From: Mesonia aquimarina
Lineage (GTDB): Bacteria; Bacteroidota; Bacteroidia; Flavobacteriales; Flavobacteriaceae
NCBI RefSeq assembly: GCF_003667275.1
Contig: NZ_RCNV01000001.1
Location: 620,001 to 684,000, forward strand
Direction of reading: 5' to 3'
Length of the DNA: 64,000 bases
The position numbers and the translations under genes are program-made. The notes under the pieces were generated by a model. The model did no database searches and had not been told where the DNA came from. It saw only the letters and a program-made list of their open reading frames with translations. Below, one piece after another: positions 1-64,000 of the stretch. Positions within the stretch are counted from its first letter, which is position 1. Each line of letters starts with the position of its first letter.

Positions 1-362
1 CTAGAAAATATGGAAACACAAAATTTGGTGCAGAGCGTTTTATTTTTGGCTTTCTAGACCTTATCACCATTTGGTTTTTCTCTCGTTTTGGAAAACGCCC
101 AATGCATTTATTTGGTTCGCTTGGTGTGTTGATGTTTTTAGTAGGTTTTGTTTCTGCTGCTTGGATTGGTATTTCTAAACTTTATAAACTTTGGAATCAT
201 ATTCCCGATATTTTAGTAACCGATAATCCTTGGTTTTTTATTGCATTAACCGTTATGATTTTAGGAACTTTACTTTTTTTAGCTGGATTTTTAGGCGAAC
301 TAATTTTACGTACACAGAAAAACCCAGAGCGCTACAAAATCAGTAAAATGCTAAATTCTTAA
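1..362 (+). CDS. Glycosyltransferase family 2, C-terminal part (5' truncated by window edge)
   Basis: The reading frame is already open at base 3 and runs to a TAA at 360-362, so the gene begins outside the window. The visible 119 residues start with KYGNTKFGAERFIFGFLD, a stretch typical of the end of the catalytic domain of polyprenyl-phosphate (dolichol-phosphate mannosyltransferase/GtrB-like) glycosyltransferases. Two hydrophobic helices follow, roughly at LFGSLGVLMFLVGF and FFIALTVMILGTLLFLAGF, and then a short basic tail. The known role of such enzymes is to transfer a sugar to a lipid carrier at the inner membrane. The ATG at 102 lies inside the domain and is not the start. The substrate cannot be told from this fragment. 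Confidence 0.75.
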   Translation, partial: RKYGNTKFGAERFIFGFLDLITIWFFSRFGKRPMHLFGSLGVLMFLVGFVSAAWIGISKLYKLWNHIPDILVTDNPWFFIALTVMILGTLLFLAGFLGELILRTQKNPERYKISKMLNS

Positions 363-415
363 CGAGAGCTCTCTTTTTATCTGTATTTTTGTAACTTATT
401 TTTGATCACCTTACT

Positions 416-2131
416 ATGGAAGATATTTTAGTAAAAGCAAAACATTGGCTTTCTGATGTATTTGATAATAACACACAACAAAATGTTCAGCATCTAATTG
501 AAAACGATCTTAATGAACTTCAAGATAGTTTTTATAAAAATTTAGCTTTCGGAACTGGCGGAATGCGAGGCGTTATGGGTGTTGGCACTAACAGAATTAA
601 CAAATACACATTAGGAAAAAACACGCAGGGAATTTCTAATTACCTGAATAATACTTTTCCAAATGAACAACCAAAGGTAGCTATTGCTTACGATTGCCGC
701 CATAATAGTAAAGAATTAGCACAAATTGTAGCCAACGTTTTTTCGGCTAACGGTATTCAAGTATTTTTATTTAGTGATTTGCGGCCTACTCCAGAATTAT
801 CGTTTGCGGTTAAAGAATTGAATTGCCACTGCGGAATTGTACTTACTGCAAGTCATAATCCGCCAGAATACAACGGCTACAAGGTTTATTGGAAAGACGG
901 CGGACAATTAGTTCCACCACAAGATTCCGAAATTATAAATAACATAAATTCTTTAGAGTATCATCAAATAAATTTTGAAGCAAATACAAAGCTAATTGAA
1001 TTTATAGATCAAGAAATCGATCAAAAATTTATGGAAGCTTCCGTCAAAAATGGAAGCTTTCAAACTTCAGCGAAAGCGAAAGAAAACTTAAAAATTGTAT
1101 TCACATCGCTTCACGGAACTTCTATCACTTTAGTTCCGCAGGTTTTAAAAAAAGCAGGGTATAAAAATGTTTTTGTTGTTGAAGAACAAGCAGAACCAAA
1201 TGGAGATTTCCCTACGGTAAAATCGCCAAATCCTGAAGAGCCGGAAGCCTTAAAAATGGCATTAGATTTAGCGGAAGAAAAAAATGCTGATATTGTTATT
1301 GGAACCGATCCTGATTGCGACCGACTAGGAATTGCCGTGCGTAATGCTAATGGACAAATGACCTTGCTTAACGGAAACCAAACTATGATTTTAATGACCG
1401 ATTTTTTACTGAAAAATCATCAGAAAAATCAAGGTTTTAAAGGCAATGAATTTATAGCTTCTACCATAGTTTCTACACCGATGATGCAAAGATTAGCAGA
1501 TCACTATCAAGTAGAATGCAAATTAGGATTAACAGGTTTTAAATGGATTGCCAAAATGATTAAAGACTTCCCAGAGCAACATTTTATTGGTGGTGGTGAA
1601 GAAAGTTTTGGCTTTATGGTAGGCGATTTTGTGCGCGATAAAGATGCTGTTACTTCTACCTTATTAGCCTGTGAGATTGCAGCACAAGCTAAAGAAAATA
1701 ACAAAACACTTATAGAAGAATTACACCAACTTTATAAACAACACGGTTTTTATCAGGAAAAATTAATTTCACTCGTAAAAAAAGGAATAACCGGTGCAGA
1801 AGAAATCAATAAAATGATGCTAAATCTTCGTGAAAATCCACCGAAGAATTTTAACGGTGTAAAAATTGAGAAAATTGAAGATTACCAAACTTCTATTGCG
1901 GTAGATTATAAAACAAAGCAAAAAAACAGCATAGAAATTCCACAATCTAATGTTCTTATTTTCTACTTAGAAGACGGCACAAAAATAGCGGCAAGACCAA
2001 GCGGAACTGAGCCTAAAATTAAATTTTACATCAGTGCAAATGCAGCTGTAAAAGACTTGAGTCAACTAGCAGAAGTAAGAAAGGAATTGAATCAAAAAAT
2101 AGAAGCTTTAAGCACTTCTTTTAACGCTTAA
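416..2131 (+). CDS. Phospho-sugar mutase (phosphoglucomutase/phosphomannomutase family)
   Basis: This 571-residue alpha-D-phosphohexomutase interconverts hexose 1- and 6-phosphates in the cytoplasm and so feeds cell-envelope sugar synthesis or glycogen metabolism. All four family signatures are visible. The phosphoserine loop TASHNP has Ser146, the Mg-binding loop DPDCDR has Asp298, Asp300 and Asp302, the sugar-specificity loop GGGEES is at 392-397, and the phosphate-binding loop RPSGTEPK starts at Arg527. Length fits the long PGM-type members. It follows the glycosyltransferase by 53 bases and precedes the ABC exporter by 9, so these may be co-transcribed. Whether glucose or mannose is preferred cannot be decided by eye. 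Confidence 0.93.
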   Translation: MEDILVKAKHWLSDVFDNNTQQNVQHLIENDLNELQDSFYKNLAFGTGGMRGVMGVGTNRINKYTLGKNTQGISNYLNNTFPNEQPKVAIAYDCRHNSKELAQIVANVFSANGIQVFLFSDLRPTPELSFAVKELNCHCGIVLTASHNPPEYNGYKVYWKDGGQLVPPQDSEIINNINSLEYHQINFEANTKLIEFIDQEIDQKFMEASVKNGSFQTSAKAKENLKIVFTSLHGTSITLVPQVLKKAGYKNVFVVEEQAEPNGDFPTVKSPNPEEPEALKMALDLAEEKNADIVIGTDPDCDRLGIAVRNANGQMTLLNGNQTMILMTDFLLKNHQKNQGFKGNEFIASTIVSTPMMQRLADHYQVECKLGLTGFKWIAKMIKDFPEQHFIGGGEESFGFMVGDFVRDKDAVTSTLLACEIAAQAKENNKTLIEELHQLYKQHGFYQEKLISLVKKGITGAEEINKMMLNLRENPPKNFNGVKIEKIEDYQTSIAVDYKTKQKNSIEIPQSNVLIFYLEDGTKIAARPSGTEPKIKFYISANAAVKDLSQLAEVRKELNQKIEALSTSFNA

Positions 2132-2140
2132 TTTTTTACA

Positions 2141-3970
2141 ATGAATTACCTAAAAAAAATACTTCAATTTGCTAAACCGTATAAACGTTATGCTGTTTTA
2201 AATATCATCAGCAATATTTTTTATGCACTTTTTAGCACCTTGGCATTTATTTCTTTTATTCCGATGTTGCAGGTGCTTTTTCAAGAAAAAAAGCCGGTTA
2301 TAAAAGAACCTACTTGGAGCGGAAATTTTTCTGATCTTAAGGATTTTGGGAATGATTATGCCAATTTTTTCTTGAATCAAAAAGTTGAAGAATACGGACA
2401 AATTTCTGCTCTGATTACCATTTGCATTACAGTAGTTATACTTTTTTTATTAAAAAATTTATTCAATTATGCAGCACTTTATTTCATTGCCAGCTTGCGT
2501 AACGGAATGCTTAAAGACATTAGAAATCGTATTTATGATAAAATTGTAGAATTACCGGTTTCTTTTTTTTCAGAGAAAAAAAAGGGCGATTTTATTTCTA
2601 GAATTACAAGCGATGTTCAAGTAATACAAAGTTCTTTTTTAAGCATGCTTGAGCTTTTTGTGAAAGAACCGCTTACACTTATTTTCACCTTAGGAGCTAT
2701 GTTAGCGCTTAGTGTAAAACTGACTATTTTCGTGTTGGTTTTCTTACCAATTTCAGGCTTAATAATTTCCTCAATCGGTAAAAAATTAAAATCGAAATCT
2801 AGAAAAGCTCAAGAAGAAAGTGCGCATTTTCTAACCATTGTAGAAGAATCTCTTTCGAGCCTAAAAATCATAAAAGGCTTTAATGCTGAAGAAAAATTTA
2901 AAGACAAATTCTATCAAAGTACCGGTAGACTAAACCAAGTTTTAAACTCACTTTTACACCGTCAAAATTTAGCCTCTCCCATGAGCGAATTTTTAGGTGT
3001 TGTTGTAATCACCATTATTTTGTGGTTTGGTGGCAGAATGGTTTTAATTGAAAACACTTTAGATGCTTCAACATTTATCGGTTTTTTAGTCCTAGCATAC
3101 AATATTTTAACACCTGCAAAAGCCATTTCTAAAGCAACCTATAGCATTCAAAAAGGAAATGCAAGTGCTGAACGGATTCTAGAAATTCTCGAAACAGAAA
3201 CCCACATTAAGGATAAACCGGATGCAATTCAACAAGAAGATTTTTCAGAAGAATTAAGTGTAGAACACATCAACTTTAGGTATGAAAAAGAAAATGTACT
3301 GAAGAATTTTTCTATGAAAGTGAAAAAAGGGCAAACCGTTGCTTTAGTTGGTCAGTCCGGAAGCGGAAAATCTACCATCGCTAATTTGGTTACCCGTTTT
3401 TATGACGTAAATGAAGGAAGTATAAAGATTGATAACAATGACATTAGAGACGTGTCTAAAAAATCACTCCGAGATTTAATGGGCTTGGTTACGCAAGATT
3501 CCATTTTATTTAATGATTCTGTTAGAAATAATATTGCTTTAGGAAAAGATAACGCCACCGAAGAAGAAATTATTGAAGCCTTAAAAATAGCTAATGCCTG
3601 GGAGTTTGTTTCAGATCTGCCGCAAGGTTTAGATACCAATGTTGGCGATAGCGGTAATAAATTAAGTGGTGGGCAAAAACAGCGTTTATCTATTGCACGT
3701 GCAGTGCTTAAAAACCCGCCAATTATGATTTTAGATGAAGCCACTTCTGCCCTCGATACCGAAAGTGAAAAGTTAGTGCAAAATGCTTTAGAAAATATGA
3801 TGAAAAACAGAACCTCTATCGTAATTGCGCACCGACTTTCTACCATACAAAATGCCGATAATATTATTGTAATGCAACGCGGAGAAATTGTTGAACAAGG
3901 TAAACATCACGAACTATTAGCTTTAAACGGAACTTATAAAAATTTAGTTGAAATGCAATCCTTAGCATAG
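2141..3970 (+). CDS. ABC transporter, fused permease and ATP-binding protein (MsbA-like exporter)
   Basis: This 609-residue half-transporter is of the type that exports lipids or drugs as a homodimer across the inner membrane. The first ~330 residues contain about six hydrophobic helices (ABC type 1 exporter fold). The nucleotide-binding domain has Walker A GQSGSGKST at 404-412, signature LSGGQ at 508-512, Walker B ILDE ending at Asp532-Glu533, and the switch His564 in IAHRLS. All catalytic residues are intact. A lipid A flippase role is plausible from general similarity to MsbA, but many Bacteroidota paralogs exist and the substrate is inferred only. It begins 9 bases after the mutase and ends 24 bases before an ECF sigma factor. 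Confidence 0.9.
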   Translation: MNYLKKILQFAKPYKRYAVLNIISNIFYALFSTLAFISFIPMLQVLFQEKKPVIKEPTWSGNFSDLKDFGNDYANFFLNQKVEEYGQISALITICITVVILFLLKNLFNYAALYFIASLRNGMLKDIRNRIYDKIVELPVSFFSEKKKGDFISRITSDVQVIQSSFLSMLELFVKEPLTLIFTLGAMLALSVKLTIFVLVFLPISGLIISSIGKKLKSKSRKAQEESAHFLTIVEESLSSLKIIKGFNAEEKFKDKFYQSTGRLNQVLNSLLHRQNLASPMSEFLGVVVITIILWFGGRMVLIENTLDASTFIGFLVLAYNILTPAKAISKATYSIQKGNASAERILEILETETHIKDKPDAIQQEDFSEELSVEHINFRYEKENVLKNFSMKVKKGQTVALVGQSGSGKSTIANLVTRFYDVNEGSIKIDNNDIRDVSKKSLRDLMGLVTQDSILFNDSVRNNIALGKDNATEEEIIEALKIANAWEFVSDLPQGLDTNVGDSGNKLSGGQKQRLSIARAVLKNPPIMILDEATSALDTESEKLVQNALENMMKNRTSIVIAHRLSTIQNADNIIVMQRGEIVEQGKHHELLALNGTYKNLVEMQSLA

Positions 3971-3994
3971 TACAAAAGACTTATAAAATCAACC

Positions 3995-4558
3995 ATGTTA
4001 ACAAAAGATGAGGCGCGAATTGTAAAAAACCTTCAGGAGAAAAAAAATCCTGATAAAGCCTTTAATGAGTTGGTTGATCTTTACAAAGAACGGCTCTATT
4101 GGCATATCAGAAACATGGTAAAAAACCACGAAGATGCTAATGATTTGTTACAAAATACGTTCATCAAAATATTCAGATACATTCATAACTTTAAAGGAGA
4201 AAGTAAACTCTACAGCTGGATGTACAGGATTGCCACAAACGAAACCATTACATTTTTAAATAAAAAAGCCAAACGCTTAAAATTAAGCAGCCAAGAATTA
4301 CAAGATTTCTTAGTCAATAATTTAGAAAGTGATGCTCATTTTGAAGGCGATAAAATCCAGTTATTATTACAAAAAGCTATTGCAACGCTTCCTGAAAAAC
4401 AACAGCAAGTTTTTAATATGAAATATTTTCAGCAATTAAAATATAAAGAAATTGCTGAAATTCTAGAAGTTAGTGAAGGTGCTTTAAAATCTAATTATCA
4501 TCACGCGGTAAAAAAAGTTGAAAAATTTGTGAAAGAACATCAAACCTTTCATGACTAA
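3995..4558 (+). CDS. RNA polymerase sigma factor, ECF subfamily
   Basis: This 187-residue sigma-70 family protein has region 2 and region 4 only. Region 2 includes DANDLLQNTFIKIFRYIHNF and SKLYSWMYRIATNE (about residues 44-85). Region 4 has a helix-turn-helix around KYKEIAEILEVSEGALKSNYHHAVKKV near the C-terminus. ECF factors redirect RNA polymerase to envelope-stress or similar regulons. The two genes directly downstream, a single-pass membrane protein and a Spy-like secreted protein, form the usual flavobacterial three-gene arrangement and probably control its activity. The sigma factor starts 24 bases after the ABC exporter, so the two may also share transcription. Confidence 0.92.
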   Translation: MLTKDEARIVKNLQEKKNPDKAFNELVDLYKERLYWHIRNMVKNHEDANDLLQNTFIKIFRYIHNFKGESKLYSWMYRIATNETITFLNKKAKRLKLSSQELQDFLVNNLESDAHFEGDKIQLLLQKAIATLPEKQQQVFNMKYFQQLKYKEIAEILEVSEGALKSNYHHAVKKVEKFVKEHQTFHD

Positions 4559-4575
4559 CATGGTCTAATAAACAA

Positions 4576-5082
4576 ATGAACAACAAAAACTTAGCAGATA
4601 AAAAACAAGAATCTGGTTTTAAAACACCAAAAAATTACTTTGAAAATTTCAAGGTAGAACTTCCTGCAACAAATACTGAATTAGATTTTACAAAAGAAAA
4701 AAATGCCGGTTTTACCGTACCAAAAAATTACTTCAATAATTTTGAAGTCAACTTGCCTGTTGAAGAAAAAGAAACCAAAGTAATTTCATTATTTTCAACT
4801 AAAAATATATTTAAGATTGCTTCAGTTGCAGCGGTTTTAATTTTTGTAATTAGTATTTTAAATAAGTCTTCAGATAATTTCATTACAAATGATGATTTAA
4901 ATCAAGCAGCTATCGAAGATTACATAGACAATAATGAAATAGATTATAACAGTCAAGATTTATATTTTACATTTAAGAATAACAATCAAATTATAGAGAA
5001 AGAACTAGAAGATATAAATCGAGAAGAACTTTTAGAATATTTAACTGAGAATACGGAAATAACTTCGCTATTAAACGAATAA
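4576..5082 (+). CDS. Single-pass membrane protein after ECF sigma factor, putative anti-sigma-like regulator
   Basis: This 168-residue protein lies 17 bases after the sigma gene. One hydrophobic helix covers about residues 79-95, which leaves an 80-residue cytoplasmic N-terminus and an acidic, probably periplasmic C-terminus. The N-terminal part holds a clear internal repeat, GF-x2-PKNYF-x-NF-x3-LP, at residues 14-30 and again at 45-61. A single GFxxPxxYFxxF-type motif is common in flavobacterial proteins next to ECF factors; two copies are notable. Position and topology suggest it holds the sigma factor at the membrane. I see no recognisable zinc-binding anti-sigma motif, so the role is inferred from context. 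Confidence 0.7.
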   Translation: MNNKNLADKKQESGFKTPKNYFENFKVELPATNTELDFTKEKNAGFTVPKNYFNNFEVNLPVEEKETKVISLFSTKNIFKIASVAAVLIFVISILNKSSDNFITNDDLNQAAIEDYIDNNEIDYNSQDLYFTFKNNNQIIEKELEDINREELLEYLTENTEITSLLNE

Positions 5083-5088
5083 TTTAAA

Positions 5089-5517
5089 ATGAAAAACCTC
5101 ATTATCACATTAATTTTTTGCTGTTTTTTTTCCGCTGTTTTTGCACAAGAAAAAAGTGACGAAAAAATTAAGAGTTTAAAAACAGCATATATTACAGAAA
5201 CGCTAGAACTCACTTCTAAAGAAGCTGAAAAATTTTGGCCTATCTATAATGAATTTGAACGCAAAACAGATTCTTTATACGATAAAAAATGGTGTAGCGT
5301 AAAAAACGGATTAGAAACCATAGATTCTTTAGATGAAGAAACTGCAGACGCTTTATTGACCGAATACTTGAGTATGAAAGAGCAAAGCGTTACTTTTAAA
5401 AAAGACTTTGTAAAGCGTTTAAAAACTGTAATTCCTTCAACTAAAATTTTAAAGCTTAAAAAAGCTGAACATGATTTCCATAAAATTCTTTTAGAAAAAT
5501 ATGGTGAAAAAAAATAA
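5089..5517 (+). CDS. Secreted Spy/CpxP-like protein ('sensor of ECF-type sigma factor' family)
   Basis: This 142-residue protein starts with a signal peptide (about residues 1-19, cleavage near VFA-QEK). The mature part is highly charged and helical. It includes LTSKEAEKFWPIYNEFE, the pattern seen in flavobacterial proteins annotated as sensors of ECF-type sigma factors, which are distantly like Spy/CpxP and heavy-metal sensors. It starts 6 bases after the membrane protein. By analogy it would sit in the periplasm and report envelope or metal stress to the upstream membrane protein. No metal ligands stand out. The function is inferred from family and operon position. Confidence 0.7.
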   Translation: MKNLIITLIFCCFFSAVFAQEKSDEKIKSLKTAYITETLELTSKEAEKFWPIYNEFERKTDSLYDKKWCSVKNGLETIDSLDEETADALLTEYLSMKEQSVTFKKDFVKRLKTVIPSTKILKLKKAEHDFHKILLEKYGEKK

Positions 5518-5560
5518 GAGTGAAATTTTATAACACTTATAAAAAAAATGTTCTATGAAA

Positions 5561-6631
5561 TTAATTTTGTAGGCCATTTTCTATAAATATCAATTTAGAA
5601 ATTCCGCCTTTTCCCGCCGCGTAAGCCGTGAATTCATTTATAAAATGAATGGTATAAAAAGAAGCGTCACTTAATTTTTGCCAGCTTTTCCCTTGATCGT
5701 TAGAATAAGAAATTCCGGTAAATCCCACGGCTACAATTTCTTCTCCACCACTATTCGGTACAAATTTTACACAACTTTTATAACCCGGATATTCATTTTT
5801 TGCGAGCAATTCCCAGGTTTTTCCGCCATCTAAAGTAAGCGCTTTATTTTTTGAATTATTTTCAGGTTCAGTATAATCTCCACCGTAAATGATTCCCGTT
5901 TTCTCGTTATAAAAATCAATTGAATAACCACCTGTAGAAGGTTTCCCGGCAACTAACGGACTTTCTTGAACCTCCCAAGTTTTGCCTTTATCTTTAGAAA
6001 AATAGACTCTAGAAACGCTTCCGCCAGAAATTATCCAAACTTTATTCCCTACAATCGCTATATTCGAATTACTCGCCGCAAACGCAGCTTCTCCTTCTAT
6101 CGCTTTAGGTAAAAGATCACAAGAAATCTTTTTCCAATTTTCACCACCATCACGTGTAATTAAAATCGATAAACAACCATTTGTAGGATCGCCAATGGCA
6201 ATCCCTTCATCTTTATTCCAAAAAGCCATCGAATCGTAAAATACTTTTTCACATTTTTCTTCATATACCAATTTTCGCTTTCCAAAATAATTCACTTTAT
6301 AGAGTAAGGCCGGATTAGCAACACTTAATATAAAATCAGCCTCTTCTGTACTTGCTAACGATCTAAACTCCGGATAAAGTTCTCCTTTCTGAATCTTCCC
6401 TAAATAAGCTAACGAATGATCTGCAGTATTTAAATAGCCGAATTTTCCCGAATCTGCTGCAAAAAAAATATGATCTGGCGTAACTTTTAGAGCTCGAATA
6501 CTTGCTTCATTTTTAAAAACAGGCTCGATTTTTACTCCAACAAATTCGTGATTTATCGTTTCATTTTTTGCAACGTTCACACACGACATTGTTAAAAAAT
6601 AAAAAATAAGAAGAAAGTAGACTTTATTCAT
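5561..6631 (-). CDS. Secreted BNR/YCF48-like beta-propeller protein (often labelled oxidoreductase)
   Basis: This 356-residue protein has an N-terminal hydrophobic segment ending in MSC, which could be a lipobox or a signal peptide. The rest contains several repeats of the sialidase/BNR or YCF48 type, with Asp-box-like strings such as TRDGGENWKK, SKDKGKTWEV, TLDGGKTWEL and SNDQGKSWQK, evenly spaced as propeller blades. Homologs in Flavobacteriaceae often carry the label 'oxidoreductase', for which I see no cofactor motif. It probably acts as an exported binding or scaffold protein. It is convergent with the ECF operon and divergent from the rRNA methyltransferase gene, with 76 bases between the two starts. 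Confidence 0.7.
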   Translation of the reverse strand: MNKVYFLLIFYFLTMSCVNVAKNETINHEFVGVKIEPVFKNEASIRALKVTPDHIFFAADSGKFGYLNTADHSLAYLGKIQKGELYPEFRSLASTEEADFILSVANPALLYKVNYFGKRKLVYEEKCEKVFYDSMAFWNKDEGIAIGDPTNGCLSILITRDGGENWKKISCDLLPKAIEGEAAFAASNSNIAIVGNKVWIISGGSVSRVYFSKDKGKTWEVQESPLVAGKPSTGGYSIDFYNEKTGIIYGGDYTEPENNSKNKALTLDGGKTWELLAKNEYPGYKSCVKFVPNSGGEEIVAVGFTGISYSNDQGKSWQKLSDASFYTIHFINEFTAYAAGKGGISKLIFIENGLQN

Positions 6632-6707
6632 GAATTAGAATTTACTCCAAATATAGTATTATTCCGACACTAAATTGCTTAACTTCGCAAGCTAAAATTT
6701 TTAAAAG

Positions 6708-7922
6708 ATGCGCTTGCATAGAAATTTAGTTTTTGCAACAATAGATACGTTAATGTCAATATTTAATGACAATAAGTATGCCGATAAAGAAATTGCAAAA
6801 GCATTAAAAAGAGATAAACGTTGGGGTTCTAGAGATCGTAGTTTTATAGCTGAAACTACCTACGATATTGTACGTTGGAAACGATTATATGCTGAAATTG
6901 CTGAAGTTAAAGAACCGTTTTCAAGACCAAACACATTTCGTCTTTTTGCGGTTTGGGCAACTCTTCGCGGAATTCAACTTCCTGACTGGAAACAGATTGA
7001 AGATACCCCAACACGAAGAATAAAAGGAAGATTCGATGAACTTTCACAAATTAGAAAATTTAGAGAATCTATTCCCGATTGGTTAGACGAATTAGGGGTT
7101 AAAGAATTAGGAGAAGAAATTTGGACGAAAGAAATTTCAGCCTTAAATCAACAAGCACCGGTAGTTTTACGTACAAACACCTTACAAACCGATAAACAAA
7201 CACTTCGTAGAACCTTAGCTGAAGAAAATATTGAAGCAACTTCAGTTAAAGGCTATAAAGATGCGTTAGAACTGGTAGAACGTGCAAACGTTTTTAGCAC
7301 CAAAGCTTTTAAAAACGGAATGTTTGAAGTACAAGACGCTTCTTCTCAACTGGTAGCCGATTTGTTAGATGTAAAACCAGGAATGCGAGTAGTAGACACC
7401 TGTGCTGGTGCCGGTGGTAAAAGCTTGCATTTAGCCGCACAGATGGAAAATAAAGGACAAATTATTGCTTTAGATATTTATGAAAATAAATTAAGAGAGC
7501 TAAAAAGAAGAGCTAAACGTGCCGGCGCTCATAATATTGAAACAAGACATATAGACTCTACTAAAGTTATTAAAAAGCTATATAATTCTGCCGACAGAGT
7601 TTTGATTGATGCACCCTGTAGTGGTTTAGGAGTACTCAGTAGAAATCCTGATGCCAAATGGAAATTACAACCAGAGTTTATAGAAAACATCAAAAATACA
7701 CAGGCAGAAATTTTACAAAATTATTCTAGAATGGTAAAAAATGGTGGGAAAATGGTTTATGCCACTTGCTCTATTTTGCCTTCAGAAAATCAAGCGCAGG
7801 TTAAAACCTTTTTAGAGTCAGAAAATGGAAAAGATTTTGAATTAATTGAAGAGAAAAGTATATTCTCACACCTTTCCGGATACGATGGATTTTATATGGC
7901 ATTGTTAGAAAAAAACGTTTAA
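6708..7922 (+). CDS. RsmB/NOP-family RNA cytosine-C5 methyltransferase
   Basis: This 404-residue SAM-dependent enzyme forms 5-methylcytosine in RNA, probably 16S rRNA if it acts like RsmB. The SAM-binding motif I is DTCAGAGGKSLHLA. The two family cysteines are present: Cys304 in DAPCSGLGVLSRNPD and Cys354 in YATCSILPSENQAQV; in this family one is the nucleophile and the other helps release the product. The N-terminal ~150 residues are the usual RNA-binding extension. The ATG is preceded by TAACTTCG at 6680-6687, close to the Bacteroidota -7 consensus. The target base cannot be read from sequence. Confidence 0.88.
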   Translation: MRLHRNLVFATIDTLMSIFNDNKYADKEIAKALKRDKRWGSRDRSFIAETTYDIVRWKRLYAEIAEVKEPFSRPNTFRLFAVWATLRGIQLPDWKQIEDTPTRRIKGRFDELSQIRKFRESIPDWLDELGVKELGEEIWTKEISALNQQAPVVLRTNTLQTDKQTLRRTLAEENIEATSVKGYKDALELVERANVFSTKAFKNGMFEVQDASSQLVADLLDVKPGMRVVDTCAGAGGKSLHLAAQMENKGQIIALDIYENKLRELKRRAKRAGAHNIETRHIDSTKVIKKLYNSADRVLIDAPCSGLGVLSRNPDAKWKLQPEFIENIKNTQAEILQNYSRMVKNGGKMVYATCSILPSENQAQVKTFLESENGKDFELIEEKSIFSHLSGYDGFYMALLEKNV

Positions 7923-7981
7923 ACTTTTCAAAAAATATAATTATAACATTTCTATTATAAAATCACGTATTGGATTTGCCT

Positions 7982-8067
7982 AGAAATTTTTGCAATTACA
8001 AGGCAAAAAACACAGGCATAACCCAAAATATGGCGAGTATTTTTAACGCTTTAATTGTGAAAATTTG
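7982..8067. repeat. REP/MITE-like imperfect palindrome between rsmB-like gene and purL
   Basis: The left arm at about 7982-8021 and the right arm at about 8027-8067 are imperfect inverted copies of each other. Read as reverse complement the right arm shares AAATTTT, CAATTA, AAAAA and a GCATA/GCCATA block with the left arm, and two of the mismatches become G-U pairs if transcribed. The central bases are about CAAAA. It lies in a non-coding gap of 279 bases. This is the shape of a dispersed REP or miniature inverted-repeat element, but no second copy is in this window, so mobility is only inferred. Confidence 0.4.
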
Positions 8068-8111
8068 TGTGATTATATACGGTATTTTATGGTAGAGATG
8101 GTATTATTTCA

Positions 8112-8138
8112 AGCGACAAAATTTTGTCGCTTTTTTTA
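8112..8138 (+). terminator. Rho-independent terminator after RsmB-type gene
   Basis: The stem AGCGACAAAA/TTTTGTCGCT is followed by a run of seven T. It lies 190 bases after the methyltransferase stop and before the purL promoter, so it separates the two transcription units. Confidence 0.75.
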
Positions 8139-8162
8139 TGTCGTTTTTTAAGCTGAAAAAAG

Positions 8163-8170
8163 TAAATTTG
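8163..8170 (+). promoter_or_regulatory. Candidate purL promoter (-7 motif TAAATTTG)
   Basis: TAAATTTG matches the Bacteroidota -7 consensus TAnnTTTG. It lies 31 bases before the purL ATG and just downstream of the terminator. No clear TTTG -33 element was found at the right spacing, so this rests on the -7 motif and position. Confidence 0.45.
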
Positions 8171-8201
8171 CACTTTTAAAACATTAGACAAAAACGCTAT
8201 T

Positions 8202-11200
8202 ATGATTCTCTTCTTCGGAAATCCTTCTCAAACCGTTTACACCGTACAAACTCATCAAAAAATCAGTGCAGAAAATATTGAAAAACTGCAATGGCTTTTT
8301 GGGCATAGTCCGCAAATTCAAGAAACTACATTAAAAGGAGATTTTGTAGGTCCTCGTGCCGCTATGATTACGCCTTGGAGTACCAATGCTGTAGAAATTA
8401 CCCAAAATATGGGAATTGAAGGAATAATCAGAATTGAAGAATTTCACGGCGTAGCTGCTGATTTTTCAGATTTTGACCCGATGCTTTCACAAAAATATCA
8501 CGAAATTCATCAAGATATTTTTGATATTCATATTGAACCGGAAAGCATTAAAGAAATTGATGATATCGCAGCTTACAATCAAAAAGAAGGTTTAGCCCTA
8601 AACGAAGAAGAAGTAAACTATCTAAAAAGTTTAGCTGAAAAATTAGGCAGAAAATTAACCGATTCTGAAGTTTTTGGCTTTTCGCAAGTCAACTCAGAAC
8701 ACTGCCGTCATAAAATTTTCAACGGAACTTTTATAATCGACGGCGAAGAAAAACCGAGTTCACTTTTTAAACTCATCAGAAAAACTTCAGAAGAAAATCC
8801 TAATGAAATCGTTTCCGCTTATAAAGATAATGTTGCCTTTATAAACGGTCCAACGGTGGAGCAATTTGCTCCAAAACGCGCCGATATTCCGGAATATTAT
8901 CAAAATAAAAATTTTGATTCGGTAATTTCGCTTAAAGCAGAAACACACAACTTTCCAACAACCGTAGAACCATTTAACGGTGCTGCAACAGGAAGTGGCG
9001 GAGAAATTCGCGACAGACTTGCAGGTGGAAAAGGTTCTTTACCACTTGCCGGAACTGCCGTTTATATGACTTCTTACAGCCGTTTAGAAGAACGTCCATG
9101 GGAAAAAGCGATGAACGAACGCAAATGGTTGTACCAAACACCAATGGATATTTTAATAAAAGCTTCAAACGGAGCTTCAGATTTTGGTAACAAATTCGGT
9201 CAGCCATTAATCTCAGGTTCTGTGTTAACTTTTGAACACGAAGAAGAAAACCGAGCTTTAGGGTATGATAAAGTAATTATGCTTGCCGGCGGAATTGGTT
9301 ACGGAAAAAAAGATCAAGCATTAAAGGATGTACCTAAAAAAGATGACCAAGTCGTTATTTTAGGAGGAGAAAATTATAGAATTGGGATGGGCGGCGCCGC
9401 GGTGTCTTCAGCAGATACAGGAGAATTTAGCAGCGGAATTGAATTAAACGCTATTCAACGTTCTAACCCGGAAATGCAAAAAAGAGCTGCTAACGCTATT
9501 CGCGGAATGGTAGAAGCTGATGAAAATCCGATTGTTTCTATTCACGATCACGGAGCTGGTGGACATTTAAATTGCTTAAGCGAACTGGTTGAAGAAACCG
9601 GTGGAAAAATCGATCTTGATAAATTACCAATTGGTGATCCTACACTTTCTGCTAAAGAAATAATCGGAAACGAATCGCAAGAGCGAATGGGCTTGGTTAT
9701 CGGTCAAAATCATATAGATACTTTAAAAAAGGTTGCCGATAGGGAACGCTCGCCAATGTATGAAGTTGGTGCAGTGACAGGCGATCATCAATTTACATTT
9801 GAAGGAAGTAAAACAAAACAAAAACCAATGGATTTGGCACTTACCGATATGTTTGGAAGTTCGCCAAAAACCATTATGAATGATAAAACCGTTCAGCGTA
9901 ATTATGTTGAATTAAATTACGATAACGCTAAAATTTACGACTACGTAAATCAATTGCTACAATTAGAAGCTGTTGCTTGTAAAGACTGGTTAACCAACAA
10001 AGTAGACCGTTGCGTTTCGGGGAGAGTTGCTAAACAACAAACCGCTGGTCCGCTTCAACTTCCTTTAAATAATGTTGGCGTAATGGCCTTAGATTATAAA
10101 GGAAAAGAAGGCGTTGCTACTTCTATTGGCCACTCGCCTATTTCAGCTTTAATTGATCCTGTTGCCGGTTCTAAAAATTCGGTTGCAGAATCTTTAACCA
10201 ATCTAATTTGGGCGCCTTTACAAAAAGGTTTAAAGTCGGTTTCGCTTTCTGCAAATTGGATGTGGCCTTGTAATAATGAAGGCGAAGATGCACGTTTATA
10301 TGAAGCGGTAAAAGGCTTATCTGATTTTGCAGTCAACTTAGGCGTAAATGTTCCCACCGGGAAAGATTCGCTTTCGATGAAGCAAAAATATCCTGATAAA
10401 GAAGTGATCGCTCCGGGAACTGTAATTGTTTCGGCTGCCGGAAATTGCAACGAAATAACAAAAGTAGTTGAGCCGGTTTTACAAAAAAATGGCGGTACTA
10501 TTTATTACATCAATTTATCGCAAGATTCGTTTAAGTTAGGAGGTTCTTCCTTTGCGCAAATTTTAAATAAAATTGGTACTGAGGTTCCGACGATTAAAAA
10601 TGATGAAAAATTTGCTTCAGCATTTAATACAATTCAGCAATTAATTAAAGATGATTTAATTGTAGCCGGACACGATGTTGCTTCAGGCGGATTAATCACG
10701 ACGCTTTTAGAAATGTGTTTTGCCGATACAAATTTAGGAGCAGAGTTAGATTTAACGAGTTTAGGAGAAAAAGATTCAGCAAAAGTTTTATTCAATGAAA
10801 ATAGCGGAATTGTTTTTCAAGCAAAAAATGAGTCAGTTGAAAAAATCTTAGCTGAAAATAATATTGAATTTTTCCAAATCGGAAATGTAAATAATGACGA
10901 AAAACTAAGACTAAAAAATCACGATGATACTTTTGAATTTGATATTCCAACGTATCGTGATGCTTGGTATAAAACTTCGTATTTATTAGATCAAAAACAA
11001 AGCGGAAAAGAAAAAGCTGAAGAGCGTTTTACAAACTATAAAAAGCAGCCGCTTCAATTTGATTTCCCTAAAAATTTCACCGGAAAACTTCCACAAATCG
11101 ATAAAAAACAACCGAAAATAAAAGCGGCTATTATTCGTGAAAAAGGTTCTAATTCTGAACGTGAAATGGCGCGCGCTATGCATTTGGCCGGGTTTGACGT

Positions 11201-11861
11201 AAAAGATGTTCATATGACCGATTTAATTAGCGGTCGCGAAACCTTAGAGGATATTCAGTTTATTGCAGCCGTTGGCGGTTTCTCTAATTCAGATGTTTTA
11301 GGAAGTGCTAAAGGTTGGGCTGGTGCATTTTTATACAATGAAAAAGCCAATAATGCTTTAAAGAAATTCTTTGCTCGAAAAGACACGCTTTCATTAGGTG
11401 TTTGCAATGGTTGTCAACTTTTTATTGAATTAGGCCTCATAAATCCTGATCATACTGAAAAGCCAAAAATGTTGCACAACGATTCGCATAAATTTGAATG
11501 TAACTTTACTTCAGTTGAAATTCAAGACAATAATTCCGTAATGCTTTCTAATTTAGCCGGAAGTAAATTAGGGATTTGGGCAGCGCACGGCGAAGGAAAA
11601 TTCAGTTTTCCATATGCGGAAGAAAAATATAATATTGTTGGAAAATATGGATACCAAAATTATCCTGCTAACCCGAATGGATCTGATTTTAACACAGCAA
11701 TACTTACCGATGATTCTGGTAGACATTTAGTAATGATGCCACACTTAGAGCGTTCAACATTTACGTGGAATTGGGCAAATTATCCTAGCGATAGAAATGA
11801 TGAAGTTTCACCTTGGTTGGATGCTTTTGTTAATGCAAAAAAATGGATTGAAAAACATTAA
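8202..11861 (+). CDS. purL: Phosphoribosylformylglycinamidine synthase (large single-chain form)
   Basis: This 1219-residue enzyme carries out the fourth step of purine synthesis, FGAR plus glutamine and ATP to FGAM. It is the long form found in Gammaproteobacteria and Bacteroidota, with the PurS-like, linker, two PurM-like synthetase and glutaminase parts in one chain. The linker has SEVFGFSQVNSEHCRHKIFN. The first synthetase half has LKAETHNFPTTVEPFNGAATG. The C-terminal class I glutaminase has the nucleophile Cys1068 in LGVCNGCQLF, the triad region His1129 in AAHGEGKF, and a final HLERSTFTW block. The length is normal and I see no frameshift. It appears monocistronic between two terminators. 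Confidence 0.97.
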   Translation: MILFFGNPSQTVYTVQTHQKISAENIEKLQWLFGHSPQIQETTLKGDFVGPRAAMITPWSTNAVEITQNMGIEGIIRIEEFHGVAADFSDFDPMLSQKYHEIHQDIFDIHIEPESIKEIDDIAAYNQKEGLALNEEEVNYLKSLAEKLGRKLTDSEVFGFSQVNSEHCRHKIFNGTFIIDGEEKPSSLFKLIRKTSEENPNEIVSAYKDNVAFINGPTVEQFAPKRADIPEYYQNKNFDSVISLKAETHNFPTTVEPFNGAATGSGGEIRDRLAGGKGSLPLAGTAVYMTSYSRLEERPWEKAMNERKWLYQTPMDILIKASNGASDFGNKFGQPLISGSVLTFEHEEENRALGYDKVIMLAGGIGYGKKDQALKDVPKKDDQVVILGGENYRIGMGGAAVSSADTGEFSSGIELNAIQRSNPEMQKRAANAIRGMVEADENPIVSIHDHGAGGHLNCLSELVEETGGKIDLDKLPIGDPTLSAKEIIGNESQERMGLVIGQNHIDTLKKVADRERSPMYEVGAVTGDHQFTFEGSKTKQKPMDLALTDMFGSSPKTIMNDKTVQRNYVELNYDNAKIYDYVNQLLQLEAVACKDWLTNKVDRCVSGRVAKQQTAGPLQLPLNNVGVMALDYKGKEGVATSIGHSPISALIDPVAGSKNSVAESLTNLIWAPLQKGLKSVSLSANWMWPCNNEGEDARLYEAVKGLSDFAVNLGVNVPTGKDSLSMKQKYPDKEVIAPGTVIVSAAGNCNEITKVVEPVLQKNGGTIYYINLSQDSFKLGGSSFAQILNKIGTEVPTIKNDEKFASAFNTIQQLIKDDLIVAGHDVASGGLITTLLEMCFADTNLGAELDLTSLGEKDSAKVLFNENSGIVFQAKNESVEKILAENNIEFFQIGNVNNDEKLRLKNHDDTFEFDIPTYRDAWYKTSYLLDQKQSGKEKAEERFTNYKKQPLQFDFPKNFTGKLPQIDKKQPKIKAAIIREKGSNSEREMARAMHLAGFDVKDVHMTDLISGRETLEDIQFIAAVGGFSNSDVLGSAKGWAGAFLYNEKANNALKKFFARKDTLSLGVCNGCQLFIELGLINPDHTEKPKMLHNDSHKFECNFTSVEIQDNNSVMLSNLAGSKLGIWAAHGEGKFSFPYAEEKYNIVGKYGYQNYPANPNGSDFNTAILTDDSGRHLVMMPHLERSTFTWNWANYPSDRNDEVSPWLDAFVNAKKWIEKH

Positions 11862-11889
11862 TATTTTCAGTTAACATATTGTAAATCTC

Positions 11890-11917
11890 AAAATCCCGAA
11901 TTATTTTCGGGATTTTA
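11890..11917 (+). terminator. Rho-independent terminator after purL
   Basis: AAATCCCGAA/TTCGGGATTT forms a strong stem with a short TTAT-type loop, followed by a T-rich stretch. It begins 29 bases after the purL stop. Confidence 0.8.
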
Positions 11918-11949
11918 TCTTTTATATAAAAATGCAAAGGAAAAAAAAC

Positions 11950-12147
11950 ATGATAAAAATGAATTGGAAACTCCGCATTCTATTTGCAATAGGAGCTGGC
12001 GTTTTTTATACATTATTACTTCTTGTAATTAATTTTTATTCTGAAGAAGGACTTTTTCCGTTAGAAAATTTATTTTTTCAAGGAATTGTTTTTACGCTAT
12101 TTTCCGGAATCAGTTTTCGGTATATCAGAAAAAAATCAAAAGGATAA
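11950..12147 (+). CDS. Small two-helix membrane protein, uncharacterised
   Basis: The product is about 65 residues, with two hydrophobic helices (about residues 8-27 and 41-58) and a basic C-terminal tail, RYIRKKSKG. I chose the ATG at 11950 over the in-frame ATG at 11932 because AAGGA at 11937-11941 is spaced well for it and the next residues MIKMNWKLRIL lead straight into the first helix. Such tiny inner-membrane proteins are common in Flavobacteriaceae and have no assigned function. It lies downstream of the purL terminator and upstream of the glycosyltransferase. Confidence 0.55.
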   Translation: MIKMNWKLRILFAIGAGVFYTLLLLVINFYSEEGLFPLENLFFQGIVFTLFSGISFRYIRKKSKG

Positions 12148-12201
12148 TTTTAAGAAAAAACACTTCTGCTTTTCATAAAAATAGCTCTTAAATTCCACAC
12201 T

Positions 12202-12222
12202 AGTGTAGAAATTTTCTACACT
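12202..12222. promoter_or_regulatory. Perfect 10-bp inverted repeat upstream of glycosyltransferase
   Basis: AGTGTAGAAA and TTTCTACACT are exact inverted copies around a single central base, 98 bases before the glycosyltransferase ATG. There is no T-run right after it, so an operator for a dimeric regulator is more likely than a terminator. The regulator is unknown. Confidence 0.45.
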
Positions 12223-12320
12223 TTAAAATTTACCTCCCTTAAAGAAACACTGATTTTAAACACTTTAGCGAATGGCATTAAACTTGGCTTCTATACTAAA
12301 AAATAGAACCAAAAATCGCT

Positions 12321-13727
12321 ATGCAAAAATCACAAATTTCAGAAAAATCGTCTCTTTTAGCTACTATACAAAAGTTTACAACCGCTAAGCCTTTAGTTTT
12401 AGCAGCAACTTTCTTACTGTTGTTTGGAGCAGTTTTTTTAACCTATTTTTTTCATCCTTATTTTGAAGAAATTCAAATCGAACGACTCAATTCTTTTTGG
12501 GGAAATCTACTTGCCATAGCCGGAACAATTATAATAACCGCCAATTTAAGTTTCTTAGGCTATATTTTTATACTTTATTTTAAATATAAAGTTTCCAAGT
12601 CTGTTTCAGATGAAGAATTACCAAGCTGCACCGTAATTGTACCTGCTTATAATGAAGGAAAATTAGTTTATAAAACCCTTATAAGTTTAGCCGAAAGTAA
12701 CTATCCTGATAAAAAAGTTCAACTAATTTCTATAGACGACGGAAGTAAAGACGATACTTGGCAATGGATGCAAAAAGCGAAAAACGAATTAGGAGATCGC
12801 GTAGCAATTTATCAACAGCCAAAAAACAAAGGAAAAAGACACGCGCTTTATCGTGGTTTTCATTTGGCAACCGGTGATGTTTTTATAACAGTAGACAGCG
12901 ATTCTATTGTAAAGAAAAACACCTTACGAAATATGGTTAGCCCATTTGTACTGAATGCAGAATGTGGTGCTGTGGCCGGAAATGTAAAAGTATTAAACAA
13001 TCAAAAAGCGCTAATCCCGCGTATGCTTAATGTGAGTTTTGCTTTTAGTTTTGAGTTTGTTCGTTCTGCGCAAAGTGTTTTAGGGTCTGTTTTATGTACA
13101 CCTGGTGCGCTAGCCGCATACAAAAAAGAAGCTGTTTTAAATTGCTTACCAGAATGGATTAATCAAACATTTAACGGTCAGCCCTCTGATATTGGTGAAG
13201 ATCGCGCAATGACCAATATGATTTTAAAGCAAGGTTATAAAGTATTATTTCAACGCAACGCTTATGTTTACACTAACATTCCCGAACGCTATAAAAACTT
13301 ATACAAAATGTTTATCCGTTGGGAACGTAGCAACATACGTGAAAATATTGCGATGACAAAATTTGCATTTACAAATTTTAGAAAAGGCTCAAAAACAGGA
13401 ACAAGAATTTTACTTTTAAATCAATGGTTTAAAATTTTATTAGCTTACCCACTAATGTTATCCATGCTATTTCTTATTTGTATGTATCCACTTTTATTTT
13501 TAAGTTCATCACTTATAGGAATTTTAATTTTCTCTAGTTTTCAAGCCTTATTTTTCGCTAAAAAACATAGTATCACAGAATCATTTTGGGCTTATCCTTA
13601 TAGCTTGTTTTATACATTCAGTCTTTTCTGGATTACACCTTACGCTATTGCAACAGCTAGCAGAAGTGGATGGTTAACAAGAGAATTGCCGGTAAGCAAA
13701 ATTAAAAAACCACAACAAGTAGCTTAA
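12321..13727 (+). CDS. Membrane glycosyltransferase family 2 (processive, hyaluronan-synthase/NodC-like)
   Basis: This 468-residue protein has two N-terminal hydrophobic helices (about residues 28-48 and 70-92), a GT-A catalytic domain, and further helices at about 375-440. The catalytic motifs are visible: the nucleotide-binding VPAYNEG and DDGSKDD, the metal-binding Asp residues in VDSDS, an acidic GEDRAMT, and an RW pair in MFIRWERSN that corresponds to the QxxRW motif of processive synthases. Such enzymes make and often extrude beta-linked exopolysaccharide such as hyaluronan, chitin oligomers or poly-N-acetylglucosamine. The sugar is not predictable here. No partner genes lie beside it, and the inverted repeat at 12202-12222 may control it. 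Confidence 0.85.
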   Translation: MQKSQISEKSSLLATIQKFTTAKPLVLAATFLLLFGAVFLTYFFHPYFEEIQIERLNSFWGNLLAIAGTIIITANLSFLGYIFILYFKYKVSKSVSDEELPSCTVIVPAYNEGKLVYKTLISLAESNYPDKKVQLISIDDGSKDDTWQWMQKAKNELGDRVAIYQQPKNKGKRHALYRGFHLATGDVFITVDSDSIVKKNTLRNMVSPFVLNAECGAVAGNVKVLNNQKALIPRMLNVSFAFSFEFVRSAQSVLGSVLCTPGALAAYKKEAVLNCLPEWINQTFNGQPSDIGEDRAMTNMILKQGYKVLFQRNAYVYTNIPERYKNLYKMFIRWERSNIRENIAMTKFAFTNFRKGSKTGTRILLLNQWFKILLAYPLMLSMLFLICMYPLLFLSSSLIGILIFSSFQALFFAKKHSITESFWAYPYSLFYTFSLFWITPYAIATASRSGWLTRELPVSKIKKPQQVA

Positions 13728-13820
13728 CAAATTTAGATTTATAAATTAAGCAACAATTCAACTGAATGATAGTCAATTAGCTATTTTTTTACATGTTTTT
13801 TTAAAAATTTAATACAAAAT

Positions 13821-13862
13821 GAGCAGTTATTTTTATATTTTGCAGTGCAATAAATACTGCTC
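13821..13862. promoter_or_regulatory. Inverted repeat bracketing the promoter/start region of the acyl-CoA synthetase
   Basis: GAGCAGTTATTT at 13821-13832 and AAATACTGCTC at 13852-13862 are inverted copies that differ by one inserted T. The second arm ends two bases before the ATG at 13865. The loop contains TATATTTTG, a near -7 promoter element. Either an operator pair flanking the promoter or an mRNA hairpin that masks the start could result. Confidence 0.4.
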
Positions 13863-13864
13863 TT

Positions 13865-15649
13865 ATGACCGAAGTTAAAAGACTATTTGATTTTCCGCAC
13901 TATCAGTTAGAAAAGTATAACCTAGAAAAAGCATTAGTAACAAAATACGACGGCAATTGGGTTATTACCTCTACAAAGGAATATATTGATAAAGCCAATA
14001 AAATTAGCCGAGCTTTATTAAGATTAGGTGTAAAATCTAAAGATAATATAGCACTAATCTCTACTTCAAATCGTACGGAGTGGAATATTATGGATATTGG
14101 TATATTACAAATTGGTGCTCAAGACGTGCCTATTTATCCCAATATTTCTAAAGAAGAGTATGAATATGTTTTAAATCATAGCGAATCCAAATATTGCTTT
14201 GTTTCAGACCAAGAAGTTTTTGAAAAAGTTGAAGCCATAAAAGATAAAGTACCTAGCTTAAAAGGAGTTTATACTTTTGATCAAATTAAAGATGCAAAAA
14301 ACTGGAAAGAACTTCTAGAGTTAGGGGAAGATGACAGCAACCAACAAGAAGTAGAAAAAATTAAAGATAGTATTTCTGAAGACGATTTAGCAACAATTAT
14401 TTATACTTCAGGAACCACAGGAAAACCAAAAGGGGTTATGCTATCCCACAAAAACATTGTAAGTAACGCTGTTAATAGTACCACACGACTTCCCATTGAC
14501 GAAGGAGAAAATATTGCCCTTAGTTTTTTACCAGTTTGTCATATTTATGAGCGCATGCTTCTTTATCTTTATCAGTACAATGGAATCAGCATTTATTTTG
14601 CTGAGTCAATTGATAAAATAAGTGATAATTTGAAGGAAGTAAGACCTCAGGTAATGTCTGCTGTTCCTCGATTACTAGAAAAAGTCTACGATAAAATTAT
14701 TGCTAAGGGCACTGCTCTTACAGGAATTAAAAAGAAACTTTTTTATTGGGCGGTAGAGTTAGGACTAGAATTTGAACCGTATGGCAGAAATGGCTGGTGG
14801 TACGAAACGAAACTAAAACTTGCAAGAAAACTTATTTTTAGCAAATGGCAAGAAGCATTAGGCGGAAGGTTAGAAGTTATTGTTTCCGGCAGCGCACCTT
14901 TACAACCTAGATTAGCCCGTGTATTTAATGCCGCAGATATTTGTGTGGTAGAAGGTTACGGACTTAGTGAAACATCACCCGTATTGGCAGTAAATGATAT
15001 GCGTGATTATGGCTTTAAAATAGGAACGGTAGGAAAACCGATCCCTGAAACCGAAATTAAGATTGCTGAAGACGGTGAAATTTTAGCCAAGGGTCCACAA
15101 ATAATGATAGGTTACTATAAAGACAAAGAAAAAACAGATGAAGTTTTAGAAAACGGTTATTTTCATACCGGAGATATTGGCGAAATTGATGACGAAGGGT
15201 TTTTAAAAATAACCGATCGTAAAAAAGAAATGTTTAAAACTTCGGGCGGAAAGTATATTGCTCCTCAATTGATAGAGAATGCAATGAAACAATCACGATT
15301 TATCGACCAAATTATGGTAGTTGGAGAAGGTGAAAAAATGCCAGCAGCTTTAATTCAACCTAACTTTGAATTTGTTGAAGATTGGGCAAAACGTAAAAAA
15401 ATTGATGTCGGAAATTCTCAACAAGAATTAGTTGAAAATGATGCTGTCATCAAAAGAATTCAGGAAGAAGTAGATTTTTACAATGAGCGTTTCGGAAAAT
15501 GGGAGCGCGTCAAGAAATTTGAACTTACTCCAGATGTTTGGTCAGTTGATAATGAACTTTTAACACCCACCATGAAAATGAAACGAAAAGTAATTAAAGA
15601 AAAATATAAAGATTTATACAGTCGTATTTATGATAATCATTCTGTATGA
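13865..15649 (+). CDS. Long-chain fatty acid--CoA ligase (AMP-dependent synthetase, FadD-like)
   Basis: This 594-residue ANL-superfamily enzyme activates fatty acids to acyl-CoA through an acyl-adenylate. Motif A3 reads YTSGTTGKPKGVMLSH, motif A5 is GYGLSETSP, and the hinge/A7-A8 region has YFHTGDIGEIDDEGFLKITD. The A10 lysine region lies near TPTMKMKRKVIKEKYKD at the C-terminus. The form resembles the bubblegum/long-chain type common in Bacteroidota. Together with the MarR-HAD/ECH-thiolase-acyl-CoA dehydrogenase genes from 20306 on it makes up a beta-oxidation pathway. Its 3' end exists a second time as a decayed fragment at 19944-20080. A terminator follows at 15668. Confidence 0.92.
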   Translation: MTEVKRLFDFPHYQLEKYNLEKALVTKYDGNWVITSTKEYIDKANKISRALLRLGVKSKDNIALISTSNRTEWNIMDIGILQIGAQDVPIYPNISKEEYEYVLNHSESKYCFVSDQEVFEKVEAIKDKVPSLKGVYTFDQIKDAKNWKELLELGEDDSNQQEVEKIKDSISEDDLATIIYTSGTTGKPKGVMLSHKNIVSNAVNSTTRLPIDEGENIALSFLPVCHIYERMLLYLYQYNGISIYFAESIDKISDNLKEVRPQVMSAVPRLLEKVYDKIIAKGTALTGIKKKLFYWAVELGLEFEPYGRNGWWYETKLKLARKLIFSKWQEALGGRLEVIVSGSAPLQPRLARVFNAADICVVEGYGLSETSPVLAVNDMRDYGFKIGTVGKPIPETEIKIAEDGEILAKGPQIMIGYYKDKEKTDEVLENGYFHTGDIGEIDDEGFLKITDRKKEMFKTSGGKYIAPQLIENAMKQSRFIDQIMVVGEGEKMPAALIQPNFEFVEDWAKRKKIDVGNSQQELVENDAVIKRIQEEVDFYNERFGKWERVKKFELTPDVWSVDNELLTPTMKMKRKVIKEKYKDLYSRIYDNHSV

Positions 15650-15667
15650 TTTTAGTAGATCAAAACA

Positions 15668-15700
15668 AAAAACTCCGAACTTATGAGTTCGGAGTTTTTT
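15668..15700 (+). terminator. Rho-independent terminator after acyl-CoA synthetase
   Basis: AACTCCGAACT/AGTTCGGAGTT encloses a TATG loop, is flanked by A and T runs, and begins 19 bases after the synthetase stop. The A/T symmetry allows it to stop transcription in both directions, which suits the convergent DUF3857 genes. Confidence 0.85.
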
Positions 15701-15777
15701 GTTTAAAATAATTTTAGCTTGAATAAAATTTATGCGTTGCTTGAATAAAAATAAATCAACATAATATAATTCAACTT

Positions 15778-17937
15778 TTATATTTTTTCAAACATAACTT
15801 TCTGGCTATTAAATTTTAATGAAGCATCTAGTACTTCTAATATTTCACCCCAGTTATCGTTAGAGATTTCGGTTTGCTTATAAGTCTTTGTTGCTTGCAA
15901 TGTTAATTTATTATTTTCAATTTTAGCAGAACTTATAAATGAAGCGAATTTATTATCCCTTTTAATATTTAAATTTTCTAAACCAATTACTTTAAACCCT
16001 TTAGGAATATCTACTTGTATTTTACTTTCATAAGTACGAGGAAAGTTCATATAAATGTCCTCTTTCCTTTTTCTATCTTCATCGTCCAAGTCTAATTGCT
16101 TACCATTTAATTTCCCTATTTCAAATATATAGTTTGGGCCTGCTTTTTTAATTAAATCATTCTCAACGATAAATGTATTCTGGAAAATTAATTCATCTTG
16201 ATCGTTTTCTCTTCCTGTATTTAAAACTTCTATGGTATTATCTTTTACTTTAAAATCGAAACTTCTATTTAGATATTTTACAGAATTTTTGTTTCGTTCT
16301 TGTGTTATTTTTTCAACTAAGGCATCGTACTTTTCTTTATGCCTGGCAGATTTCTTTTTCGGTAATCGCTGAAAGTAATCTTGCGTGTTAAAACGCTTAT
16401 GATCTTCGTCAACATAATCAAAGAAATACAAAATATCTTCTTGTTTACCTTCTTTAAAATGACCGGAGTATTTATTTTTAGATTGGATATTTATTTTTGA
16501 AAATTCATTATCAAAGGAAACTTCCATTTCATCTTTTGAATAATTTTGATTTGCTTCTGTACCAGGAATAGTTATTTCATAAATTTCTTTAATTCTTTTT
16601 TTATCCAAATTATAAGGTAATTCGTATGCTTTAGTATTTTCAAAATAAGGTGAATTTAATTCTAATGTTGAAAACATATCAAAGTAAGAGAGATAAATCG
16701 GTTTATCTAAATTAACTTTAATTAGAATTTTAATATCATCTGTCGATAAAATATCATTTATACTTCCTTTATATTTTGGTACGGCAATTATAAACGAAAA
16801 TGGAATATCATTATCGCTCAAGGTTTCTCCAAACGCTTTTAAAAAATGATTTTCATTATTAAAATAACTAAGGTCAGGGTAGTATGCAAAAGGATTAAAG
16901 AGATCTTTTAAATCTAATTCATTAATTACAGACGGTTGTATATACTTAACTTTACGGTGATATCTTAAATAATAATAAGCCTCTTCTACCATCTCTTTTT
17001 GTGATATATCTCTATCTTTAAAATAACGTCTTGGCAGTGTTCCTGAATAATTTCTAAGTTTTCTAAACTTTTCCTTGAAGAAAGTTAGTACTTCTTCTTT
17101 AGTCACTTCATTTTTTATAATTTCTTCATCTTCTGATATAAAATTGAACACATCTTCCTCGTGAGCAGACCTTCTTGCAAAGGTGGTTTGAAATTTATAG
17201 TATGGTAACTTTAAGCGTGGATAAAACCATATTGGAAAATCATTTTTTTCAATTTCTTTAGCTCTTAGCACATAAAGTCTGTCATTTCTTTTTTCGGTTT
17301 GAATTTCTTCAAGTTTTGGAGCACCGTTATAAGAATTAAAATTTATGAAAAAATCATTCTCGGTTTGTAATTTTAAAACATACTCTTTACAAGGATAATA
17401 ATCATTTAAAACTTCCGTATTAAGTTCAAACAAATAGCCTTCTTTCTGCTTAAAAGGCTCCACAATATGGACGTAATAATCTATAATATCGCCAACTTCA
17501 AGTCCAGATATTGCTAATTTATATTCATTCTCCTCCTTTTCTACAGCTTCTTCATCTACCGATATGATTCTTTCTTCTCCAGAAGGTTTTATTACTTTTA
17601 CACCAAGCGTTTTGGTTCCTCTTTTACCAAAATAACCACGATCTACTTTAAACCTTTTATCAAAATTAAATTCAGAAAACTCTTTAACAGAAGCTTGATC
17701 TTGTAGCTTAATTCTTTTATGAATGGATTTTGTATACTTTACGTTTCTACCAAATTTATGATAGTCATAATAATATTCTTGAAATAGAATTACAGCAGAT
17801 TCGTTTTTCCACTTTTCTGGAATTTCTGTATTGCCATTTTGAGATCCATTCCAGTATTTTGAATCAAGTTCTTCATTCTGAGAAAAGCTTATGTAACTAG
17901 TAAAGCAAATGAATAGAATTATTAGATTTTTCATCAT
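15778..17937 (-). CDS. DUF3857-domain secreted protein with degenerate transglutaminase-like domain
   Basis: This 719-residue exported protein has a signal peptide of about 19 residues ending FS-QNEEL. The N-terminal half matches the DUF3857 pattern, with YTKSIHKRIKLQDQASVKEF and an IISVDEEAVEKE region. The middle, where a transglutaminase-like fold is expected (about residues 290-420), lacks the GDC-K catalytic cysteine motif of its neighbour; the corresponding stretch reads YYPDLSYFNNENHFLKAF. It is probably a non-enzymatic partner. Its start overlaps the stop of the upstream DUF3857 gene by four bases (ATGA), so the two are translationally coupled. By eye the pair is more AT-rich than its neighbours. 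Confidence 0.75.
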   Translation of the reverse strand: MMKNLIILFICFTSYISFSQNEELDSKYWNGSQNGNTEIPEKWKNESAVILFQEYYYDYHKFGRNVKYTKSIHKRIKLQDQASVKEFSEFNFDKRFKVDRGYFGKRGTKTLGVKVIKPSGEERIISVDEEAVEKEENEYKLAISGLEVGDIIDYYVHIVEPFKQKEGYLFELNTEVLNDYYPCKEYVLKLQTENDFFINFNSYNGAPKLEEIQTEKRNDRLYVLRAKEIEKNDFPIWFYPRLKLPYYKFQTTFARRSAHEEDVFNFISEDEEIIKNEVTKEEVLTFFKEKFRKLRNYSGTLPRRYFKDRDISQKEMVEEAYYYLRYHRKVKYIQPSVINELDLKDLFNPFAYYPDLSYFNNENHFLKAFGETLSDNDIPFSFIIAVPKYKGSINDILSTDDIKILIKVNLDKPIYLSYFDMFSTLELNSPYFENTKAYELPYNLDKKRIKEIYEITIPGTEANQNYSKDEMEVSFDNEFSKINIQSKNKYSGHFKEGKQEDILYFFDYVDEDHKRFNTQDYFQRLPKKKSARHKEKYDALVEKITQERNKNSVKYLNRSFDFKVKDNTIEVLNTGRENDQDELIFQNTFIVENDLIKKAGPNYIFEIGKLNGKQLDLDDEDRKRKEDIYMNFPRTYESKIQVDIPKGFKVIGLENLNIKRDNKFASFISSAKIENNKLTLQATKTYKQTEISNDNWGEILEVLDASLKFNSQKVMFEKI

Positions 17938-19838
17938 GATTTTTGTAAAATAATTTGTTGATTAAAAAAGTTAGCAATTTGTTCCATTTTTTTATTCCAG
18001 CTTTCTAGCTCCTCTGCTGAAATAACTTCATTCAAAATTTTCATATTTTGTTGAAATTCTAAATTATTATCAACTTGATTCAGAATGATTTCAACCGATA
18101 CATTTTCATCTTTAAATGATAATGAAGTGGGCATTTCTAAAATTTTATATCCTGTAATATCTATATTTAATTCTGATTGAACTGTCTTTTTATGGGAGAA
18201 AACATAACTCGATTTTCTGTCTTCAAAAAAGTAATCAGAAAAAATATTTACTAGATTTAAATCTAAATAGGTCTTTTTACCGAAGGAGTAAATTTTATCA
18301 TTAAATAAAATATCGTAGGTTATAACCATATCACCTTCTCTATTTCTTAAGTTAGAGGGTTTTATATTATTGGCCTTTACAGAAGAATTGCCTTCTTCTA
18401 AGAAATATTTTAAAAAATCTTCTTTTATATCACTCTGTAGTGTATTTAAATAATTTAACACCTGCTTTCTACTCTCGCCTGTGTAAGTTAGTTTAGCCTT
18501 CCCAACTAAATCATCTTCAACAATTTTTAAATTGATATTTTTATTTTCAACACTTTTTTCCGAGTCTAAAACAGGAACTTCTTTAATGATATATTGCTTA
18601 CCGTTTTCAATTAAGGCTTGTTTACCTTGAATACGGTTTGCATATTCTTTATAAGGACTAAACTTTTCTGTAGCATCTAAAAAAATTATTTTTTCTTTAT
18701 CTAGTACAGAACAAATCATATGATTATCTACCGCTAAATTTGGAGTTGAATAATCGTAAGCAATATGGTTTGTTCCAATCCAAGTAAGTCTTGCATCTAC
18801 TCCTATTTCAGAAAGCATGGCTTTAGTTAGATTTGCCATTCCTTTACAATCTCCGTATCGCTTATCAAAAACCTCGCTGGCTTGTTCTGGTTGAAAACCT
18901 GCAATACCGTCTTCAAAAGCTATATACCTAATATTATCTTGTATCCAGTAAAAAATATTTTTAATTTTCTCTTCTTTACTTGTTACTCCCTCTGTAAGTT
19001 CCGCTACTTTTTTTGCATAAGGTTTTTTAGCATAATCTAGATTATTTACTAAACTCTTGTACCAGTTATACTGATCTTGCACAGAAGAAAATATATTCTT
19101 TTCTATTCCGTCAAGTTTATATCTCTTAGGTAAGACTAACAAATGAGGATAAATATAAGTTGGTCCTAAACTATGCTTTTCTTTAAATCTTGCTGGTAGA
19201 TTAGTTGCTTTATAAGTATATCCAGTAAAATCTTCGTTCTTTTTTACCTCTTTTTCAATTTCAACGTTTTCGAAATTAACTTCTTTAAACTGAATATCTA
19301 ACCAGTTTGGGACTTCAATTTTAATTGTTTTTTCTTTTACAGGATGTTCATCATTAAAATAAATTGAGGTGAAGTATTTTAAATCATTATAAACCTTTTC
19401 AGTCTCTATTTTATACTCAAATCCTTGCAGCGGAAAGTCTAAAACAACATATTGTAACCTTGTGTCTGTGTGAAATAATTCATCATCTTGATAAGCTATG
19501 TCTTCAATTTCTACATTTGCATTTCTACCATTTATATATTCTACATCAAAATCTTTTATTTCTGAAGAACCATCATAAAAACTATACCTTCTAATATAAG
19601 CTTTAGTATCTATATTTATAAGTTCTTCTTGTGTATTATTTTCAACAATAACCTGATCTCTTTTATAATCAAATAAAATTCTTTCAACGCTTTTACTAAC
19701 CACAATTTCATCATCCGGATATTTTTCTTTTAGTGAGAGTGCTTCTTCAATGATCTCTGGTTCGGGTTTCCGGTGTTTTTGAGAAAAACAAATTATAGGA
19801 ATAAATAATAATATTAGTAGTTGCTTATGAAATACCAT
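17934..19838 (-). CDS. DUF3857 and transglutaminase-like secreted protein
   Basis: The product is about 634 residues. I start it at the ATG at 19838, because MVFHKQLLILLFIPIICFSQ is a good signal peptide; the upstream in-frame ATG at 19895 would add 19 residues that spoil it. DUF3857 fills the N-terminal third. The transglutaminase-like core follows with RYGDCKGMANLTKAML (catalytic Cys), DNHMICSV (His) and FLDAT (Asp), so the Cys-His-Asp triad looks intact. Such proteins are exported in Bacteroidota; the substrate is unknown and they may act as peptidases or cross-linking enzymes. It forms a two-gene operon with the triad-less partner downstream. Confidence 0.8.
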   Translation of the reverse strand: MVFHKQLLILLFIPIICFSQKHRKPEPEIIEEALSLKEKYPDDEIVVSKSVERILFDYKRDQVIVENNTQEELINIDTKAYIRRYSFYDGSSEIKDFDVEYINGRNANVEIEDIAYQDDELFHTDTRLQYVVLDFPLQGFEYKIETEKVYNDLKYFTSIYFNDEHPVKEKTIKIEVPNWLDIQFKEVNFENVEIEKEVKKNEDFTGYTYKATNLPARFKEKHSLGPTYIYPHLLVLPKRYKLDGIEKNIFSSVQDQYNWYKSLVNNLDYAKKPYAKKVAELTEGVTSKEEKIKNIFYWIQDNIRYIAFEDGIAGFQPEQASEVFDKRYGDCKGMANLTKAMLSEIGVDARLTWIGTNHIAYDYSTPNLAVDNHMICSVLDKEKIIFLDATEKFSPYKEYANRIQGKQALIENGKQYIIKEVPVLDSEKSVENKNINLKIVEDDLVGKAKLTYTGESRKQVLNYLNTLQSDIKEDFLKYFLEEGNSSVKANNIKPSNLRNREGDMVITYDILFNDKIYSFGKKTYLDLNLVNIFSDYFFEDRKSSYVFSHKKTVQSELNIDITGYKILEMPTSLSFKDENVSVEIILNQVDNNLEFQQNMKILNEVISAEELESWNKKMEQIANFFNQQIILQKS

Positions 19839-19943
19839 ACAAGTCGTGTAAATATTAAATATAAATCTTGAATTTTTTTTATTATAAAACTGCAATAACT
19901 ATAATATTTATAAATAAAGCAAATTATATTAACATTTTTAAAT

Positions 19944-20080
19944 CGCAAAAAATTGATATCGAGAATCCTCAAAAAGAATTAGTTGAAAATGTTCACCTCA
20001 ATACTACTATGAAAGTAAAATGAAGAGTAATAAATATAAAGACCTATACAGCCGTATTTACGATAATCATTCTGTATGAT
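19944..20080 (+). pseudogene. Decayed second copy of the 3' end of the acyl-CoA synthetase gene
   Basis: Two blocks align to the intact synthetase gene. Block 1 (19944-19990) matches 15392-15440 and encodes IDIENPQKELVEN against IDVGNSQQELVEN. About 115 bases are then missing. Block 2 (about 19995-20080) matches 15560-15650. An in-frame CGA-to-TGA change makes a stop in the MKMKRK stretch. The last 14 codons encode the same peptide, YKDLYSRIYDNHSV, with four differences that are all synonymous T-to-C changes. This points to a paralog or allele once under selection and now mostly deleted. No upstream part of the gene survives; the DUF3857 pair sits where it would have been. Confidence 0.85.
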
Positions 20081-20254
20081 TATTCAATTAAAAAAATTAA
20101 AAGCCCGTGTTCCTTGGACCAGTTTTTTTTATACCCCGCTCCAATATTCATAAACCTAGAATGTTAAATCTTAATTAAGATTTATCTTATCTTCTGCAAA
20201 ACACTATAAATATTCTCAAAAAAAATTAAATTTATGTAGAATTTCATAAGTATA

Positions 20255-20288
20255 TATTATGCGTGCATAATAATTTTTTCTATATTTG
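20255..20288 (+). promoter_or_regulatory. Promoter and candidate MarR operator for the fatty-acid degradation operon
   Basis: TATATTTG at 20281-20288 fits the Bacteroidota -7 motif TAnnTTTG and lies 17 bases before the MarR ATG. Right upstream, TATTATGC-GT-GCATAATA at 20255-20272 is a perfect inverted repeat with 8-base arms. It covers the position expected for the -33 element. MarR-family repressors bind such short palindromes, so autoregulation of the operon is likely, though inferred. Confidence 0.6.
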
Positions 20289-20305
20289 GGTGAATAAAAA
20301 ATCCT

Positions 20306-20758
20306 ATGAGAGAAAAAACAATAGATTATGTTTTGAGAGCTACCTGGATAGCCGTTGCCAAAATGTACAATGAAGAAGCAGGTAAAAAAGGAAGTACCAT
20401 GGCAACCGGATTTACATTATTAAATATAGATCCAGAAGAAGGAACGCCTTCTACTTCACTTGGGCCAAAAATGGGAATGGAAGCAACCAGCCTTTCGCGA
20501 ACGTTAAGAGCGATGGAAGATAAAGGTTTAATTGTTAGAAAAAAAAACCCGGAAGATGGTAGAAGCGTACTCATCCAACTCACAGAATTTGGACGAGAAA
20601 TGCGAGAATTTTCTAAAGGCGTCGTCTTAACTTTTGATGAAGCCGTTAAAGAAGCTGTTCCCGAAAAAGATTTAAAAACATTTATGGATGTTGCAAATAC
20701 CATTATGGAAATGATCAATAATAAAAAAATTTATAAATCAGAAACTACGGTAAAATAA
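20306..20758 (+). CDS. MarR-family transcriptional regulator
   Basis: This 150-residue winged-helix regulator has a recognition region at MEATSLSRTLRAMEDKGLIV and a wing with RKKNPEDGRSVLIQLT (about residues 58-97). It ends one base before the HAD/ECH gene and so is the first gene of the beta-oxidation operon. Related regulators sense acyl-CoA or fatty acids; that ligand is inferred from context. The palindrome at 20255-20272 is the likely binding site, and binding there would block the promoter. Confidence 0.9.
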   Translation: MREKTIDYVLRATWIAVAKMYNEEAGKKGSTMATGFTLLNIDPEEGTPSTSLGPKMGMEATSLSRTLRAMEDKGLIVRKKNPEDGRSVLIQLTEFGREMREFSKGVVLTFDEAVKEAVPEKDLKTFMDVANTIMEMINNKKIYKSETTVK

Positions 20759-20759
20759 T

Positions 20760-23165
20760 ATGAAAAGAACAATAAATAAAGTCGCGGTAATCGGCTCTGG
20801 AATTATGGGAAGCGGTATTGCTTGTCATTTTGCCAATATTGGCGTAGAGGTTTTACTGCTGGACATTGTTCCAAAAGAACTTAACGAAAAAGAAAAGAAA
20901 AAAGGACTTAGTTTAGAAGATAAACAAGTACGTAATCGCTTAGTTAACGATGCGCTTCAATCTTCCCTAAAGTCTAAACCCTCTCCTATCTATCATAAAG
21001 ATTTCGCCAATCGAATTAAAACTGGAAACCTGGAAGACGATATTTCAAAAGTTTCAGAAGTAGATTGGATTATTGAAGTCGTAGTAGAAAAACTAGATAT
21101 CAAGAAAAAAGTTTTTGATGATCTAGAAGAATATCGAAAAGAAGGAACGCTAATTACTTCCAATACTTCTGGAATTCCTATAAAATATATGAGCGAAGGC
21201 AGAAGTGAAGATTTCCAGAAACATTTCTGCGGAACGCACTTTTTCAATCCACCGCGTTATTTACGCTTATTTGAAATTATTCCGGGACCAAAAACTTCAG
21301 AAGAAACCTTAGATTTTCTTCATATGTATGGCGAAAAGTTCCTTGGTAAAAATCCTGTAGTCGCAAAAGACACGCCGGCTTTTATCGGAAATAGAATTGG
21401 AATTTTCAGTATTATGAGTCTTTTCCATACCGTAAAAGATATGGATATGACTATTGAAGAAGTCGATAAATTAACCGGTCCGGTAATTGGGCGTCAAAAA
21501 TCTGCCACATTCAGAACGGTAGATGTTGTTGGTTTAGACACCTTAGTTCACGTGGCGAACGGTTTATATGAAAATGTCCCGGACGATGAACAACACGAGC
21601 TTTTTAAACTTCCCGATTTTATTGAAACCATGATGGAAAATGAATGGTTAGGAAGTAAAAGCGGCCAAGGGTTCTATAAAAAAATTAAGAAAGAAGACGG
21701 TTCTAGCGAAATAAAATCACTCGACCTTGAAACCTTAGAATATCGCGATAGAAAAAGTGCAAAGTTTGACACCTTAGAGCAAACAAAAACGATTGATAAT
21801 GTTGAAGATCGTTTTGAAGTGCTAATCAAAGGAAAAGATAAAGCAGGCGATTTTTACCGAAAAAATTTCTCTGCACTTTTTGCTTACGTTTCTAACCGAA
21901 TTCCTGAAATATCAGACGAGCTTTATAAAATCGACGATGGTATGAAAGCCGGTTTTGGCTGGGAACACGGTCCATTTCAAATTTGGGATGCCATCGGAGT
22001 AAAAAAAGGAATTGAAATGATGAAAGCTGAAGGTTACCAGCCGGCAGCTTGGGTAAATGAAATGCTAGAAAGTGGCAACGAAAGTTTCTACACCGTTAAA
22101 GAAGGAAATACTTATTATTACAGCATTCCTGATAAAAAGCAAGTAAAAGTTCCGGGGCAAGATGCATTTATTATTCTTGATAACATTCGCGAATCGAAAG
22201 AAGTATTCAAAAACAGCGGTGTGGTTGTAGAAGATCTTGGCGACGGAATTTTAAATGTAGAATTCCGAAGCAAGATGAATTCTATCGGTGGTGATGTTCT
22301 CGACGGAATTAATAAAGCTATTGATATTGCTGAAAAAGACTACCGAGGTTTAGTGGTAGCAAACGACGGAAAAAACTTTTCTGTCGGCGCCAATATCGGG
22401 ATGATTTTTATGATGGCTGTCGAGCAAGAATATGAAGAATTAAATATGGCAATCAAGTATTTTCAAGACACGATGATGCGCATGCGTTATTCTTCCATCC
22501 CAACCGTTGCAGCACCTCATAATATGGCTTTAGGCGGTGGTTGTGAACTTTCACTTCACGCTGATAAAGTGGTTGCGCACGCTGAAACCTACATTGGTTT
22601 AGTTGAATTCGGCGTTGGGGTAATTCCTGGCGGCGGTGGTTCTAAAGAAATGACTGTTAGAGCTTCTGAAACTTTTCAGAAAGATGATGTGGAATTAAAC
22701 AGACTTCGTGAACATTTCTTAACGATCGGAATGGCGAAAGTTTCAACTTCTGCTTACGAGGCGTTTGACACCAATATTCTTCAAAAAGGGAAAGACGTTA
22801 TTGTTGTAAATAAAGATCGTCAATTAGCAATTGCTAAAAAACATGCCTTGTTAATGGCTGAAAATGGATATACAAAACCTATTCAGCGGAGCAATATAAA
22901 AGTTTTAGGAAAACAAGCGCTTGGAGCGTTTTATGTCGGAACCGATCAAATGAATGCCGGAAATTATATTAGCGATCACGATAAAAAAATCGCCAACAAA
23001 TTAGCCTACGTAATGGCAGGCGGCGATTTATCAGAAGCTTCTTATGTAAGTGAGCAATATTTACTCGATTTAGAACGTGAAGCATTCTTATCGCTAACCG
23101 GAGAACGCAAAACCCTAGAACGACTTCAACATATGTTGAAAAAAGGAAAACCACTTCGTAATTAA
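20760..23165 (+). CDS. 3-hydroxyacyl-CoA dehydrogenase / enoyl-CoA hydratase fusion (FadN-like)
   Basis: This 801-residue bifunctional enzyme hydrates enoyl-CoA and oxidises 3-hydroxyacyl-CoA with NAD. The order is dehydrogenase first, with the Rossmann motif VIGSGIMGSGIACHFA at about residues 9-24 and the HFFNPP/VAKDTPAFIGNRIG segments. The crotonase part is C-terminal, with NMALGGGCELSLHAD and a GLVEFGVGVIPGGGG block that carry the two acidic catalytic residues. This order matches FadN of Bacillus and is opposite to FadB/FadJ of Escherichia coli. It lies one base after marR, with thiolase 64 bases downstream. Confidence 0.93.
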   Translation: MKRTINKVAVIGSGIMGSGIACHFANIGVEVLLLDIVPKELNEKEKKKGLSLEDKQVRNRLVNDALQSSLKSKPSPIYHKDFANRIKTGNLEDDISKVSEVDWIIEVVVEKLDIKKKVFDDLEEYRKEGTLITSNTSGIPIKYMSEGRSEDFQKHFCGTHFFNPPRYLRLFEIIPGPKTSEETLDFLHMYGEKFLGKNPVVAKDTPAFIGNRIGIFSIMSLFHTVKDMDMTIEEVDKLTGPVIGRQKSATFRTVDVVGLDTLVHVANGLYENVPDDEQHELFKLPDFIETMMENEWLGSKSGQGFYKKIKKEDGSSEIKSLDLETLEYRDRKSAKFDTLEQTKTIDNVEDRFEVLIKGKDKAGDFYRKNFSALFAYVSNRIPEISDELYKIDDGMKAGFGWEHGPFQIWDAIGVKKGIEMMKAEGYQPAAWVNEMLESGNESFYTVKEGNTYYYSIPDKKQVKVPGQDAFIILDNIRESKEVFKNSGVVVEDLGDGILNVEFRSKMNSIGGDVLDGINKAIDIAEKDYRGLVVANDGKNFSVGANIGMIFMMAVEQEYEELNMAIKYFQDTMMRMRYSSIPTVAAPHNMALGGGCELSLHADKVVAHAETYIGLVEFGVGVIPGGGGSKEMTVRASETFQKDDVELNRLREHFLTIGMAKVSTSAYEAFDTNILQKGKDVIVVNKDRQLAIAKKHALLMAENGYTKPIQRSNIKVLGKQALGAFYVGTDQMNAGNYISDHDKKIANKLAYVMAGGDLSEASYVSEQYLLDLEREAFLSLTGERKTLERLQHMLKKGKPLRN

Positions 23166-23229
23166 AAATGATAAATGTTGAATTTATAATAGTCTAACAT
23201 TTAAAATTTCTAATTCAAAATTTAATAAA

Positions 23230-24417
23230 ATGAAAACAGCATATATAGTAAAAGCATACAGAACAGCCGTAGGAAAAGCTTCTCGCGGGGTTTTTAGATT
23301 TAAAAGACCGGATGAATTGGCGGCAGAAACCATCGAATATATGATGGATAAATTGCCCGAATTCGATAAAAAAAGAATCGATGATGTCATCGTTGGTAAC
23401 GCCATGCCGGAAGCCGAACAAGGTTTAAATGTCGGAAGGCTTATTTCCTTAATGGGACTTAAAATTGAAGATGTTCCGGGAATGACCGTTAACAGATATT
23501 GCGCTTCCGGATTGGAAACCATTGCTATCGCTTCAGCAAAAATTCAAAGCGGGATGGCGGATTGTATTATTGCCGGTGGTGCAGAAAGCATGAGTTACAT
23601 CCCGATGGGGGGGTATAAACCGGTTCCCGATTATAAATTGGCTAAAGAAGGACACGAGGATTATTACTGGGGAATGGGCTTAACTGCAGAAGCTGTTGCA
23701 AACAAATACAAGGTGTCTCGAAAAGATCAAGATGAATTTGCTTTTCAGTCGCATCAAAGAGCTTTACAAGCACAACACGAAGATCGTTTTCAAGAGCAAA
23801 TTGTTCCTATTGATGTTGAGCAAACTTTTGTTGAAGATGGAAAAAAGAAAACCAAAAAATATACCGTAACCAAAGATGAAGGGCCACGTGCCGATACTTC
23901 TGTTGAAGCATTAGGAAAATTAAAGCCTGTTTTTGCTGAAGGTGGAAGTGTAACTGCAGGGAATTCTTCACAAACGAGTGATGGCGCTGCATTTGCAATG
24001 GTAATGAGTGAAGAAATGGTAAAAGAACTAAACCTTGAACCAATTGCAAGAATGGTTAGCTATGCGCCAGTTGGTGTAGAACCAAGAATCATGGGAATTG
24101 GTCCTGTTCATGCAATTCCTAAAGCTCTAAAACAAGCCGGGTTAAAACAAAATGATATGGAATTGATCGAGTTAAATGAAGCTTTTGCTTCACAATCACT
24201 TGCCGTAATTCGTGAACTTGGTTTAGATCAGGAAAAAGTAAATGTAAATGGTGGTGCAATTTCTATGGGACATCCATTGGGTTGTACCGGAGCAAAGCTT
24301 TCTGTGCAAATTTTTGATGAAATGCGTAAAAGAAAGTTGAATGATAAATACTGCATGGTTACCATGTGTGTTGGTACCGGACAAGGTGCCGCAGGAGTTT
24401 ATGAGTTTTTAAGTTAG
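23230..24417 (+). CDS. Acetyl-CoA C-acyltransferase (3-ketoacyl-CoA thiolase, FadA-like)
   Basis: This 395-residue thiolase releases acetyl-CoA in the last step of beta-oxidation. The catalytic residues are all present: Cys91 in NRYCASGLET, His348 in SMGHPLGCTGAK and Cys380 in MCVGTGQGAAG. Its length and the upstream FadN-like partner suggest a degradative thiolase rather than a biosynthetic one. Its transcript probably continues into the acyl-CoA dehydrogenase gene, although the frameshifted four-helix-bundle element now separates the two by almost 500 bases. Confidence 0.93.
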   Translation: MKTAYIVKAYRTAVGKASRGVFRFKRPDELAAETIEYMMDKLPEFDKKRIDDVIVGNAMPEAEQGLNVGRLISLMGLKIEDVPGMTVNRYCASGLETIAIASAKIQSGMADCIIAGGAESMSYIPMGGYKPVPDYKLAKEGHEDYYWGMGLTAEAVANKYKVSRKDQDEFAFQSHQRALQAQHEDRFQEQIVPIDVEQTFVEDGKKKTKKYTVTKDEGPRADTSVEALGKLKPVFAEGGSVTAGNSSQTSDGAAFAMVMSEEMVKELNLEPIARMVSYAPVGVEPRIMGIGPVHAIPKALKQAGLKQNDMELIELNEAFASQSLAVIRELGLDQEKVNVNGGAISMGHPLGCTGAKLSVQIFDEMRKRKLNDKYCMVTMCVGTGQGAAGVYEFLS

Positions 24418-24436
24418 AAACAAGAGGCTAAAAATA

Positions 24437-24462
24437 GAATATAGAGAAGAGAATCAAGAAAC
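24437..24462. repeat. Left purine-rich arm flanking four-helix-bundle gene
   Basis: This purine-rich stretch (GAATATAGAGAAGAGAATC...) is the imperfect inverted complement of the pyrimidine-rich stretch at 24854-24880. With small gaps roughly 20 of 26 positions pair. Together they could form a long stem that loops out the gene between them, as in 23S rRNA intervening sequences. Confidence 0.5.
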
Positions 24463-24495
24463 TAGAGATAAGATAAAAAATTTAAGAGAATGTAG

Positions 24496-24848
24496 ATGAG
24501 AAAAAGACACAATTATAAAATCTTAAAATATGGAAACTCGGATTAGAAATTGCTAATGATGTTTCTGATGTATTATTGAGTTTTCCTAAACACGAAATTT
24601 ATAATTTAAATTCTCAAATAAGTAGATGTTCAGTTTCAATTCCAAGTAATATTGCTGAAGGTTCAGCTAGAACTGATAAATCATTTAAACATTTTTTAGA
24701 TATTTCTCTAGGTTCTTCATTCGAATTAGGCACACAACTATTAGTAGCAAAACATAGAGATTATATTGACGATAAAACATTAAAAAAAGTAGAAATTAAA
24801 ATAGAGGAGTTTCAAAAAATGACAATGGGTTTTCAGAATAATCTGTAA
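24496..24848 (+). pseudogene. Four-helix-bundle protein (23S rRNA IVS / S23 type), frameshifted
   Basis: The intact family member is about 115-120 residues. Translation from ATG 24496 gives MRKRHNYKILK and then goes out of frame at the A-run 24525-24528. With one more A the frame continues as IWKLGLEIANDVSDVLLSFP and joins the long open frame to 24848, for a total of 117 residues. The rest contains the typical SQISRCSVSIPSNIAEGSARTDKSFKHFL and ELGTQL segments. A shorter in-frame start at 24576 would drop the first helix. Such proteins are encoded in 23S IVS elements and next to diversity-generating retroelements; none of the latter is here. It may be decayed or reflect a homopolymer sequence error. 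Confidence 0.75.
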
Positions 24849-24853
24849 AATCT

Positions 24854-24880
24854 ATTTTCTTTATTCTTTCTTCTCTATTC
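24854..24880. repeat. Right pyrimidine-rich arm flanking four-helix-bundle gene
   Basis: This pyrimidine-rich stretch (ATTTTCTTTATTC...TCTCTATTC) is complementary to the arm at 24437-24462. It ends 19 bases before the acyl-CoA dehydrogenase ATG. Confidence 0.5.
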
Positions 24881-24899
24881 TTTCGCAAAAGAAACAATT

Positions 24900-26705
24900 A
24901 TGAGCAATACAAAAGACAAACTTCGTGGTGGCCAATTTTTGGTGAAGCAAACAAAGTGTGAAGATATATTTACTCCAGAAGATTTTAACGAGGAGCAAAA
25001 AATGATGCGTGATTCGGTTAAAGAATTTGTAGATCGCGAGATTTGGCCGAATAAAGAAGAGTTCGAAAAAAAGAACTATAAATTAACCGAAGAAATCATG
25101 GAAAAAGCCGGAGAGCTTGGCTTTCTTGGTGTTGCAGTTCCAGAGGAATATGACGGACTCGGAATGGGGTTTGTCTCGACAATGCTGGTTTGCGATTATA
25201 TTTCTGGTGCTACAGGCTCTATAGCGACTGCGTTTGGAGCGCATACCGGAATTGGAACAATGCCAATTACACTTTACGGAACCGAAGAACAAAAGAAAAA
25301 ATATGTTCCAAAATTGGCAACTGGCGAATGGTTTGGCGCGTATTGCTTAACTGAACCGGGAGCTGGAAGTGACGCTAATTCAGGAAAAACAAAAGCTGTA
25401 CTTTCTGACGATGGAAAACATTATAGCATCAGTGGGCAAAAAATGTGGATATCTAATGCTGGTTTTGCTGACATCTTCATCGTTTTTGCAAGAATTGAGG
25501 ATGATAAAAATATTACCGGATTCATTGTAGAATATGATAAAGAAAATCCGAATGGAATGTCTTTTGGTGAAGAAGAGAAAAAGCTAGGAATTCACTCCTC
25601 CTCTACTCGACAGGTTTTTTTCAATGAAACAAAAGTGCCGGTAGAAAATATGTTGTCAGAACGAGGTAACGGATTTAAAATTGCGATGAATGCTTTAAAT
25701 GTTGGTCGTATAAAATTAGCTGCCGCTTGTCTGGATGCGCAACGTAGAGTAACTAATAGTGCTGTAAAATATGCGAACGATCGTGTTCAATTTGATACAC
25801 CGATTGCAAAATTTGGTGCCATCAAATATAAATTAGCTGAAATGGCAACTTCAGCGTATGTTGGCGAAGCAGCATCTTATCGTGCGGCAAAAGATATTGA
25901 AGATCGAATTCAAATTCGTCAAGATAACGGAAGTTCGCATGCAGAAGCAGAATTAAAAGGGGTCGAAGAATATGCTATAGAATGTTCTATCTTAAAAGTA
26001 GCGTGTTCAGAAGATATTCAGAATTGTACCGATGAAGGAATTCAAGTTTTCGGTGGAATGGGATTCTCTGCTGACACACCAATGGAATCGGCTTGGCGAG
26101 ATGCGCGTATTTCTAGAATTTACGAAGGAACTAACGAAATTAACCGAATGCTTGCGGTAGGAATGTTGGTTAAAAAAGCCATGAAAGGGCACGTAGATTT
26201 GTTAGGTCCGGCGCAAGCTGTAGCAGATGAACTTACCGGAATTCCTTCCATGGATAAACCGGATTATTCTGAATTATTTGCTGAAGAAAAAGAAATGGTG
26301 GCAAAGTTGAAAAAAGTATTCTTAATGACTGCCGGAAGTGCTGTACAGAAATTTGGACCGGATTTAGAAGAACATCAGCAGCTATTATTAGCTTCAGCCG
26401 ATATTCTTATTGAAGTTTATATGGCAGAATCAGGAATTTTAAGAGCTGAAAAAAATGCGAAACGCTTTGGTGAAGATCAACAAAAAGAGCAAATCGCGAT
26501 GGCAAAATTATATTTATATCACGCGGTAGATAAAGTAAACCAAAAAGCAAAAGAAGGCATTGTTTCGTTTGCAACAGGCGACGAGCAACGCATGATGCTG
26601 ATGGGACTTAAACGTTTTACAAAATATCAAAATCAGCCAAACGTTGTTGAATTAAGAAACACGATTGCTGAAAAATTGACTTCAGAAAATAAATATTGTT
26701 TTTAA
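24900..26705 (+). CDS. Acyl-CoA dehydrogenase (FadE-like, long C-terminal form)
   Basis: This 601-residue FAD flavoenzyme carries out the first oxidation of beta-oxidation. The FAD and substrate region has CLTEPGAGSDANSGKT. The catalytic base is Glu409 in RIYEGTNEINR. A C-terminal extension of about 170 residues follows the classical ~380-residue core, as in FadE of Bacillus and very-long-chain enzymes. It is the last gene of the MarR operon; a terminator follows at 26731. Electrons would pass to ETF, whose genes are not in this window. Confidence 0.93.
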   Translation: MSNTKDKLRGGQFLVKQTKCEDIFTPEDFNEEQKMMRDSVKEFVDREIWPNKEEFEKKNYKLTEEIMEKAGELGFLGVAVPEEYDGLGMGFVSTMLVCDYISGATGSIATAFGAHTGIGTMPITLYGTEEQKKKYVPKLATGEWFGAYCLTEPGAGSDANSGKTKAVLSDDGKHYSISGQKMWISNAGFADIFIVFARIEDDKNITGFIVEYDKENPNGMSFGEEEKKLGIHSSSTRQVFFNETKVPVENMLSERGNGFKIAMNALNVGRIKLAAACLDAQRRVTNSAVKYANDRVQFDTPIAKFGAIKYKLAEMATSAYVGEAASYRAAKDIEDRIQIRQDNGSSHAEAELKGVEEYAIECSILKVACSEDIQNCTDEGIQVFGGMGFSADTPMESAWRDARISRIYEGTNEINRMLAVGMLVKKAMKGHVDLLGPAQAVADELTGIPSMDKPDYSELFAEEKEMVAKLKKVFLMTAGSAVQKFGPDLEEHQQLLLASADILIEVYMAESGILRAEKNAKRFGEDQQKEQIAMAKLYLYHAVDKVNQKAKEGIVSFATGDEQRMMLMGLKRFTKYQNQPNVVELRNTIAEKLTSENKYCF

Positions 26706-26730
26706 GTTAGGTTAATTTATTTTTTGAGTA

Positions 26731-26763
26731 AAAAAAGCCGCGTTATAAAATGCGGCTTTTTTA
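26731..26763 (+). terminator. Rho-independent terminator after acyl-CoA dehydrogenase
   Basis: AAAAAAGCCGC/GCGGCTTTTTT with a TTATAAAAT loop region and flanking A and T runs. It can serve both the operon on the + strand and the convergent lipoprotein gene. Confidence 0.85.
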
Positions 26764-26782
26764 TTATTTCATAAATAAATAT

Positions 26783-27529
26783 CTAAAATTCCAATTGACT
26801 TAATTCAGTATATTCTAAAATAGCTTCAGGATTTAACTGATACTGCCAAATACTGCTTTCGCCTATTACAAATAAATGATTTTGACGAATAATAACATCA
26901 AATCCATCTACAGGAATTCCACCAATTAAATCAGGAAATTGTGGTTCTGTAACATCTAAAATTCGCACAACTCCTTCATCGGCCACCAATAAATAATTTT
27001 CATATAAACCCAAGCCTATAGGGCGATTCATTTCTATGGTCGTTAATAAAATAGGTTCTAGTTCATTTTCGGTGTTGTAAATCTCTAATTGATTTAAATC
27101 TCCTTCACAACTAGCATTTGTATGCAAAGTTACGTAGGTATAATCTCCGGAAGAAACTACAGGATCACAACTTCTTAAATGTTGAACTTCGGATAAAAGT
27201 AAGGGATTTTCTCTTGAAGAAATATCATAAATATACATTCCTAATCTGCTTCCTACATATAATTTATCTTCCAAAGAAAATAAAGTTTCTATTTCAAAAC
27301 CTATATGCACGTCACCTTTATAAACAGGTTCTCGCGTATCGGAAATATTAAAAATATTGAGCGACTCTTCATCTACCGTGTACAAATAATCACCATTTAA
27401 AGTAAAACGCGCAAGACTTCCACCCTGTCCATCAACCGCTATTTCATTGGGACTGTTACCGCCATCAGAATTATCTGCGCTACAAGCGATAATTATAATC
27501 GCTAAAAAAAAGTATATCAGTTTTTTCAT
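26783..27529 (-). CDS. LVIVD-like beta-propeller lipoprotein
   Basis: The product has about 248 residues from the ATG at 27529. That start gives the lipoprotein signal MKKLIYFFLAIIIIACSADN with a clear lipobox cysteine at about residue 16; the upstream in-frame ATG at 27559 would add ten poor residues. The mature part repeats a blade-like pattern: LNIFNISDTREPVYKG, MYIYDISSRENPLLLS, LEIYNTENELEPILLT and VRILDVTEPQFPDLIG, which is LVIVD-type. It is probably anchored in the outer membrane as a surface or periplasmic binding protein. It lies four bases after the stop of another lipoprotein of similar type and is its operon partner. Confidence 0.7.
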   Translation of the reverse strand: MKKLIYFFLAIIIIACSADNSDGGNSPNEIAVDGQGGSLARFTLNGDYLYTVDEESLNIFNISDTREPVYKGDVHIGFEIETLFSLEDKLYVGSRLGMYIYDISSRENPLLLSEVQHLRSCDPVVSSGDYTYVTLHTNASCEGDLNQLEIYNTENELEPILLTTIEMNRPIGLGLYENYLLVADEGVVRILDVTEPQFPDLIGGIPVDGFDVIIRQNHLFVIGESSIWQYQLNPEAILEYTELSQLEF

Positions 27530-27533
27530 AAGA

Positions 27534-28049
27534 TTAGTTTTTAAAGCTGTAGTCAACAATTATTTCATTTTCTTGAACTCCGAAATAAGAAGCGCTGTAA
27601 CCATCTGGCGATTTTAACTGTGGAAAAACATTTTTTTCACGGTGTAAAACCTCTACAGCATTAGCTACAGGATTGTATTGAAGTGCAACTAAATCTACGG
27701 CATGGTGGACGTAAATTACATTGCCTCTAATTGCTAAATCTGTAGCTAGCGGAATACTTAAAAATGCTACGGGATTAGGACTTTCAGGATTAGAATTATC
27801 TATAACATGAAAACCACTTTTGGGTTCATTGATAAACAAATAATCTCCCTGAACATAAATTTTTCCAGACGATAAAACCGGTTTAGAGTCAATTAAATTT
27901 ATACTTGATTCAAAATTTTCTCGAGAAGAAATTACTGGTTCAAAAGAACTTGTCGCTGGTTCTGAAGTGAAATCATCATCATTTCCACCATAATAACAAG
28001 AATTGAAAAATAATAAACAGAGAAAAAGTAAGCTGAAATATTTTTTCAT
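27534..28049 (-). CDS. Short LVIVD-like lipoprotein
   Basis: This 171-residue protein starts with a lipoprotein signal, MKKYFSLLFLCLLFFNSCYY, with cysteine at residue 18, followed by a Gly/Asp-rich linker. The body holds one or two LVIVD-like blades (GFHVIDNSNPESPNPVAFL) and ends early compared with the partner. The two genes are in different frames and each has its own lipobox, so they are not one gene split by a frameshift. The short length suggests that it contributes a partial propeller or is a reduced paralog. The function is unknown. Confidence 0.65.
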   Translation of the reverse strand: MKKYFSLLFLCLLFFNSCYYGGNDDDFTSEPATSSFEPVISSRENFESSINLIDSKPVLSSGKIYVQGDYLFINEPKSGFHVIDNSNPESPNPVAFLSIPLATDLAIRGNVIYVHHAVDLVALQYNPVANAVEVLHREKNVFPQLKSPDGYSASYFGVQENEIIVDYSFKN

Positions 28050-28191
28050 AAATAGTTGATTTACTTAGTAGATAAGAATTAACGGTTTAGGTTGCGTAAT
28101 CCTATGTTTTTTTAGTTTATTTTTTTACAGCAATATATTTTTAACAAAACACTAATATATTCTACAAAAAAATCAATGTAAATTGAATTTT

Positions 28192-29979
28192 ATGAAAAAA
28201 AACTACTATAAAATATTCAGTTTAGTATTCTTTTTGTTCCTACAACACAATGTATTAGGTTATGAAACCTATCAACAACAGCAAGATTCTAGTAATACTA
28301 AAGCAAATACAAAATTACCTTCTAAAGATCCGGTTATTCAAGGCGGGGAATATCGAGCAAATGCAATTCGAGAATATAAAGAAGCTTATTATGTTTTAGA
28401 CCGCTTAAATAAATCTATTGGTTTACCGCCAAATGAATTTAATTTACAATCGCCACAAGCAACACTAGAACATTTTATTATTAACGCACGAAATAATAAT
28501 TTTAAAGAAGCTAGCTACGCATTAAATCTGAATTTATTACCAAATAGCATTCAAGAAAAAGAAGCGGCACTTTTAGCTAAAAAGCTTTATTTTGTTATCA
28601 ATCAACGTGTACGCATTAATTGGGATGATTTATCTGATAGACCCGACGGACAGATCGATATTAGCACCACAACCAACAAAGCTGTAGCCGGGAAACCTAG
28701 AAGAAGTGTTGTTTTTGGCGCAGTAGATCTAGAAGGAAGAGATGTTATTTTGCGTTTACAACGTGTAAAATATAAAGAATTTGGTGCTTTTTGGCTGATT
28801 TCTTCTAATACCGTAGAAAATATTGATGCATTATATGCTACCTATGGTCCTCGAGAATTAGACAGAATGATGCCTGACTGGGCTAGAATTAAGTTTTGGA
28901 GCATGCCCATTTGGAAATTTGTAGGTGCTTTTGTTCTCATGCTTTTATGCTATTTTATTGGTAAGTTGACCATTTTCATCTTACGCAAACTTTTCCTGAA
29001 ATCAGAAAAAATGTGGTTGCATCATATCGCAAATCGTTTGGCAGCACCAGCCGGAATTGCAATTGGCGTACTCAGTTTTTATATCTTACTCAACAAACTT
29101 ATTTCTTTTGCCGGCGCTTTTGCCAGTGCACTTTATGCAGTTTTATTGATTGTAGTAATTGGATCGATCACTTGGTTTTTTATGAGATTGATCGATTATT
29201 TTATGATGTACGTAGCCGAAAATAAAATTGGCGATACTACTGACGAAGAGAATTCTGAAGCGCGTAGAATGCTTACCTATATTTCAGTAGCAAGAAGAAT
29301 TTTAACTTTTGTTGTTATCATTATTGGAGCTTCAGTTATTCTCTCGCAATTTAGATCTTTAGAAAAATTAGGTATTTCTCTTATCGCTTCTGCCGGAGTA
29401 GCAACCGTTATTTTAGGTATTGCAGCGCAAAGCACCTTAGGAAATATTATAGCCGGAATACAAATAGCCATTACAAAACCCGCAAGAATTGGTGACACCA
29501 TAATAATTGACGAAGACTGGGGCTATGTAGAAGACATCAGGTTTACATATATGGTGGTAAGAACTTGGGATTGGCGCCGATTAGTTGTTCCGTTAAAATA
29601 TATTATTTCTAATACTTTCGAAAATTGGTCAATGACAAGTGCGCACCAAATCAGACCTATCATTTTATATGCCGATTATAGAATTGATGTAAAAAAGATA
29701 CGCGAAAAATTTAATGAACTTTTAGAAGATAAAGATAATTGGGATGAAGACCATCCTCCAGTTGTACAAGTAGTAGATACTACAGAAAAAGCCATTAAAA
29801 TAAGATGCTTATGTAGCTCTAAAGATGCCTCTTCTACTTGGGATTTACATTGCGAACTACGGGAAGAACTAGTTAGTTTTATTGCCGATTTAGAAGATGG
29901 AAATCATCTATCGAAATCACGTGTTCAAATTCAAAATAACGAATTTCCACCTCAAAAAAATTCAACAGATCAACAATAA
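28192..29979 (+). CDS. MscS-family mechanosensitive ion channel with periplasmic N-terminal domain
   Basis: The product has about 595 residues. The ATG at 28192 gives a signal peptide (MKKNYYKIFSLVFFLFLQHN); an in-frame TTG at 28183 is a weaker alternative. A periplasmic domain of about 220 residues precedes four or so transmembrane helices (about 240-430). The MscS core follows, with the pore helix LGISLIASAGVATVILGIAAQSTLGNIIAG-type stretch and the beta domain DTIIIDEDWGYVEDI. Such channels release solutes on hypo-osmotic shock. The M28 peptidase starts three bases after it and is probably co-transcribed. Confidence 0.88.
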   Translation: MKKNYYKIFSLVFFLFLQHNVLGYETYQQQQDSSNTKANTKLPSKDPVIQGGEYRANAIREYKEAYYVLDRLNKSIGLPPNEFNLQSPQATLEHFIINARNNNFKEASYALNLNLLPNSIQEKEAALLAKKLYFVINQRVRINWDDLSDRPDGQIDISTTTNKAVAGKPRRSVVFGAVDLEGRDVILRLQRVKYKEFGAFWLISSNTVENIDALYATYGPRELDRMMPDWARIKFWSMPIWKFVGAFVLMLLCYFIGKLTIFILRKLFLKSEKMWLHHIANRLAAPAGIAIGVLSFYILLNKLISFAGAFASALYAVLLIVVIGSITWFFMRLIDYFMMYVAENKIGDTTDEENSEARRMLTYISVARRILTFVVIIIGASVILSQFRSLEKLGISLIASAGVATVILGIAAQSTLGNIIAGIQIAITKPARIGDTIIIDEDWGYVEDIRFTYMVVRTWDWRRLVVPLKYIISNTFENWSMTSAHQIRPIILYADYRIDVKKIREKFNELLEDKDNWDEDHPPVVQVVDTTEKAIKIRCLCSSKDASSTWDLHCELREELVSFIADLEDGNHLSKSRVQIQNNEFPPQKNSTDQQ

Positions 29980-29982
29980 ATT

Positions 29983-31335
29983 ATGAGAATTCTCAATACT
30001 GCTTTACTTATTTTATCACTGATAATATGTTGTCAAATCTTATCAGCACAAAATACAGATCAACGTCTTTACGATATAATTGATGAAGTTTCTGCAGATC
30101 AACTAGAAAACTCTATTCAAACTTTAGTCAATTTTGGAACAAGAAATACATTTAGCGACACCCTTTCAAACACAAGAGGAATTGGAGCTGCAAGGCGTTG
30201 GATTAAAACTGAATTTGAAAATATATCAAAAAATTGTGGAGGTTGTCTAGAGGTTTTTTATCAGAAAAAATTAGTAACACCTGAAGATGGCGATAGAATT
30301 CCTAAAAAGGCCTATGTAGTAAATGTAGTAGCCATACAACGGGGAAGCGAAAACCCTAACAATTACGTTATGATGAGTGGCGATATTGATTCTCGTGCCA
30401 GTAATACAATGGATTTTACTACCGATGCTCCGGGAGCAAATGATAATGCTAGCGGAATGGCTGGAACTATTGAAGCAGCTAGGGTTTTAAGCAATTATTC
30501 ATTTAAAAACAGCATTGTGTATGTGGGACTTTCTGGTGAAGAACAAGGTTTATTTGGCGGAAAGTTTTTAGCCGAATATGCTAAAGACAACAACTGGAAT
30601 ATCATCGGGGTTTTTAATAATGATATGATTGGAAATATTGAGGGGGTTGATGGTGTTATAGATAATAGAAGTTTTAGAATATTTTCTGAACCGGTAGATC
30701 CCACAGAAAGTGAAAGAGAACAGACCATGCGAAGATATTACGGCGGCGAAGTTGACGGAATTTCGCGTCAACTAGCGCGGTATGTTTACAAAACCACAAA
30801 AACCTATATGCCAGAAATGAACCCCATGCTTATTTACAGATTAGATCGTTTTGGGCGTGGCGGCCATCATAAACCTTTTAATGATTTAGGTTTTGCCGGA
30901 ATTAGAATTATGGAAGCGCATGAAAATTATAATCGCCAGCATCAAGATATTCGACAAGAAAACGGAATAAAATACGGCGATGTAATTGAAGGCGTAAATT
31001 TTGACTATGCAAAAAAATTAACTGCGGTAAATGCTATAAATTTAGCTTCACTTGCTTGGGCTCCACCAGCTCCTAAAAATGTAAGGATTGGTGGTATTGT
31101 AGAGCCTTCAGCTAAATTAAAATGGGAGAAAGTTGATAATAAAAATATTGCGGGCTATAAAATATATTGGCGAAAAACCACTTCACCTACTTGGGATAAT
31201 TACCGTTTTGTAGGGAATATTAATCATTTTACGCTTGAAGGAATTGTAATTGATAATTACTTTTTTGGTGTCGCTGCTGTCGGGAAAAATGGTCATGAAA
31301 GTGTAGTCACTTTTCCATCCTCTGTTTTTAGATAA
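29983..31335 (+). CDS. M28-family metallopeptidase with C-terminal fibronectin III-like domain
   Basis: This 450-residue secreted protein has a signal peptide (about 1-22, ending LSA-QNTDQ). The M28 aminopeptidase core carries GANDNASGMAG (bridging Asp), SGEEQGLFGG (Glu pair), NNDMIGN (Asp) and GRGGHHKPF (His). The first metal motif, normally HxD, reads Asp134-Ile-Asp136 in SGDIDSR, so the usual first His is replaced. The last ~95 residues form a fibronectin III-like domain (KWEKVDNKNIAGYKIYWRKT). The enzyme would trim peptides outside the inner membrane if active. It ends three bases before the convergent phosphatase gene. Confidence 0.85.
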   Translation: MRILNTALLILSLIICCQILSAQNTDQRLYDIIDEVSADQLENSIQTLVNFGTRNTFSDTLSNTRGIGAARRWIKTEFENISKNCGGCLEVFYQKKLVTPEDGDRIPKKAYVVNVVAIQRGSENPNNYVMMSGDIDSRASNTMDFTTDAPGANDNASGMAGTIEAARVLSNYSFKNSIVYVGLSGEEQGLFGGKFLAEYAKDNNWNIIGVFNNDMIGNIEGVDGVIDNRSFRIFSEPVDPTESEREQTMRRYYGGEVDGISRQLARYVYKTTKTYMPEMNPMLIYRLDRFGRGGHHKPFNDLGFAGIRIMEAHENYNRQHQDIRQENGIKYGDVIEGVNFDYAKKLTAVNAINLASLAWAPPAPKNVRIGGIVEPSAKLKWEKVDNKNIAGYKIYWRKTTSPTWDNYRFVGNINHFTLEGIVIDNYFFGVAAVGKNGHESVVTFPSSVFR

Positions 31336-31338
31336 AAT

Positions 31339-32301
31339 TTACACCAAGTATTTTTTTGTGTGCGCTTGAGCTTCTTTACTACTTGAAAAATAGCAGGTTT
31401 TCACATCCATACTTTCAATATTTTCCATTCTTTTTATAATATGATCTTTTTTAGATGATTTTGTTTGTCTAATATATACTGTGCTAATATTCTCGGGAAA
31501 TGTCTTGCATATTTCTTCATAAATTTTCGCATCTTTTTGCGAATCGTCTCCTAGTAAAATGAAGCGAAGCTCAGGGTAAAATTCAACTAAATGCTTTATT
31601 TTATAGAATTTATGGTTATGATCTCCTCCACCTGTAAAAAGAAAATCTGCCACTCCTGTTTTTATATCTTTCAATTTTAAAACAGCTTTCGGTAAATCAT
31701 GTAATTTGGTAAATTGAATAATAAAATTGTACAAATTCCATTCACTACTACTTACATAAAAAAAGGCATTGCTTTCGTGTTCTTTTTTTCGGTTTAACTG
31801 GTTTAAAAACCGATAGTGTTCTACAACTTCTTCAAAAACATGACGCTTATCAATATTTTTAGTTAGAAGTACATACATTTTTTTGAAAAAATTTCCACTA
31901 TGCGATATTAAAAAAGTATCATCTATATCAGAAATAACTGCATATTCTCCGGCAAATGGTTTTATGAACTCTCCCTTAGCTTTTACATTTTCATGATCTA
32001 CACTTGCTTCAACTTCAAATTTATGCCAACCACTTTTTATTTCTTCCTCATAAGGAATTGTCATTCTAAAATGACCATCGTCTAAGGTTTTTGTAGTTAC
32101 TTTTTTCCCGTTAAAATTAAAGGTCACTTCTTTATTTCCTAAGGTTTTAATAGTAAACATTCGTATAACTGCCCATGCGTGTTTATACCAGCGTTTATCA
32201 AGATCAAAAACATCTGGCGCGTGTTTTCTAAACACATGCCCCATAACTACTATTTCTCGTTCGTTAGCGTAACCGCGATACGTTTTTATGGCTAATTTCA
32301 T
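31339..32301 (-). CDS. App1-family phosphatase (DUF2183)
   Basis: This 320-residue protein resembles yeast App1 phosphatidate phosphatase. The HAD-like catalytic motif is SDIDDT at 124-129, with Asp125 and Asp127 as the expected nucleophile pair. A second acidic motif is LGDDSQKD, and the YVSSSEWNLY segment fits the DUF2183 core. The first ~115 residues form a beta-rich N-terminal domain. No signal peptide is seen, so it is likely cytoplasmic or membrane-associated. Its neighbour on the opposite strand is a lipid kinase, which fits a link to phosphatidic acid turnover; that link is inferred. Confidence 0.82.
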   Translation of the reverse strand: MKLAIKTYRGYANEREIVVMGHVFRKHAPDVFDLDKRWYKHAWAVIRMFTIKTLGNKEVTFNFNGKKVTTKTLDDGHFRMTIPYEEEIKSGWHKFEVEASVDHENVKAKGEFIKPFAGEYAVISDIDDTFLISHSGNFFKKMYVLLTKNIDKRHVFEEVVEHYRFLNQLNRKKEHESNAFFYVSSSEWNLYNFIIQFTKLHDLPKAVLKLKDIKTGVADFLFTGGGDHNHKFYKIKHLVEFYPELRFILLGDDSQKDAKIYEEICKTFPENISTVYIRQTKSSKKDHIIKRMENIESMDVKTCYFSSSKEAQAHTKKYLV

Positions 32302-32379
32302 ATAATAAATTAAGGAAATAATAACGCTCTACCTCAAGCAAATTAAATACTTTTAGCAAAGTAATATTTTTATTGGAGT

Positions 32380-33240
32380 ATGGAAATTTTTATGATTATA
32401 AATCCCGTTAGTGGAGATCAAAATAAAGCTGAATTATTGAGAGGCGTTAAAAAACAGCTTCAAAAAAATGATAATTTAACAATCTATAAAACCAGTGGTA
32501 ACGATGACGTTGAAAAAATTCAGAAAAAATTAGCCGATAAAAATTATGAGCGAATTTTAGTTGCCGGCGGTGACGGAACTGTAAAGTTAGCAGCAGAAGC
32601 TATGGAAGATCATAAAATTAGTATCGGTATTTTACCGGCAGGTTCTGCAAACGGATTGGCAAAAGATTTAAACTTACCTGAAGAACAGAAAGATTTTATA
32701 AAAGTAGCACTTGGCAAGAAAATTAGTGAAATTGATGCGGTTTCTATCAATGGGCAATTGAGTTTACATATTAGTGATTTTGGACTAAATGCCGAATTGA
32801 TAAAAGAATTTGAAGGAAGCAATTTTAGAGGGAAACTCGGCTACGCACTAAATAGCATTCCCACCTTATTTCAAAATGAAGGCCCATTTGATTTTTCTAT
32901 TGAAACTGAAAAAGAAACACTAGAACGTAAAGCCATTATGCTTGCCTTTGCCAATAGCAAAAAGTTTGGAACCGGCGCAACCGTAAACCCTAATGGAAAA
33001 ATAGATGACGGGATTTTTGAAATTTTAATCTTCAAAAAATTTGATGTTATTGAAATTTTAAAAACCTTAAATGAAGGCGCAAAACTCTCATCAGATTTTG
33101 TAGAAATTATTGCCGTAAAAAAAGTAATTGTAAAAACAAAAAAACCGATAGATTTTCAAATTGATGGTGAATATTGTAAAGCAATTAAAAAAGTAGAAGC
33201 TCATATTCTACCCAAAAAATTGGCAATCGTTACTGGGTAA
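32380..33240 (+). CDS. YegS/diacylglycerol-kinase family lipid kinase
   Basis: This 286-residue enzyme has the DAGK catalytic signature: INPVSG at residues 7-12, the nucleotide-binding GGDGTVKLAAEA and GILPAGSANGLAKDL. It phosphorylates a lipid such as diacylglycerol or a related alcohol at the cytoplasmic face of the membrane. The C-terminal beta-sandwich domain (about 130-286) is complete. It is transcribed divergently from the App1-type phosphatase, with 78 bases between their starts. Confidence 0.88.
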   Translation: MEIFMIINPVSGDQNKAELLRGVKKQLQKNDNLTIYKTSGNDDVEKIQKKLADKNYERILVAGGDGTVKLAAEAMEDHKISIGILPAGSANGLAKDLNLPEEQKDFIKVALGKKISEIDAVSINGQLSLHISDFGLNAELIKEFEGSNFRGKLGYALNSIPTLFQNEGPFDFSIETEKETLERKAIMLAFANSKKFGTGATVNPNGKIDDGIFEILIFKKFDVIEILKTLNEGAKLSSDFVEIIAVKKVIVKTKKPIDFQIDGEYCKAIKKVEAHILPKKLAIVTG

Positions 33241-33334
33241 AAGTTCGCAGTTATTTTGTTAAGCTTTCTATAATTTATTTGCATTTTATTTACTTGCCCG
33301 TACTTTTACAATTCACTAACAAAATATATCAACT

Positions 33335-34168
33335 ATGAAAAAGATTACACTTTTTTTAGCCATATCAACTATGATAATGGTTACATCATGTAAGAATGAT
33401 GCAAAAAAAGACGAAAACAAAGATGCTGAAACCGAAATGAAATCGGAAGAAAGCAAAGAAATGGATGATAAAAAAATGGAGGAAAAAGCCTCTATTACTC
33501 TTACTAAATTAGAAGGTTCTCCTAAGTTTGACGATGCTTCTCTAGAAATGACACTTCCTAACACGATGAAAGTCCCTGCTGGAGAAGTGACTTTTGCTTT
33601 TGATGTAGAGAATTACGATTTAGCTGCTAAAACTAAAACCGATATGGACTTAGGTTTAGCTGAATCTGACAAAGGACAGCATGTTCATTTTATATTAGAT
33701 AACGCTCCTTATTCTGCTCATTACGAAGATTCCTTCAGTAAAGATTTAACACAAGGGGATCACATTGTATTGGCTTTTTTATCTAGATCTTATCACGAGT
33801 CGGTAAAAAACCCAAATTCTTATGTACTTCAAAAAATGTCTGTAGGTAATCCTACTGAAAATCAAAAAATGGATGTTGATTTTTCAGCTCCACATATGTT
33901 TTACAGTAGACCAAAAGGAACTTATAAAGGAGAAGACACCAAGAAAGTTATGTTAGACTTCTTTTTGGTGAATACAGATTTAACCAATCATAAGGTAAGG
34001 GTATATATTAATGGAGAAGAATTTATGATAGATGAATGGGCTCCTTACGTAATTGAAGGTTTACCAATGGGTAAAAACGAAATTATGTTAGAGTTATTGG
34101 ATGCTGATGGAAAGAGAGTTGACAGTCCATTTAACCCAGTTGAAAGAAATATTACCCTAGAAAAGTAA
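33335..34168 (+). CDS. Conserved lipoprotein of Flavobacteriaceae, function unknown
   Basis: This 277-residue protein begins with a lipoprotein signal, MKKITLFLAISTMIMVTSCK, with cysteine at residue 19. A linker of about 30 residues is made almost only of K, E, D and M. The folded part has KGQHVHFILDNAPYSAHY and DHIVLAFLSRSYHESVKNPN, conserved-looking blocks with several His that could bind a metal. Similar proteins are sometimes called phosphopeptide-binding, without a clear basis that I can see. It is a single transcription unit with its own terminator. Confidence 0.7.
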   Translation: MKKITLFLAISTMIMVTSCKNDAKKDENKDAETEMKSEESKEMDDKKMEEKASITLTKLEGSPKFDDASLEMTLPNTMKVPAGEVTFAFDVENYDLAAKTKTDMDLGLAESDKGQHVHFILDNAPYSAHYEDSFSKDLTQGDHIVLAFLSRSYHESVKNPNSYVLQKMSVGNPTENQKMDVDFSAPHMFYSRPKGTYKGEDTKKVMLDFFLVNTDLTNHKVRVYINGEEFMIDEWAPYVIEGLPMGKNEIMLELLDADGKRVDSPFNPVERNITLEK

Positions 34169-34196
34169 TATTTTATTCTATTAGAATAATATAAAA

Positions 34197-34220
34197 AAGA
34201 TCGCTCTTCAGCGATCTTTT
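34197..34220 (+). terminator. Rho-independent terminator after conserved lipoprotein
   Basis: AAAGATCGCT/AGCGATCTTT with a CTTC-type loop, followed by a T-rich tract. Confidence 0.8.
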
Positions 34221-34272
34221 CTTTTTCTTCATAATTTTTACTACATTTATAAGCTAACACTAACAAATCTAT

Positions 34273-34803
34273 ATGCAACCAGATGGTCTAATTGCTGAAT
34301 TGCAACAGAAAAATCCTAAAGCTTTTGAGCGCATTTATGAGCGTTACTCAGAAAGTACTTTCGGTATTATTTACAGCATAGTAAATGAAAGAACAATTGC
34401 AGAAGAAATTCTTCAAGATGTATTTATAAAAGTTTGGGACAACGCCCACGCCTACGATTCATCAAAAGGAAGATTTTTCACATGGCTTCTTAATATTGCT
34501 AGAAATGCCTCTATAGATGCAACACGATCTAAAAGCTATAAAAACAAACGTAAAAACTTAACGGCAGATTTTTTCGTAGATATTCTGGAAGAGAAAAGTA
34601 ACTTTTCTAAAAAAACCGACGCTATCGGCATTAAAAAATATATTGAAGTTTTAAAGCCGGTTTGTAAAAAAATTATTGATTTACTGTATTTTAAAGGATT
34701 TACACAGGCAGACGCATCAAAAGAATTAGATATGCCTTTGGGAACCTTAAAGACAAGAAATAGAAATTGTATAAAAAAGCTTAGGGAAATTTTAGTACCA
34801 TGA
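34273..34803 (+). CDS. RNA polymerase sigma factor, ECF subfamily (SigK/RpoE-like)
   Basis: This 176-residue ECF sigma factor has region 2 with RTIAEEILQDVFIKVWDNA and FTWLLNIARNASIDATRS, and region 4 with GFTQADASKELDMPLGTLKTRNRNCIKKLR. It overlaps the anti-sigma gene by four bases (ATGA), the standard coupling of a sigma factor with its inhibitor. It would be released when the anti-sigma protein is inactivated. The target promoters are not identifiable here. Confidence 0.93.
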   Translation: MQPDGLIAELQQKNPKAFERIYERYSESTFGIIYSIVNERTIAEEILQDVFIKVWDNAHAYDSSKGRFFTWLLNIARNASIDATRSKSYKNKRKNLTADFFVDILEEKSNFSKKTDAIGIKKYIEVLKPVCKKIIDLLYFKGFTQADASKELDMPLGTLKTRNRNCIKKLREILVP

Positions 34804-35603
34804 CAAATATTCAGCAATACATAGATTCTGGAGTTTTAGAACTTTACATTTGCGGAGCTCTTTCTGAAGAAGAAAGTAAAGCCGTTAGTGCTGAACTGAA
34901 AAAACATCCTGAAATAGTGAAAGAGGTTGAGGAAATAGAAACTGCACTAGAGCATTTATCTACTGCTGTTGCCCCATACAATCCTGATGCTTTACTTCAA
35001 AAAATTCAGGAGAAAATAAACAGTTCAACAAACACAATTCCTATTGATCGCGACAGAAGAAGCAGCAAAACCAAAATTGTACTTTACATTGGTTGGGCAG
35101 CAAGTATTTTATTGTTAATTGGTTTGTTTAGTGTTTTAAATAAAAATCGCGAACTTCGAGACACGTTAAATTCAGTTCAAACTAAAAATGCATTAGTTGA
35201 ACAAGAAATTGAAAATGCTCGTGATGATGCCGAAAAAGCAAAAGAACTACTAAATGTTTATCGCGACAGAAATATCGTGAAAATTCCCTTAGGAGGACAA
35301 AAAGTAGCTCCAGAAGCTTATGCCGAAGTTCATTGGGATAAAAAATCTAATAAGGTTTATATAGATGCCAAAGATTTACCTACGCCTCCACCGGGAAAAG
35401 AATATCAAGTTTGGTCGTTAACCCTAAAACCACTTACGCCAACAAGTATTGGATTGTTATCTAACTTTCAAGAAGATGATAATAAAATATTTATCTTAGA
35501 AAATGCCAATGCTTCTCAAGCATTTGGAATTACATTAGAGCCTAAAGGCGGAAGTAAAACACCAACAATGGAACAACTCTATACACTTGGTACTGTTTCT
35601 TAA
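34800..35603 (+). CDS. Anti-sigma factor (RskA/anti-sigma-K type)
   Basis: This 267-residue single-pass membrane protein has an N-terminal cytoplasmic sigma-binding region (YIDSGVLELYICGALSEEES). One helix follows at about residues 97-116 (LYIGWAASILLLIGLF), then a coiled-coil-like stretch, and then a periplasmic anti-sigma-K domain with a PPPGKEYQVWSL motif. It is coupled by overlap to the ECF sigma gene and holds it inactive at the membrane. There is no HxxxCxxC zinc motif. Family members respond to periplasmic signals by proteolysis. Confidence 0.88.
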   Translation: MTNIQQYIDSGVLELYICGALSEEESKAVSAELKKHPEIVKEVEEIETALEHLSTAVAPYNPDALLQKIQEKINSSTNTIPIDRDRRSSKTKIVLYIGWAASILLLIGLFSVLNKNRELRDTLNSVQTKNALVEQEIENARDDAEKAKELLNVYRDRNIVKIPLGGQKVAPEAYAEVHWDKKSNKVYIDAKDLPTPPPGKEYQVWSLTLKPLTPTSIGLLSNFQEDDNKIFILENANASQAFGITLEPKGGSKTPTMEQLYTLGTVS

Positions 35604-35628
35604 ATTAACTTTAAGAAAGTAAAACATT

Positions 35629-35666
35629 AAAAAAGCCTGTTCAAAATACTTTGGACAGGCTTTTTA
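35629..35666 (+). terminator. Rho-independent terminator after anti-sigma factor
   Basis: AAAAAGCCTGT at the left arm pairs with ACAGGCTTTTT at the right arm around TCAAAATACTTTGG, with a T-run after it. Confidence 0.8.
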
Positions 35667-35816
35667 ACAACTAACAAAAAACTTTAAAAAACTGTTGTCG
35701 GCGTTAATCTAATTCATAGCAATTTTTAACGCTTCCCAATCAACAAGATTTACGAAACAATTCTAGATTTGGTTTTAAGTATGTACTTTTACACGTAGAA
35801 TTTTTAATTTTTTTTC

Positions 35817-37013
35817 ATGAACCCTTCAGCTTCCGGATGGATTAATAAGCATTTTCCTGTTTCTATAGATTTTGCGAAAGAGCATATATCTGAGGAGAAT
35901 TTTTACGGACAATTGCGTGAAACCGGATTTTTGTATGCTAACAGTGTAACTACATTCACTTATAAAAATAGACAAGTTGAACTAGACTGGACTACAGAGG
36001 AGCTTACAAAAATTAATCTTTTTGATAGTTTAGTCTATATATATACGAAAGAAAAAACTGATGCTTCTAAAGAAGATTGTATAAACACGATAATTGATTT
36101 TTATAAAAAATTAGAGAAACAAAATAAGTCTTTTTTTAAAATTTCATTCTTTAAAAATTCAGCAGAAGAAAAATTAGAAAAAATTCTTCATCATAGAATT
36201 CAGACTAATAAATCTGTATTTCAAAAAAATTTTAGTAACATAATTACCAATGCACTATTATTTATAGATGTACTCGCTTTTCAGCATTTTTTATCAACTT
36301 CAAAAAATCCTTTTTCATACAGTCAAGAATTAGAAGGGCTGTTAACCAATACTATTTATTTAGCTTTTCAAGAAAAAGGAATTCAAAGTAAATATGAAAA
36401 ATTGATTTTAAAACTGCTTCAAAATTCCTTACGCTATACAGCTATAGATCAACAATATTTAGATTTTGAAGAGTTAAATTTTTCGGTACTGCAACATCAG
36501 TTTGAAAAAAATTACCTGCTAGATTTATCGTGCATTAGTGTTTATAGTGATGAAGAGTTAGAAAAAAATGAGTTCCTTTTTTTAAAAAAATTAAATAAAG
36601 AACTTTTATTTCCTAACGACAAATTGCTAGTTAGCATAAAATATATGGTTGCTTTTTTGAAAAAACATAAAGGTGAAATTTCCTATTTTAGTTATAGCAA
36701 CGCGGTAAAACACTTTTACAATAATACCAACCGAATGGTGAGTGTTTTAATTCTTAGAAACAAAAAACGCTTACTACAAGAGTTAAATGAAAGTAGAGAG
36801 TTGGTTATTCTTTTACATAAATCTAGCAAAACCGATTTAAATGAAACCGAAAAACAGAAGGTTAAAAATCAGTTGTTAGACATTTGCAAATCGGTGCCTT
36901 CTTTAGCTATTTTCATTTTACCCGGCGGAAGCGTTTTATTACCCATTCTCATTAAATTTATTCCGCAGTTATTACCTTCTGCTTTTAATGAAAATAGAAT
37001 TGAAAAGCCTTAA
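35817..37013 (+). CDS. LETM1-related protein (biofilm-associated family in Flavobacteriaceae)
   Basis: This 398-residue protein is mostly helical and has no signal peptide. The C-terminal segment SVPSLAIFILPGGSVLLPIL resembles the conserved part of the LETM1 domain of mitochondrial proteins. Flavobacterial homologs carry the label LETM1-related biofilm-associated protein. The hydrophobic C-terminal stretch may embed in the membrane. TAGATTTG at 35764-35771 fits a -7 promoter motif. The gene overlaps the end of the convergent response-regulator gene by four bases. The function is inferred from family naming only. Confidence 0.6.
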   Translation: MNPSASGWINKHFPVSIDFAKEHISEENFYGQLRETGFLYANSVTTFTYKNRQVELDWTTEELTKINLFDSLVYIYTKEKTDASKEDCINTIIDFYKKLEKQNKSFFKISFFKNSAEEKLEKILHHRIQTNKSVFQKNFSNIITNALLFIDVLAFQHFLSTSKNPFSYSQELEGLLTNTIYLAFQEKGIQSKYEKLILKLLQNSLRYTAIDQQYLDFEELNFSVLQHQFEKNYLLDLSCISVYSDEELEKNEFLFLKKLNKELLFPNDKLLVSIKYMVAFLKKHKGEISYFSYSNAVKHFYNNTNRMVSVLILRNKKRLLQELNESRELVILLHKSSKTDLNETEKQKVKNQLLDICKSVPSLAIFILPGGSVLLPILIKFIPQLLPSAFNENRIEKP

Positions 37014-37767
37014 TTTGCTAACCAATTTTTAAACTCTTTTACGCGCTCTCGGCTTACAATAATTTCTTGCTCATTGCTTTTTAATAGAAGTTTTAAGCGA
37101 CTGTTGCTGTAAGCCAGAATGTCTTCTATGTAATTGATATTTACAAAAAATTGACGGCTTACTCTAAAAAATAAATCAGGATTTAATTCGCTTTCCAGAC
37201 TTTCTAAACTCGTATCGAGTAAATAATTTCTATTGTCTAAGGTTTGTAAATACGTTCCTTTATTTTCGCTAAAAAAACAGGCTATTTCTTCTACAGGAAC
37301 CATTTTTAAGTGCGAACCTATTTTAGTTACAAAACGTTTTTTAAAATTTTGTGTATTATTTTTTTCAGAAATTAATTGCTGAAGGTTTGAAATCTGCTCT
37401 GTAAACTGCTGATCTAAATTGTTATTTTTCTTAAATTTTTCGACTGCATTTTTTAATTCATCTTCATCTATCGGTTTCAATAAATAATCAATGCTGTTTA
37501 ATTTAAAAGCTTTAATGGCATATTCATCGTAAGCAGTGGTAAAAATTATTGCGCTGTTTACAGAAACCTCATCAAAAATTTCAAAAGAAAGTCCGTCGCT
37601 TAATTGCACATCTAAAAAATTAAATCGGGTTCCGGATTTTCTAAAAACCACTCTATTGACTGATTTACAGAGTGCAATAGAACCTCAACATCTACATCAA
37701 GCTTAGACAACATTCGTTGCAAGCGTCTTGCCGAAGGCTTTTCATCTTCAATTATTAGTACTCTCAT
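37010..37767 (-). pseudogene. LytTR-family response regulator, frameshifted in the receiver domain
   Basis: Translation from ATG 37767 gives MRVLIIEDEKPSARRLQRML, a normal receiver start, on to EPDLIF and then a TAG stop. The remaining receiver with the phospho-acceptor Asp in FLDVQLSDG, and the whole LytTR DNA-binding domain, lie in another frame up to 37010. One extra base in the A6 run at 37614-37619 (T6 on the coding strand) would restore a 252-residue protein of normal length. The rest is undamaged, which suggests either a very recent lesion or a sequence error. It lies three bases after the 2TM gene of the kinase operon. Confidence 0.8.
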
Positions 37768-37770
37768 AAC

Positions 37771-38079
37771 TTATTCCCAACGTTGTTGCATTTCTTTTTC
37801 TTCCTCTTCTTTTAAATATTGCTGTACTTTTTTCTCTTCCCAGCGTTTATCAAAAAAAGGATTAATTCTAAAAACGTTTGCAGCCTGAAAAGCAATACCA
37901 ATTCCCCAACCTGCTGCCGGCCACAAAAACCAAGGATAACTTGTATCGCTAAACACAAAATTTACAATCGCTAAAAAACCAATAACCAGCACATATACAA
38001 TTAAATGAATGTAAAAATCTTTCAGTTCTTTTACGCGTTCTTTCGCTTCGTAATAACGTTTTTCGTAGTTCGGTTCCAT
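37771..38079 (-). CDS. 2TM-domain protein
   Basis: This 102-residue membrane protein has the 2TM signature: a charged N-terminus (YEAKERVKELKDFYIHLIVY), two helices at about 27-45 and 50-70, then NPFFDKRWEEKKVQQYL. Such proteins are commonly encoded next to LytS/LytTR pairs in Flavobacteriaceae. A homologous domain is fused to the kinase encoded directly upstream. It lies two bases after the kinase gene and three bases before the regulator gene, so all three are one operon. It may modulate the kinase. Confidence 0.85.
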   Translation of the reverse strand: MEPNYEKRYYEAKERVKELKDFYIHLIVYVLVIGFLAIVNFVFSDTSYPWFLWPAAGWGIGIAFQAANVFRINPFFDKRWEEKKVQQYLKEEEEKEMQQRWE

Positions 38080-38081
38080 AA

Positions 38082-39431
38082 TTAATTGTTTTTATCGTTA
38101 TTCATAAATTCCTTTATTTTTCGCTCTTCCCACTTTTTTGAAAAGAATGGGTTCTTATCAAACGTATCTACATAATGGTAAGCCACTCCAAATCCCCAAC
38201 CAAATGCAGGAAAAAGAAACCATAAAAAATCGAGTCCGTTACTCATATAATTCACAAAAAACAAAAACGGAATAATAATGACGTAAGCCGTTAAGTTGCT
38301 ATAGAAGTCTTTTTCTTCTTTTACACGGTTTTGAGCGATAGAATATTTATTCATAGTATCTAATTTTGATTGATTTATTAAGCGTTTATCAATTGCTCCT
38401 ACTTTTTTAGTGAGTAGCGGTAATTTTATCTCGAAACTTTTTTTGGTTGAATTAATCGAAACTTTTCTACTTGTTAAAAGTTCATAACGCTGCTGAATAT
38501 TTTGCAGTCCTACGCCGGCTCCTTTTTGAATTACTGATTTTTTTTGAAGCTTATTTTTAATAATTAATTCATCATCGTCTTCAACAATTTCTATCACCAA
38601 AGGTTTTTCGGTTGAAACAATATTATGCTTCACCGCGTTTTCAAGCAATAATTGAAGCGATAACGGAACTATTTTAGCTTCTGGATTCTTTAAATTCTCA
38701 GGTAAAACACATTGTATACTATTTTCAAAACGCGTTTTTAAAAGACTTAAATAGGTTTCCGCAAATCGCAACTCCTCCTCCAAACTAACCAATTCTTTAT
38801 TTTTTTGCTCTAAAACATAACGATAAACTTTAGATAAAGAAGCGGTAAATTTTTGAGCCGCAGCCGGATTTTCATCAATTAAAGCACTTAAAACATTTAA
38901 GCTGTTGAATAAAAAATGTGGATCTAACTGATTTTTTAAAGCATCAAATTTTGCTGAAGCGGTTCCGGCAATTATTTTCTGCTCGGTAACTTTATTATCT
39001 TGAATTTTTTTGTAGAAATAAAAAGCGTGAAAAAACAAACTCACAATTGCCGATAAAAGCAACGGAAAAAAATAATTAGAAATACTTTCTTCTGCTAAAA
39101 ACTCTGTAAAACTGTAGCGATCTCTAATTAAAACTAAATGAAATGCTCTACAAACCCCAAATGCAAACGTTGTTAATAAAACAGAACCAAAAACGCCAAC
39201 AATAAAACGCAACTTCCCTTGTGTGCTCCAATCTAACTTTTTTTCGAGCCAAAAAAAGAACACAAAATTTACTACGGTCAACACAAAAGCATACACAAAA
39301 TTAATGAGCATCCCTTCAAAGTCTAACAAAACAGATGTTTTAAATCCTGAAAAAACAAAACTTAACAATACAATTATCAGCGTGACAATTAAGGCTACTC
39401 GAGCTAATATTTTAATAGGTTTTAGTTTCAT
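38082..39431 (-). CDS. LytS-type sensor histidine kinase fused to a C-terminal 2TM domain
   Basis: This 449-residue protein has four N-terminal helices (residues ~8-30, 42-61, 77-98, 117-141) followed by the His_kinase motif DPHFLFNSLN with His172 and the ATPase motif LLENAVKHN and GAGVGLQNIQQRY. The kinase ends near LPLLTKK at about residue 341. A linker then joins a full 2TM domain that begins with its own Met at residue 360. In related loci that domain is a separate gene. If the A6 run (T6 on the + strand at 38403-38408) had one base less, a TAG would end the kinase right after LPLLTKK. The fusion may be real or a homopolymer effect. Confidence 0.85.
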   Translation of the reverse strand: MKLKPIKILARVALIVTLIIVLLSFVFSGFKTSVLLDFEGMLINFVYAFVLTVVNFVFFFWLEKKLDWSTQGKLRFIVGVFGSVLLTTFAFGVCRAFHLVLIRDRYSFTEFLAEESISNYFFPLLLSAIVSLFFHAFYFYKKIQDNKVTEQKIIAGTASAKFDALKNQLDPHFLFNSLNVLSALIDENPAAAQKFTASLSKVYRYVLEQKNKELVSLEEELRFAETYLSLLKTRFENSIQCVLPENLKNPEAKIVPLSLQLLLENAVKHNIVSTEKPLVIEIVEDDDELIIKNKLQKKSVIQKGAGVGLQNIQQRYELLTSRKVSINSTKKSFEIKLPLLTKKVGAIDKRLINQSKLDTMNKYSIAQNRVKEEKDFYSNLTAYVIIIPFLFFVNYMSNGLDFLWFLFPAFGWGFGVAYHYVDTFDKNPFFSKKWEERKIKEFMNNDKNN

Positions 39432-39717
39432 AAATTATTTCTTAACAAGATACAAAATGTTCTGTTTCTCCCACAAAGATGGCGCAAGTAGCCAATTACA
39501 CAAACAAATTATTACTCAGTTGTTATATTTAATAGCTGAACTGTACTCACCAACACAGCTATGTTAATTTTCGGATAACTTGATATATTCTAAAGGTTAA
39601 AACACTTCAAAAAAGGGCACTGTTTTATAATTAAATAAAACTAAGATAATCTTCAGTTGAAGCTTTTTTAAAAACCTAAAACTACTTTTGAAGCCATAAA
39701 AACTAAAGCAAAATATT

Positions 39718-41943
39718 ATGAAAAAAACTTACCTTAGTTTAGCTATGTTTTTCACCTGCATTGGTCTATTTACCAATAACATTCATGCAAGTGAAATTTT
39801 AGATGCTAACAAAAAAATCACTTCTTACGTTCAAACCACTCCAGAGATCAATTTTGATGATGCTTACATCAGCGTAAATGAAACTGATGGAACAGCTACT
39901 TTAACGATTTCAATTTCAGCATTACCACAAAATGACGCTACGGTAGATGTTTCTGTTTTATTAAATGAAAGTACTGCAGTAGACGGGCAACATTACACTT
40001 ACACAAATGAAACACTTAGCTTTACCACAAGCGGTAGTTTAACAAAAAGTATTACTATTTCTATTCCAAATAACAGCGATGCGCAACCAGATACTTTATT
40101 GGCATTAGAACTAAGCAATGCTACAAACGCTACTTTGGGCGATACTAATTTAAGTGTGGTTTACATATTAGATGATGAAATGCATGCTCCAACAGCTACC
40201 AATGAATTAGGAATTAATTTCGCAACAAGTTATGCTATCACCGGTGCAAATCCAGGTTCAGAAATAGTAGCTCACGATCCTTCTACAGAGCGTTTATTCG
40301 TGATGAACAGCGGAAATGCTTCTATAGAAATTTTAGATTTTAGTAATCCGTTAAATATAAGTACCATTTCTACAATAGATTTATCAAGTTACGGAGATAG
40401 CGGAACAAGTGTAGATTTTTATAACGGAACTGTAGCTGCAACAGCTGTACCTGATGCTGTTGGACAAAACGGAACAATCGTATTTATGGATACTAATGGA
40501 ACCGTGATTTCTACAGTTGAAGCGGGTGCGCTGCCGGATATGATTAGTTTTACACCAGACGGAACTAAACTGTTGGTTGCGAATGAAGGAGAGCCAGAAA
40601 GTGACTACAGCATAGATCCTGAAGGAACAATATCTATAATCGATTTAACTGGCGGTATTGCTAACCTTACACAAGCAAATGTAACTACCTTAGATTTTAA
40701 TGCTTTCGATTCGCAAAAGGCTCAATTGCAAAGTCAAGATATCCGTTTATTTGGACCAAATGCCAGTGTTTCTCAAGATTTAGAGCCAGAATATATTACG
40801 GTATCTGCAGATTCTCAAATGGCTTGGGTAAGCCTTCAAGAAAATAATGCAATTGCTGCAATAGATTTATCTGCTATGCAAATTACCGATATTTTCCCAA
40901 TGGGATTAAAAGATCACAGTTTACCGGAAAATGCTTTAGATACTTCTAACGAGCAAGATTTTATATTTATGGCAACTTGGCCAATCAAAGGTATGTACAT
41001 GCCAGATGCTATTGCCAATTACACGATAAATGGAACTACTTATTATGTAACAGCTAACGAAGGTGATGCTAGAGAATATGATGCTATTGAGGAAGAAGTA
41101 AATTTAGAGGATATTACGTTAGATGCAAATATGTTTCCTAACCAAGCTTTTCTTGAAATTGAAGAAAATTTAGGAAAAATTAACCTAACCTCAGAAAATG
41201 GTGATACTGACAATGATAGTGAGTATGAAGAAATTCACGTTTTTGGAGGAAGATCTTTCAGTATTTATAACGCTTCAACCGGAACACAAGTTTTTGACAG
41301 CGGCTCTGATTTTGAACGTATCTTAGAAGAAGACCCCACCTATAGCGCAATTTTTAACGCTACAGATGACGAAAACGAATTGAAAAACCGTAGTGATAAT
41401 AAAGGACCAGAACCTGAAGCGGTAATTGTAAAAGAAATAAATAATAAATTTTATGCATTCATTGGTTTAGAGCGTGTTGGCGGATTTATGGTTTATAATA
41501 TTACTGACCCAAATGCACCAATTTTTGAAGGTTACTATAACAACAGAAGTACTGTAGATGGACAAGAAGGTGATGAAATTCAAGGAGATTTAGCGCCAGA
41601 AAGTATTGTTTATGTTGCTCCTGAAGATAATTCAGAAGATAAGGGTTTAATTGTAATTGCAAATGAAGTTAGCGCTACTATTAGTGTTTATACTTTAGAC
41701 AATGTATTACTTTTTACTGATCGTTTTACAAAACAAGCTGAAAATTTTGTTCTTTATCCAAATCCTGTAAAAGGAGAAAAAGTGTTTTTTAACCAACCAA
41801 CAACATTTGACCTTTTTGATATCCAAGGAAGAAAAATTTTAAGTGCAAAAAATGCAACTTACATAAGCACTGCAAATTTAACTTCTGGAACTTATATTGT
41901 AAGAAATCTACAAGGACAAACTCAAAAATTACTTGTTGAATAA
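39718..41943 (+). CDS. Secreted choice-of-anchor I protein with Calx-beta and T9SS sorting domains
   Basis: This 741-residue protein has a signal peptide (about 1-24). A Calx-beta-like domain (about 35-155, EINFDDAYISVNETDGTATL) comes first, then a propeller-like choice-of-anchor I region (about 165-660) with LFVMNSGNASIEILDFSNP, LLVANEGEPESDY and YVTANEGDAREYD blocks. The end is a type A T9SS sorting domain (LYPNPVKGEKVFF... to KLLVE). The type IX secretion system would carry it across the outer membrane. Related proteins are often annotated as phosphatase-like or phytase-like, but no such active site is evident. The 286 bases upstream hold no clear feature apart from a weak T-rich hairpin near 39651-39668. 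Confidence 0.88.
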   Translation: MKKTYLSLAMFFTCIGLFTNNIHASEILDANKKITSYVQTTPEINFDDAYISVNETDGTATLTISISALPQNDATVDVSVLLNESTAVDGQHYTYTNETLSFTTSGSLTKSITISIPNNSDAQPDTLLALELSNATNATLGDTNLSVVYILDDEMHAPTATNELGINFATSYAITGANPGSEIVAHDPSTERLFVMNSGNASIEILDFSNPLNISTISTIDLSSYGDSGTSVDFYNGTVAATAVPDAVGQNGTIVFMDTNGTVISTVEAGALPDMISFTPDGTKLLVANEGEPESDYSIDPEGTISIIDLTGGIANLTQANVTTLDFNAFDSQKAQLQSQDIRLFGPNASVSQDLEPEYITVSADSQMAWVSLQENNAIAAIDLSAMQITDIFPMGLKDHSLPENALDTSNEQDFIFMATWPIKGMYMPDAIANYTINGTTYYVTANEGDAREYDAIEEEVNLEDITLDANMFPNQAFLEIEENLGKINLTSENGDTDNDSEYEEIHVFGGRSFSIYNASTGTQVFDSGSDFERILEEDPTYSAIFNATDDENELKNRSDNKGPEPEAVIVKEINNKFYAFIGLERVGGFMVYNITDPNAPIFEGYYNNRSTVDGQEGDEIQGDLAPESIVYVAPEDNSEDKGLIVIANEVSATISVYTLDNVLLFTDRFTKQAENFVLYPNPVKGEKVFFNQPTTFDLFDIQGRKILSAKNATYISTANLTSGTYIVRNLQGQTQKLLVE

Positions 41944-41990
41944 ATCGTAATATTATCAACTAAAACTTTTTAACCAACTTTTTTATAACC

Positions 41991-42022
41991 AACCACCGAT
42001 TTTTTTATCGGTGGTTTTTTTT
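41991..42022 (+). terminator. Rho-independent terminator after T9SS protein
   Basis: AACCACCGAT/ATCGGTGGTT with a T6 loop and eight T following. Confidence 0.85.
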
Positions 42023-42174
42023 ATTCATCCGTAGTTTTTCTTTCCTAAAAAATTCATCTTTGTAAAAAAACTTAAAGCAATTCTATTATCGGTTTTAAAA
42101 CACATCAAAAAAGATCTGCTTTTCCATTAGTTGTGATCTATGTAATACATCTTCTGTTTACTTATCACATAATT

Positions 42175-42663
42175 ATGGAAGATAAGAATTCTGTTTACAT
42201 CAGCCTTTTAACAATGTTTATTACTTTACTGATGTCTATAGGGTATTTATACTTATTTCAGAAAAATAAAAAAATAAAACTTGGCAATCCTCTATTAATT
42301 TTAGCTGTTTTAATTGGGGCTTTGCTTACCACTTACCTCAACATCAACCTAGGATTAGGAGTAGTAATTGGATCTGCAGCAGTAGGCGTTATGGGTTCTT
42401 TTATACCAAAAAATTGGCCTAAAAAAAATGAAGGAAATCAATTTCAAACAGCTATTTACTGTGGTTCTTTTATAGGAATGTGTCAACCGCTAACAGAAAA
42501 CCATTATGTTTTTATTGGTTTTGCTTCAATATTAAGTGGGATCATGTTTTGTATTTCTCTGCAAAATCTAAATGGTTTTGGTGGTAAATTAGGAACACTA
42601 GCCTTTGTTGGTGTTGCTTTAGCTGTTTTTTTAACCTTTATTTTTACAGGTGTATGGAATTAA
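42175..42663 (+). CDS. Membrane protein of a tandem paralogous pair (first member)
   Basis: The product has about 162 residues from ATG 42175; an in-frame GTG at 42133 would add 14 residues. It has about five hydrophobic helices. The C-terminal half contains YCGSFIGMCQPL and LNGFGGKLGTLAFVGVAL. The next gene has a matching layout with GASFVGM and FNGYGGGLGTAACISVLC, so the two are paralogs and probably act together, for example as a two-part channel or transporter. I do not recognise the family. The ORFs overlap by ten bases, which implies translational coupling. Confidence 0.65.
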   Translation: MEDKNSVYISLLTMFITLLMSIGYLYLFQKNKKIKLGNPLLILAVLIGALLTTYLNINLGLGVVIGSAAVGVMGSFIPKNWPKKNEGNQFQTAIYCGSFIGMCQPLTENHYVFIGFASILSGIMFCISLQNLNGFGGKLGTLAFVGVALAVFLTFIFTGVWN

Positions 42664-43067
42664 TAATTTACATAATTACGGGTATTATTGGAGCTATACT
42701 CCCCTATTTTTTAACAAGAAATACCAGTTTAGACGCAGTAAAAGCTTCAGCATTACCCTCTTTAATTTTAGGAATGATTTTTTATTTATTCCCTAATTTG
42801 GTTGATGATCATTTTCAAAAAAATATTCCACTCTTATTTTTTGGAGCTTCTTTTGTTGGTATGGTTTCTAAAAAAGTACTTCAAAAATATATGTATGTTG
42901 CTATTGCAGGAGTTCTATTTGCATTATTATATAAAAACTCAAGCAATTTTTTTAACGGATATGGCGGCGGATTAGGAACAGCTGCTTGCATTTCGGTATT
43001 ATGTGTTTTTGGACTAAAAAAATTAAAATCTTTAGCTCGTTTTTTTAGAATTCAACAAAAAAATTAA
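42654..43067 (+). CDS. Membrane protein of a tandem paralogous pair (second member)
   Basis: This 137-residue protein has about four or five hydrophobic helices, starting MELIIYIITGIIGAILPYFL. It shares the G-x-SFxGM and GxGGxLGT motifs and helix order with the product of the upstream gene, which it overlaps by ten bases. The N-terminal part looks shortened by about one helix compared with its partner. Its end overlaps the convergent NDH-2 gene by four bases. The function is unknown; pairing suggests a heteromeric membrane complex. Confidence 0.65.
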   Translation: MELIIYIITGIIGAILPYFLTRNTSLDAVKASALPSLILGMIFYLFPNLVDDHFQKNIPLLFFGASFVGMVSKKVLQKYMYVAIAGVLFALLYKNSSNFFNGYGGGLGTAACISVLCVFGLKKLKSLARFFRIQQKN

Positions 43068-44368
43068 TCCTCAGCAACTTTTTCCTTTTCTTTCTCACGT
43101 TTAAATGGTCTAATAATTAATCTAGCAGCACGATCAAAATTTATATAGCTATATGTCCAATTAAAAAATGTAATGATTCTATTTCTAAACCCCACTAAGA
43201 ACCATAAATGAACAAACATCCACACAAACCAAGCAAAAAAACCACCAAAACTAGAACGTTTTAAATCGACCACTGCTTTGTTTCTGCCAATGGTAGCCAT
43301 GGTTCCTTTATCTCTATATGAAAAAGGTTCTAGTTTTTTCTTCTCAACTAATCGCTTTAAATTTTTTGCCAAATGTTCTCCTTGTTGAATCGCCGGCTGT
43401 GCGACCATTGGATGACCTTTAGGGTAATCTTCACTTTTCATCAAGGCAATATCTCCAATGGCAAATACGGTTTCGTAATCTTTTATTTGATTAAAGACAT
43501 TTACTTCATAACGATTCGCTTTTTCAATTAATGAACTTCCATTAATTCCATTTACAGGCGCACCCGTTACGCCAGCACTCCAAATAAAGGTGCTGGTTTT
43601 AAATTCTAAATCTTGATTGGTTTTTACGGTAGTACCATCGTAATTTTCCACCATGGTATTTAGGTGAATTTTTACGCCTAAATCTTTTAAAAAATTTGAA
43701 GCTTTAGCTGATGATTTTTCACTCATCGGTGGTAAAACACGATCTAAACCTTCTAATAAATGAATTTTTATTTCACTAATATCTATATCAGGATAGTCTT
43801 TAGGCACTACATTATTCCTAACCTCTGCAATTGCACCACTCAATTCTACACCAGTTGGTCCTGCTCCGGCAATTACAAAATTTAATAAAGCTTTACGCGT
43901 TTCTTGATCTTTTGTAATGGTGGCTTCTTCGAGGTTTTCTAAAATTAAGCTTCTAATATTTAATGCTTGCGGAATGGTTTTCATCCACATTCCGTTTTTT
44001 TCAATACTTTCATTCCCAAAGAAATTGGTTTTAGAACCTGTAGCAATCACTAAATAATCATAAGTGAGCTCGCCAATACTAGTATGGATTGTGTTATGAT
44101 CGGGATCGACAGAAACTACTTCAGCTAGCCTAAAAAAAGCATTAGCTTTATTAGTAATAATTTTCCGTAACGGATAAGCTATAGAATCTGGCTCTAAACC
44201 TGAAGTAGAAACTTGATACAGTAAAGGCTGAAAAGTATGGTAATTCCGTTTATCTATTAATACTACCTGAAAACGCTTTGTTTTCATTAGATTTTTCACA
44301 AGATTTATTCCTGCAAAACCACCGCCAATAATTACTACGCGAGGTAAATCTGATTTAGGAATATTCAT
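43064..44368 (-). CDS. Type II NADH dehydrogenase (NAD(P)/FAD-dependent oxidoreductase)
   Basis: This 434-residue flavoprotein is a non-proton-pumping NADH:quinone oxidoreductase by family. The FAD Rossmann motif is VIIGGGFAGINLVKNL near residue 12. The NAD-binding motif is VIAGAGPTGVELSGAIAE near 165. The second FAD motif is FAIGDIALM near 310. The C-terminal hydrophobic stretch GGFFAWFVWMFVHLWFLVGF anchors it to the inner membrane. The quinone-site motif PAIQQGEHLAKN is present. Length is normal. Confidence 0.9.
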   Translation of the reverse strand: MNIPKSDLPRVVIIGGGFAGINLVKNLMKTKRFQVVLIDKRNYHTFQPLLYQVSTSGLEPDSIAYPLRKIITNKANAFFRLAEVVSVDPDHNTIHTSIGELTYDYLVIATGSKTNFFGNESIEKNGMWMKTIPQALNIRSLILENLEEATITKDQETRKALLNFVIAGAGPTGVELSGAIAEVRNNVVPKDYPDIDISEIKIHLLEGLDRVLPPMSEKSSAKASNFLKDLGVKIHLNTMVENYDGTTVKTNQDLEFKTSTFIWSAGVTGAPVNGINGSSLIEKANRYEVNVFNQIKDYETVFAIGDIALMKSEDYPKGHPMVAQPAIQQGEHLAKNLKRLVEKKKLEPFSYRDKGTMATIGRNKAVVDLKRSSFGGFFAWFVWMFVHLWFLVGFRNRIITFFNWTYSYINFDRAARLIIRPFKREKEKEKVAED

Positions 44369-44494
44369 AAGAAATATTTTAGTTCAAATTTAAGGAGCTT
44401 AAGACTATTTTTATGTTAGGGTTTCTATAATTTCTGATATAAATTGTAACAAATACAATAAAACATCTACTTACTTAATAACTAACTTAATTGT

Positions 44495-44989
44495 GTGACA
44501 AAGGAACTCGAAAATAGCTTTGTAGAACTGCTGGAAAAACACCAGAATATTGTGCATAAGGTCTGTAGAATTTATACAAATAGCCAAGATGCGCACAATG
44601 ACCTGTTTCAAGAAATAACCATTCAGCTATGGAAAGCTTATCCAAAATTTAGAGGAGAGGCAAAATTTAGCACTTGGATGTATCGTGTTGCGCTAAATAC
44701 CGCAATTACACTTTATAGAAAATCAAAAAGAAGGGTGAAAACTCAAGATTTTGACACTGTTCTTTTTAGAATAAAAGCTGAAGAATATGACGATACTACA
44801 GAGCAACAACTTAAAGTAATGTATGCTGCACTTCATGAATTAAATGATATTGATAAAGCTTTAGTTTTTTTATACCTAGAAGATAAAAACTATAATGAAA
44901 TTTCTGAAATGTTAGGAGTCAGCGAAGTTAACGCAAGAGTGAAAATGAATAGAATTAAGAAAAAGCTGAGAAGTATTTTAAATCCGTAA
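44495..44989 (+). CDS. RNA polymerase sigma factor, ECF subfamily (GTG start)
   Basis: This 164-residue ECF sigma factor has region 2 with DAHNDLFQEITIQLWKAYPKF and FSTWMYRVALNTAITLYRK, and region 4 with NYNEISEMLGVSEVNARVKMNRIKKKL. A TAA lies in frame 12 bases upstream, and the first plausible start is the GTG at 44495. It is followed four bases later by a four-helix membrane protein that is the usual companion of this sigma type in Flavobacteriaceae. Confidence 0.9.
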   Translation: MTKELENSFVELLEKHQNIVHKVCRIYTNSQDAHNDLFQEITIQLWKAYPKFRGEAKFSTWMYRVALNTAITLYRKSKRRVKTQDFDTVLFRIKAEEYDDTTEQQLKVMYAALHELNDIDKALVFLYLEDKNYNEISEMLGVSEVNARVKMNRIKKKLRSILNP

Positions 44990-44992
44990 AAA

Positions 44993-45619
44993 ATGGATGA
45001 ATTAGAATTATTAAAAAAAGATTGGAAGAAGCAAGAAAGTAGTCTTCCGCATTATAAAGCAAAGGAGCTTTACCCTATGTTATTGAAAAAATCTTCTTCA
45101 ATCGTAAAGTGGATTTTTATTATTAGCATTATAGAACTTGGTTTAGGGATTATATTAAACATCTTTATGATGGATGATAATTTCTGGAAAGAATTAGAAA
45201 ATATGCATCTTAAAACCGTTACAATTATCATATACTGTTTAAGCTATTTAATTACAGGCTTTTTCATTTATAAGTTTTATAAAAATTTTAAATCAATCTC
45301 TACAACAGACAACGCCTCTAGATTAATGCGTAATATTTTAAAGACAAGAAGAGTTGTAAAACATTACATTTTATATGTTCTGATTTCTGCTGGAATTACC
45401 GGTTTATTATTTTTTATCTTTACTTTCATTTACCCACCCGAAGGCATAGAATTAAACCCTGAATCTATCAATTGGTTCAAAATTATAGCCATTGGCGTTT
45501 TTATGATAACCATATTTTTGTTAATTCTTTGGGGTATTTATTCTCTTGTCTATGGAATTTTACTTAAAAAATTGAAACAAAATTACCGTGAAATAAAAAA
45601 GCTGGAAATGCAAAGTTGA
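44993..45619 (+). CDS. Membrane protein companion of ECF sigma factor
   Basis: This 208-residue protein has four hydrophobic helices at about 37-60, 72-95, 118-142 and 157-187. The N-terminus is MDELELLKKDWKKQESSLP, a form repeated in flavobacterial proteins encoded right after ECF sigma factors. That amphipathic start may contact the sigma factor. An anti-sigma-like or sensor role is inferred from position; there is no anti-sigma domain I can name. Confidence 0.7.
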   Translation: MDELELLKKDWKKQESSLPHYKAKELYPMLLKKSSSIVKWIFIISIIELGLGIILNIFMMDDNFWKELENMHLKTVTIIIYCLSYLITGFFIYKFYKNFKSISTTDNASRLMRNILKTRRVVKHYILYVLISAGITGLLFFIFTFIYPPEGIELNPESINWFKIIAIGVFMITIFLLILWGIYSLVYGILLKKLKQNYREIKKLEMQS

Positions 45620-45660
45620 TAAAATGTCTTATTTATTTTAGCTCTTTGTTAGAATCAATT

Positions 45661-45674
45661 ATAGCAATTGCTAT
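45661..45674. other. Short palindrome between convergent genes (possible weak terminator)
   Basis: ATAGCAATTGCTAT is a perfect 14-base palindrome followed on the + strand by TTATATTTTTTTA. It may end transcription of the sigma operon. It directly adjoins the stop codon of the convergent orphan gene. Confidence 0.35.
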
Positions 45675-46667
45675 TTATATTTTTTTATTTGCATTTTCAA
45701 TTAAATCTTCGATAAACTTCTCAACATTTCTAAAAAGTTTGATTTTTTTTCTTTCAGGATATGGGTTATAAAGTTCTACTGTAGGCAATTCTGTTTCATA
45801 AATTGCGTTTATAAACTCCATTTCTTTTGGATATTTATAAAATACTTTTCCTTTTGGAAAATTGTTCTCTTTTTGCCATTGTTCAAATTTGTTTGAAAAG
45901 CAATGATGATTTGGTTGTTTTATTTCTTCAAACAACTCTTGATTCACAATCATCGCGAAACGATACATTCCATTAATTTCATATGCAAAATACTTTTCAA
46001 GCTTATTATTTAACTTATTAACAGAATGTTCCATTTTTTGGTATGAAGTACATAGTCCTTGCAAGGAATTACTAGCGTCTTTGGCGTCATTATTGATCAA
46101 AGCTTTAAAATATTGAATGGTGTATTTTTCCCAACCTATATTTTTTTTCGACAGGAACTTGTTTGCTTTTTCAAGTGCTTCGTCCTGAAATTGCTTCTGC
46201 TCGTAATAAAGTACTTTTAGCAAGTTTACTGAAACTTCTGTGTAAAATTTGCCTTTGGATTGAGGCAGATCTTTAGGAAAGAAATAATCTATAATAGAAA
46301 AATCGTTACAAGAAAATGAACTAAAAGCATCGAAAAGAACATTGCAATGATCAGTTCCGCTTGCTAAAATACTTCTGTTTAATAACTTTTGTCTTGACGT
46401 TTGAAACAGAACATCATTAAGATTTTTAAAATCAAAGTTTTGATACAAATTATAAAATCCAAAGTCATTTATTGTTTTAGCTAAGCGAATAAATCCCTTT
46501 GTCCTCTTTATTTCATCTTCTTTGTCTTTTAAAAAATTTTTATAAAAATTATAGTTGTGAGCATCAAATTCTTTCCAAGTTTTTGGCGGGTAGTAATAGC
46601 CAAATTTTTTGAAGCTTTCATCTGCTAATTCTTTATATGTTTCAAGAAATTTTTCAGCATTGCTCAT
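45675..46667 (-). CDS. Orphan helical protein, possibly an Imm49-like immunity protein
   Basis: This 330-residue, mostly helical cytoplasmic protein has no signal peptide. It is rich in Phe, Tyr, Lys and Asn (FYKNFLKDKEDEIKR, YFAYEINGMYRFA). The overall look and the NGMYRFA-type segment vaguely recall Imm49-type immunity proteins, but I cannot verify that and no toxin gene lies beside it. Its codons look AT-rich. A clean Shine-Dalgarno, AGGAG (complement of 46675-46679), lies seven bases before the start, which is unusual in Bacteroidota and hints at foreign origin. Confidence 0.55.
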   Translation of the reverse strand: MSNAEKFLETYKELADESFKKFGYYYPPKTWKEFDAHNYNFYKNFLKDKEDEIKRTKGFIRLAKTINDFGFYNLYQNFDFKNLNDVLFQTSRQKLLNRSILASGTDHCNVLFDAFSSFSCNDFSIIDYFFPKDLPQSKGKFYTEVSVNLLKVLYYEQKQFQDEALEKANKFLSKKNIGWEKYTIQYFKALINNDAKDASNSLQGLCTSYQKMEHSVNKLNNKLEKYFAYEINGMYRFAMIVNQELFEEIKQPNHHCFSNKFEQWQKENNFPKGKVFYKYPKEMEFINAIYETELPTVELYNPYPERKKIKLFRNVEKFIEDLIENANKKI

Positions 46668-46674
46668 TTTTATT

Positions 46675-46679
46675 CTCCT
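46675..46679 (-). promoter_or_regulatory. Strong Shine-Dalgarno (AGGAG) before the orphan gene
   Basis: On the minus strand CAGGAGAATAAAA precedes the ATG at 46667, with seven bases between AGGAG and the start. Most other starts in the window lack such a motif. Confidence 0.6.
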
Positions 46680-46724
46680 GTATTTTTTTCAGTAGTGTTT
46701 GTAAATTACAGTTTACTCATCATT

Positions 46725-47534
46725 TTACTCTTTATAACTCCAACGGCGCATTTCGTTAAGCTCTTCTTGAATTTTTAGTTCTTTCTCAGAGATAACTTTC
46801 AAGAATGAAGGGTGCTGCTCGATAGCATATTCTAATTTTTCGATGATACTATCTACAGACTCATTATCATAATCAAACTCTAGAGGTTCTTTTATCACCA
46901 TAGATTGTAAAATTCCTCTTTTCTTTATGCGTATACCTTTTTTATCGAAAGAGCGTCTAAAACCATCAATAACAATAGGTACAACAACGGGTTGATATTT
47001 CCTAATAATATGTGCCGTTCCTTTTCTAAGTGGTCTCCAAGGTTTTGTTGTTCCTTGTGGAAAAGTTATCACCCAACCATCGTCTAAGGCTTTACCGATA
47101 CTGGTAATGTCACTCATTTTTACTTGTCTATTGACTTCTTTTCCTTTTTCTCGCCAAGTTCTTTCAACTGAAATTGAGCCAGCATAAGCCAAAATACGAG
47201 CCAATAAACCAGATTTCATTGTTTCTTTTGCAGCTATATAATATACATTTAACTTAGGATTCCATAAGTAACTTACATTCTTTATAGAATTTCCTCTTCC
47301 GCTTAAACTAGCATTAAATACATGAAACATTGCTACCACATCGGCAAAATAAGTTTGGTGATTAGAAACAAATAGAACGTTTTTATCAGGTAGACTTTTT
47401 ATGATCTCTGAGCCTTCAATTTTAAGTTCATTAAAACCTCGGTAGCGCCGATGTGTCATGGCACCCAAAATTCTAATAAGCCATTTTTTTATAAAAAGTA
47501 TATGTCCGAAAGGATTTTTTTTGAATAATCCCAT
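46725..47534 (-). CDS. 1-acyl-sn-glycerol-3-phosphate acyltransferase (PlsC family)
   Basis: This 269-residue acyltransferase has the catalytic HX4D motif in SNHQTYFAD, a glycerol-phosphate-binding FPQGTTKPWRPLRKG block, and a PVVVPIVIDG segment. It esterifies lysophosphatidate at the inner membrane to make phosphatidic acid. The membrane-near N-terminus is short and basic. It lies 47 bases downstream of the Nudix gene on the same strand and may be co-transcribed with it. Confidence 0.88.
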   Translation of the reverse strand: MGLFKKNPFGHILFIKKWLIRILGAMTHRRYRGFNELKIEGSEIIKSLPDKNVLFVSNHQTYFADVVAMFHVFNASLSGRGNSIKNVSYLWNPKLNVYYIAAKETMKSGLLARILAYAGSISVERTWREKGKEVNRQVKMSDITSIGKALDDGWVITFPQGTTKPWRPLRKGTAHIIRKYQPVVVPIVIDGFRRSFDKKGIRIKKRGILQSMVIKEPLEFDYDNESVDSIIEKLEYAIEQHPSFLKVISEKELKIQEELNEMRRWSYKE

Positions 47535-47581
47535 AAGTTTTTTTAGATTTTTAGAGCCGTCAAATATACAAATTTCAATTT

Positions 47582-48223
47582 TTAAAGTACTTTATTCAGC
47601 ATAAGCTTTATTTCACTGAGCATCATTGCTGTAGCACCCCAAACTACATGATTATTTAATAAAAAAGCCGGCACACTTACATTTTGTGCATATGATGTAG
47701 ACAGTTTTTTTGTAATAAGGTTTGAATGATCTAAAAAATCGGTGAGTTTTATTTCTAAAATTTCTTCTACTTCTGTTTCTTGACGAATAAAATCTGGAGT
47801 ATTTTCTGAAATTCCTAAAAAGGGTTGTACCCAAAAATTAGATGGCGGAATATAAATTTCAGTTAATTCTTTTAAGATCTGTATTTGCTCTGGTCTTACG
47901 CCAATTTCTTCAAAAGTTTCGCGTATGGCGGTTTCTTCTAAATTCTTATCGGTTTTTTCTACTCTTCCTCCGGGAAAACCAATTTGTGCAGAATGAACAC
48001 CTTTATAGGTTTTTCTTAAAATTAAAACAAGATGAGTTTCTTCGGTTTTATCAGGGTAAAAAAGTGCTAAGACTGCGGCCTGTTTTGGGTTAGCCTTTTC
48101 CAATGGAGCTCTTTCTAATTCTTTATGTCTAAATTCTGGCACCATTTCTAGGTGCGCTTTTTCTCCAATACGATCAATTTTTTCTATTTTTGAAACAGAT
48201 TTTTTAAACTCTGAAAATGTCAT
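47582..48223 (-). CDS. Nudix hydrolase, CoA pyrophosphatase type
   Basis: This 213-residue protein has the Nudix box with the RETFEEIGV core and the upstream GFPGGRVE, plus the VLILRKTYKGVHSAQIGFPG context seen in CoA diphosphatases (NudL/YeaB). It would hydrolyse CoA or its derivatives to 3',5'-ADP and phosphopantetheine. Its ATG (48221-48223) lies one base from the divergent cyclophilin ATG (48217-48219), and the two coding regions overlap by seven bases. Confidence 0.87.
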   Translation of the reverse strand: MTFSEFKKSVSKIEKIDRIGEKAHLEMVPEFRHKELERAPLEKANPKQAAVLALFYPDKTEETHLVLILRKTYKGVHSAQIGFPGGRVEKTDKNLEETAIRETFEEIGVRPEQIQILKELTEIYIPPSNFWVQPFLGISENTPDFIRQETEVEEILEIKLTDFLDHSNLITKKLSTSYAQNVSVPAFLLNNHVVWGATAMMLSEIKLMLNKVL

Positions 48224-48963
48224 TCGCTAAATACCTTATTTGCTTGTTATTTTGTACCGCTGTTTTTTACAGTTGTGAAGATACTAAAACAAAAAAAATA
48301 GATCCTAAAAAAACGGAGCTAAATAAAGAGAAAAGTAAAAAACACGATAGTTTAATTAATAGCATTAAAATTCCTGCCGGCGGAACAAAAACGAAAGTTG
48401 ATCTTGCTTCTATAGAATATCTTGAACAAGAAGAGTTAATTCCGTTTTTAAAAAATTATGGTCAAAAGAATGCTGAAGATTTAGTATTAATCTCTACTTC
48501 TTTTGGAGAAATTAAAGTGAAACTCTATAAAGATACACCTTTACATCGCGCTAACTTTATTCGTTTGGTGAAGATGGGTTATTTTGATACTACTTTTTTT
48601 CATCGTGTTGCAAAAGATTTTGTTATTCAGGGTGGAAATAGTGATCGTGTGGCAACTACTAAAGTAAGAAATCGAGTGGGTTCTTATTTAATTCCGAGTG
48701 AATTTCATCAAAAATATCGTCATACTAGAGGTGCTTTTTCTGCTGCAAAATACAGCGAACAAAATGTAAGTAAAGCTTCTTCACCTTTTGAATTTTTTAT
48801 TGTTCAGAGCAAGCGTGGAGCTCATCATTTAGACGATGATCATACAGTTTTTGGAGAAGTAATTAGCGGAATGGAGGTAGTAGATAAAATTGCTCAAGTT
48901 AAAGTGGATAACAAAGAATGGCCGGAAGAAAATGTTGAAATGAACATAGAAATTATTCATTAA
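48217..48963 (+). CDS. Cyclophilin-type peptidyl-prolyl isomerase lipoprotein
   Basis: This 248-residue protein has a lipoprotein signal, MSFAKYLICLLFCTAVFYSC, with cysteine at residue 20, followed by a Lys-rich linker. The cyclophilin domain (about 85-245) has FHRVAKDFVIQGG and HLDDDHTVFGEVISGMEVVDKI. The core FHRV and IQGG residues are retained. It would assist folding of exported proteins. The start is fixed by the lipobox, so the seven-base overlap with the divergent Nudix gene is probably real. The end overlaps the convergent TRIC gene by 11 bases. Confidence 0.88.
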   Translation: MSFAKYLICLLFCTAVFYSCEDTKTKKIDPKKTELNKEKSKKHDSLINSIKIPAGGTKTKVDLASIEYLEQEELIPFLKNYGQKNAEDLVLISTSFGEIKVKLYKDTPLHRANFIRLVKMGYFDTTFFHRVAKDFVIQGGNSDRVATTKVRNRVGSYLIPSEFHQKYRHTRGAFSAAKYSEQNVSKASSPFEFFIVQSKRGAHHLDDDHTVFGEVISGMEVVDKIAQVKVDNKEWPEENVEMNIEIIH

Positions 48964-49573
48964 GCTCTTTTTTACTATAAATTGATGGCAATTGTAATTT
49001 AAAATAAACAGCCAATAAGCGTACTAAAATCACTACAATTCCCGAAGCAATAAAGATTACACCTTCCAAAAAACCGAATTGTAATAGAATGAAATAAGTT
49101 ATCCCGCCTAAGATGCATGCTGTTGCATAAATTTCTTTTCTAAAAATTACCGGAATATCATTACATAAAATATCACGAATTACACCACCAAAACAAGCTG
49201 TTGTTGTGCCGAGAGCAACACAAACAATAGGAGATAAATCTGCAGCAAGTCCTTTTTCCACTCCAAGAACGGTGTATAATCCAATCCCAATGGTATCAAA
49301 CAAAAATAAAGATCTTCTAAAATAGTTTAATTTTTTTCTGAAAATAACAGCTAAAATTGTGGTTGCAATAATAACGTAAACATAGGTCATATTTCGCATC
49401 CAGGCTACAGGAGTTCCTATAAGTAAATCGCGCAAAGTACCACCACCCACTGAAGTTACAAAAGCTATAATTAATATTCCGAAAGCGTCCATACGTTTTC
49501 TTAACGAACTTAAAACACCAGAAATAGAAAAGGCGACAACTCCTAAAATATCAAATAATAAAACGTAATCCAT
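48953..49573 (-). CDS. Trimeric intracellular cation (TRIC/UPF0126) channel family protein
   Basis: This 206-residue membrane protein has about seven helices. It carries the family repeats FGILIIAFVTSVGGGTLRDLL and TACFGGVIRDILCNDIPVIF, each with a conserved GGG/GGxxRD pattern. Prokaryotic TRIC proteins form trimeric potassium-permeable channels. It abuts the RDD gene by a one-base overlap (49573) and is likely co-transcribed with it. Confidence 0.88.
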   Translation of the reverse strand: MDYVLLFDILGVVAFSISGVLSSLRKRMDAFGILIIAFVTSVGGGTLRDLLIGTPVAWMRNMTYVYVIIATTILAVIFRKKLNYFRRSLFLFDTIGIGLYTVLGVEKGLAADLSPIVCVALGTTTACFGGVIRDILCNDIPVIFRKEIYATACILGGITYFILLQFGFLEGVIFIASGIVVILVRLLAVYFKLQLPSIYSKKELNE

Positions 49574-50289
49574 TAATTTTGTGTGTAATAATTGTAATCT
49601 TTAATAATGCGATTTAAAAATGCTAATGACTTTTCTTTGGGTTCAATTTCCATAACAGTTGCAACACGATTGGCTAAGGAATTAATAACGCCGTGATTTG
49701 AATTTCTTTTAGCTTTTACAAACATCGTTTTTATTTGCTGCATTTCATAGTCTGAAAAAACGGTTACCTGTGGATAAGTAGCTTCATAATCTTCTGGTAA
49801 TTCTACCAATAAAGTTTGATTCAACGACACTTGTTCCCGTTCTGAAATAACCGTAGTTTTTGCCGCAAGATCGCCAATACGTTGTCCTTTTCCGTTTAAT
49901 AAAATAGTTACTACGGCAATACCACCGCTACATAAACTAATGTCTATGATTCTTAACAACCAGCGGATTAGATATGCAGAAAAACTTGGTTTGGAACCGT
50001 CAATTTTTACAACTCGAATTCTCATTACTGCTTTTCCTAGAGATCTACCGTTCCAAAAAATTTCAAATAATAAATGATATAAAAAAGGTGGTAAACCAAA
50101 AACTAACAACATCATCCAAATTTGATTTTCCATCGTAGTGAGAAGAGTTGCTACTACAAATAACATCATTAGCTCGTAGGCAATTATTACTAAAAAATCT
50201 ACAAAGTAAGCGAGCAAACGATCACCAATACCGGCCACATTTTGTTGTATGTTGATATTTTGGGCGGTTTCTATTTGAAATTTATTCAT
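49573..50289 (-). CDS. RDD-family membrane protein
   Basis: This 238-residue protein has the RDD domain in its N-terminal ~150 residues: AGIGDRLLAYFVDFLVIIAYEL, FWNGRSLGKAVMRIRVV and GQRIGDLAAKT. The C-terminal ~90 residues are cytoplasmic and charged. RDD proteins in this context accompany the MoxR/DUF58 membrane cluster, whose first gene starts on the other strand 40 bases away. Some RDD proteins act in ion or osmotic homeostasis; the role here is inferred. Confidence 0.85.
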   Translation of the reverse strand: MNKFQIETAQNINIQQNVAGIGDRLLAYFVDFLVIIAYELMMLFVVATLLTTMENQIWMMLLVFGLPPFLYHLLFEIFWNGRSLGKAVMRIRVVKIDGSKPSFSAYLIRWLLRIIDISLCSGGIAVVTILLNGKGQRIGDLAAKTTVISEREQVSLNQTLLVELPEDYEATYPQVTVFSDYEMQQIKTMFVKAKRNSNHGVINSLANRVATVMEIEPKEKSLAFLNRIIKDYNYYTQN

Positions 50290-50329
50290 TAATATGTTTC
50301 TTTGGAAAACTAATTTTTTACGTAAAAAA

Positions 50330-51298
50330 ATGCGCGAAGCAGCTTTTGTGAAGCAAAATAAGGATAAATGGTTAAAATTTGAAAATGTTCTTTCGAATAA
50401 AATTCAAATTTCTCCAGACGAACTCTCTTCGCTATACATAGAAGTGACGGATCATTTAAGTTTTGCACAAACTTTTTACCCTAATAGCGAGACTTCACGC
50501 TATTTAAATAACATATCTTCTAAAGCGCACCAAAAGATTTATAAAACCAAAAAGGAGTCTAGAAAACGTTTTATTACTTTTTTTACAAAAGAATTTCCAC
50601 TTAGTTTTTATCAATATCAAAAACAATTATTGCTTTCTTTTTTTGTGTTTTTATTATTTGCCATTATTGGGGCGTATTCTGCTTCTCAAGATGGAGATTT
50701 TGTGCGTTCTATTTTAGGCGACGCTTATGTAAATATGACCTTAGAAAATATTGAGAATAACGATCCGATGGCGGTATATAAAGAGGCCGGAGAAATGAAC
50801 ATGTTTCTAGGAATAACAATAAACAACGTAAAAGTAGCTTTAATGGCGTTTACCTTTGGTGTTTTGTTGGGAATTGGCACACTTTTTATGATGATGCAAA
50901 ACGGAATCATGTTAGGTGCTTTCCAATATTTTTTCTACGAAAAAGGGATGCTGTGGGAATCTGCAAGAACTATTTGGATTCACGGTACTATAGAAATTTC
51001 GGTTATTATTGTAGCAGGTTGCGCAGGTTTAGTGGTTGGTAAAAGTATTCTTTTTCCGGGAACTTACACACGTTTGCAATCTTTTGTGCAAGGAACAAAA
51101 AATGGATTAAAAATAGTGATTAGTACTGTTCCTTTATTTATTATTGCAGGATTTCTAGAAGGTTTTGTAACTAGACATACCGAAATGCCAGACTGGCTTG
51201 CAATTATTATTATCAGTATTTCGTTAGCGTTTATTTTATTTTATTACGTTTTTTATCCTCATTATTTATACAAAAAATCATTACAGACTCATGAATAA
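50330..51298 (+). CDS. SpoIIM-family membrane protein (stage II sporulation protein M-like)
   Basis: The product has about 322 residues from ATG 50330; I prefer it to ATG 50294 because MREAAFVKQNKDKWLKFE is the usual beginning of flavobacterial homologs. Helices appear at about residues 95-115, 160-195, 210-245, 260-285 and 290-315. DUF95/SpoIIM proteins outside sporeformers are typically encoded with RDD, MoxR and DUF58 genes, as here. The function is probably membrane remodelling or assembly and is not established. It overlaps the next gene by eight bases. Confidence 0.8.
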   Translation: MREAAFVKQNKDKWLKFENVLSNKIQISPDELSSLYIEVTDHLSFAQTFYPNSETSRYLNNISSKAHQKIYKTKKESRKRFITFFTKEFPLSFYQYQKQLLLSFFVFLLFAIIGAYSASQDGDFVRSILGDAYVNMTLENIENNDPMAVYKEAGEMNMFLGITINNVKVALMAFTFGVLLGIGTLFMMMQNGIMLGAFQYFFYEKGMLWESARTIWIHGTIEISVIIVAGCAGLVVGKSILFPGTYTRLQSFVQGTKNGLKIVISTVPLFIIAGFLEGFVTRHTEMPDWLAIIIISISLAFILFYYVFYPHYLYKKSLQTHE

Positions 51299-52187
51299 TT
51301 CTACTTACATCAATTTTAAAAAAGAGCGAGAACTAGGCGAAATTATTAGCGATACCTTTGCTTTTATAAAACAAAATTATAAAGTTTTATTTGAAGTCTT
51401 TTTAAAAGTGCTTTGGCCAGTTCTTTTAGTGATGTTATTAGCTATTACTTACTATACTTATGTTTCACTAAATATAAGTGAAAATATTATGGTTGGGGCA
51501 AATAGTAATATGATATTAGAGAGTTTTTCTGATTTTTATTCGGGTATTTTTGTAGGTTTTGTGGTGTTAATTTTAGCAAGCTGGTTTTATTATTCATTAA
51601 TGTATGGCGCTTATCAGCACGCGATAGAATCTTATATTAAAAATGAAGGCACTATAAATATTGATGAAGTTTTACAAGGGGTAAAGCAAAATTGGGCAAG
51701 TTTTTTAGGACTTAGTTTTTTATCTTGGTTACTTATTTTAATTGGATTTTTTATATGTATTCTGCCCGGTATTTATGTCTCCGTTCCGTTTAGCATGTTA
51801 TTTTCTATTTTAGTTTTTAATAAATTGGGCGTTTCAGAATCTATTTCATATAGTTTTTCGCTTATTAAAGGAAATTGGTGGACCACTTTTTTTACCTTCT
51901 TTGTTATTTCACTTATTTACGGATTAATAGGGTTTGTTTTTGATCTCCCCGCTGTAATTTATAGCCTATTCAAAGGCTTTGTTGCAGGAGATTCTGGTAC
52001 TTTAGCAGACCCAGATTTTATGTTTGATTGGATTTATCTCACACTTAACATTCTTGGTAGCTTAGCAAAGTATCTATTGTATCCAATTGTTATTATTGGC
52101 ACTATTTTTATGTTCTTTAATTTGAATGAAAAAAAGAACCAAACCGGAACGTACGAAACCATAGAATCTTTAGGAAACAACAAATAA
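51291..52187 (+). CDS. Multi-pass membrane protein in the MoxR/DUF58 cluster
   Basis: This 298-residue protein has about six hydrophobic helices (residues ~40-65, 85-110, 140-170, 175-195, 200-225, 250-280). The soluble N-terminus reads NFKKERELGEIISDTFAFI. It follows the SpoIIM gene with an eight-base overlap and ends directly at the DUF4129 gene. Similar proteins without a settled name occupy this slot in flavobacterial clusters. Confidence 0.75.
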   Translation: MNNSTYINFKKERELGEIISDTFAFIKQNYKVLFEVFLKVLWPVLLVMLLAITYYTYVSLNISENIMVGANSNMILESFSDFYSGIFVGFVVLILASWFYYSLMYGAYQHAIESYIKNEGTINIDEVLQGVKQNWASFLGLSFLSWLLILIGFFICILPGIYVSVPFSMLFSILVFNKLGVSESISYSFSLIKGNWWTTFFTFFVISLIYGLIGFVFDLPAVIYSLFKGFVAGDSGTLADPDFMFDWIYLTLNILGSLAKYLLYPIVIIGTIFMFFNLNEKKNQTGTYETIESLGNNK

Positions 52188-52949
52188 ATGCGTTTTTACC
52201 TGCTTTTTTTCTTATTTATTTTTACTTCAAGTAATTTTTACGCACAAGAAGTAGATTCTATTATTGTAGGTCAAGAAGTAAAATATGATGATCAAACTTT
52301 ATTAGAGCCGGTTGTTTTTGATGAAGAAAGAATAGCATCTTATAAAAACGATGATGATTTTAATTACATAGAAAAAAATACAGAACTTAGTTGGTGGCAA
52401 CGATTTAAAAATTGGTTAAGTAATCTTTGGCGAAGATTTATCTTTTGGTTAGTAGGCGATTATTCTCCGGGAGGCTTAGTGGCTTTTTTGGTTAAGGTTG
52501 CACCTTATGTAATTATTACCGCTATTTTAGGGTTTATTGTTTGGTTATTTATTAAATTAAATCCGGCGATGAATCTTACTAAAAAAGCAAAGACTCCTGA
52601 TGTAATTTTATCTGAAGAAGAAAAAATAATAACACAAGAAAATATTCCCTCACTTATAAAAGAGGCTTTAAAAAACAATGATTACCGATTGGCAGTGCGG
52701 TATTATTACTTACTGATTTTAAAAGAATTAAAGGAAAAAGAAATAATTGATTACCAATTTCAAAAAACCAATCACGAATATATAGTTGAAATAAGTACAG
52801 AAAAACTACGTGAAAATTTTGATCAAATTACACGTTTATACGATTTTATTTGGTACGGAAATTTTTCAGTCAGTAAAGAAGATTATGCACTAGCCAAGCA
52901 AGCTTTTGAGAGCATGCAAAAAAATATAAAACAACAGGCAAATGAATAA
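52188..52949 (+). CDS. DUF4129-domain membrane protein
   Basis: This 253-residue protein has a signal-like N-terminus (about 1-20, FYA-QEVDS), a Trp-rich segment SWWQRFKNWLSNLWRRFIFW, one helix at about 105-125 and a cytoplasmic C-terminal DUF4129 domain with NNDYRLAVRYYYLLILKEL. DUF4129 occurs with transglutaminase-like and DUF58/MoxR systems. It starts right after the preceding stop and overlaps the DUF4350 gene by eight bases. Confidence 0.82.
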   Translation: MRFYLLFFLFIFTSSNFYAQEVDSIIVGQEVKYDDQTLLEPVVFDEERIASYKNDDDFNYIEKNTELSWWQRFKNWLSNLWRRFIFWLVGDYSPGGLVAFLVKVAPYVIITAILGFIVWLFIKLNPAMNLTKKAKTPDVILSEEEKIITQENIPSLIKEALKNNDYRLAVRYYYLLILKELKEKEIIDYQFQKTNHEYIVEISTEKLRENFDQITRLYDFIWYGNFSVSKEDYALAKQAFESMQKNIKQQANE

Positions 52950-54144
52950 AAGCTATAAAATAGTAATCGGGCTGTTTATTGCATTGCTGGGTTTTTTGGT
53001 GTTTTTAGAAGCTAGTAAACCAGAACCTGTAAATTGGTTTCCGTCTTATGCAGAAACAGATAAAATTCCATTAGGAACCTATATTTTTTACGAAAATCTT
53101 TCAGAAAAGGCGCAAGATATTCAACCAATGTTTCAATCGCCTTACATTCATTTAAGCGATAGTTTAAAAAATGGAACCTATTTTTTTATCAGTAATAGTA
53201 TTTATATTGATGATGCCGAACTTGATAAATTATTAGCTTGGGTAGAAAAAGGAAATCAAGTTTTTATAGCGGCAGATAATTTTCAAGGTAATCTTTTAGA
53301 TACGCTAAACATAGAACAACGCGCACGCATACAAACCGACGATCTTACTAGTCATCCGCAAGTAAATTTGGTAAATCCAGCACTAAAAAGTAAAGATGCA
53401 TACGAGTTTACGCATAATAAAGACCTTATGTTTTTTCGGGAAATAGATACGGCAAACCAGACAGTTTTAGGTGTTGCAAATCTTAAAGAAGAAAACAATG
53501 TTATAAAAAAACCTTTAGTAAATTTTATAAAAGCACCTTTTGGTAAAGGAGAAATTTTATTACACTCTTCTCCAGAAATTTTTAGTAACTATTTTATGCT
53601 TACTAAAAATAATTACCAATATGTTGAAAATGTTTTAGCGTATATAAATTTAAACAACACTATTTTTTGGGATAAAAACTATAAACCCGGAAAAGTAATT
53701 CACACCTCGCCACTTTATATTTTATTCAGCAATCGCTATTTAAAATGGGCATATTATTTTGTGATAATTGGTGCAATTTTGTTTGTATTTTTTGAAGGAA
53801 AACGAAAGCAAAAAAGTATTAAAATAATTCCGCCATTAAAAAATCAAACCTACGATTATACTAGGACAGTTGCAGGTATGTATCTAGATAAAAAAGATCA
53901 TAAAGCAATTGCCGAAAAACAAATTGAATATTTACTGTATTTCATTAGAACAGGTTTACGTACCGATACCGGAAAAATTAATGATGAATTTTATCTAACC
54001 TTAGCCGAACGCACCAAAAATAAATTAGAAGAGGTTAAAGCACTTTTTAATTTTATTGAAAAAATTCAGCAAAAACCAAAAATTTCTAAGGAAGAATTAC
54101 TGTCGCTACATAAAAAAATCAGCACTTTTAAACAAAACACATAA
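52942..54144 (+). CDS. DUF4350-domain protein
   Basis: This 400-residue protein has an N-terminal helix (about 5-22), an extracytoplasmic DUF4350 domain (about 40-240; GTYFFISNSIYIDD, GNQVFIAADNF, FGKGEILLHSSPEIFSNYF), a second helix at about 270-285 and a cytoplasmic tail. The domain has an alpha/beta, GATase-like fold by family description, without catalytic residues that I can name. It ends in a TAATG junction with moxR. Its constant neighbourhood with MoxR and DUF58 suggests a membrane complex. Confidence 0.82.
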   Translation: MNKSYKIVIGLFIALLGFLVFLEASKPEPVNWFPSYAETDKIPLGTYIFYENLSEKAQDIQPMFQSPYIHLSDSLKNGTYFFISNSIYIDDAELDKLLAWVEKGNQVFIAADNFQGNLLDTLNIEQRARIQTDDLTSHPQVNLVNPALKSKDAYEFTHNKDLMFFREIDTANQTVLGVANLKEENNVIKKPLVNFIKAPFGKGEILLHSSPEIFSNYFMLTKNNYQYVENVLAYINLNNTIFWDKNYKPGKVIHTSPLYILFSNRYLKWAYYFVIIGAILFVFFEGKRKQKSIKIIPPLKNQTYDYTRTVAGMYLDKKDHKAIAEKQIEYLLYFIRTGLRTDTGKINDEFYLTLAERTKNKLEEVKALFNFIEKIQQKPKISKEELLSLHKKISTFKQNT

Positions 54145-55154
54145 TGGAACAAGAACAATCTAATCCAGAAAAACATACACCAGAAAATTTAAATTTTGAT
54201 AATCGAATTCCGTTAGACGAATTAAAAAATTCGGTTGAAAAATTAAAGGCTCAACTCGCCAAAGTAATTATTGGACAAGAAGATTTTGTTGAATTATTAA
54301 TAGTTGGCTTATTGGCAAACGGGCACGTATTAATAGAAGGTGTTCCTGGAATTGCAAAAACAATTACAGCCAAACTTTTTGCAAAATCTATAAAAACAGA
54401 TTTTAGCAGAATTCAGTTTACACCAGATTTAATGCCCAGTGATGTTTTAGGAACCTCTATTTTAAATAATAATTCTGAATTTGAATTTAAACCCGGACCA
54501 ATTTTTTCTAACATCGTTTTAATTGATGAGATAAACCGTGCACCGGCAAAAACACAAGCTGCTCTTTTTGAAGTAATGGAAGAGCGCCAAATTACCATTG
54601 ACGGCACAAAGCATAAAATGGAAGCGCCTTTTATGGTTTTAGCAACCCAAAACCCGGTAGAACAAGAAGGAACATACGCTTTGCCCGAAGCACAATTAGA
54701 CCGTTTTATTTTCAAAATAAATGTAGAATATCCATCTTTAGATGAAGAAATAAAAATTTTACAAAGTCACCACGAACGTAAAGAAATAAATCCGACAGAA
54801 ATTATAGAGCCGGTTTTATCGCCAGAATTATTAAATAAATTTAGAACACAAATTCACGAAATTGTAATTGAAGAAAAAATTATTAATTACATTGCTCAAA
54901 TTGTAACTAAAACCAGAAATCATCCTCATTTATTTTTAGGAGGTTCGCCGCGAGCTTCAATTGCCATTATGAATGCAGCAAAAGCTTACGCTGCCATCAA
55001 TGGTCGAGATTTTGTTATTCCAGAAGACGTAAAAAAATCATTAAATCCGGTTCTAGGTCACCGTATTATTTTGTCGCCAGAGCGAGAAATGGAAGGCTTG
55101 AAAACCAAAGATGTTGTAGAAATGATTACCAAATCTATAGAAATTCCAAGGTAA
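54144..55154 (+). CDS. MoxR-family AAA+ ATPase
   Basis: This 336-residue ATPase has Walker A GVPGIAKT near residue 67, Walker B VLIDEINRAP near 130, the sensor region FMVLATQNPVEQEGTYALPE, and an arginine block LGGSPRASIA. MoxR ATPases act as chaperones that load or activate partner proteins, often via a von Willebrand A protein such as the DUF58 product encoded next. It shares a single base with the DUF4350 stop. Confidence 0.93.
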   Translation: MEQEQSNPEKHTPENLNFDNRIPLDELKNSVEKLKAQLAKVIIGQEDFVELLIVGLLANGHVLIEGVPGIAKTITAKLFAKSIKTDFSRIQFTPDLMPSDVLGTSILNNNSEFEFKPGPIFSNIVLIDEINRAPAKTQAALFEVMEERQITIDGTKHKMEAPFMVLATQNPVEQEGTYALPEAQLDRFIFKINVEYPSLDEEIKILQSHHERKEINPTEIIEPVLSPELLNKFRTQIHEIVIEEKIINYIAQIVTKTRNHPHLFLGGSPRASIAIMNAAKAYAAINGRDFVIPEDVKKSLNPVLGHRIILSPEREMEGLKTKDVVEMITKSIEIPR

Positions 55155-55155
55155 C

Positions 55156-56487
55156 GTGATTCAGTTTTTTAAATCTCTATATTTACATCAGCGGTTTTTT
55201 TACCTGCTTTTTGGCATTGCTGTACTTTTTTTTACGTCATATTTTTATAAGCCATTCTATAGTTTTTGCTGGTTAGCCGTGCTTATATTTTTCTTGTTTT
55301 TTGTAGCTGATGTAATTGCTCTTTTTAAAAATACAGCATTTAAAGCCGATAGAATTTTACCCGATAAATTTTCTAACAGCGATGTAAATCCGGTAAAATT
55401 AGAGTTTGAAAATAATTATGCCAATAAAATTTATGTAGAAATTATTGATGAAATTCCGGTACAATTTCAAAAAAGAGATTTTCTAAAAAAAATTGAATTA
55501 GATGCCGCTGAAAAACAAGTTTCAGAATACGGTCTGCGTCCGGTTAAACGAGGCGAATATATTTTCGGAAAGCTGAATTGTTATCTTTCAACTTCATTAA
55601 AATTGGCCAAAAGGCGTTATATTTTTAAAGATCAGCAACTGGTAAAAGTCTATCCATCTTTTATTCAGATGAAAAAGTACGATTTTTTAGCAATCGATAA
55701 TAAAATCAGTCAACACGGCTTTAAAAAAATCAGACGCATTGGTCATACCATGGAGTTTGAGCAAATTAAAGAATATGTACAAGGCGATGATTTGCGAACC
55801 ATTAATTGGAAAGCTACAGCAAAACATGGCGATTTAATGGTAAACCAATATCAGGATGAAAAATCGCAACCTATTTATTCCATTATCGATACGAGTCGCG
55901 TTATGAAAATGCCATTTGAAGGTTTAAAACTTGTAGATTATGCTATAAATAGTACACTTGCTTTTTCAAATATTGCGCTTAAAAAGAATGATAAAGTAGG
56001 TATGCTAACTTACGCACATGAGATTAAAAATTTCTTGCCAGCAAATTCAAAAAAGACATATCTCAATTCAATTTTAGAAACGCTTTATAACATAGATAGT
56101 AAATTTTTAGATAGCGATTTTAGTTTACTTTATGCTCATATTCAGCGAAAAATAACACAACGAAGTTTACTGATGTTGTACACTAATTTTGAACATATTT
56201 CTGCTTTAAGAAGACAATTACCTTATATAAAAGCAATTGCAAGAAAACATTTGTTAGTTGTAATATTTTTCGAAAATACCGAGTTAGAAAAACTGCTAGA
56301 AAATAAAGCAGAAACCACTGCCGAAATTTACGAACAAACCATTGCTCATCAATTTAAAAATGAAAAAGAGCATATGGTAAAAGAGTTACAAAAACACGGT
56401 ATTCAAACTATATTAACCGCCCCAAAAGATTTAACGGTTAATACCATCAATAAATATTTAGAGATAAAATCTCGTGGATTACTGTAA
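55156..56487 (+). CDS. DUF58-domain protein (MoxR partner), GTG start
   Basis: This 443-residue protein has two N-terminal helices (about 15-52) and a DUF58/von Willebrand A-like domain, with GDDLRTINWKATAKHGDLMV at about 210-230 and a DTSRVM metal-site-like segment near 253. It is the likely client of the MoxR ATPase. Translation starts at GTG 55156, one base after the moxR stop; there is no upstream ATG in frame before that stop. It ends the six-gene operon. Confidence 0.9.
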   Translation: MIQFFKSLYLHQRFFYLLFGIAVLFFTSYFYKPFYSFCWLAVLIFFLFFVADVIALFKNTAFKADRILPDKFSNSDVNPVKLEFENNYANKIYVEIIDEIPVQFQKRDFLKKIELDAAEKQVSEYGLRPVKRGEYIFGKLNCYLSTSLKLAKRRYIFKDQQLVKVYPSFIQMKKYDFLAIDNKISQHGFKKIRRIGHTMEFEQIKEYVQGDDLRTINWKATAKHGDLMVNQYQDEKSQPIYSIIDTSRVMKMPFEGLKLVDYAINSTLAFSNIALKKNDKVGMLTYAHEIKNFLPANSKKTYLNSILETLYNIDSKFLDSDFSLLYAHIQRKITQRSLLMLYTNFEHISALRRQLPYIKAIARKHLLVVIFFENTELEKLLENKAETTAEIYEQTIAHQFKNEKEHMVKELQKHGIQTILTAPKDLTVNTINKYLEIKSRGLL

Positions 56488-56599
56488 GAATTTTTCTATA
56501 AAATCCCATTCAGTCGTATAATTCAACAGTTGAGTAAGTAATTTAGTTTCATATAGGATTTTTAATGTAATTTTAGATAACAATTTAAAAATCAACACA

Positions 56600-57010
56600 A
56601 TGAAAACTTTATTTTTTCTTCTCATGATGGCTTGTGCCAAATTAGTTATTGCACAAGAAACAGCAACATTAACAGTTACTATTGAAAATATTAGTAATGA
56701 AAAAGGTGAAATTCTTTTAGGTATGTATACCGAAGAAACTTTTCTTAAAGCGGCACCAGACTATTCTAAGTCTGTAAAAATAGAAGGACGTACCGCAACT
56801 GTTGTTCTTGAAAACATACCTAAAGGTACTTACGGTATCTCATGTTTTCATGATGAAAACAGCAATCAGCGAATGGATTTTGAAGCTAACGGAATGCCAA
56901 AAGAAGAATATGGGGTTTCTAACAATCCAATGCTTTACGGTCCACCACAATGGAATGATGCAAAATTTGAAATTGATGAAGAAAACGAAGAAATAAGCAT
57001 TCGTTTTTAA
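56600..57010 (+). CDS. DUF2141-domain secreted protein
   Basis: This 136-residue protein has a signal peptide of about 18 residues (ending VIA-QETAT). The mature part matches DUF2141: NISNEKGEILLGMY, GTYGISCFHDENSNQRMDF and a PPQWNDAKFEID end. It is a small beta-sandwich exported to the periplasm or beyond. The function is unknown. It stands alone between the DUF58 operon and oxyR. Confidence 0.85.
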   Translation: MKTLFFLLMMACAKLVIAQETATLTVTIENISNEKGEILLGMYTEETFLKAAPDYSKSVKIEGRTATVVLENIPKGTYGISCFHDENSNQRMDFEANGMPKEEYGVSNNPMLYGPPQWNDAKFEIDEENEEISIRF

Positions 57011-57074
57011 TCTTCAACAATAGATTTTTATGAAGTTTTAGCAAAAGTTTAATAGATTATATTGATAGTATAGC

Positions 57075-57082
57075 TAACTTTG
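57075..57082 (+). promoter_or_regulatory. Candidate oxyR promoter (-7 motif TAACTTTG)
   Basis: TAACTTTG fits TAnnTTTG and lies 15 bases before the oxyR ATG. The preceding ATTGATAGTATAGCTA has half-sites that could bind OxyR itself, but that is inference. Confidence 0.45.
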
Positions 57083-57097
57083 TAAAAAAAATAATCT

Positions 57098-58042
57098 ATG
57101 ACGATTACTCAATTGCACTATGTGTTAGCCGTAGCAGAACATCAAAACTTCACAAAAGCTGCACAAAAAGTTTTTGTTACTCAGCCTACGTTAAGTATGC
57201 AAATTCAAAAATTGGAAGAAGAGTTAGATGTTCAAATTTTTGACCGATCAAAAAAACCAATTGAATTAACTGAAGTTGGTAAGAAAATTGTCCATCAGGC
57301 GCGTAATATTGTAAATGAAAGTGATCGTATTCAAGATATCGTAGATCAGCAAAAAGGGTTTATTGGCGGGGAATTTAAACTTGGTATTATTCCTACAATT
57401 ATGCCAACTTTATTACCCATGTTCTTAACTAATTTTACGCGAAAATTTCCAAAAGTAAAATTAAAAATAGAAGAATTACATACCGAGGCAATTATAGAAA
57501 AATTACAAGACGGTCATTTAGATGCAGCAATTGCAGCAACACCGCTAGATCAAGAAAACTTAAAAGAAAGACCACTATATTACGAACCTTTTGTGGCTTA
57601 TACGCCACCGGGACATCGTTTAGCCGGTAAAGAAAAATTAGTTTCAGAAGATCTTGATATTAATGATATCTTACTGTTAGAAGATGGGCACTGTTTTAAA
57701 GATGGTATTTTAAACCTTTGTAAAACTAGTAAAAATTATGATGATAGTAATTTTCAATTAGAAAGTGGAAGTTTTGAAACACTCATAAAACTTTCTAATG
57801 AAGGTTTAGGAATGACGCTTTTACCATATTTACAAACTTTGGATATGAAGCAATCTGCAGAAAAAGAGAATTTACGTATGTTTCGAGATCCTGTTCCTGC
57901 AAGAGAGGTAAGCTTAATTTACAATAAAAGCGAGTTGAAAATACAAATAATTGACGCTTTACATAAAGTTATTTCTGGCGTAATAAAAGGAGCTATAACA
58001 TTTCAGAATGTAAATATTATTAGTCCTATGCACAATAAATAA
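57098..58042 (+). CDS. oxyR: Hydrogen peroxide-inducible LysR-type regulator OxyR
   Basis: This 314-residue LysR-type protein has the N-terminal helix-turn-helix (TKAAQKVFVTQPTLSMQIQK, about residues 18-37) and a co-inducer domain. The redox cysteines fall at Cys199 in EDGHCFKD and Cys208 in LNLCKTS, the same numbering as in E. coli OxyR, so peroxide sensing by a disulfide switch is well supported. Targets would be catalase, peroxidase or dps genes, none of which is in this window. A strong terminator follows directly. Confidence 0.94.
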   Translation: MTITQLHYVLAVAEHQNFTKAAQKVFVTQPTLSMQIQKLEEELDVQIFDRSKKPIELTEVGKKIVHQARNIVNESDRIQDIVDQQKGFIGGEFKLGIIPTIMPTLLPMFLTNFTRKFPKVKLKIEELHTEAIIEKLQDGHLDAAIAATPLDQENLKERPLYYEPFVAYTPPGHRLAGKEKLVSEDLDINDILLLEDGHCFKDGILNLCKTSKNYDDSNFQLESGSFETLIKLSNEGLGMTLLPYLQTLDMKQSAEKENLRMFRDPVPAREVSLIYNKSELKIQIIDALHKVISGVIKGAITFQNVNIISPMHNK

Positions 58043-58076
58043 AAAAGGCATTAAAATTTTTAATGCCTTTTTTATT
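58041..58076 (+). terminator. Rho-independent terminator after oxyR
   Basis: AAAAAAGGCATTAAAA/TTTTAATGCCTTTTTT, partly overlapping the oxyR stop codon. It also suits the convergent small gene. Confidence 0.85.
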
Positions 58077-58083
58077 GTTTAAT

Positions 58084-58281
58084 TTATGAGGTTAAATAGA
58101 TTAATGATTTGTTTAAATCTGGATTTTGTTTAGATAGTTTCATAATAAAATCTTTCAATTCTTCAATTTCATAGGGAAGAAGACGTGATATTGCTTTTTC
58201 AACTTCTCTACAGAAAAGTGTAGCATCAAAGCTTACTTTTTTAAGTACGATTTTAGTGTACTCAAACATAGCTCTAGCCAT
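58084..58281 (-). CDS. Small conserved cytoplasmic protein of Flavobacteriaceae
   Basis: This 65-residue protein has no signal and no membrane segment. The sequence MFEYTKIVLKKVSFDATLF and LLPYEIEELKDFI looks like a small family widespread in this group. An in-frame ATG at 58269 would make it four residues shorter and is equally possible. A 176-base AT-rich gap upstream carries no further feature that I can support. The function is unknown. Confidence 0.65.
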   Translation of the reverse strand: MARAMFEYTKIVLKKVSFDATLFCREVEKAISRLLPYEIEELKDFIMKLSKQNPDLNKSLIYLTS

Positions 58282-58457
58282 AGGTTCATAAGTTTAGGTT
58301 AGGTAGTATTGTTTCGATATAATTGTTTTATAAATTCTTTACTAATTTAAACAAAAAAAAGGGTACTGATGAGTTATAATTTCAATTAATTATTAACAAT
58401 TAACAATTTTATGGTTAAATATTTTAGCTAATGTTAAAATAAGTTAATAAAAACGCA

Positions 58458-58916
58458 TCATATTTTCACTTTTAATGTCCAATTAAAAGTAAACTTGCTT
58501 ATTATTTCTCCGGCTTCATTTTTTCCGATGGAAGTTAGCTTGCAAACCTGTCCTTCCTCAGAGTTTTTTAAAACATTTTTCAATGTTTCTTCAAGTAAAA
58601 TTCCATCTTCACAAGTAAAATAAATTTTACCAACCGCTTTTTTTAAAAATTCTCCTTCCATTGATGCCACTAACATTGAAATTTTTTGCGGCTGGTTTTT
58701 TATAGTTTTCATAACCAAAGCACCTGTGCTTAATTCTGCTGCCATAGCTTGTACCGCAAAGTACATAGAATTAAAAGGGTTTTGATTTATCCACCTGTAT
58801 TTAACGGTAACTAGAGTCTTATAATCTGTTATCCTCTTAAGTCTCACACCGCACAGCCAAGCCGAGGGAAGTTTGAAAAGTAAGAAGGTATTAATTTTAG
58901 AAGGAGAGAATTTCAT
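58458..58916 (-). CDS. DUF4442 hotdog-fold thioesterase-like protein
   Basis: This 152-residue protein has the hotdog pattern of DUF4442/acyl-CoA thioesterases: RWINQNPFNSMYFAVQAMAAELSTGALVM corresponds to the central helix and substrate face (split here only in description). It may hydrolyse acyl-CoA or bind an acyl group. No catalytic residue is obvious. It is divergent from the PadR operon, with 170 bases between starts. Confidence 0.75.
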   Translation of the reverse strand: MKFSPSKINTFLLFKLPSAWLCGVRLKRITDYKTLVTVKYRWINQNPFNSMYFAVQAMAAELSTGALVMKTIKNQPQKISMLVASMEGEFLKKAVGKIYFTCEDGILLEETLKNVLKNSEEGQVCKLTSIGKNEAGEIISKFTFNWTLKVKI

Positions 58917-58993
58917 TTGATATTTTTATTGAAAGATAAGATTTTATCTGAAGCTTTTTTTCTTAAAATTATGTTAAGTTTTAGTACTTTGTA

Positions 58994-59025
58994 TTGCATA
59001 ATACCTTTTAAAGTATATATATTTG
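58994..59025 (+). promoter_or_regulatory. Promoter of PadR operon with spacer palindrome
   Basis: TTG at 58994-58996 and TATATTTG at 59018-59025 are separated by 21 bases, as in Bacteroidota promoters. The spacer holds the near-palindrome ATACCTTTTAAAGTAT (59001-59016; 12 of 16 positions symmetric), a candidate PadR operator. The ATG follows 61 bases downstream of the -7 motif. Confidence 0.5.
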
Positions 59026-59086
59026 TATAACATCAATTTAAATCATCAAAAAATGAACATGTTAACTTTAATAAAATCCAGCATTT

Positions 59087-59431
59087 ATGAAGATTGAAAA
59101 CACCAAAGCACAGATGCGCAAAGGCGTTTTAGAATATTGCATCTTATCTATTTTAAAAGATCAAGATGCATATGTAGCTGAAATTCTAGAAACCTTGAAA
59201 GACGCAAAATTATTGGTGGTTGAAGGAACAATTTATCCTTTACTCACACGGTTAAAAAATGCCGGATTACTCAATTATCGCTGGGAAGAATCTACCAGCG
59301 GACCACCAAGAAAATATTATGGATTAACAGAAACAGGACAAGTTTTTCTAACCGAACTCACACAAACTTGGCACGAACTTCAAAACGCAGTAGCTGTTGT
59401 AACACAATCAAAAAACGAAACCAATGAATAA
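59087..59431 (+). CDS. PadR-family transcriptional regulator
   Basis: This 114-residue winged-helix repressor starts KAQMRKGVLEYCILSILKDQDAYVAEIL and has VVEGTIYPLLTRLKNAGLL as recognition region and GPPRKYYGLTETGQ as wing. It overlaps the PspC gene by eight bases, so it almost surely regulates this PspC/GIN operon and itself. PadR proteins often respond to envelope or phenolic stress; the inducer here is unknown. Confidence 0.92.
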   Translation: MKIENTKAQMRKGVLEYCILSILKDQDAYVAEILETLKDAKLLVVEGTIYPLLTRLKNAGLLNYRWEESTSGPPRKYYGLTETGQVFLTELTQTWHELQNAVAVVTQSKNETNE

Positions 59432-61157
59432 GACAGTTAATATAAATTTAGCAGGTATATTTTTTCATATAGATGAAGATGCTTTTTTAAAACTAAAGAG
59501 TTATCTCGACGCTATTAAACATTCGCTTACAGATGCTCAAGGTCGTGAAGAAATTATTCGTGATATTGAAGCAAGAATAGCAGAATTGTTTACCGAAAAA
59601 ATGAAAGAGAATCAAGATGTTGTTTCGGTTACAGAGGTTGAAGCGGTCATAGAAATCATGGGGCAACCGGAAGACTATAAAATTGATGATGAAATTTTTG
59701 AAGATGAAGCAGATCAAACTTCTTATGCTTCAAAAACATCAAAAAAACTGTATAGAGATACAGACCATTCTTATGTAGCCGGAGTTTCGTCGGGATTAGG
59801 TCATTTCTTTAAAATAGATGCCATTTGGGTTCGTATTCTATTTATTTTACTAACAGTTTTAAGTTCTGGCGGATTTATTTTAGCCTACATTTTATTCTGG
59901 ATTTTTGTTCCAGAAGCCACTACCACAGCTGAAAAGTTAGAAATGCGTGGCGAACCTATTAATATTAGTAATATAGAGCGTAAGGTTCGTGAAGGATTTG
60001 ATAATGTATCTGAAAAAGTTAAAGATGTTGACTATAAAAAATACGGTGAAAAAGTGAACGCCGGCGCTAGCGGATTTTTTAAATCTTTAGGTAATTTTAT
60101 TCTTAATGTATTTAAAATTATAGCTAAAATAGTTGGCGTTTTTATCATTATTTTTTCTGGAGCAGGTTTAATCGGTTTACTTTTTAGCTTTTTAAGCATC
60201 GGTACTTTTGGGGTTTTTGATGCTCCGTGGTTAGATTACGTAGAGCTTGCAAATATTGGTGTTCCGTTTTGGTTGGCTTGCTTACTGCTATTTTTGGCAG
60301 CAGGAATTCCATTATTTTTCTTATTCATTTTAGGGCTTAAGATTTTAATTAATCAACTTAAATCCATCGGAACTCCGGCAAAACTAGTTTTATTAGGGGT
60401 TTGGTTACTCTCTATTTTTGTTATTTCCTTTTTAGGAATTAGACAAGCTACAGAACGTGCTTTTGATGGAAAAGTAATACAGACGGAAACATTGCCGATA
60501 ACAAGTCAAGATACACTATATGTGAAAATGAAAGGAAGTAATTTCTATGGCGAAAGTACCGGTAGAGATTATGATATGCAAATAAGACATAACGAGGAGG
60601 GTGAGAAAGTAATTTACAATAATAGCATTAGATTAATTATAAAGTCTACTAAAGAAGAAAATGCACGAATTGAAATTACTAAAATGGCAGAAGGTAAAAG
60701 TGACCAAGATGCAAGAAAGTATGCAGACGCTATAAATTATGAAACCAGTTTTAGAGGAAACACCTTGTATTTAAATGACTTTTTAACCACTAAAAGCGAT
60801 CATTCTTTTAGAGATCAACACGTTAAAATTACACTTTTCCTTCCCGAAGGAAGTACATTTTTTGCTCATCAAAATACCTATAGTTTTCATAGAAGCTATG
60901 ACTATTATAACGATATTTTAGAGAACGGACAGGAAGAGCAATATCTTAAAGTTATTCATCAAGATTTGATCTGTATTAATTGTATTGATGAAGAAGAAAA
61001 AAACTTTTCTAATAGAAATGAAAATTTCATAAAAGAAAAACTTAAAACATCAGAAGAAATAATCGTAGAAGAAATCAAAAATGATGACGATTGGTATCAA
61101 GCTCAACCAAGAGATACTATTCAAAAAATAAAACAAGATTCAACAAAAACCGAATAA
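59424..61157 (+). CDS. PspC-domain membrane protein
   Basis: This 577-residue protein has an N-terminal cytoplasmic helical region (residues 1-105), a PspC domain at about 110-165 (LYRDTDHSYVAGVSSGLGHF and an ILFILLTVLSSGGFILAY helix), more helices at about 225-345, and a C-terminal extracytoplasmic domain of about 230 residues with a beta-rich look. In enterobacteria PspC takes part in the phage-shock response to membrane damage. The PadR-PspC-GIN order is common in Bacteroidota. The gene starts inside the padR end. Confidence 0.88.
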   Translation: MNKTVNINLAGIFFHIDEDAFLKLKSYLDAIKHSLTDAQGREEIIRDIEARIAELFTEKMKENQDVVSVTEVEAVIEIMGQPEDYKIDDEIFEDEADQTSYASKTSKKLYRDTDHSYVAGVSSGLGHFFKIDAIWVRILFILLTVLSSGGFILAYILFWIFVPEATTTAEKLEMRGEPINISNIERKVREGFDNVSEKVKDVDYKKYGEKVNAGASGFFKSLGNFILNVFKIIAKIVGVFIIIFSGAGLIGLLFSFLSIGTFGVFDAPWLDYVELANIGVPFWLACLLLFLAAGIPLFFLFILGLKILINQLKSIGTPAKLVLLGVWLLSIFVISFLGIRQATERAFDGKVIQTETLPITSQDTLYVKMKGSNFYGESTGRDYDMQIRHNEEGEKVIYNNSIRLIIKSTKEENARIEITKMAEGKSDQDARKYADAINYETSFRGNTLYLNDFLTTKSDHSFRDQHVKITLFLPEGSTFFAHQNTYSFHRSYDYYNDILENGQEEQYLKVIHQDLICINCIDEEEKNFSNRNENFIKEKLKTSEEIIVEEIKNDDDWYQAQPRDTIQKIKQDSTKTE

Positions 61158-61180
61158 ATAAATCTTAAAATAAATATATT

Positions 61181-61912
61181 ATGCTAACCACACTCGTAAA
61201 AATAGTTGTAACAACCGCCATTAGTTTACTTATATTTTCTTGTAATGTAAGTTTTACAAATGGTGTTAAAGGAGAAGGACAAGTAACTACTAAGGAAATT
61301 TTAATAGAAAAACCTTTCAGTAAAATTGTAGCTAAAAAAGGCTGGGATGTTGTTTTAGAAAAATCATCTACACCAAAAATTACTGTAAAATCTCATCAAA
61401 ACTTGATTGATATTTTTGATTACAAAATTGAAAATAATACGCTAACAGTTTCATCAAAAAAGAATATTGGATCTGCTGAAAAAAAACAAATTATCATTAA
61501 TTATTCAGAAACTTTATCAAGCATAAAAACCAGTAGCGGAACAGAATTAACTGCAAATAATATTATAGAACAAGAACAAGTTGAATTAATCGCTAGCAGT
61601 GGTTCTGAAATTTTATTAGAATTAAAAACTGCTTCAGCAACAATTGAAACCTCTAGCGGAGCAGAAATTAATCTTTCGGGAACCGTAATAAATTGTTCGG
61701 GTTCGGCTAGTAGCGGTTCTGAAATTGAAGCAAAAAAATTGCGCACTAAAACAGCAAATCTTAGCGCATCATCCGGGGCTGATATAGAAATGAGCGTTGA
61801 AAATAAAATAACAGCTTCAACATCTTCAGGTGGCAGTATAGATTATTATGGTAACCCGTCAAGTGAAAATGTTAAAGAAAGTACTTCGGGCGGAAACATT
61901 ACTAATAAATAG
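61181..61912 (+). CDS. Head-GIN-domain (DUF2807) lipoprotein
   Basis: This 243-residue protein has a hydrophobic start ending LLIFSCNVSF, with lipobox Cys at about residue 22. The rest is a DUF2807 beta-helix: KPFSKIVAKKGWDVVLEKS and then repeated short strands rich in SSGSEI and TSSGAEI (about residues 110-240). Such auto-adhesin-like beta-helices are usually exported and surface-linked. It is the third gene of the PadR operon, 23 bases after the PspC gene. Confidence 0.88.
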   Translation: MLTTLVKIVVTTAISLLIFSCNVSFTNGVKGEGQVTTKEILIEKPFSKIVAKKGWDVVLEKSSTPKITVKSHQNLIDIFDYKIENNTLTVSSKKNIGSAEKKQIIINYSETLSSIKTSSGTELTANNIIEQEQVELIASSGSEILLELKTASATIETSSGAEINLSGTVINCSGSASSGSEIEAKKLRTKTANLSASSGADIEMSVENKITASTSSGGSIDYYGNPSSENVKESTSGGNITNK

Positions 61913-61979
61913 ATGAACAATAGGTTTTCTAAAAACTAAACTGTAGTTTTATCGGCAATAATCAATTAAATAATTTACG

Positions 61980-62228
61980 ATGAAAAAATTCACAAAATTA
62001 GCAGCTTTTGTTTTTATAGCTGCCATTACATTTACTTCTTGCAGAAACGAAGAAAAAGCGGAAACTAAAGAAGTAGAAGGTGTTGAGATGGAAAATGATG
62101 CTGAAGTTAAAGTTAAAGACGGAGGTGAAAAGATAAAAATGGAAGACAGCGAAAAAGAAGTGAAAATTAAAAAAGACGAACAAGGAAATATCGAAAAGAA
62201 AAAAGTAGATATGAAAGACGAAGAATAA
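61980..62228 (+). CDS. Small highly charged lipoprotein
   Basis: This 82-residue protein has a lipoprotein signal, MKKFTKLAAFVFIAAITFTSC, with Cys at residue 21. The mature part of about 60 residues is nearly all K, E, D, V and M in an alternating pattern, with no hydrophobic core. It is likely a disordered or coiled tether at the outer membrane. The acidic/basic linker of the lipoprotein at 33335-34168 is of similar make-up. A terminator follows. Confidence 0.65.
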   Translation: MKKFTKLAAFVFIAAITFTSCRNEEKAETKEVEGVEMENDAEVKVKDGGEKIKMEDSEKEVKIKKDEQGNIEKKKVDMKDEE

Positions 62229-62242
62229 GTTTTTCTTCCTTT

Positions 62243-62281
62243 AAAAAACGGTCTAAAATTTTTTTTAGGCCGTTTTTTTTG
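62243..62281 (+). terminator. Rho-independent terminator after charged lipoprotein
   Basis: AAAACGGTCTAAA/TTTAGGCCGTTTT with one G-U pair, then T8. Confidence 0.8.
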
Positions 62282-62333
62282 CAATTTTCTATACACTTTA
62301 CACGTTATCTTTTAAACCATAAAAACAAAACCG

Positions 62334-62960
62334 ATGAAAAAATTTAGTCTTTTATTGCTCAGCTCACTTATTATTTTTGCTGTTTTTGCGTTTTCAACTT
62401 CTTCTGAAACCACTTCAGACAAACCTTTAAAAGTTGTTATTGATGCAGGACACGGCGGAAAAGATTCAGGTACAACCAATGAAGATGCAAAAGAAAAAGA
62501 TATCACCTTACAACTGGTACAAAAACTAAAAGAGGTAAACACTTCCAAAGAATTAGAGTTAGTATTTACGAGAGAAAATGATGAGTTTATATCTTTAGAA
62601 GAGCGCATAAAAATTGCCAACACAAACAATGCAGATTTTATTATTTCTCTTCACGTTAATTCGAGCAATAATAAAAATGATAACGGAATTGAAGCGTATA
62701 CAAAAGCAAATAGTTCTGACTCAAGAACGATAAGTTTTGTCTCTTCTCTAGTTGCGGAGTTGATATTTAATAATTCGCCTTTACAAAAAACAGAAATGAG
62801 AAAAGCAAATTTTAAAATTTTACGTGATAGCAAAGCTCCGGCGGTTTTATTAGAATTAGGATTTATCTCTAATCTTGAAAACAAAGCTTATATAACTTCA
62901 AAAAAAGGACAAACAAAATTAGCCGAATCAATTTTAGAAAGCTTAAAAAAAATGAAGTAG
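62334..62960 (+). CDS. N-acetylmuramoyl-L-alanine amidase (Amidase_3)
   Basis: This 208-residue exported enzyme has a signal segment (about 1-20). It cleaves between N-acetylmuramic acid and the stem peptide of peptidoglycan. The zinc motif VIDAGHGGKDSGT, the SLHVNSS histidine and the VLLELGFISN catalytic Glu block are all present. It lacks an extra cell-wall-binding domain and is close to the minimal length for this family. Confidence 0.9.
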   Translation: MKKFSLLLLSSLIIFAVFAFSTSSETTSDKPLKVVIDAGHGGKDSGTTNEDAKEKDITLQLVQKLKEVNTSKELELVFTRENDEFISLEERIKIANTNNADFIISLHVNSSNNKNDNGIEAYTKANSSDSRTISFVSSLVAELIFNNSPLQKTEMRKANFKILRDSKAPAVLLELGFISNLENKAYITSKKGQTKLAESILESLKKMK

Positions 62961-63067
62961 TAAACTATCTCGGGATATTGAACCTTAGACGGTAACAATA
63001 AATTATATTGAAGAGTTAGTTTTTCTTATCCTTTCTTTTATATTTGAAGGAATATTAAAAATACTTT

Positions 63068-63283
63068 ATGTTAGTTATCGGAAACTTACAATTACTAATT
63101 ATAGCTTTAGTTGTTTTACTACCTGCCATCATAATACCTATTTGGGCATTAGTAGATATTCTTAGAAATGACTTCACTAAAAACAATAAACTCATTTGGG
63201 TGTTAATTATATTATTTCTCAATGTTATTGGTGCGATTCTCAATTTTTCAATGGCAAGAAGGCACAAAATCACTTCAGCATAA
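63068..63283 (+). CDS. PLDc_N-domain small membrane protein
   Basis: This 71-residue protein has two helices (about 5-27 and 43-62) and the phospholipase D N-terminal signature LLPAIIIPIWALVDILRNDF and KLIWVLIILFLNVIGAI. There is no catalytic HKD domain, as usual for stand-alone members. The function is unknown. Confidence 0.8.
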   Translation: MLVIGNLQLLIIALVVLLPAIIIPIWALVDILRNDFTKNNKLIWVLIILFLNVIGAILNFSMARRHKITSA

Positions 63284-63290
63284 GCATAAA

Positions 63291-63320
63291 AAAGCCCGAA
63301 AGTTTAAACTTTCGGGCTTT
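63291..63320. terminator. Bidirectional terminator between PLDc_N and DUF4168 genes
   Basis: AAAGCCCGAAAGTTT/AAACTTTCGGGCTTT is a perfect palindrome flanked by A and T tracts. It serves both convergent genes. Confidence 0.85.
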
Positions 63321-63349
63321 ATTTATAAATATTATTTAAGAAATATAAA

Positions 63350-63844
63350 TTATCCTTCAGTATTTTGCTCCATCATAATTTTCTGAAGCTTTTGTTGCAA
63401 TGCTTGGTTATTTTGGATAGCCGAAGCTACTGCTTGGTAACGCTCCATTGAAAGACCTGTAGCTACAACAGCTTTTTCCATATCTTTCTGTAATTGAGGT
63501 TGCATTTTCTGAAATTCACCAACAAGTTCCTGATGCTTTTTCATTTCCTCAGCAGTTGCATCTGATTCTTGATTTGGATTTGCAGAAGCTTGCTGAATTT
63601 CTTGAAAACGTTGAACATCCATTCCTTTGTCCTGAATCATTTTCATCATTTTCTGTTGTGCTTGCTGATTTGCCATTTGTACACTTTGGTATGCATCAGC
63701 AAACATTTTAAGGTCTTTATCAGAAACATCAGTCTCCGCAGCCTTCTCTTGCCCCATTTGCGGACTTACTTGAGCTAACATAGTAGTTGATGTTCCTATA
63801 AATAGGAAAACAAATAATGTAGCGATTTTTCTTGCGTTGATCAT
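63350..63844 (-). CDS. DUF4168-domain secreted protein
   Basis: This 164-residue protein has a signal peptide (about 1-24, ending MLA-QVSPQ). The mature part is helical and rich in Gln and Met (MANQQAQQKMMKMIQDKG) and contains the DUF4168 pattern DVSDKDLKMFADAYQSVQ. It is a periplasmic or secreted helical protein of unknown role. The 156 bases after its start to the window end are AT-rich and show no clear feature. Confidence 0.82.
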   Translation of the reverse strand: MINARKIATLFVFLFIGTSTTMLAQVSPQMGQEKAAETDVSDKDLKMFADAYQSVQMANQQAQQKMMKMIQDKGMDVQRFQEIQQASANPNQESDATAEEMKKHQELVGEFQKMQPQLQKDMEKAVVATGLSMERYQAVASAIQNNQALQQKLQKIMMEQNTEG

Positions 63845-64000
63845 AATTACGTATTTTCTAATTTTAGTTAAAATTCAATATTAAGGATTTATATCCGTTT
63901 TAAAGAATAATTGCATTTTTATTGAGCTAATTTCACAGTTAATTAACAAAATTGAGCACCCCAATCACTTATTAAACAAGTTAAAATTAAAAATCCCCCT

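Follow-up and report, generated by a model that had tools for sequence, protein, structure and literature searches.

How did a decayed piece of an acyl-CoA synthetase gene come to lie directly before marR, separated from the intact gene by two genes of the opposite strand? Many bacterial genes come without a visible mobile element, and their joining-in is seldom observed; displaced gene ends, such as the one found in the 64,000-nucleotide stretch of Mesonia aquimarina DNA analysed here (the window), mark one route.

The intact gene is a fadD-type acyl-CoA synthetase (13865..15649, plus strand; 594 aa; P0001; Pfam PF00501 and AMP-binding_C_3). At E ≤ 0.001, 57 of 60 genomes (own included) contain some match to it, however weak, and its own genome contains one. 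The decayed copy (19944..20079, plus strand), identified by DNA search, alignments, profile and shuffles, corresponds to the last 258 nt of fadD (15392-15439 plus 15554-15649): in the alignment, 48 nt equivalent to 15392-15439 with one A lost are followed by the gene end, shortened by a 7-nt deletion and interrupted by a TGA in frame, the intervening 114 nt (15440-15553) being absent and the fragment closing with its own stop codon at 20077-20079. A search of the own genome with 15392-15700 as query recovered it as two plus-strand pieces, one of 45 bp at 89% and one of 76 bp at 81%; apart from these, the query matched only itself and its palindromic terminator. Against the 4656-bp interval, the 3′ 600 bp of fadD reached a best score of 84, as compared with at most 39 among 500 dinucleotide-preserving shuffles, 496 of which gave some match. 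The broken copy proposed by a sequence-only reading of this DNA is thereby confirmed, as are the four differences from the intact gene that it had noted in the last 14 codons (GAT/GAC, TTA/CTA, AGT/AGC and TAT/TAC, all T-to-C and synonymous by alignment), and its claim that the fragment derives from a working fadD is supported.

The fragment lies where a fadD end would usually stand. Among the best 80 of 565 relatives (80 named loci), 69 have fadD upstream of marR, in the same orientation and inside the retrieved sequence, with a gap of less than 600 bp in 43 of those 69 and a median of 222 bp over all 69; fadD upstream of marR is thus the common layout. This bears out the earlier view that a fadD end belongs before marR, and since one fadD beside marR is common, the complete paralog that the same reading supposed lost becomes unnecessary. 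Within the genus, fadD and marR share a contig in 14 Mesonia genomes, and in 10 of these the gap is short, at 137-457 bp (the 137 bp of G009 allowing for its frameshift), these empty sites coming from the genus rather than from strains of M. aquimarina itself, and none of the 10 carries a fadD-end copy (best E 0.028, equal to its control). An insertion between fadD and marR, as proposed before, is supported, and the two conditions named as refuting it did not do so: the fragment is missing from the short-gap relatives without the pair, and its closest synthetase is the fadD of its own genome, not an unrelated one.

The inserted genes (both minus strand) encode proteins of 719 aa (P0002; 15778..17937) and 653 aa (P0003; 17934..19895, with a TTG as its listed start). 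Once nested ORFs are removed, no other ORF of 80 aa or more is left in the interval. The description of a "DUF3857 pair" holds for P0003, which contains DUF3857 and Transglut_core; P0002 gave no Pfam match at E ≤ 0.001. Both have relatives at the same place in M. phycicola (51% and 60% aa identity, respectively), and for P0003 no other match exceeded 31% identity among 16 genus genomes. G+C content is 27.7% in the pair, 33.9% in fadD, 37.8% in marR-fadB and 32.2% in the window. The pair most likely stands outside the beta-oxidation operon. When P0002 was searched against 397 family genomes (an even draw, with two candidates scored per genome), a full-length match was found in 34, own included; in all 20 loci fetched from the other 33, which belong to other genera, both pair genes are adjacent. 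No fadD or purL orthologue was found in these 20 loci (two have a 21-25% fadD-like match), nor any 3′-end copy of a neighbouring gene, and none shows the donor-like order of fadD then pair.

Inserts occur in four of the 14 Mesonia genomes, two of which have a fadD-end copy. M. phycicola has the same gene pair in the same position and, with it, a fadD-end copy of 82 bp, identical at 80 of 82 sites (98%); its fadD end and terminator flank the pair as a direct repeat of 175 columns at 86%. In a further genome, G014, where fadD and marR are on different contigs, fadD is followed by an ECF-sigma cassette, unrelated to the DUF3857 pair, and then by a 501-bp fadD-end copy at 93.6%. A fadD 3′-end profile was applied to the fadD-marR intervals of M. 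aquimarina, M. phycicola, M. oceanica, M. algae, G001, G006, G012 and K7, to the 3 kb preceding marR in G014 and G015, and to the sequence that follows the G014 copy; it recovered nothing beyond the known copies in M. aquimarina and M. phycicola; likewise, 27 of 29 long fadD-marR intervals, including those of M. oceanica and K7, gave no match better than E 0.026, with controls reaching 0.002. In M. aquimarina, M. phycicola and G014, a direct repeat of target sequence flanks the insert, with one junction within fadD and the other variable, the copies beginning about 258, 82 and 501 nt before the gene end, respectively.

The reading that we favour, at a probability of roughly 60%, is that one-sided homology drove a gene insertion in which an incoming fadD end with its cargo recombined at fadD; the fragment would be its scar, and would be annotated as such in the window. 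A piece of DNA derived from a near relative, with a working fadD 3′ end ahead of the two DUF genes, would have recombined with the resident fadD, so that the upstream gene remained whole and continued into the terminator and cargo that arrived with the piece. The other end of that DNA would have been joined inside the resident fadD 3′ region, either through single crossover of a circularised piece or through an illegitimate junction, and the fadD end displaced to beside marR, useless there, would have decayed. The donor, the order of the crossovers, the pathway and which end is resident are what we infer. In favour of this reading, comEC- and dprA-family genes are present. Similar scars in some related bacteria suggest ordinary DNA recombination, and not a dedicated mobile element, as a way for genes to be added at gene ends of this sort.

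One question is whether the fragment is a copy of today's gene. At five sites, chosen after the fact, it shares its base with 15, 13, 15, 8 and 12 of the 15 other Mesonia, as against 0, 1, 0, 2 and 0 for the intact fadD; because these bases are common in relatives and missing in the intact gene, the fragment is probably not a copy of the present-day fadD, as judged from these alignments. The five sites abut the 114-nt gap and therefore depend on the alignment, and over all 25 differing sites the genus majority sides with the intact gene 11 times and with the fragment 8 times, which is what decay would produce. In G014, 22 synonymous and 5 non-synonymous codon differences separate the intact gene from the copy over 492 nt, where 19% synonymous would be expected at random, and the two have thus mostly diverged as working genes; the copy and the intact gene agree with M. 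oceanica at 18 and 6 sites, with M. mobilis at 9 and 15, and with G004 at 7 and 14, respectively. In M. phycicola, both ends are too alike to separate resident from incoming, and local duplication or gene conversion fits equally. Segment-wise identities and informative sites hint at a less clade-like 3′ stretch of fadD in M. oceanica and G014; a recombinant tract is not claimed because they demonstrate no clean chimeric breakpoint.

Duplication of fadD or of its 3′ end within the genome, followed by entry of the cargo between the copies and decay of the downstream one, would account for the fact that each of the three copies is nearest to the fadD of its own genome, for the near identity of the M. 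phycicola ends, and for a C-terminal tail common to the M. aquimarina fragment and intact gene and absent from the other 17 species rows. Each of three lineages would need two or more events for it, and the genus-common bases of the fragment, the mostly synonymous divergence of the G014 copy and the 10 short-gap Mesonia without a copy argue against it, so that we consider it unlikely. Alternatively, the whole block (fadD end, pair and fragment) might have been inherited by homologous exchange from another Mesonia already carrying it, which is consistent with the presence of the pair here and in M. phycicola, non-sisters in the rpoB tree, and with the absence of an insert from G004, the rpoB sister of M. 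phycicola. However, the two fragments are 68% alike over 75 sites and the proteins 51-60%, implying an old transfer, and such an exchange shifts the origin to another genome; we regard it as improbable.

Integrative elements in gene 3′ ends leave a whole gene upstream and the displaced end at the far side, as here, and a 20-bp exact match across the stop codon, the longest between the intact and fragment ends, resembles an attachment site. An integrase-type element that entered at the fadD 3′ end with its own version of that end and later lost its integrase is nonetheless very improbable. No integrase gene was found among the ORFs of at least 80 aa in the M. aquimarina interval, and no constant core when the ends of the three species were compared by eye and the longest exact match in M. 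aquimarina was considered; moreover, the edges of the copies vary from one species to the next, the cargos bear no relation to one another, and the pair occurs elsewhere in the family (20 loci) without neighbouring gene-end repeats. The integrating element with an attachment core offered by the sequence-only reading is hence disfavoured.

The proposed insertion at fadD would be a natural instance of a type of event already described. Insertion with long target duplication was reportedly found in Helicobacter pylori by Nobusato and colleagues in 2000, often with restriction-modification genes. As reported, it likewise places an insert between long, variable-length direct repeats of resident sequence, seen by genome comparison; it differs in its frequent restriction-modification cargo, which Pfam did not find in the M. 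aquimarina pair or in two G014 cargo proteins, and in that the sequence repeated here comes from the 3′ end of a core gene, a whole copy of which is kept. In Escherichia coli, single-crossover integration of incoming plasmid DNA yields partial duplications of 109-950 bp (PMC3240628), a size comparable to the ~258, 82 and 501 bp here. Single crossover and homology-facilitated illegitimate recombination (HFIR) share with our case a one-sided homology and the addition of foreign DNA; those events are from the laboratory, and HFIR there usually deletes resident DNA, whereas here the resident end is kept.

More tentatively, and at somewhat less than even odds, purL-fadD-marR may be a recurrent landing zone in Flavobacteriaceae, used by homologous recombination at conserved gene ends without an element's own recombinase. 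Displaced 3′ ends would then be countable scars of accessory gene gain, and a count of them across genomes, if feasible, would make it measurable how much gene gain comes from simple recombination at conserved gene ends. The cases comprise fadD ends (M. aquimarina, M. phycicola and G014), purL ends (M. oceanica, Aequorivita todarodis and Salinimicrobium sediminis) and, in a Salinimicrobium MAG, the end of a hydrolase-like gene immediately before marR. Of 63 purL-fadD gaps, 3 contain a purL-end match at E ≤ 1e-8; the mid-purL control (where enough purL sequence was available) and the fadD-start control gave none below 1e-5.

To gauge the background rate, genes of at least 150 aa were searched for intergenic copies at E ≤ 1e-4. 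M. aquimarina (464 kb, 367 ORFs) gave three matches: the fadD fragment, one downstream same-direction 3′-end copy and one upstream mid-gene match. No 3′-end copy was found among five matches in G014 (408 kb, 310 ORFs; four from one gene, its known 501-bp copy being filtered out as it lies within an ORF), six in G013 (400 kb that exclude the fadD locus, 295 ORFs; five from one gene), or three in the 20 pair loci, two of these three matches being 5′-end copies. Seven matches came from the 80 named loci (899 ORFs; best 80 of 565 relatives), five of them counted as downstream 3′-region copies (M. oceanica purL, M. phycicola fadD, L165, L170 and L211), although by automatic labelling only two of the five reach the gene end, two end 16 nt short and the purL tail of L170 was completed by eye; the sixth is the same L165 place from an overlapping ORF and the seventh an upstream mid-gene match. 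Because 5′-end copies also occur, no 3′ preference is claimed, and because the sets differ in taxa and selection, no p-value is given.

The flanks add detail on both sides. A palindromic, terminator-like hairpin (15667..15704; inverted self-match) lies 3′ of the intact fadD, also facing the convergent DUF gene, and matches the spacer of the uninserted M. mobilis only weakly (E 0.009 and 0.032). Beside marR, M. oceanica and G014 keep the usual spacer with its terminator, as compared with M. mobilis (85.7% over 119 bp and 85.6% over 125 bp), and it is absent from the fadD side of M. oceanica and, as judged by eye only, of G014; in M. aquimarina, the spacer beside marR is unrecognisable apart from 35 bp near a palindromic operator-like site (20257..20270), conserved in relatives, upstream of marR (20306..20758, plus strand; Pfam MarR) and the beta-oxidation genes that follow. 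In the marR-fadB tree, G014 groups with M. mobilis and M. phycicola falls outside its rpoB clade, so that the history of the right flank is not simple. On the purL side, the gap to fadD measures 2003 bp here versus 49-375 bp in many relatives, and a 468-aa gene within it (12321..13727, plus strand) is probably another insert of the neighbourhood.

In the 3.28-Mb genome of Mesonia aquimarina, purL (window 8202-11861, named from its relatives) is followed by a gene for a 468-aa protein and by fadD (13865-15649), after which two minus-strand genes convergent with fadD, encoding a 719-aa protein and a DUF3857/transglutaminase protein (hereafter the pair), and a displaced fragment of the fadD 3' end (19944-20079) precede marR and the beta-oxidation genes. 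The fragment corresponds to two pieces of the fadD end, with small deletions and one stop inside; its score against that end (84, versus a maximum of 39 for shuffled sequence) is far above chance level, and it is the sole additional copy of the fadD end in this genome at the sensitivity of that DNA search.

To place this arrangement, relatives of MarR were gathered with up to 10 kb per side, and the best 80 of 565 were used, the named same-genus relatives being Mesonia species and Haloflavibacter putidus. fadD lies upstream of marR on the same strand in 69 of these 80 loci, with a gap below 600 bp in 43 and a longer one in 26, while in the other 11 it is absent from the stretch or not on the marR strand. 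Adding further genomes gave 87 distinct rows, with 58 short and 29 long gaps. A single fadD near marR is thus the commonest layout, and inserts between the two are frequent. In the Mesonia group, both genes share a contig in 14 of 16 genomes (they are on separate contigs in G014 and G015), ten with short gaps and four, M. aquimarina, M. oceanica, K7 and M. phycicola, with inserts. No fadD-end copy was found in the ten short gaps, the best match (E 0.028) being equalled by the control. In the Mesonia-group genome G009, fadD is broken by a frameshift (L103 967-1001), either genuine or an assembly error.

Among the 29 long intervals, a strong match to the genome's own fadD end occurs only in the window and in M. 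phycicola. The latter carries a relative of the pair (51% and 60% aa identity) and an 82-nt copy identical to its own gene at 80 of 82 sites. The usual terminator is retained too, and the pair is therefore bracketed by a 175-column repeat (86%) made up of the fadD end and the terminator. In G014, fadD is followed by an ECF sigma factor (Pfam), a 177-aa gene in the position expected of an anti-sigma gene, a 363-aa gene that has no Pfam match and that we take to encode a DUF4097-type protein, and a 501-bp fadD-end copy. M. oceanica shares this cassette (87% DNA identity), with no fadD-end copy visible beside it. The post-fadD spacer of uninserted relatives still adjoins marR in M. oceanica, G014 and M. 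phycicola; in M. aquimarina it is unrecognisable there, save for 35 bp near the operator. Copy lengths and spacer remains together indicate that the marR-side junction varies in position, falling at one extreme about 501 nt short of the fadD end and at the other a few nt past it. The G014 contig end behind the copy (L108 1-773) resembles a transposase remnant by eye, and marR, on another contig, is preceded by a surface-protein-like ORF.

Between the G014 copy and its intact counterpart, 22 codons differ synonymously and 5 non-synonymously, against a random expectation of 19% synonymous changes, so that both ends probably diverged for the most part as functional genes. In M. aquimarina, the fragment shows the base common among relatives at five neighbouring sites, at which the intact gene is isolated or almost isolated. 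Of the 25 sites at which the two differ, the genus majority sides with the intact gene at 11 and with the fragment at 8. The two have in common a C-terminal tail absent from all other alignment rows. Because of this site pattern and the common tail, the fragment probably derives from a fadD of the same lineage, yet one not identical to the present gene.

The inserts are patchy, as their restricted occurrence shows: among 16 genus genomes, the pair is found above 31% identity only in M. aquimarina and M. phycicola, and the G014 cassette gene has a strong match only in M. oceanica and G014. In the rpoB DNA tree, where many forks are open, M. oceanica has G014 as its sister, M. phycicola groups with G004, which lacks an insert (support 89/99), and M. 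aquimarina falls outside the clade of these four; the marR-fadB tree disagrees, joining G014 to M. mobilis and placing M. phycicola outside that clade. The common possession of the pair by M. aquimarina and M. phycicola means transfer at the locus, several losses, or two arrivals. Across the family, 34 of 397 genomes, M. aquimarina included, were found to encode a protein related to the 719-aa one over its full length. At the 20 other loci examined the two genes are always adjacent, no fadD or purL orthologue adjoins them, and no 3'-end copy lies nearby; the pair is an ordinary two-gene unit.

We favour insertion by one-sided homology as the explanation for the set of fadD-end copies and inserts, with a probability of about 0.6. 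The anchor gene would remain whole, a terminator would come with the foreign part, and the far junction would be free to fall wherever the next gene's promoter stays intact. Local duplication, by which the fragment would be a copy of fadD made in place, is a weaker candidate. Transfer of a ready-made block seems improbable, and a decayed integrase-type element very unlikely; an integrating element was among the origins proposed in the sequence-only reading. One-sided homology has a counterpart in Escherichia coli, where conjugated plasmid DNA, cut linear, is reported to have integrated by single crossover with partial duplications of 109-950 bp in the 14 clones sequenced (PMC3240628). This kind of event has been described under the name of insertion with long target duplication, and also as single-crossover or homology-facilitated insertion; the novelty here lies in the locus, its cargo and its recurrence, and no report of this locus was found within the literature covered. 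comEC- and dprA-family genes are present as well, a gene content that would be compatible with transformation.

Displaced gene ends are also found at other loci. A second scar of the same anatomy in M. aquimarina (C11:22834-26524, equal to L264 2834-6524) consists of a 220-aa gene, presumably ATPase-like, a convergent four-gene cassette, presumably metal-resistance-like, and behind it a 53-bp copy of the 220-aa gene's end (81%). Displaced or decayed purL 3' ends lie behind purL in M. oceanica, Aequorivita todarodis and Salinimicrobium sediminis (stretches L139 1-2931, L211 2294-6892 and L170 3-1760). Elsewhere the rate of 3'-end copies is low: none was among the matches in 808 kb of the Mesonia-group genomes G013 and G014, a set that lay outside the known G013 locus and from which the known G014 copy had been filtered. 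In a Salinimicrobium MAG (L165 2132-7987), the sequence immediately before marR is an 81-bp copy of a hydrolase-like gene's end, and no fadD was found in that stretch. In G013 (L304 361-6467), the start of one 196-aa ORF is repeated at five more places within about 6 kb. Finally, a palindrome, TTATGCGTGCATAA, lies upstream of marR (window 20257-20270), and a site resembling it occurs in four genus genomes (L032, L034, L013 and L021, near 1501-1541), upstream of a gene pair that we take to encode electron-transfer flavoprotein; such sites at both places hint at a MarR regulon.
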